This document shows, piece after piece, positions 1 through 21,887 of a DNA stretch of 21,887 nt (position 1 is its first letter; the number at the start of each line of letters is the position of its first letter). Source of the stretch: a virus; the IMG/VR virus record IMGVR_UViG_3300042465_003719, positions 1 to 21,887 of that record. One strand, written 5' to 3'. Made by a program: the position numbers and the translations under genes. The notes under the pieces were generated by a model. It was given only the letters and a program-made list of their open reading frames with translations. It did not search any database and was not told where the DNA came from.

Positions 1-1323
1 AAAGTTGTAGACAGTCAAATGACTGCATACAAACAAGGCAAGACAAGGAAAGGTAGCTATGCTGCGTATTTGGATGTTAGTCATCCTGACATTGTTGAGT
101 TTATTAACTTTAAAGTCCCCACTGGCGGTGACATCAATCGAAAATGCTTCAATCTATTTAACGCAGTCAATGTCACTGACAAGTTTATGGAAGCAGTAGA
201 GAAGGATCTTGAGTGGCACTTGATCGATCCTGCCAATAAAGATGTACGTGGGACAATAAAAGCTAGGGATCTGTGGCAACGTATCCTTGAAGCTAGATTC
301 CGTACAGGCAGTCCTTATATCAACTTCATTGATGAAGCTAACAGGCAACTGAATCCCAAGCAACGTGAGATGGGATTAAAAGTACATGGCAGTAATCTAT
401 GTAATGAGATTCACTTAGCTACAAGTGAAGATCGTACTGCAGTATGTTGCCTGTCTTCTGTGAACTTAGAAAAGTTTGATGACTGGGTAGATACAGATAT
501 GGTCTACGATCTTACAATCTTCTTAGACAATGTACTGCAAGCATTCATTGATAATGCACCTAGAGAAATACAGAAAGCTATCCGTAGTGCAGAGGCAGAA
601 AGATCATTAGGTTTAGGTGCTATGGGATTTCATGGATACCTACAAAGCAAGGATATTCCATTTGAAGGACTGTCAGCCAAGATTGCAAACAATAGAATGT
701 TTAGATACATCAAAGCACAGGCAACTAAAGCTACGCAGACTATGGCACGTACAAGAGGGGAACCTGATGATCTCATTGGTACAGGCACTCGTAATGCACA
801 CCTTATTGCTGTTGCTCCAAACGCTAACAGTAGTATTATTTGTGGTTGCTCTGCTTCCATTGAGCCTATTAAGTCTAACGCATATGTGCACAGAACACGT
901 GCAGGATCTCATTTGGTCAAGAACGTATACCTACAAAAGATCTTATATTCCATGGGCAAGGATACGCCGGAGGTATGGCAATCGATCATCATGAATGAAG
1001 GATCAGTGCAGCACTTAGACTTCTTAAATAATACAGTTAAAGACATCTACAAGACTGCATTTGAACTGGATCAGATGTGGATCGTTGAACATGCGGCAGA
1101 TAGACAGCAGTACATATGTCAGGGACAGTCACTGAATTTATTCTTCCCTGCAGGTAGCCCCAAGTCTTATGTTAATGCAGTACACTTACGAGCTTGGAAA
1201 TCTAAACTCAAAGGTTTGTATTACCTACGTACTAGTGCAGGTGTACAAGCTGATAAGATCGGTTTAAAGATCGAAAGGAATGCATTACAAGATGCTGAAG
1301 AATGTCTTAGTTGCCACGGGTAA
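1..1323 (+). CDS. nrdA: Class I ribonucleoside-diphosphate reductase large subunit (partial, 5' end outside window)
   Basis: Reduces ribonucleoside diphosphates to deoxyribonucleotides for phage DNA synthesis, working with the radical-generating small subunit encoded at 3042-4028. The reading frame is open from base 1, so the gene starts upstream; 440 residues are visible. Counting from base 1, the active-site N-x-C-x-E stretch is Asn132, Cys134 and Glu136 (SNLCNEI), followed by the partner cysteine at Cys149/150 in CCLSSVNL. The radical-transfer tyrosine pair is at residues 407-408 (GLYYLRTS), and the protein ends in a CLSC motif (Cys435, Cys438), the redox pair that is re-reduced by thioredoxin or glutaredoxin. 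The N-terminal thiol cysteine and any ATP-cone allosteric domain would lie off the left edge and cannot be judged. The Met at base 19 is internal, not the start. The stop is followed after 11 bases by the nuclease gene, consistent with one operon. Confidence 0.96.
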   Translation, partial: KVVDSQMTAYKQGKTRKGSYAAYLDVSHPDIVEFINFKVPTGGDINRKCFNLFNAVNVTDKFMEAVEKDLEWHLIDPANKDVRGTIKARDLWQRILEARFRTGSPYINFIDEANRQLNPKQREMGLKVHGSNLCNEIHLATSEDRTAVCCLSSVNLEKFDDWVDTDMVYDLTIFLDNVLQAFIDNAPREIQKAIRSAEAERSLGLGAMGFHGYLQSKDIPFEGLSAKIANNRMFRYIKAQATKATQTMARTRGEPDDLIGTGTRNAHLIAVAPNANSSIICGCSASIEPIKSNAYVHRTRAGSHLVKNVYLQKILYSMGKDTPEVWQSIIMNEGSVQHLDFLNNTVKDIYKTAFELDQMWIVEHAADRQQYICQGQSLNLFFPAGSPKSYVNAVHLRAWKSKLKGLYYLRTSAGVQADKIGLKIERNALQDAEECLSCHG

Positions 1324-1334
1324 GAGTGATAGCG

Positions 1335-1772
1335 ATGAGTAAGAAGAAACGCTTTGATAAAAAGCTATTCACAGAGAATGACTCACCTGCTAGAATTGCT
1401 GGAGTTAGGTACTGGAGTGCAATGGGTTATACAGCAGCACCTAACTATGATCAGTATGGTCCAGACTTAATAGTGATTACAGACAGTGAAAGATTCTATA
1501 GTGAAGTTGAGATTAAAAGGGTATGGTCAGGAGAGGCTTTTCAGTACGATACCCTACAAATACCTGAAAGGAAGCGAAAGTTTGTCGGACTTGATTTCCC
1601 GTGTACTTTCATGGTATTTAATAACGAACAGACCTATGCATTTCTCTGCGAAGGCGATACACTTATTGATTCCCCCCTAGTGGAAGTGCCCAATAAGTAT
1701 GTACATGCAGGTGAGATGTTTTATCAAGTGCCTGTTAGTAAGCTTAAATTAGTAAGGGTTCCTGTAGAATGA
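1335..1772 (+). CDS. Small PD-(D/E)XK-type nuclease-like protein
   Basis: A 145-residue protein, read from the ATG at 1335 rather than the in-frame ATG at 1311, because the latter lies inside nrdA and adds only eight residues. The visible signature is GPDLIVITD (Asp44), then a short turn and strand ending SEVEIK (Glu59, Lys61), the spacing and hydrophobic pattern of the PD-(D/E)XK nuclease core. IPERKRKF after it is a basic stretch typical of such small enzymes. The family includes restriction enzymes, Holliday junction resolvases and recombination exonucleases; there is no second domain to say which. Lying between nrdA and nrdB, it may take part in phage DNA processing or host DNA breakdown that feeds the nucleotide pool, but that is inference. 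The stop overlaps the next start (ATGA at 1769-1772), so translation is probably coupled. Confidence 0.78.
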   Translation: MSKKKRFDKKLFTENDSPARIAGVRYWSAMGYTAAPNYDQYGPDLIVITDSERFYSEVEIKRVWSGEAFQYDTLQIPERKRKFVGLDFPCTFMVFNNEQTYAFLCEGDTLIDSPLVEVPNKYVHAGEMFYQVPVSKLKLVRVPVE

Positions 1773-2140
1773 ACAAAGACGCTATCATTAACCAACTTGA
1801 AAGAATCTATGCTAACCTAGTAGCATTAGGAACTCACTATTTCCAAGAGCACTGTGCACACAGTAGCAATTATGCAGGTAATGACGGTATTGATGCTGTA
1901 GAATTTGGATTGTGGGATGCAGAATTACGGATTAAAGAGATTATTAAACTACTGGAGGAATCACATGAGTTCAGAGATACCAGAAATTTTAATGACACGG
2001 AATCTTGGGAAACATCCAAGTGGACTTACGATGCAGGAATGGCTATGGCCTTTCAAGACTGCGGAACAGCGGAAGCTAGTAGCAAAGTATCACAAGCGGA
2101 CGGAGAAGCAGCAGCGCAAGAAGCAATTAGACGATATTGA
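1769..2140 (+). CDS. Hypothetical protein, 123 residues
   Basis: The start overlaps the stop of the nuclease gene as ATGA. The first 65 or so residues look like a genuine compact helical protein (INQLERIYANLV near the start, FGLWDAELRIKEIIKLLEE before residue 66). The second half overlaps, in another frame, the gene at 1965-2156, which has a strong ribosome binding site of its own. The last 40 residues are rich in Ala and Gly and could be read-through of no function, so the true product may be conserved only in its N-terminal half, or the two frames may have been one gene split by an indel. I do not recognise the family. It belongs to the nrd operon by position. Confidence 0.62.
   Translation: MNKDAIINQLERIYANLVALGTHYFQEHCAHSSNYAGNDGIDAVEFGLWDAELRIKEIIKLLEESHEFRDTRNFNDTESWETSKWTYDAGMAMAFQDCGTAEASSKVSQADGEAAAQEAIRRY
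1954..1958 (+). promoter_or_regulatory. Shine-Dalgarno for the 63-residue gene at 1965
   Basis: GGAGG, six bases before the ATG at 1965. It decides the start of that gene in favour of 1965 over the in-frame ATG at 1905 and shows that ribosomes probably enter inside the preceding reading frame. Confidence 0.75.
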
Positions 2141-2156
2141 ACTTGCACCCTTTTAA
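1965..2156 (+). CDS. Hypothetical small basic protein, 63 residues
   Basis: Starts at the ATG at 1965, six bases after a GGAGG. The protein is strongly basic in its C-terminal half (HKRTEKQQRKKQ around residues 43-54), with a tryptophan pair before it (EWLWPF). That composition suits nucleic-acid binding or a short helical adaptor, but I recognise no family. It overlaps the preceding 123-residue frame by 176 bases in a different frame, far more than is usual here, where neighbours overlap by only a few bases. Because of its ribosome binding site and less biased composition I regard this frame as the more likely coding one in the overlap. Confidence 0.66.
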   Translation: MSSEIPEILMTRNLGKHPSGLTMQEWLWPFKTAEQRKLVAKYHKRTEKQQRKKQLDDIELAPF

Positions 2157-2173
2157 CTTAATAGGAGAAAACT

Positions 2174-2485
2174 ATGACTTACATTAAAGTAGACGATGAG
2201 ATGGCAGATAAAATCATTCGTGTTGGATTAGTTGAAAGCTACTTCACAACGGAAGAGATGATTGAGACTGCCGAAGCAAAGGAAGAAGCAGGTGAAAAAC
2301 TTAAACCCTATCAGAAAGAAGACCTTGAGTACAATAGAAAATACCTTAAGGCACTCAAAAGAGTTATCGAACACTTTAGCATCGCAGGAAACTTTAATGT
2401 CGAGGCTGAAAGACTTGACTACTATGAAAGAAGTTTTGACGCACCAACCTACGTCCATGTCGAAGAAGACGAAGATGAAAGCTAA
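2174..2485 (+). CDS. Hypothetical acidic protein, 103 residues
   Basis: A clear AGGAG lies six bases before the ATG. The protein is acidic and mostly helical, with charged heptad-like runs in its middle (residues 25-65, rich in Glu and Lys) and a highly acidic tail (VEEDEDES). No signal peptide, membrane segment or catalytic motif is visible, so it is probably a small cytoplasmic phage protein, possibly an adaptor or inhibitor; I recognise no family. The last 11 bases overlap the next gene (ATGAAAGCTAA), implying coupled translation. Confidence 0.85.
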   Translation: MTYIKVDDEMADKIIRVGLVESYFTTEEMIETAEAKEEAGEKLKPYQKEDLEYNRKYLKALKRVIEHFSIAGNFNVEAERLDYYERSFDAPTYVHVEEDEDES

Positions 2486-2930
2486 TACATCAGAAGGTCC
2501 AGATAGATTTGACTTAGAGCAATCTATCCTAACTGTGTGGGGTTTAGAGGATGATTTAGATGCCCTCTATGGCTACCTATATGAAACAGATGCAGATGAA
2601 GACACTGTAGCTAATGCTTTACTTGGTGTAAAGGTATTGCACACAGCACGATGCACTAAGCTGTGGGATATTTTTACTAAGCTTGTATGGACGGAGCAGT
2701 TTACTACGGATGAACGTGTCGCTGATTTAAAGGCACACATCGAAGAGTTAAGGGAAGACAATGCAAAACTATTAGCTGCCTTACATGAGAGCTATGAGAA
2801 TTGTGAAAGCATTGTGAAGTATGAAGGTCTAGGGCCAGGACAGTCACAGCAAGGCATGAGTCTTCGTGAGCAACTTGCAAGTGCTATAAGACTAAAGGCT
2901 AAGGAAGTAAGTGAGGAGTACTTAAAGTAA
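2475..2930 (+). CDS. Hypothetical protein with C-terminal coiled coil, 151 residues
   Basis: I place the start at 2475, where the ATG overlaps the stop of the preceding gene. The longer open frame from 2262 would run inside the upstream gene for over 200 bases and has no support. The N-terminal half (FDLEQSIL..VW.LEDDLDALYGYL, then DEDTVANALLGVKVLHTARCTKLWDIF) has a regular amphipathic helical pattern that I associate with small proteins in many marine phages, function unknown. Residues 85-105 (ADLKAHIEELREDNAKLL) look like a short coiled coil. A Gln/Gly-rich loop and a final charged helix follow. It is the last gene before the promoter and hairpin ahead of nrdB, so it probably ends one transcription unit. 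Confidence 0.84.
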   Translation: MKANTSEGPDRFDLEQSILTVWGLEDDLDALYGYLYETDADEDTVANALLGVKVLHTARCTKLWDIFTKLVWTEQFTTDERVADLKAHIEELREDNAKLLAALHESYENCESIVKYEGLGPGQSQQGMSLREQLASAIRLKAKEVSEEYLK

Positions 2931-2950
2931 GGAAAGAGTACTTAAAGTAA
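2916..2950 (+). repeat. Two direct copies of a 15-bp sequence
   Basis: GAGTACTTAAAGTAA occurs at 2916-2930 and again, identical, at 2936-2950, separated by GGAAA. The first copy carries the last codons and stop of the 151-residue gene; the second lies between that stop and the -35-like box at 2951. Confidence 0.9.
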
Positions 2951-2978
2951 TTGACATAGACAAATAGCTACATATAAC
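2951..2978 (+). promoter_or_regulatory. Sigma70-like promoter upstream of nrdB
   Basis: A perfect TTGACA at 2951-2956 and TATAAC at 2973-2978 are separated by 16 bases, which fits a host sigma70 promoter. Transcription would begin near 2985, a few bases before the hairpin at 2993. It is the only intergenic region of any size in the left arm, which supports the call, but two short motifs in AT-rich DNA can arise by chance. Confidence 0.5.
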
Positions 2979-2992
2979 TTTACTTCCCGCCT

Positions 2993-3020
2993 GGGCACTT
3001 TCATAGTGCCCTTTATTTTC
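2993..3020 (+). terminator. Hairpin with T-run before nrdB (intrinsic terminator or leader stem)
   Basis: GGGCACT (2993-2999) and AGTGCCC (3005-3011) form a perfect 7-bp stem closing a 5-base loop, followed by TTTATTTTC. This is the form of a rho-independent terminator for the upstream genes. Since a promoter-like pair ends just 15 bases before it, it may instead be a leader stem or attenuator on the nrdB message. Confidence 0.68.
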
Positions 3021-3041
3021 CCCTTTATCTTTGGAGTATTC

Positions 3042-4028
3042 ATGTCTGTAACAGCACCAAATACAACGTACAAACCTTTCACTTATCCATGGGCTATGGA
3101 ATATGCAGTTGAATCTGAGAAGGTTCATTGGATTGAGGCAGAGGCTAAGTTACAGGACGACGTAGCACAATGGCAAAATGGTAAGCTATCCAGTCAAGAA
3201 AAGAATCACATTACCCAGATTCTTAGATTGTTTACACAAAGTGACGTAGCAGTTGGATCTAATTACCTAGATCATTATGTACACAAATTTAAGAATAATG
3301 AAATCCGAGCAATGCTTACTAGTTTTGCTGCGAGAGAATTCATTCACCAACGTGCATATGCCCTATTAAACGACACACTTGGATTACCAGAGGAAGAGTA
3401 CTCAGCATTCCTAGAATACAAGCAGATGCGTGACAAGATCGATTTTATGACACAGATAGATACCCATAGCCATGAAGGATTAGCGAAGGCTGTAGCTCGT
3501 TCTGTGATGAATGAGGGCATGTCTTTGTTCAGTGCCTTTGCCATGCTCTTAAACTATCAAAGATATGGAAAGATGAAGGGTATGTGCGAGATTGTTGAGT
3601 GGTCTATCCGTGATGAATCCATGCACTGCGAAGGCATGGTTAAACTGTTCAGGGAGTTCTGTAAAGAGCATCCAAAGATTGTCACAGATGACTTTAAGAA
3701 AGATATCTACCAGATGTTCAGGGATGGTGTAGCACTTGAGGATGCAGTCATTGATGGTGCATTTGAAATGGGACACATACAGGGCTTGACAGCAGATGAT
3801 GTAAAGAGTTATATTCGCTATATAGCAGATAGACGTTTAATTCAACTAGGACTTAAGGGTAACTGGGGAGTTAAAAAGAATCCGCTAGAGTGGCTTGATT
3901 GGATTGTTGCAGGTGATACACTGAAGAACTTCTTTGAGGGCGTGGTTACCGACTACAATGCAGCAGGCATGGTAGGTGATTGGGGATGGAACTACAATGA
4001 ATCAGAGCAACACAAACTTGCAGCGTAA
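3042..4028 (+). CDS. nrdB: Class I ribonucleoside-diphosphate reductase small subunit
   Basis: Holds the di-iron centre and tyrosyl radical that the large subunit needs for each turnover. The start is the ATG at 3042, placed by GGAG at 3033-3036; the in-frame ATG at 3006 lies inside the hairpin. The protein is 328 residues. The metal ligands are all present: Asp68 (TQSD), Glu99 and His102 (REFIHQRAY), Glu158 (VMNEGM), Glu192 and His195 (DESMH). The radical tyrosine is Tyr106, four residues after His102, so this is a conventional tyrosyl-radical enzyme rather than a Mn/Fe class Ic type lacking the tyrosine. The C-terminal tail, which docks to the large subunit in this family, is intact. It is separated from nrdA by five small genes, an arrangement often seen in phages, and may have its own promoter at 2951. 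Confidence 0.97.
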   Translation: MSVTAPNTTYKPFTYPWAMEYAVESEKVHWIEAEAKLQDDVAQWQNGKLSSQEKNHITQILRLFTQSDVAVGSNYLDHYVHKFKNNEIRAMLTSFAAREFIHQRAYALLNDTLGLPEEEYSAFLEYKQMRDKIDFMTQIDTHSHEGLAKAVARSVMNEGMSLFSAFAMLLNYQRYGKMKGMCEIVEWSIRDESMHCEGMVKLFREFCKEHPKIVTDDFKKDIYQMFRDGVALEDAVIDGAFEMGHIQGLTADDVKSYIRYIADRRLIQLGLKGNWGVKKNPLEWLDWIVAGDTLKNFFEGVVTDYNAAGMVGDWGWNYNESEQHKLAA

Positions 4029-4230
4029 TAGCAACACTGAACATCTTAAGAAAGATCGTGTACCTCCTTTATCAATTCAATTTGATAAGGGTAGGTATGC
4101 CTTTGTCAGGGGATGGATTGCTAATCCCTACTCTGAAGATGACCCGAAAGGGAAAGAGTGGCAGCGAGGATTTAATGCTGCCTATTTTGATAATCTAGAT
4201 AAAGTGAAAGTTAGATATGCAAAACGATAA
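3997..4230 (+). CDS. Rmf/CrpP-like small protein
   Basis: A 77-residue protein starting inside the 3' end of nrdB (32-base overlap) after a GGGGATGGA stretch; the ATG at 3976 is possible but has no better site. The second half reads RGWIANPYSEDD...EWQRGFNAAYFDNL, which matches the pattern G-x3-NPY, a short acidic turn, then W-x2-G-F/W-x2-A seen in ribosome modulation factor and CrpP-type proteins (Pfam RMF family, from memory). Rmf dimerises and silences ribosomes; phage relatives are known only as small proteins of that fold. The N-terminal 30 residues are polar and probably disordered. The match is by motif alone, so a different small protein with the same spacing is possible. Confidence 0.62.
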   Translation: MNQSNTNLQRNSNTEHLKKDRVPPLSIQFDKGRYAFVRGWIANPYSEDDPKGKEWQRGFNAAYFDNLDKVKVRYAKR

Positions 4231-4405
4231 TGTAAACATTCAGGTAACCCTACAAGAAATGGAGGTCATTCTTAACTTGATTAAGAAGACCCCTATTGAA
4301 ACTGGGTTGTACCCTATGTTCGTTAAGCTAGTAAACCAGTACAATGGTATACGGCAAGAGTTAGCAGCTAAAGAGAATGCAGCTATCGCAGACCCTCTAG
4401 CCTAG
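4217..4405 (+). CDS. Hypothetical small protein, 62 residues
   Basis: Overlaps the preceding gene by 14 bases. It resembles a short two-helix phage protein type that I have seen in many tailed phages: a strand (NIQVTLQEMEVILNLIKKTP) followed by a helix (MFVKLVNQYNGIRQEL). Function unknown; no membrane segment or catalytic residues. It is the last gene of the plus-strand arm and its final 23 bases overlap the end of the minus-strand gene at 4383-7766. Confidence 0.78.
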   Translation: MQNDNVNIQVTLQEMEVILNLIKKTPIETGLYPMFVKLVNQYNGIRQELAAKENAAIADPLA

Positions 4406-7400
4406 CTGCATACTCATACACTGAGGCGTAATCTTTGGCATCTTCAAGGGTTACGCCTTTGTCACGTTTGTACATATCATTAATAGCCAAGCGTCTTTGT
4501 TGAGATAGCCTGTTGTATGCCATCTTATCTACACGCTCTTTATCTTTAGCTGTCATGTCACCCTGCACAATCGAACGTGCAGCACTTAAAGCAGTTGACA
4601 TGTTATTAGTTATAGCAACTTTCTTTTCTCTATCTGACATTGCATTGTATTCACGTGAGTCAATGCGTGGTATCACAACTTGTTTAATCCATTTACCTGC
4701 TTCTTTAATGACTGCACGATCATAGATCTTATCGCCAGTAGATCCAAACATTTGATAGGGATCTAAGTTGAGTCTTTCAACTTCTTGCTCAAGCTTGTTG
4801 CCACGTGGTACGACACGAACACCTGCTAGTGTGCTAAAGAATTCACCCGCACGTATGGGAGTTTCCTCACGTAAATAGGGCAAGTATTCAGGTAAGTCTG
4901 CCTTACCTCTTCCAACCACAGGCAGTGGTGTCTCAAGTGCGGGTACTTTAGATTTAAGTACGTTACCTGCTGATACAGCAATAATATCTTTCCATCCCTC
5001 TGCCTCAACAACATTAGGATCACGAACAATTCCTGATTCCCTGTCTATTAAATCAAAGTAAGAAAAGACAGGTTGTCCTGGCTGCATAAATCTACCTACA
5101 AAGTTACCCATCACTTTGCCTATAGCTTTAAGTGCCCTGTCAGAGTCTTTGCCCTCAGTGCCAGACAGCAACTCAGGCAGTGCTTCAAAGATTGTGCCCT
5201 GAGTTCCAGCAGGTAGTTTTAAACCTGCCATGGTTTCAATACCCTCACTTACTTTAATCTCTTCTTCTTTCTTTAGTTTAGATTTAGCTAAAGTGTCACC
5301 TATCCAGAATGCAGGACCGGCAGGGAAGAGGGAGCGTATGTCTACGGTACTACCATCTTCGGCTTGTATATTGTTCCACTTGGTGTCTTGATTCTCTAAT
5401 CTGTATTTATAGGCTGCATATATCATTGCAGTGCCAACAACACCTTGAGAAAACTTTCTCGTGCCATCACGGAATAGCCTATCTATTTCAATAGCCTCGT
5501 CAGTAACTTTACCTTGTGCTGTCTTTTTTATGGCTGCAGGGTTAGTTAAAAACTTATCTGTGGCTTGCAAGATATCAGATAGACCTGATGCCGCACCGAA
5601 AGGGCTATACTTATATTGGAAGGCTATAGCGTTAGCCATAAATCTAGGGAATGGCACAGCCAAACTACTGCCAGGGAACTTTTCTATGCCACGGATAATA
5701 TAGTTAGCTGCTGTCTCTGTCATATTCTCGATAGATGTGGCAGCTTTAGTCTTTGGCATATAGGAAAAGGTAGCCTTTAATGCATCATCAGCAGCATTGT
5801 TTAAGATACTAGTAGGTATCTTTTTATCATTGGCTAGTATTTCCATCATATCCATGCCAACCCTGCGTAAGCTTCTCTCCACACTGGCAGTGAATACGGC
5901 CCTACGGAACAGAGCATCCTGTGCTACGTTAAGTGAGTTCACAAAACGTGCACCCTTACTTAACTCTTGGTCCCCTGATTCTTGCAGTGAGTTAAGCATA
6001 AGGCTTCTTAACTTTGGATTATCTGCTAGAATAAGATCCATAGTTTCTGCTGTCATTCCTGCATCATTTAGTTTGATAAGCGTACTAAAAGAGTCATTAA
6101 CAATGTTGCTCATGCTTTGGGAAAAGTCGCCCCTTTTAAATGATCCCGTGACTGCTGATTTAACAAGCTTTCCTGTCTCATATATCGTACCTTCAAGAAG
6201 TCTGGATGCCGCATCTAAAGTAAGAGCACCCATAGTACCGTATACGTTTCTTATGGTAGTACCTAAACCAGACACCATGTAAGCTTTAGACTCTCTTTCA
6301 AGTCGGGACACAGCATTAATAGTTGCAGCACCCGAACTGACTATTTCATTGTCTCTTCCGTACAAACCATCTATAAGTCTTTGTGACTCTGGGTCTAGTT
6401 TCCCTACACTATTAAGTGCTCTTGACAGACTACTAAGACCTGCCAAACCTCTGCCCATTTCACTAGCAGTAGTTAATGAGGCTTGACCAAATTCACTTAA
6501 AGTTATATTGGCCTTTTTAAGTGCATCGTTAAATATTTCATCTGGTATTGTCACAGATCCTTCAGGTAAGTTTTTACTACGCTCACCCAAAATCATAAAC
6601 ACATCTCTAACTGCTTCCATCATTTGCTGCCCCTTCTTTGGTTTAAAAGCAGGGTCAGCATCCATGATGTATTTAACTACATCAAGAGATCTTTTATAAA
6701 TATCGTTCTTTATTTTGCCATCTGTTACAGACGTTGGTGGTGTTATTTCATCCAGTACCCGTGTTCTACCTTGCTGTATGTCAAACTGCTTAAGAACATC
6801 TTCCATCTCACGATCAAAGGCTTCTATAAAATTAGTTGTTTGCGGATTAGATGTTGGCTTTCTTTTTCCTGCTAGCTTTTCTTCTAAATCTTTCTTATAT
6901 GTAGCAGGTTTACGTGCCACACTTGCAGCCTCAAAACCACTCATCGCTGAGCCTAATACGCCTGCAAAAGCAGCTTCACCTAAATCAACTGGACCTTCTG
7001 TAGCCCCACTCTCAATTCTAATACGCTGCTGTACAATATTAGATCCAGCAGATATAGGTGCTTCTACGACAGCAGCAGTGACACCTGTACGCAATGGTGT
7101 ACTGAATGCTTTTTTAAGTAGCTGCCGTGCAGCAGCATACGTAGCAAATTTCCCAACGCCCAATCCTGTGTAGGTAAGAGGATCACTGGCAATGGACATA
7201 ACAGTCTCTGCGTAAGGTCTTATGCCTTCCTGCCCACCTTTAAGTATCGCAATAGGCACACGATCCCATAGATCGATAGCCTTACCTGCCTTCTCTGCAT
7301 CTGCAGGTTTGGCATTAGCAATCCAGTTTAGCTCAGGTACTGCATTGAGTATCGTGTTGAGTTCAATCTTACGCATCTCAGTAGCAAACCGTTTAGCGTA

Positions 7401-7766
7401 ATCTTCATTAGATTCATCTTTCTTCTGCTCGCCAACCTTACCAAATCTAGCTGTCATATAGTCTTTAATGACATTAAAGTTCTCTGGCTTTTGGTACAAG
7501 TCAACAAAGTCTACTTTATTCTCACGTTCATACCGTTCTATCTCAGCACGATCTTCCCGCTGCTTAGCCATAATACCTTTAGTGATCTGTGTCACTTTAG
7601 CTGCAGGTTTACCGTACTCTTTAAACATGCTAGTACGTTTATAATCTTTTAAGTCATCGGCAGTGCCACTGACTTCTATCTTTGGTGTGCTATCCCATTT
7701 AATACCTTCATCTTTCTGTGGTACTACAGAAGGTATAGGATCCCATTTGATATTTTCATCTGCCAT
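4383..7766 (-). CDS. Very large virion protein, probable internal (ejected) protein, 1127 residues
   Basis: The last and largest gene of the late operon. It opens with two copies of a short motif, NIKWDPIPSV (from residue 5) and GIKWDSTPKI (from residue 21), then a charged helical region (about 40-130), then long alanine- and serine-rich helical stretches with amphipathic character and no clear transmembrane segment. I see no lysozyme or transglycosylase signature. Size, position at the end of a block of virion genes, and helical composition fit the large internal core protein of podoviruses (the T7 gp16 role), which is ejected into the host envelope with the DNA. That role is inference; sequence-level kinship to gp16 is not visible. 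Start and stop of the neighbour overlap by one base (TAATG), so translation is coupled. Its 3' end overlaps the plus-strand gene at 4217-4405. Confidence 0.82.
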   Translation of the reverse strand: MADENIKWDPIPSVVPQKDEGIKWDSTPKIEVSGTADDLKDYKRTSMFKEYGKPAAKVTQITKGIMAKQREDRAEIERYERENKVDFVDLYQKPENFNVIKDYMTARFGKVGEQKKDESNEDYAKRFATEMRKIELNTILNAVPELNWIANAKPADAEKAGKAIDLWDRVPIAILKGGQEGIRPYAETVMSIASDPLTYTGLGVGKFATYAAARQLLKKAFSTPLRTGVTAAVVEAPISAGSNIVQQRIRIESGATEGPVDLGEAAFAGVLGSAMSGFEAASVARKPATYKKDLEEKLAGKRKPTSNPQTTNFIEAFDREMEDVLKQFDIQQGRTRVLDEITPPTSVTDGKIKNDIYKRSLDVVKYIMDADPAFKPKKGQQMMEAVRDVFMILGERSKNLPEGSVTIPDEIFNDALKKANITLSEFGQASLTTASEMGRGLAGLSSLSRALNSVGKLDPESQRLIDGLYGRDNEIVSSGAATINAVSRLERESKAYMVSGLGTTIRNVYGTMGALTLDAASRLLEGTIYETGKLVKSAVTGSFKRGDFSQSMSNIVNDSFSTLIKLNDAGMTAETMDLILADNPKLRSLMLNSLQESGDQELSKGARFVNSLNVAQDALFRRAVFTASVERSLRRVGMDMMEILANDKKIPTSILNNAADDALKATFSYMPKTKAATSIENMTETAANYIIRGIEKFPGSSLAVPFPRFMANAIAFQYKYSPFGAASGLSDILQATDKFLTNPAAIKKTAQGKVTDEAIEIDRLFRDGTRKFSQGVVGTAMIYAAYKYRLENQDTKWNNIQAEDGSTVDIRSLFPAGPAFWIGDTLAKSKLKKEEEIKVSEGIETMAGLKLPAGTQGTIFEALPELLSGTEGKDSDRALKAIGKVMGNFVGRFMQPGQPVFSYFDLIDRESGIVRDPNVVEAEGWKDIIAVSAGNVLKSKVPALETPLPVVGRGKADLPEYLPYLREETPIRAGEFFSTLAGVRVVPRGNKLEQEVERLNLDPYQMFGSTGDKIYDRAVIKEAGKWIKQVVIPRIDSREYNAMSDREKKVAITNNMSTALSAARSIVQGDMTAKDKERVDKMAYNRLSQQRRLAINDMYKRDKGVTLEDAKDYASVYEYAARLEGLR
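4424..4458. other. Inverted repeat near the point of convergence
   Basis: AGGCGTAA at 4424-4431 and TTACGCCT at 4451-4458 can pair as an 8-bp stem around a 19-base loop, followed on the plus strand by TTTGTC. It lies just beyond the last plus-strand gene and inside the last codons of the minus-strand gene, so it could slow or end plus-strand transcription. The T-run is short and the loop long; coding constraint could also explain it. Confidence 0.35.
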
Positions 7767-9166
7767 TATTGGATCTCACGAGTTCCATCAGAGTATTCAA
7801 TGACTTTCCTGCCTTTGTCTGGACCTGACTGCACTGTTCCTGTACGTACAATAGTTCTAGTAGAAGATGCACGTGCAGCAGCTACACCTGAAGGCTTAGA
7901 TGCCTGTGGTGCAATAGTTGACTGTGCAGCAGAGGTAGCCTCCCCTAGATCTAGGAACACTGGCTTATTGTTTTCTACCTTTGCTCCAGGTATTGTGGGA
8001 ATAGCGTCGAGTACCCACTTAGGATATGCACCCGTAGTGGGATCTTTATATCTATCTACAATTAACTTAACCTGGGAATGACCTAATGCAGTGCCATATC
8101 TCTCAGCCTCTGGGTTTGTTGGTGTAAATACTCTGTCTACACCACCCTGTTGATTAGGTACATTAGTGAAGTGAGCATTGCCAATCTTTGTAGCAGCCTG
8201 TGATGCACCTGCGTGAAAGGCACGACTTAATACAGTACTACCTGTCACTGAAGGTGCTTTGTCTGTATCTCCAGCTTTTTCCTTTTCTGGCAACCTAGCT
8301 GCATCAAGAAGCTGTCTACCTTGTGCTATTAAATTATCTCGTTCTTTTTTATCCTTGGAGTCAGCAGCTTGATTAAAGTAGCTGTAAGCTCTCTCTTCAT
8401 ACTTTTGTCTCTCTGTCTTATCTTTCTCTGGCTTACCAAAGTCAGCACTGTTTATTTTATTCTCACGTGTTAATCTCTCTTTCAGTGCTTGAGTAGATGG
8501 GTGATCGGGACCATATGCTGGATCATTCTCAAGATCAGATACCTGCATTCTCAGTGCGTCAATCCTGCTTGCCATATTAGCTTGCTTCTCAGACATCAGC
8601 GTAGTTAAATCTATCTTAGATGCTATAGTAGGCATATCCCCAAGCTTAGTCTTGTAGATATCCTCCATGCTTACACCTGTCTGTGCAGAGGCAGACTTAA
8701 GACCCTGTTCAAATGCACGAGTACGTAATCCAAATGCACCACGCATTTGATCTTCACTAGGCGCAGATACAGCCCCAGGTTTTAATTCAGTAGTCTGCTC
8801 ACGGAACTTAGCAAGTGTAGGTACTTCTTGATCTTCACCCACTTGAATAAGCTTCTTAGCCTGTTCAGAGGTAAGTTTAGTTTTAATACTGGAAAGACTT
8901 TCTACAATCTCTTTAGCATTACCACTGGCAATGGCAGCTACAATCTGCTGCTCAGTAAGTAAACCCTGCCCTAATGAACTCAGTTGCCTAGCGTAAGTAT
9001 CTACTTCCTCTTTACGTTTCTCTGCACGTAAAGTAGCTTTCTCCCTCTCTTTAAGCAAAGAGTTCCAACGCATAGTAGCTTCATCACGAAGCTCCTTATC
9101 ACGTTCTTCAATATCTTTAGTGGCTTGTGTAGCGAAGCCAGTTACAAAGGAAGCTAAGAAGGACAT
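7766..9166 (-). CDS. Probable internal virion protein, 466 residues
   Basis: Starts after a GAGGT in the gap behind the preceding gene. A short hydrophobic N-terminus (MSFLASFVTGFATQA) leads into a highly charged coiled coil (about residues 17-60, DIEERDKELRDEATMRW onward). The middle is helical and polar, with KDKTERQKYEERAYSYF around residue 250. Residues 295-400 look like a small mixed domain (GNAHFTNVPNQQGGVDRVF). The C-terminus has an Ala/Ser/Thr-rich linker and ends in SGPDKGRKVIEYSDGTREIQ, a short hairpin motif with SDGT that I associate with the ends of phage structural proteins. By size and order it would fit the middle core protein of a podovirus (T7 gp15 role), but that is inferred from context only. 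Confidence 0.8.
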   Translation of the reverse strand: MSFLASFVTGFATQATKDIEERDKELRDEATMRWNSLLKEREKATLRAEKRKEEVDTYARQLSSLGQGLLTEQQIVAAIASGNAKEIVESLSSIKTKLTSEQAKKLIQVGEDQEVPTLAKFREQTTELKPGAVSAPSEDQMRGAFGLRTRAFEQGLKSASAQTGVSMEDIYKTKLGDMPTIASKIDLTTLMSEKQANMASRIDALRMQVSDLENDPAYGPDHPSTQALKERLTRENKINSADFGKPEKDKTERQKYEERAYSYFNQAADSKDKKERDNLIAQGRQLLDAARLPEKEKAGDTDKAPSVTGSTVLSRAFHAGASQAATKIGNAHFTNVPNQQGGVDRVFTPTNPEAERYGTALGHSQVKLIVDRYKDPTTGAYPKWVLDAIPTIPGAKVENNKPVFLDLGEATSAAQSTIAPQASKPSGVAAARASSTRTIVRTGTVQSGPDKGRKVIEYSDGTREIQ

Positions 9167-9168
9167 AC

Positions 9169-9702
9169 TTACCTCACAGGTGCTTGTGGTGCATTTACCG
9201 GGGCCATTAAGCCACGATATTCAGGGGGCATTTCTTGACCTACATCAGTGGGCATAGGTGTAGCAGGCTCTGGCATGGATGTTTGCTGTTCCTCCATAGC
9301 CTGTCTTACAATCTGCCTTGCCACGGATCTAGGAATACGCTTACTCTTTTCTTGTTGCTTGTACGACTCCACATACTCTGTGTCTGTACTATCAGCTACA
9401 AGCATGATGAGTTCCCGTACAACTGGATTGATAAGGACACCCACATCCAATGAATGAATACCATTCATAACAGATGAAGTAATAAGATGATCAGCTATAG
9501 TCTCAATATCAAGCTTATTATCTAATACATCTAGGATATTATCTTCCATCTCAGGATCTAATAGCTTGTCTGTGTAGTAGGCAATAGTATCCTCTACAGT
9601 AGCAAGCATAGGGGGATTCTCCCAAGGTACATTACGTGGAGCACCTGTCAATGACATGCCCGGAATAGGACCAGACATAAACATTTGGTCATCTTTATTC
9701 AT
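9169..9702 (-). CDS. Virion-associated protein with conserved PGMSLT...PWENPP N-terminus, 177 residues
   Basis: The N-terminal motif MFMSGPIPGMSLTGAP followed by PWENPPMLATVEDTIAYY is one I recall from uncharacterised structural-cluster proteins of marine tailed phages, including cyanophages. The middle is helical (KLLDPEMEDNILDVLDNKLD, then a hydrophobic stretch around residues 75-105). The C-terminal third is Pro- and Met-rich (SMPEPATPMPTD) and likely disordered. Its start overlaps the preceding gene's end by eight bases. It lies in the block of virion genes and is probably a minor virion or assembly protein; no enzymatic motif is visible. Confidence 0.8.
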   Translation of the reverse strand: MNKDDQMFMSGPIPGMSLTGAPRNVPWENPPMLATVEDTIAYYTDKLLDPEMEDNILDVLDNKLDIETIADHLITSSVMNGIHSLDVGVLINPVVRELIMLVADSTDTEYVESYKQQEKSKRIPRSVARQIVRQAMEEQQTSMPEPATPMPTDVGQEMPPEYRGLMAPVNAPQAPVR

Positions 9703-9898
9703 CTCGCTTATACTCCATTCTCTTCATACGAATGTCAGCAATAAAGTTAGCAATCAGATTCATGACATCATCTTTCTTAGCTTCTTCATCTTTAAGCTTG
9801 TTTTGCTTAGGTGCTAGTAAGCCTTTACCTTTAGGTTTAGTTGCATTGTTAAGCTTTTCTTCTACAAGCTTGTTTACTTTTTGAATATATTTATCCAT
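9695..9898 (-). CDS. Small basic helical protein, 67 residues
   Basis: A short Lys-rich protein that begins with an amphipathic helix (MDKYIQKVNKLVEEKL), has a Lys/Gly/Pro linker (KPKGKGLLAPKQNK) and ends with another charged helix. A perfect GGAGG lies seven bases before the start, overlapping the end of the 1180-residue gene, so it is probably translated strongly. Its last eight bases overlap the 177-residue gene. Position among virion genes suggests a small structural or scaffolding partner; no family recognised. Confidence 0.8.
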   Translation of the reverse strand: MDKYIQKVNKLVEEKLNNATKPKGKGLLAPKQNKLKDEEAKKDDVMNLIANFIADIRMKRMEYKRDE

Positions 9899-9901
9899 TG
9901 A

Positions 9902-12900
9902 TTAACCTCCAGGAGCTATACTGAATTCAAAATCAGATAAGCCCTCTACCAATTTACCAAACGTAGCATCATCTACCCCTAATGTTTCAGCACTTAAACC
10001 TATGTCATTAAATTTACTAATGTCAAAACCAGCGAATGGATTTGCTGCAGTGCCGCTTGCCATGCCTTTAAATATATTTGTCACTGTATCCACAGCAGCC
10101 TGACCTAATGTAGTTTTACCTAGTAAGCTAGCAGTTAAACTACCCATGGCATTAACGGCGGCAGCAGTACGAGAAGCTTCTGCAGCTTTAATCGTGGCAT
10201 TCTCTTGTATCTTGGCAATAGCCAATCTATTCTCACGATCTAGATCATTCTCACCTGCTTGATAGGCATACTGCATACTATCCCTATAACCCTGCCACAT
10301 GTTGTTATACTGGGTTGTAGTCACAGATAAAGCAGCTTGAGCATTCACTTCATTAGCACGGTTAGTAGCTGCCGTATCAGCAGTGGCAATATTCCTTCTC
10401 CACTCTGCATTAGATTGATCAATGACTAATTTCTGCTGTGCATTAAACTGTTCACGATTAGCTGTTAGCTGAGCATTGAATTGCTCTACACTATTTTCCT
10501 GTCCAGTATTAAACTGTTCCATGGCATTTGTCTGTGCTGCATTGAACTGACTAACCTGTGTCTTAAGTGAAGCAAAGAACTGATCTGTCTGCATTTCAGA
10601 TGTAGCATTAAACTGCTTAGATGCGTTATCAGCAGCAGCATCATTAAAGATACTTTGTGTTATAGCCTGTGCCTTAAACATATCAGCTTGCTGCTGATTA
10701 CTAAGGTTAGTAAGATCCATTTGCAAGAAGGCTTTAGCATTCTCTACAGCAGCCTGTTGCCTGTTGTTGAGATTAGCCATATCCATAGATGCATAAGTAG
10801 CTGCATTTTGTAATACAGCAGCTTGCTCAGCATTTAAATTAGCTAAGCCAATAGTCTTCATTAATTCTGAATTATGAAGTGCAGCAGTCTGCTGTGCAGT
10901 AAATGTAATATTATTAGCTTCTGCATAACGTGAAGCATTGATAACTGCAGTCTGTTGCTTATTGTCTAAATTCTTTAGTTCAAGTGCAGCTTGCAACTGA
11001 GCATTAGCTACAGCAGCTTGTTGCTTTGTACTTAAGTTTGCTAGATCTGTCTGTAAGTTTTGAGCACTAGATTGTAAAGAAGCCTGTTGTTGATTATTTA
11101 AATTGATGTTTAGTACATCAGACTCTTTTGCTGCATTCATAAGTGCAGCTTGCATTTGATTGCTTAGATTCTGACCTTGGAATGCAGCACGAATCTGGGC
11201 ATTAGCAAGCATAGTCTGTTGCATGTTGCTAAGATTCTGAGACTGTAAGCTAAAGGCATTAGCAGAGTTCTGGAGAGCTACTTGCTGTTCTGCATTAAAC
11301 TTAGCTAACTCTACACCTTGCTGTGCTGCTGCATTAGCAAGAGCTACCTGCTGCCTATTATTCAGGTTCTGCAAGTTCATTGTTGCAAAAGTCTGAGCAT
11401 CCTGTGCTGCAATAGGCAATGCAGATTCCATAGCAGCCTGGAATATAGCTGCACCTGCCATGGAACTGTTACCTAAACCTCTAGATGCCATAGCTGCATT
11501 AGCTGCACGAATAGCACCAGCAGCCCATGCAGGAGTCTTACCGTCATCAAAAGACTTCATTAACTCCGTAAGCTGTCCCTGCACTGTAGCTTTTGCAGGT
11601 ACATCACCTTCAATGAAAGCAGCTAGTGTCCCTGCATCAACAGTAAACTTGTCTAACTTGGCAGCTACAGCTTTAGCATCAGTAGATAAACCATCAGCAG
11701 TGATAGCCTCTGCCTGTACCATATCCTTTTCTTGGATAGTGACAGGAGTTACTTTCTCACGTTCAGTTATTTCACGTGTCATTGCTGCTACTTCAGCAGG
11801 CTTATTAGCTTCTGCAGCAGTAATAACAGGAGCAGAAGTTTGTGTCTCTGCAGAAATAAGCTCTGTTGGATCTACCTTACGTGTAGCATCAGTAGCAAGT
11901 AACTGTTTATTTTTATCATCAAATGTAGCTGCTGTAGCTAATGCTTCAGTAGATAAAGTACCCTGTTCAGCAGCTACCTTAGCCTGCTCAGATACAGTGC
12001 CAGTTTTTCCTGTCACTGTTGAAAGTGCTTTAGTTATGTCTGCTTCAGTTGAGGTAGCTTCATATGTCTGTGCAGTAAGTGCAGTTGGCTCTGCTACAGT
12101 TTGAGTAGTACCTACTGTTTTAGCTGTAGCACCTGTAACTGCACCTGCACCACCTTGCCCACTAATAACTTGATCAGCGGATTCCTGTATTTTAACTGGG
12201 GCTACTTTAGGTACAGCACCAATAATAGGCTGTCCTGTCGTAGGATCAGTCCTTACTGTAGGGTCAGATACGGTATAGCCAAGCCCTGCCATTTGATCGA
12301 TAGTAGCTTGATCTACACCTGCCCTCCTTAATATGTCAGGTGTAATGTTGTTTGTATTATAAAAAGCTACTTTCTCTGAGGCATTTAAGCTATCCCAGTT
12401 ATCAGGTAGTTTGACATTTGTACCAGCTACAGTTTTACCTGCATTAGTGGCTGCGCCTTGTCTAGCAGTGTTTTGATTAACTGCAGTTGTAGCTGCAGTA
12501 TTATTAGTAGCTGCAGTTGTAGCTGCAGTATTATTAGTAGCTGCAGTTGTAGCTGCAGTATTATTAGTAGCTGCAGTTGTAGCTGCAGTATTATTAGTAG
12601 CTGCAGTATTATTAGTAGCTGCAGTATTGGCCCCCATGTTGCGTTGAGCTAAAGACTCTTGGTTGCTTTGCTCCTGGAACTGTTGGGCATAGGGCTGAAT
12701 TGCTTGTTGAAGAGCAGAAGCTGCCCCCTGAATGTCCTGCAAGCTAAAAGGACTTTTTCCTTGTCCAAAAGCATCTTGTAGCTGACCGAACTGCTGACTC
12801 AACCCCATGTAGTTTTTATAGGTTGGATCAGCCTTAAAAAGCTGTGCAAAATCGGGAAGTTTCGTAGCAACTGCAGTATTGGTGGTAGTAGTAGCTGTGT

Positions 12901-13444
12901 TATTGACAGTAGAATTACCTGCAGCTACATTAGCAGATGCATTAGTGGCAGCAGCAGGGTTAGTAACTGAGTAACCCATATTCTGTGTCATGTGATCAAT
13001 CGTAGCTTGATCTACACCAGATGCAGCAAGCATAGCTGGTGTGACACCTTGTTGATTATAAAACTCTACTTTCTTATCCCCACCCAGTGAATCCCAATTA
13101 GAAGGGAGGGCAATATTAGTACCTGCTATAGTCTTACCTGCATTAGTAGCAGCACCTTGTTGTGCAGTAGTATTGGTAGCACTTTTCTGAGTAACGTCAG
13201 CTTCTACAGAAGTGGGATCATCTTCAATACGCTTGTCACCTACACCACCAACAGCGTACTTCTTACGCTTAGTCTTCTTAGCCAGACCGCCACGTGCCAT
13301 ATATTTATCCGCAACTAATCCATACCTTTGTGCCATTGAAGGATCAGATTTAAGAAACTCATCGAACATAGACATAGGACCATCGTAGCCCAATCTACGT
13401 GCTACAATCTCTTTTTGCTTTGTAGTAAATTCTTTGCTTGGCAT
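9902..13444 (-). CDS. Large repetitive virion protein with hendecad helical rod, 1180 residues
   Basis: The start follows AGGA at a normal distance. Residues 1-50 are a compact domain (KEIVARRLGYDGPMSMFDEFLKSDP) that I recall from structural proteins of marine phages. A 65-residue module (residues 95-160, containing WDSL, EFYN and GVDQATID) is duplicated at 328-392. Between them lies a Gln-rich stretch and a low-complexity T-A-A-T-N-N run (about 272-322). Residues 440-610 are Thr/Ala-rich. Residues 691-932 are eleven 22-residue repeats of the form x-x-N-L-x-N-x-Q-Q-x-A, and 943-1019 are seven 11-residue QFNA repeats; together they should make a very long helix. The C-terminal 160 residues contain a hydrophobic helix region. 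No enzyme motif is seen. It is probably an internal or tail-core virion protein; Q/N/A-rich helices of this sort occur in podovirus ejection proteins. Confidence 0.85.
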   Translation of the reverse strand: MPSKEFTTKQKEIVARRLGYDGPMSMFDEFLKSDPSMAQRYGLVADKYMARGGLAKKTKRKKYAVGGVGDKRIEDDPTSVEADVTQKSATNTTAQQGAATNAGKTIAGTNIALPSNWDSLGGDKKVEFYNQQGVTPAMLAASGVDQATIDHMTQNMGYSVTNPAAATNASANVAAGNSTVNNTATTTTNTAVATKLPDFAQLFKADPTYKNYMGLSQQFGQLQDAFGQGKSPFSLQDIQGAASALQQAIQPYAQQFQEQSNQESLAQRNMGANTAATNNTAATNNTAATTAATNNTAATTAATNNTAATTAATNNTAATTAVNQNTARQGAATNAGKTVAGTNVKLPDNWDSLNASEKVAFYNTNNITPDILRRAGVDQATIDQMAGLGYTVSDPTVRTDPTTGQPIIGAVPKVAPVKIQESADQVISGQGGAGAVTGATAKTVGTTQTVAEPTALTAQTYEATSTEADITKALSTVTGKTGTVSEQAKVAAEQGTLSTEALATAATFDDKNKQLLATDATRKVDPTELISAETQTSAPVITAAEANKPAEVAAMTREITEREKVTPVTIQEKDMVQAEAITADGLSTDAKAVAAKLDKFTVDAGTLAAFIEGDVPAKATVQGQLTELMKSFDDGKTPAWAAGAIRAANAAMASRGLGNSSMAGAAIFQAAMESALPIAAQDAQTFATMNLQNLNNRQQVALANAAAQQGVELAKFNAEQQVALQNSANAFSLQSQNLSNMQQTMLANAQIRAAFQGQNLSNQMQAALMNAAKESDVLNINLNNQQQASLQSSAQNLQTDLANLSTKQQAAVANAQLQAALELKNLDNKQQTAVINASRYAEANNITFTAQQTAALHNSELMKTIGLANLNAEQAAVLQNAATYASMDMANLNNRQQAAVENAKAFLQMDLTNLSNQQQADMFKAQAITQSIFNDAAADNASKQFNATSEMQTDQFFASLKTQVSQFNAAQTNAMEQFNTGQENSVEQFNAQLTANREQFNAQQKLVIDQSNAEWRRNIATADTAATNRANEVNAQAALSVTTTQYNNMWQGYRDSMQYAYQAGENDLDRENRLAIAKIQENATIKAAEASRTAAAVNAMGSLTASLLGKTTLGQAAVDTVTNIFKGMASGTAANPFAGFDISKFNDIGLSAETLGVDDATFGKLVEGLSDFEFSIAPGG
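9906..9910 (-). promoter_or_regulatory. Shine-Dalgarno of the 67-residue gene
   Basis: GGAGG on the minus strand, seven bases before the ATG at 9898, inside the last codons of the 1180-residue gene. It confirms that this small gene is real and efficiently translated. Confidence 0.75.
10388..10618 (-). repeat. Seven 11-residue QFNA repeats (coding)
   Basis: Residues 943-1019 of the 1180-residue protein divide exactly into seven 11-residue units: KQFNATSEMQT, DQFFASLKTQV, SQFNAAQTNAM, EQFNTGQENSV, EQFNAQLTANR, EQFNAQQKLVI, DQSNAEWRRNI. The phenylalanine recurs at position 3, giving the hendecad (11/3) pattern of a straight or slightly right-handed helix. Confidence 0.9.
10649..11374 (-). repeat. 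Eleven 22-residue helical repeats (coding, 66-bp period)
   Basis: Residues 691-932 are exactly eleven contiguous units of 22, without gaps. The recurring core is N-L-x-N-x-Q-Q-x-A followed by N-A at positions 14-15; examples are LANLSTKQQAAVANA (from residue 801) and MANLNNRQQAAVENA (from residue 889). Each unit is two hendecads. Confidence 0.92.
12269..12463 (-). repeat. Second copy of a duplicated 65-residue module
   Basis: Residues 328-392 of the 1180-residue protein (starting RQGAATNAGKTVAGTN, ending GLGYTV) repeat residues 95-160. The order GAATNAGKT, AGTN, LP-x-NWDSL, FYN, GVDQATID, GY-x-V is kept in both copies. Confidence 0.9.
12481..12628 (-). repeat. Tandem repeat, four perfect 30-bp copies plus shorter units
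   Basis: A 30-bp unit beginning CTGCAGTTGTAGCTGCAGTA and ending TTATTAGTAG is repeated four times without a mismatch (12481-12600), followed by an 18-bp unit (12601-12618) and a further partial unit. Each copy holds two CTGCAG palindromes and codes for ten residues made only of Thr, Ala and Asn on the minus strand, so copy number can change without a frameshift. Confidence 0.95.
12965..13162 (-). repeat. First copy of a duplicated 65-residue module
   Basis: Residues 95-160 of the 1180-residue protein (starting QQGAATNAGKTIAGTN, ending MGYSV) match residues 328-392. The copies are diverged at many positions, so the duplication is older than the 30-bp tandem repeat beside the second copy. Confidence 0.9.
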
Positions 13445-13448
13445 ATCT

Positions 13449-13922
13449 TTATCCTAACATAACGGCTTCTGCATTTCTTCGTATGGTTAAGCCTCTTAGT
13501 ACCCTACCTGCAGCTTTATTCCACTTCCTACATTCTTCTTGTGCACCTGCCCAATCTTTGGCATCAATGCGTTTTTTAAATGTGGATATCCGATAGTTAC
13601 CTAACCCACAATTATACACCCAAGATAATATAGCTGCAATACGCTTTGGGTTTTCTTGTGCGACCCCAGGTGATAATTTTAATAATCCATTAAGAAAGTA
13701 TAGTAGGTGTTCATCTAAAGCATGTTCACATTGTTCCATAGTCCACACAGTATCTTCAGTAATATCTGGACCTGTAGAACCGTAGCCTATAGTCCAAGGC
13801 TTGCCACCTGTCCCTGGATCTGGATAAGCTTTTACTAATTTGTTTGGTAGTATTGTTGCACAGCCTTCAAAGGGCTTTATTAATGTTTCTTTTGATATTT
13901 TAATAGCCTCTTTAAGACTCAC
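13449..13922 (-). CDS. Endolysin, GH24 (T4/lambdoid-type) lysozyme
   Basis: Cleaves the glycan chains of host peptidoglycan at lysis. The 157-residue protein shows the GH24 catalytic pattern: Glu19 in PFEG, Asp35 in AYPDPGTGG and Thr44 in PWTIGYGST. The GPDIT..TVWT segment and the late WVYNCGLGNYRISTFKKRI and LRGLTIRRNAEAVMLG blocks also fit. Between Glu19 and Asp35 there are about seven residues more than in the common EG-x-x-L-x-AY-x-D form. There is no signal peptide or SAR-type anchor, so export must depend on a holin. The start is GTG at 13922, the only start codon before the catalytic Glu, with AGGA seven bases upstream; it overlaps the stop of the cyclase gene as GTGA, so endolysin translation is probably coupled to the cyclase. 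Confidence 0.94.
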   Translation of the reverse strand: MSLKEAIKISKETLIKPFEGCATILPNKLVKAYPDPGTGGKPWTIGYGSTGPDITEDTVWTMEQCEHALDEHLLYFLNGLLKLSPGVAQENPKRIAAILSWVYNCGLGNYRISTFKKRIDAKDWAGAQEECRKWNKAAGRVLRGLTIRRNAEAVMLG

Positions 13923-15151
13923 TGCCTCATCCTATTTTCATCTAAAAACTTTATTTCATCTACTAAAGCATCTGCATCTGTTTTAAAGTTATTAAAATCA
14001 CTCTTGCTTAAAGTCTTATTAAGTGCATCTAATAACTCTTGTGCTTCTTTATTGTGCTGAGCACGTGCTGCATACAACCATCTAAATGCATTTTTATTAT
14101 CATTGATACTTTTATAGTACATACCTAGGTTTAACATAGCTTGTACTTTACGTTTCATTGCATATTCTTTTAAATCGCTAATAGCTTCTTCTATTTCTTT
14201 ATCACTACTATTAGGGCTATTAAAAATCATAAGAGCTAAACGGTAATTAGCTTCTTCATTTACACTAGCAGCACCACGTAGAAACTGTAAAGCTAAACTA
14301 GGACTATCTTTCTCTATAAGGTCTGCTATCTGCATAGCAGTTTCACTATCTACTTTAGTGCAGTATTCTTTAAATATAGCAAATACATAAGGCTTAAGAT
14401 CATTAGGGACAATATTTTTCTGTAGCATATTGACTAATTCACTTACAGCTTTATTATCTTGCTTACTAATTCTCCACATTAATACACGAGTAGCAGGACC
14501 ATACTTATTATCATGCTTAAGATTAATAGCATCTTGTATACTATGATTACGTGCAGCTTGATCGTTGATAACTGCAGCTATTAATTCTTTATGACTTTTA
14601 TTATTTGTTACTTTTGTAGGCTTAGTACCTTTATTTAAATACGGGTTAGGTTCACATCCATCGATTATAACGCTATATATTTCTATAGGGTTTACATTTT
14701 TAAATTCTTGTACACCCCTACTTATAATTTTATAATCATTTAGTTTACCTGATACTAACTTATACACAGTGTCTGTCATAGTGACACCACCGTAGTCAGC
14801 TAGGGATTCCGTTCTTGCTGCAAGATTAACTGCTTCACCCATAAGATCAGTGCCATATACCCACACTTCTCCCATATGAATACCAACTCTCCACCGTAAA
14901 CCACTGTTTAATTTACGTAAAGCTGCTTGCATTTCAACACCAAAATTAACTGCATCGACAGCACTTGCAAACTCAATTAATACAGAATCCCCACCTGTGT
15001 TAAATAACCTGCCACGTTTTAAACTGATTAATGGGTCTATAACACTTCTACATGCATCTAACATCTTTAATGTTAAAGATTCATTCTCTTGCATCTTTGC
15101 ACTATAGCCAATGACATCAGAGCATACAATAGTAGCAAGTTTAGTTTGCAT
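13919..15151 (-). CDS. Class III nucleotide cyclase (adenylate/guanylate cyclase homology domain) with Sel1-like C-terminal region
   Basis: Predicted to make a 3',5'-cyclic nucleotide from an NTP. Residues 5-165 form a complete cyclase domain of the type common in rhizobial multi-cyclase families: ATIVCSDVIGYS with metal ligand Asp12, GRLFNTGGDSVLIEF with second metal ligand Asp55, RVGIHMGEV, and DLMGEAVNLAARTESLA with transition-state Asn109 and Arg113. Asp102 sits where adenylate cyclases have the base-binding Asp. The base-binding Lys, normally four residues before the second metal Asp, is Asn51 here, so the substrate is open to doubt. Residues 185-380 are helical; 301-375 (ANYRLALMIF, AMLNLGMYYK, NAFRWLYAARAQ) look like Sel1/TPR repeats. 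No membrane segment is seen, so it should be cytoplasmic and, with one domain, act as a homodimer. It starts two bases after the holin stop with a weak ribosome binding site and overlaps the endolysin start. Confidence 0.92.
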   Translation of the reverse strand: MQTKLATIVCSDVIGYSAKMQENESLTLKMLDACRSVIDPLISLKRGRLFNTGGDSVLIEFASAVDAVNFGVEMQAALRKLNSGLRWRVGIHMGEVWVYGTDLMGEAVNLAARTESLADYGGVTMTDTVYKLVSGKLNDYKIISRGVQEFKNVNPIEIYSVIIDGCEPNPYLNKGTKPTKVTNNKSHKELIAAVINDQAARNHSIQDAINLKHDNKYGPATRVLMWRISKQDNKAVSELVNMLQKNIVPNDLKPYVFAIFKEYCTKVDSETAMQIADLIEKDSPSLALQFLRGAASVNEEANYRLALMIFNSPNSSDKEIEEAISDLKEYAMKRKVQAMLNLGMYYKSINDNKNAFRWLYAARAQHNKEAQELLDALNKTLSKSDFNNFKTDADALVDEIKFLDENRMRQ

Positions 15152-15153
15152 AA

Positions 15154-15636
15154 TTACTTGTTATACTTCTCTATACTTCTTCCGACAAACCAGAATGAAA
15201 TACACATAGTGAATATACCAAAGTCATCTGCATCCCATGTCTGTTGAATAACTTCATACCAAGGTGCATTAGTTAAGAATGCCATATAAATTGCAGCTAC
15301 TTTAACTGCTGCATACATGAAGAACAATGCCCATGTAATCCCAGGTCTTACTAATGCAGATATAGCTGATACAAACCAACCTGCATTCTTAGCCGTTTCT
15401 GACTGTTCTCTGAATGCTTCTTTAATAGTATCCAGTTGTGCTACAGAATGTTCTACGTATTTCTCTTCCATACGAAACTGACCCCTCATCTTTTCTAGGT
15501 CAGTCTGTAATTGGAACATATTTAATTCATGAGATCTTTCATTCTTCTTATCAAGGAACTTAAGTATTTCAGGTGCAAGACGAAATAGCCCACCAAAAAC
15601 ACTACCTAAAAGCCCACCACTGAGGAGTTCAAACAT
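15154..15636 (-). CDS. Holin, three-segment GTA-type family
   Basis: A 160-residue membrane protein. A glycine-rich hydrophobic start (GGLLGSVFGGLFRLAPEILKF) is followed by a charged helical stem (residues 28-84) and two hydrophobic segments, roughly residues 86-120 (WFVSAISALV...ITWALFFMYAAVKVAA) and 139-153 (FGIFTMCISFWFVGRS). This layout, with RPGITW just before the main membrane segment, matches what I know as the 'holin of 3TMs, for gene-transfer release' family (Pfam GTA_holin_3TM, from memory). Its role would be to open the inner membrane and let the endolysin encoded one gene downstream reach the wall. GAGG lies upstream, within the preceding gene's end. Confidence 0.84.
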   Translation of the reverse strand: MFELLSGGLLGSVFGGLFRLAPEILKFLDKKNERSHELNMFQLQTDLEKMRGQFRMEEKYVEHSVAQLDTIKEAFREQSETAKNAGWFVSAISALVRPGITWALFFMYAAVKVAAIYMAFLTNAPWYEVIQQTWDADDFGIFTMCISFWFVGRSIEKYNK

Positions 15637-15642
15637 TGCAGA

Positions 15643-15843
15643 TTAATCCTCTTTATCTTTCTGTACAGTCTTTTTATTAAAAATACATTGCACTGTATCT
15701 GTTTCCCATATACGAATAGCAGTCCATACAATAGTCAGTATGGCAGCTATGGCAGGTAATAACTCAGCTAATGTACCTACAACCGTAATGATTGATATGG
15801 CATCACCTAACTGCTTAACTTGTTCATCAGCTTGCAATGCCAT
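15643..15843 (-). CDS. Small membrane protein, holin-like, 66 residues
   Basis: A short N-terminal polar helix leads into one long or two close hydrophobic segments, about residues 16-46 (ISIITVVGTLAELLPAIAAI then LTIVWTAIRIWE), with a basic C-terminal tail (NKKTVQKDKED). Small proteins with a WTAIRIWET-like end are common in lysis regions of marine phages. It may be a second holin, an antiholin or a tail-attached membrane factor; the sequence cannot decide. AAAGG precedes the start, inside the end of the 55-residue gene. Confidence 0.8.
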   Translation of the reverse strand: MALQADEQVKQLGDAISIITVVGTLAELLPAIAAILTIVWTAIRIWETDTVQCIFNKKTVQKDKED

Positions 15844-15844
15844 A

Positions 15845-16012
15845 CTATTTACCTTTCAATTCATTAACATGTTTCCAAAGCTCAGTGATTTGTTTATCAT
15901 AGCCCTTCTCTAGATAATCGACACGAACTTTAATAGTTACAGCATACGCTGCAATAGCTACTACAGCAGCACCTAGATACCAGAGTTTACCCAGTGTTTC
16001 TAGAGCGTCCAT
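15845..16012 (-). CDS. Small single-pass membrane protein, 55 residues
   Basis: An intact frame from ATG at 16012 to TAG at 15845, exactly filling the space between its neighbours. The protein begins MDALETLGKLWYLGAAVVAI, with one hydrophobic segment at about residues 9-27, and then a charged helix (VDYLEKGYDKQITELWKHVN). A short inner-membrane anchor with a helical tail is the layout of small i-spanin-like or holin-partner proteins, but length and lack of motif forbid a firm name. No strong ribosome binding site is visible, so it may be coupled to the tail chaperone gene, which ends nine bases upstream. Confidence 0.75.
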   Translation of the reverse strand: MDALETLGKLWYLGAAVVAIAAYAVTIKVRVDYLEKGYDKQITELWKHVNELKGK

Positions 16013-16021
16013 GGTTTATGC

Positions 16022-16525
16022 TCATGGTCTAGTAGGCCACACTACATTATGAGGGAATCCCTCTTGAGCAGTTATATCTCGTAGTGCTTGACGGTATGTT
16101 GCCCATGCAGCTTTATCTACAGGTGCATCAGCTACCTGTGTCCAATCAGATTCAGTAAGCTTTTGATTACGCTGCTGACGTATGGCTTGAGCTTGTTCTG
16201 CATCTTTCATTGCCATCCATGCAGAACGCTGTTCCTCTACTGTAACTTCCCCACCTTCACTATTTGTGTAGGGATAAAACAGTGGACCTAATACGTACTT
16301 GGTATACCATTTACCGTCAGCTTTTAGTTCTACACCCTGGCGTTGACTATACTCATACACATTAGTAGGTGTAGCCTGTGGACCTTCAAACACTGGATCT
16401 ACGCCTAGCTCTGCCATAATTTCAGGTGTCAGTGTTTCATAGCTAGGTCCGTTATTGTCTTTCAGATACTGCCTGAATTCACTTTCGTACATCACTTGAC
16501 CTGTTGCACGTACTCTAAGTTCCAT
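16022..16525 (-). CDS. Phage tail assembly chaperone
   Basis: The C-terminal half is diagnostic: IRQQRNQKLTESDWTQVADA, then WATYRQALRDITAQEGFPHNVVWPTRP. This R-x2-RN-x2-L-x2-DW ... YRQALRD ... FP-x-x-V-x-WP pattern is that of the tail assembly chaperone family (Pfam Phage_tail_APC, from memory), which sits beside fibre genes and assists fibre or tail assembly. The N-terminal half (residues 1-90) is a variable domain with GKWYTKYVLGP, probably matched to the particular fibre. AAGGA precedes the start. Immediately downstream of the 666-residue tail gene, as expected. Confidence 0.9.
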   Translation of the reverse strand: MELRVRATGQVMYESEFRQYLKDNNGPSYETLTPEIMAELGVDPVFEGPQATPTNVYEYSQRQGVELKADGKWYTKYVLGPLFYPYTNSEGGEVTVEEQRSAWMAMKDAEQAQAIRQQRNQKLTESDWTQVADAPVDKAAWATYRQALRDITAQEGFPHNVVWPTRP

Positions 16526-16534
16526 GGTAATTCC

Positions 16535-18535
16535 TTAAGCTATAGCTAAGAAGATGTAAGTTGCAGAGGATACATTGATATTAGTAGCTGCTAGTTGATT
16601 GACAATAAAACCAGTGCTATCAGTGTCAATGCTATCGTTTGTTGTAACTTCTGCTGCCGTTGAATTTAAACTTAGGTGAGGGTCATTGCCTGCTACAATA
16701 CCTCTGGCAGTATCCCAAACATACCAATCACCCGTGCTGTCAGTGCGCTTAATTAGTACAAACCTAGCACCACCTGTGAAACCACAATTGATAGTCTGAC
16801 TAGAACCATTGCCTGTGTAGCTGCCGACTTTAGATACGCCAGCGCAGGTGGCAAAGAGGTAGGCGACATAGGTGGCTGCACTTTTATTAACTATGTCATT
16901 GGTTCCTATATATACTTGCGTTGCTGTTGGAAGAACTGGAGTCCCGCTGCTATCAGCAAACTTCCCGTTAAGACCGCCGCCTGCTGCATTAAGGTCTAAA
17001 TATAAAAATCTACGATCAGGGCTAGAACTTGCGGCAGTACACATAACAGCCCAATTTTCTCCAGTAGCCCCCGCTCTCCATTTAACAATTACAAGTTCAG
17101 GCGCAACACCTAAATTGTGATTGAACGTAGTCGCAGAACCCGTCCCCGTGTAGCACACCACATCAAAGAAGCCGGGGGCACGTCGGAAGTTTAGGTAAAT
17201 ATTAGCTGAGCCAGCAAAAGCATCGCTAGGGGTGAATGTAGTGTTTGTAAAAGAGTCACCACTGCTATATAAGTCTTCGGCGTTTACTGAAGAAGTGTGT
17301 AGTGCGACAGCGCCAGAATCGGTTGAAGTAGACGACAATCCTCTTAATCTGTCTGTTATTGTATTTTTTACAGCGGCGTTACCTGAAGTTCCAGCAAGGT
17401 AATCTGCAAATTGCATATCAACAGGAAATCCTGTTGTAAGAACTGTACTTGTACCCCCGCTTGATGCAATAGGACTAAACACACTCGTCCCACTTGTCGG
17501 TACTTTCATCGGGCCACGGCGAATGGCTATGTAGATGAATGTTTGCGATGAACTAGAGTTCGCATCAACAAACCCTGTACTGTTTGGATAAATATACGCA
17601 AAAGCAGATTCAGCGTCTGCTACGTTTGGGAAAAGAGTCTGGGCAATGGAGTTAAAAGGGTTTGAGGCAACCGGCATACCACGCATAACGTCAACAATTT
17701 CCCAATAGTTTGTAGCATTTATATTTTTTCTTAATATCCACTGTGGTTCCCAGCCTAAATTAACTGTAATAGCCCCAGATCCTCCCGTATAACTCCCACA
17801 CGAAATCACATTGTCTGACCCACTTAGGCCAAAGCCACCTGCGTTGTGGGCAAAGAGGTAGGCAACGTAGGTCTGACCGGACTGATTCCATTCAGAGTTT
17901 GAAGTCCCTACAGAAAAACTTGTGCTGGTAAAACCTGATGTTCCCCAAACGCCAGTCCCAATGTCTACAGCATTAGTTGCATTTAGCAACATAAACTGAT
18001 CTGTTGTAAAAGTTCTATGCCACACAGGCCATGCAGCAGCACCAGATGTTTTCTTAACAATTACACAACCGGGAATGCTTCCTAATGAATGCGAAATTGT
18101 GTTGTTGCTTGCCCCATTCCCCGTATACGTCACCACATCAAAGAACTTCGGCTGCTTGCGAAAGGTCCATGAAGCAAAAGTATTGTTTATAAAATTTACG
18201 TCACTGTCGCTTCCCATAGTGAAGCCACTGGAAGAGAAAGCATTTATTGATGTTGCGTCTGTGTACTGGGCAATAGTTCGGTCTGTGTTAAGTTTTTGGG
18301 TAGCTCCACGCACTGTGTCAACTAGTGCATTGTAGCCAAGAGTGGATCGACATTTCGCCCAAACCAACCCACCCTTACCCGACAGATTAATACCATTGGT
18401 GATCGTCTGCGTAGAGCCATTACCCGTGTACAGGTAAGTTGAGAAAACGTCTTCGATGTATACTTTCTCTGCACCGCCCAAGGATAATCCAAACCCCTGA
18501 GCAGATGCAGCACCTTTGGTTTCTAATAACGGCAT
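16535..18535 (-). CDS. Modular tail protein with five YTGxG modules, 666 residues
   Basis: A short N-terminal segment (KGAASAQGFGLSLGG) typical of phage tail proteins is followed by five related modules of about 100 residues, each beginning near a YTGNG or YTGGS turn (residues 36, 137, 249, 462 and 573). They contain a V-I-V-K strand, a W-x-V-W/I-W strand, T-S-T-G-F and an AYLFA or IYIAI end strand. The modules are diverged, rich in Ser, Thr, Gly and Asn, and of evident beta structure. This is probably a fibre, appendage or decoration protein of the tail tip. Such repeated beta modules are known from uncharacterised marine phage proteins; binding target unknown. It lies between the long fibre and the tail chaperone, ten bases from each. 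Confidence 0.85.
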   Translation of the reverse strand: MPLLETKGAASAQGFGLSLGGAEKVYIEDVFSTYLYTGNGSTQTITNGINLSGKGGLVWAKCRSTLGYNALVDTVRGATQKLNTDRTIAQYTDATSINAFSSSGFTMGSDSDVNFINNTFASWTFRKQPKFFDVVTYTGNGASNNTISHSLGSIPGCVIVKKTSGAAAWPVWHRTFTTDQFMLLNATNAVDIGTGVWGTSGFTSTSFSVGTSNSEWNQSGQTYVAYLFAHNAGGFGLSGSDNVISCGSYTGGSGAITVNLGWEPQWILRKNINATNYWEIVDVMRGMPVASNPFNSIAQTLFPNVADAESAFAYIYPNSTGFVDANSSSSQTFIYIAIRRGPMKVPTSGTSVFSPIASSGGTSTVLTTGFPVDMQFADYLAGTSGNAAVKNTITDRLRGLSSTSTDSGAVALHTSSVNAEDLYSSGDSFTNTTFTPSDAFAGSANIYLNFRRAPGFFDVVCYTGTGSATTFNHNLGVAPELVIVKWRAGATGENWAVMCTAASSSPDRRFLYLDLNAAGGGLNGKFADSSGTPVLPTATQVYIGTNDIVNKSAATYVAYLFATCAGVSKVGSYTGNGSSQTINCGFTGGARFVLIKRTDSTGDWYVWDTARGIVAGNDPHLSLNSTAAEVTTNDSIDTDSTGFIVNQLAATNINVSSATYIFLAIA

Positions 18536-18544
18536 ACTTTACTC

Positions 18545-21500
18545 TTAAGCAAACTTGGTTTGTGAAGCTAATGCAGTGAACGTAGCACTGCCTGTCTTGA
18601 TAATCGTAATTACATAAGCATCAATCGAGCTTGCATTACCTGCTGATGGTGCAGTACCACCTTGCCACTTGGGAGTGACTGATACAGAATCTACTTGGAG
18701 GGCTGATTGATAGTAAGCCGTTGCACCGTTAGTGACTAGGAAAGCTACCGTAATCGATTGCCCTGTGGACATGATGCTGTCTAAGCTCACACCCGATGCA
18801 CCACGGATATTCAGCGTCCAGTTGGCACTTGCATTGCTTGTGTAGTACAGAACCGATTGGGTTCTTGTATCGTAGTTTATCGTGCCTGTTGCTGCTGTAG
18901 CCGATACGGTAGCCTGTTCAAACATCGCAGCGTTAAGCTGAACCATGCCACGCAGACGGGTGCTTGTAATGCTGGTGTTGCCAATTGTGACTTCGTTGCT
19001 GACTGATGCAGAGGATACGTCGGCGTTATAACCAATGACAATATTGTTTGAGCCAGTCGTTAAGCTACCACCTGCCGCATAACCAACAGCGGTATTTTGT
19101 GTGCCCGAAGAGTTCAAGTAAAGAGCGATACGGCCAACAGCGGTATTTTGTGCGCCAGTGTTTACGCCAAGAGCACTGTAACCGACAGCCGTGTTATCAG
19201 AGGCTGTGGTGCTAGAAGTTAAAGCCCCTCTACCAATGGCTACGTTATAATTACCAGTCGTATTAGCATCTAATGCTTCCATACCAATAGCGACGTTATC
19301 TGCGCCGGTGGTGTTGGCGTAAAGAGCTAGGTAGCCAATTGCGGTGTTGTTAGAGGCGGTGTTGGTAAATAAAGCATCATACCCAATCGCAGTATTATAA
19401 TTACCAGTGCTATTTGAATATAATGATCGATAACCTATTGCTGTATTTCTTACAGCGCTTGTTGCAGAATTTTGAGAAAAAAATCCGATAGCTATAGAAC
19501 CACCTGAGCTTGTTGAATAATATAAAGCCTCTTGACCAATAGCTATATTTCCGGCGCTTGTCTCTAGTCTCAAAGCAGCTTGCCCAATACCTATATTGCT
19601 TTGCGACGAGGTTGTTCCACTAAGCGTCCCAGAACCAATAGCGACGTTGCTACCCCCTGTTGTGATAGCGGTAAGTGCAGCGTTACCTATAGCCACGTTT
19701 GCAGTTGAGGTGGTTTGAGAACGTAATGCAGTAGAACCTATGGCTATATTAGATTGGCCTGATGTTGTTGAAAGTAGAGCCTCATACCCTATTGCTACAT
19801 TGTTTTGAGAGTTAACCGTAGTGCCAAGAGCATTTGATCCAATTGCTACGTTGTACACACCCGTTGTATTAGCATCCAGTGCCTTAAAACCAACCGCAGT
19901 ATTATCTGTACCCGTGCTATTAACTAACCCAGCCTGATAGCCAATAAACGTGTTGTTGACACCGGTGTTTGCATTACCAGCTTGATAACCCAGTGCAGTC
20001 TCAAAGGGTGTGGCTGAGTCGGTTTGGCCTGATAAAGATGCTACAGTAGCAAACGATAATGTTCCAGATCCGTTGGTTGTCAATACTTGATTGGCACTAC
20101 CGTCTGTTGTTGGTAGAGTAAATGCAGTTACAAAAGATTGAAGATTAGAATCATATGCAAGTACATTAGTGCCAATATCGGATGTCGTTAAGAATGATCC
20201 TGCAGAAAACGTAGCACCACTCCATGCAGAACCTGTCCAAACATATAACTGGTTATTGGTAGTATTCCAATAAAGAGCACCAGTTAGAAGTGCATTACCA
20301 TCATTATCTACTGAAGGTGCTGAAGACTTAGGACCAAGGTATCTGTCATCAAAAGAATCATAGCTAGCTGCTGCTGCACTAGCAGATGCTGCTGCATTAG
20401 ATGCGCTTGTAGAGGCATTAGATGCGCTTGTAGCAGCGTTAGAAGCACTGGTAGCTGCTGCTGCTGCACTTGCTGCTGCACTCGTTGTAGAGCCAAATAA
20501 AGTGTCTATATAGTTCTTTGTAGCTGCATCCTGAGCACTTGAAGGATCACCCATGCCAGTGATCTTATTTGTACCCATTGCAATAGCACCTGTCATCGTA
20601 CCACCTGACAAGCTTAGCTTTGTAGCATCTGCAGTATCTACATAGACTTTAGTTGCTGCATCCTGATTAGCAGTTGGATTACCTAGACCTGTAATCTTAT
20701 TCGTACCCATTGCAATAGCACCAGACATCGTGCCACCTGCAAGTGCAAGCTTAGTTGCAATAGAGTTGGTAACTGTCGTAGCAAAGTTAGGATCATCACC
20801 TAATGCTGCTGCAAGTTCATTGAGTGTGTCTAATGTACCAGGGGCAGTATCAATAAGGTTTGATATAGCAGTATCTACATAGTTTTTAGTAGCTGCATCC
20901 TGAGCATTAGTTGGGTCAGTAATATTAGTAATCGTAGCTGCACTAGAAGCATCCATATTCAATGTGCCATTGATGGTCACATTGTTGAATGTACTTGATC
21001 CAGAAGATGCAGTGACGTTGCCTGTTAGATTGCCTGTAACATTGCCAGTTACATTACCTGTTAAGTTACCTGTCACATTGCCAGTTACTGCACCTGTAAG
21101 TGGGCCTACAAATCCAGTGGTAGCTGTGATTGTCGTACCAGTAATAGCTTGAGCAGATGCACCACCAATTACAGTACCATCAATCGTACCTGCATTAATA
21201 TCTGCACTAGCAATGACAGCAGATGTATTTACTGTAAGTGAAGGTGTAGTAACAGAAGTGTTAGCTACAAGTGTAGTAAATGTACCTGCTGCTGCAGTAC
21301 TACCACCAATAATAGCGGCATCAATAGTTCCACCATTAATATCAGCAGTGTCAGCTACAAGGCTATCAATATTAGCTGTACCATCAATGTACAGATCTTT
21401 AAACTCAAGTGAAGATGTACCTAAGTCAATATCATTATCAGTGACGGGTACGAATGCACCATCTTGAAATCTTACTTGTTCTACTGCACTAGAACTAACA

Positions 21501-21733
21501 CTGATAAATACACCTACACGATTGTTAGAGCTATCAGTGACTACCTTATTGCGATTATTAGAATCTGAGATTAAAGGTACATAAGCACCTTCAGCAGCAG
21601 TACCGTCATGCCTGTGACCAGATGCTTGAGCAAAGGCATCACGCAATGCGTTATATTCATTGTTAATGGGCGTAGCCCTAACAACTGCGGTAGGTACAAT
21701 ATCCGCTGAAGATTGTCTTACATAACCTGCCAT
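18545..21733 (-). CDS. Tail fibre with YadA-head-like repeats, 1062 residues
   Basis: Probably a trimeric receptor-binding fibre. Residues 1-100 are an N-terminal, probably tail-attaching, domain (NNEYNALRDAF, GHRHDGT). Residues 100-210 hold strand repeats such as DLGTSSLEFKDLYIDGTANI. Residues 214-241 are V-T-G-N / L-T-G-N repeats. Residues 270-411 contain three DP/NP-x4-QDAATK-x-Y-x-D units, two preceded by GGTM-x-GAIAMGTNKITG. Residues 415-457 are an Ala/Ser/Asn-rich trimeric stalk. Residues 578-919 have 21 units of the N-x-A-I-G-Y-x-A-L type, the pattern of the YadA/trimeric autotransporter head beta-roll. The C-terminal domain (930-1062) with PKWQGGTAPSAGN and ASQTKFA is a widespread ending in marine phage fibres. 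AAAGGA lies before the start. The upstream structural gene ends 26 bases away. Confidence 0.93.
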   Translation of the reverse strand: MAGYVRQSSADIVPTAVVRATPINNEYNALRDAFAQASGHRHDGTAAEGAYVPLISDSNNRNKVVTDSSNNRVGVFISVSSSAVEQVRFQDGAFVPVTDNDIDLGTSSLEFKDLYIDGTANIDSLVADTADINGGTIDAAIIGGSTAAAGTFTTLVANTSVTTPSLTVNTSAVIASADINAGTIDGTVIGGASAQAITGTTITATTGFVGPLTGAVTGNVTGNLTGNVTGNVTGNLTGNVTASSGSSTFNNVTINGTLNMDASSAATITNITDPTNAQDAATKNYVDTAISNLIDTAPGTLDTLNELAAALGDDPNFATTVTNSIATKLALAGGTMSGAIAMGTNKITGLGNPTANQDAATKVYVDTADATKLSLSGGTMTGAIAMGTNKITGMGDPSSAQDAATKNYIDTLFGSTTSAAASAAAAATSASNAATSASNASTSASNAAASASAAAASYDSFDDRYLGPKSSAPSVDNDGNALLTGALYWNTTNNQLYVWTGSAWSGATFSAGSFLTTSDIGTNVLAYDSNLQSFVTAFTLPTTDGSANQVLTTNGSGTLSFATVASLSGQTDSATPFETALGYQAGNANTGVNNTFIGYQAGLVNSTGTDNTAVGFKALDANTTGVYNVAIGSNALGTTVNSQNNVAIGYEALLSTTSGQSNIAIGSTALRSQTTSTANVAIGNAALTAITTGGSNVAIGSGTLSGTTSSQSNIGIGQAALRLETSAGNIAIGQEALYYSTSSGGSIAIGFFSQNSATSAVRNTAIGYRSLYSNSTGNYNTAIGYDALFTNTASNNTAIGYLALYANTTGADNVAIGMEALDANTTGNYNVAIGRGALTSSTTASDNTAVGYSALGVNTGAQNTAVGRIALYLNSSGTQNTAVGYAAGGSLTTGSNNIVIGYNADVSSASVSNEVTIGNTSITSTRLRGMVQLNAAMFEQATVSATAATGTINYDTRTQSVLYYTSNASANWTLNIRGASGVSLDSIMSTGQSITVAFLVTNGATAYYQSALQVDSVSVTPKWQGGTAPSAGNASSIDAYVITIIKTGSATFTALASQTKFA
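18977..20002 (-). repeat. Twenty-one NxAIGYxAL units (coding)
   Basis: Residues 578-919 of the fibre hold 21 copies of a motif with spacing of about 14-19 residues, such as NTAIGYDAL, NVAIGMEAL and NTAVGYSAL, often with an N-T-T-G or S-T-T-S linker. This is a solenoid pattern of the YadA head type. Confidence 0.93.
20363..20491 (-). repeat. Ala/Ser/Asn low-complexity stalk (coding)
   Basis: Residues 415-457 of the fibre are almost entirely Ala, Ser, Thr and Asn in a 7-residue rhythm (T-S-A-S-N-A-A), expected to form a trimeric coiled-coil stalk between the two halves of the fibre. Confidence 0.85.
21014..21103 (-). repeat. VTGN/LTGN four-residue repeats (coding, 12-bp period)
   Basis: Residues 211-240 of the fibre run through seven successive copies of (V/L)-T-G-N after an initial LTGA. 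At the DNA level this gives a degenerate 12-bp repeat. Such runs are frequent in fibre shafts of marine phages. Confidence 0.9.
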
Positions 21734-21759
21734 GTCATTGTCCTTTGCCGTCTGTCCCT

Positions 21760-21887
21760 TTAGCGTCTATCATTAAAGGAGTAATTTAAAACAAAACCTT
21801 GAATGGTATGACTTGCATTTGTATCATTAGTGACATATCTAAATGCCACAGAGAAACCAGATCCAGAAAAATTAGATTTAACTACAG
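21760..21887 (-). CDS. C-terminus of an upstream structural (probably tail) protein, partial
   Basis: Only the last 41 residues are in the window. The frame is open from the right edge to TAA at 21760-21762. It contains SGFSVAFRYVTNDTNASHTI and ends GFVLNYSFNDRR, a pair of beta strands with a basic end. The same strand directly upstream of fibre genes suggests a tail tube, baseplate or adaptor protein; the ending is reminiscent of tail tubular or nozzle proteins that finish with a short G-F-x-x-x-Y strand and arginines, but the fragment is too short to name. It ends 26 bases before the fibre start. Confidence 0.8.
   Translation of the reverse strand, partial: VVKSNFSGSGFSVAFRYVTNDTNASHTIQGFVLNYSFNDRR

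Follow-up and report, generated by a model that had tools for sequence, protein, structure and literature searches.

YadA-like fibres are already known as a kind among phages, and published precedents exist. A tail fibre with a YadA domain was reported in a marine pelagiphage (PMC3909814), and its description in the available part of that paper, a variable C-terminal YadA-like part recruiting few metagenomic reads, resembles the fibre described here. In the parts of the other sources that were available, a YadA-domain protein was found in a cyanophage virion by mass spectrometry (PMC9146016), YadA-type proteins occur in algal viruses and one polinton-like virus (PMC12906663, PMC12220804), and several phages carry yadA homologues that, as described there, do not adjoin tail genes (PMC3728262). 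Similarly available in part, further reports describe tail fibres shared among distant marine phages (PMC10579305) and speculate that adhesin heads adapt by gaining or losing whole layers (PMC9543794). Neither a 17-residue phage roll nor whole-turn exchange in phage fibres was found among the literature titles and abstract openings listed, drawn from a body of literature with few subscription journals, and the whole-turn pattern in phage fibres may be new.

The window, that is, the whole stretch of DNA analysed, comprises an entire virus record of 21,887 bases. A 1062-aa ORF on the minus strand at 18545-21733 encodes a tail fibre, as indicated by the match of aa 130-545 to the tail fiber protein profile phrog_38058 (E 2e-20) and by a nearby gene for a tail fibre assembly chaperone-like protein (16022-16525, minus strand; PF16778 Phage_tail_APC, E 3.9e-23). 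The T7 gp17-type fibre profile PF03906 scored 20.4 bits against a curated cut-off of 25.2 and covered aa 259-292 only. On the minus strand, the fibre gene is followed by a gene for a DUF7483 virion or tail fibre protein (16535-18535; PF24299, E 1.2e-82; phrog_24898 tail fiber protein, E 3.1e-66), the assembly gene, a possible holin (phrog_3427, E 1.6e-4), a cyclase-domain protein and an endolysin. A 1127-aa protein at 4383-7766 is 22-24% identical to eight phage records, including Roseobacter CRP phages and Puniceispirillum phage HMO-2011, which, together with the CRP match of the fibre's N-terminal module, makes the phage a distant relative of the HMO-2011/Roseobacter CRP group. No tRNA and no Rfam match were found in the window. 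The 410-aa protein next to the endolysin (13919-15151, minus strand) carries an adenylate/guanylate cyclase domain (PF00211, E 2.2e-9) and weakly matches Pycsar cyclases (E 0.0023), and tblastn against 50,697 phage records returned no match to it. A perfect 30-base tandem repeat of 4.2 copies (12481-12607) lies within a 1180-aa ORF at 9902-13444.

The fibre gene combines parts that also occur separately. The N-terminal module (aa 1-488; 20270-21733, minus strand) is common to many marine fibres, and its 95.6% nucleotide identity to the viral locus L002 stops at its end; L002 keeps the C-terminal domain and has about 190 residues where the solenoid would be, in which the solenoid profile finds no match. 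The tail fibres of Roseobacter phages CRP-1, CRP-2, CRP-9 and CRP-13 share the module at 63-68% aa identity, with 44-47% of the query matched, but all of these matches end at aa 504-507, short of the solenoid. Conversely, proteins annotated as tail fibres in Pelagibacter phages HTVC111P and HTVC112P and in Prochlorococcus phage P-SSM2 are 38-44% identical in amino acids to the solenoid, over about aa 560-904, while among the matches listed the N-terminal module is unmatched. The scans for relatives kept the best 80 of at least 497, 80 of 206 and 80 of 119. At least 84 viral ORFs match aa 1-130 of the module, and 51 of them have an intact 3' end. Of these, 40 lack both the solenoid and the C-terminal domain, six have the solenoid only, three the C-terminal domain only and two, including the window, both. 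Clustering on the last 130 residues divides the 40 into 21 groups.

The coiled-coil stalk proposed in the preliminary description is partly borne out. An Ala/Ser heptad tract at about aa 413-461 (20351-20497, minus strand; lag-7 identity 0.60), with a 21-base tandem repeat at 20394-20455 inside it, probably forms a coiled coil, but some 115 residues without this heptad separate it from the first solenoid unit. The C-terminal domain (aa 931-1062; 18548-18943, minus strand) is indeed a common one: phrog_5906 matches aa 926-1061 (E 2.5e-27) and at least 31 ORFs among the viral loci carry it, the window's included. Across 23 homologues with many different upstream regions, this tip is 60-95% identical in amino acids to that of the window. 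No Pfam family was found for it, and its predicted structure (pLDDT 79) has no PDB match at E <= 0.001 in Foldseek. The best VIA-align rows, phage spike and tail proteins, reach a Z of only 5.0 and below, so the fold was not assigned from them.

Between these parts lies the solenoid (aa 578-930; 18944-20002, minus strand). The 21 units first recognized in the letters were recovered, 17 of them with 17 residues and four (units 1, 9, 13 and 17) with 16; the low end originally given, 18977, falls within unit 21, and the array runs from 20002 down to 18944 when the last unit is set to 17 residues. The periodicity of aa 571-925 is beyond chance: residue identity at lag 17 is 0.364 (z = 17.3 against 1000 shuffles, the largest of which gave 0.151), and the motif [AFGVT][IV]G is found 20 times, where shuffled sequences average 2.8 and reach at most 9. 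A glycine stands at constant phase in 21 of 21 units, which the unit splitting itself requires, the period being shown independently by the lag identity. The consensus of 1217 seventeen-residue units, collected across 61 distinct viral heads with a pattern that requires the G, is N-T-A-[VI]-G-x-x-A-L-x-x-N-T-T-G-x-x. Within the window's array, the best unit-to-unit nucleotide identity is 0.67 (mean 0.46) and TRF listed no tandem array over the solenoid, so there is no sign of recent slippage in this copy. By pattern count the 61 heads, some of them truncated, hold 4 to 105 units; very long solenoids by this count are those of L133 (3593-9946, about 105 units), L159 (1289-6730, about 81) and L113 (about 69).

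The window is 95.9% identical in nucleotides to locus L082 over 21887-19824 and 94.3% over 16874-14554. The breaks fall inside the solenoid, at units 3/4 and 19/20. The N-terminal end units 1-3 (19853-20002, minus strand) remain 96.6% identical until about aa 623, the interior of units 4-19 (19046-19852) drops to a 20-codon identity of 0.43-0.70 over aa 621-900, and the identity recovers to 0.87-0.90 at aa 901-940, including the C-terminal end units 20-21 (18944-19045), and ranges from 0.65 to 1.00 over the C-terminal domain. The C-terminal end units and the C-terminal domain also vary against L082, so after the second break identity climbs back to an intermediate 78-84%, not to 95%. Both fibres have 21 units, while L083 has 24 and L061 has 15, all with end units of the same type. 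The adjoining DUF7483 gene differs strongly from L082 over its first part, and the variable island therefore spans two virion genes.

Among 35 pairs of head-bearing loci, five distinct pairs (six rows, as L098 = L099) are not at least 97% identical throughout, namely window/L082, L004/L063, L097/L098, L111/L155 and L118/L136, the last with 730 bases aligned. The head is altered in all five (0.00-0.72 of it covered at 85% identity), and it is fully covered in 28 of the other 29 pairs, the exception being L102/L117 (0.52), apparently since the L117 contig ends there. L097 differs from L098 by a gap of 187 residues, or 11 x 17, within a largely identical solenoid; the heads of L004 and L063 differ as far as the last unit; and those of L111 and L155 share the middle and differ at both ends. 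The L098 fibre is also longer by about 78 residues in its stalk, within a repeat of TQLSGATITG type, so the fibre shaft varies in length too. Together with L002 and the combinations in which the N-terminal module is found, the L082 and L097/L098 comparisons point clearly, at the level of sequence, to modular exchange of the solenoid region among phage fibres, which upholds this part of the original proposal.

In columns with a local identity of at least 0.8, the only ones used, dN/dS for L097/L098 is 0.70 in the head, 0.18 in the stalk and 0.12 in the tail (Fisher p 0.001); the head of L111/L155 gives 0.25, which is not raised, and between the fibre genes of L105 and L106, on contigs with an overall identity of 97.5%, there is no difference. 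Replacements in the pairs examined fall preferentially on unit positions 6, 7, 10, 11, 16 and 17 (18/330 vs 11/605, p = 0.005), a set drawn from the unit consensus data and fixed after the dN/dS counts were known. According to the available part of one report (PMC12012533), a loop lateral to the CbpF roll is where its receptor binds, and in UspA1 the stalk, not the roll, carries the site for the same receptor, CEACAM1. This makes lateral contact plausible for the window's solenoid. Its sides may thus offer a long lateral surface for receptor contact, as initially suggested, with a raised head dN/dS in one pair and not in the second, and the fibre as a whole would trimerise and bind a receptor. 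We consider it fairly probable that this is a receptor-binding marine phage fibre whose solenoid is an exchangeable recognition cassette held between end units of constant type. Against this reading stand the lack of an adhesin match in Foldseek, the high VIA-align scores of other solenoids, the weak profile links and the absence of PF05658 matches in the viral heads, all given below, the lower certainty of units 1, 2 and 21 in a monomer model, the L111/L155 dN/dS, the unchanged L105/L106 pair and the incomplete recovery of identity to L082.

The strongest competing explanation, that the solenoid is a passive spacer setting fibre length while the C-terminal tip or the DUF7483 protein contacts the receptor, appears unlikely to us. 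It would fit the wide range of unit numbers among the viral heads, the difference in the DUF7483 gene between the window and L082, the CEACAM1 site in the UspA1 stalk and the unraised dN/dS of L111/L155. However, the tip is the conserved part of the fibre, the window and L082 differ in the interior of the solenoid while the number of units is unchanged, and the replacements between L097 and L098 cluster in the head.

The preference for a recognition cassette draws in part on the predicted fold. An AlphaFold2 monomer of aa 541-1062, built on 27 hand-picked aligned sequences, has a mean pLDDT of 77, with 82-96 per 10-residue block over aa 601-920, and strands that recur with a period of 17 residues; confidence is lower for units 1, 2 and 21. 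In VIA-align against 238 chains, the head of BpaC came first (Z 24.1, 313 residues, 4.3 A), followed by UspA1 (Z 18.2, 236 residues, 2.6 A), CsgA (17.8), CbpF (17.3) and YadA (15.1). Non-adhesin solenoids also score high, as seen for CsgA and, at about 14.5, for GlmU and an ice-binding protein. The monomer thus superposes best on YadA-type heads, in line with the YadA-head-like roll first proposed, and the solenoid is predicted to be a left-handed parallel beta-roll, its handedness following from this superposition; the model supports the view that it would work like a YadA head. As far as the available part of the comparison source goes (PMC9543794), the window's head shares with BpaC (7o23), UspA1 (3pr7), CbpF (9gh5) and YadA (1p9h) the predicted fold, the conserved glycine per turn and one turn per repeat, but its turns have 17 residues (16 in four of them) against 14 in the adhesins and 15 in UspA1. 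It also differs from them in lacking a PF05658 match and a membrane anchor and in lying within a phage fibre; no Pfam match to the YadA anchor of trimeric autotransporter adhesins was found in the whole protein (E <= 1) or in its C-terminal part.

Searches by sequence and by structure database gave less. A profile of 28 unit triplets, hand-chosen from 321 distinct ones, matched YadA (1p9h) alone among PDB sequences at E <= 10, with E 0.03 and a best single stretch of i-E 1.4, and the sequence-level link to YadA is marginal. A whole-head profile from a 57-row alignment retrieved no adhesin from the PDB, but carbonic anhydrase-like and hexapeptide chains, namely 7ar9 (E 0.0039) and two of hexapeptide type. 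With Foldseek against the PDB, the head model had no hit reaching E <= 0.001, and no adhesin head was listed up to E 10, the first row being GlmU (E 0.4); at E <= 0.001 it matched 108 viral predicted structures, including S74 proteins and a P-SSM2 protein described as a putative T4-like proximal tail fibre. PF05658 had no match in the window head at E <= 10 and matched none of the 57 viral heads scanned (of 61 distinct) at E <= 0.01 and two of 60 bacterial heads, these being the first 60 of the 92 plus-strand heads of at most 700 aa among 111. By the tests made, the solenoid is not filed as a PF05658 member, and the Pfam YadA model probably misses the phage heads because their turn is three residues longer. 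Scanned by itself against Pfam at E <= 10, the solenoid yielded a single weak match, to a capsid model (E 0.044), and against NCBIfam it yielded nothing useful. In a phmmer search of the whole fibre against PDB sequences, the shaft matched 9d93 and, weakly, 6v8i, and the sole row over the solenoid was a nanobody (E 0.5).

The repeats could instead belong to another class of left-handed solenoid, the hexapeptide type, or to a roll that arose by convergence and shares no ancestry with YadA-type heads, as the hexapeptide rows of the whole-head profile, the GlmU row in Foldseek and the unit length of 17 rather than 14-15 would allow. We regard this as improbable, given that the Z of BpaC exceeds that of the first non-adhesin row by about 6 and that of GlmU by nearly 10 and that YadA is the sole PDB match of the triplet profile.

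Unit 11 (SIAIGFFSQNSATSAVR, 19498-19448, as originally read) lacks the usual N and AL, and it was suggested to mark, with its flanks, a seam between two recombined halves. These units do differ from the rest: units 10-12 (19397-19549, minus strand) have a GC3 of 0.10 against 0.38 elsewhere in the array (p = 0.0016, from synonymous shuffling for the lowest 51-codon stretch), which may record the import of about three turns. A seam at this place is nevertheless very improbable, although both the odd unit and the GC3 dip (p about 0.002) would agree with one. The odd unit recurs in locus L090, flanked in order by the same neighbours; this locus also gives the best match to units 10-11, 11-12 and 12-13, is colinear with the window over units 10-13 and has a copy of units 10-12 that is not low in GC3. 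Against L082, the array breaks at units 3/4 and 19/20. By these alignments, unit 11 is a landmark within a block common with L090, not a junction of two halves.

Relatives of the solenoid also occur in bacteria. By eye count of titles, about three quarters of the best 80 of 119 bacterial relatives are from Bacteroidota, the rest from Ignavibacteria, Gastranaerophilales, Patescibacteria and others. Their repeats are mostly of 17 residues (0.654 of 1311 gaps), in a search that was itself seeded with 17-residue repeats; among the bacterial loci found by it, no link to autotransporter adhesins was seen. The 100 bacterial tails scanned, from 111 bacterial ORFs, carry the S74 chaperone (PF13884) in 72 cases, a secretion-system sorting domain in five and the YadA anchor in at most one (absent among 25 of 26 families listed). 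On the viral side, 74 solenoid-bearing ORFs gave 53 distinct tails of 50 aa or more, and 33 of these contain S74. The S74-chaperone proteins of phages, Bacteroidota and other bacteria resemble the window fibre in their mostly 17-residue repeat, but they end in PF13884, whereas the window fibre ends in phrog_5906, with neither S74 nor any Pfam family in its tail. On four bacterial contigs (L173, L197, L208 and L222), three or four neighbouring ORFs each carry a 17-residue solenoid, suggesting that such bacterial proteins come in clusters. The mostly S74-type bacterial tails, the near absence of the anchor and the repeat length lend no support, within this search seeded with 17-residue repeats, to the exchange between adhesins and fibres proposed in the preliminary description. 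A recent origin of the solenoid from a bacterial trimeric autotransporter adhesin, for which the shared fold in the VIA-align superposition could be cited, is hardly credible, since viral relatives are nearer (63% and 58% aa identity for the best solenoid-plus-tip matches in the best 80 of 206, against 46% at the top of the best 80 of 119 in bacteria), the bacterial tails are of the kind just described and the repeat differs from the 14-15 residues of adhesins.

How a solenoid of this kind could serve as an exchangeable cassette can be outlined from the model. Each 17-residue unit would be one turn of a parallel beta-roll of YadA-head type; three chains would form a rod whose sides, made up of the variable residues of each turn, may contact the host surface, and the end units and the C-terminal domain would keep the three chains in register and together. 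As the turns are stacked one upon another, whole turns could be swapped, gained or lost in register, and host recognition could change with no alteration to the shaft by which the fibre is attached to the virion. We put forward tentatively, as rather less likely than the recognition role itself, that this long-turn variant of the adhesin head acts as a quantised cassette, through which recombination changes both the receptor and the reach of a phage that is otherwise about 95% identical.

In summary, an altered middle of the rod in close relatives probably changes the host surface that is gripped. If this is true, natural pairs of near-identical phages would differ inside one solenoid bounded by end turns of constant type, in one case by an exact whole-turn step, so that a single stretch of protein could be tied to host choice and recognition would be varied without touching the fibre shaft.
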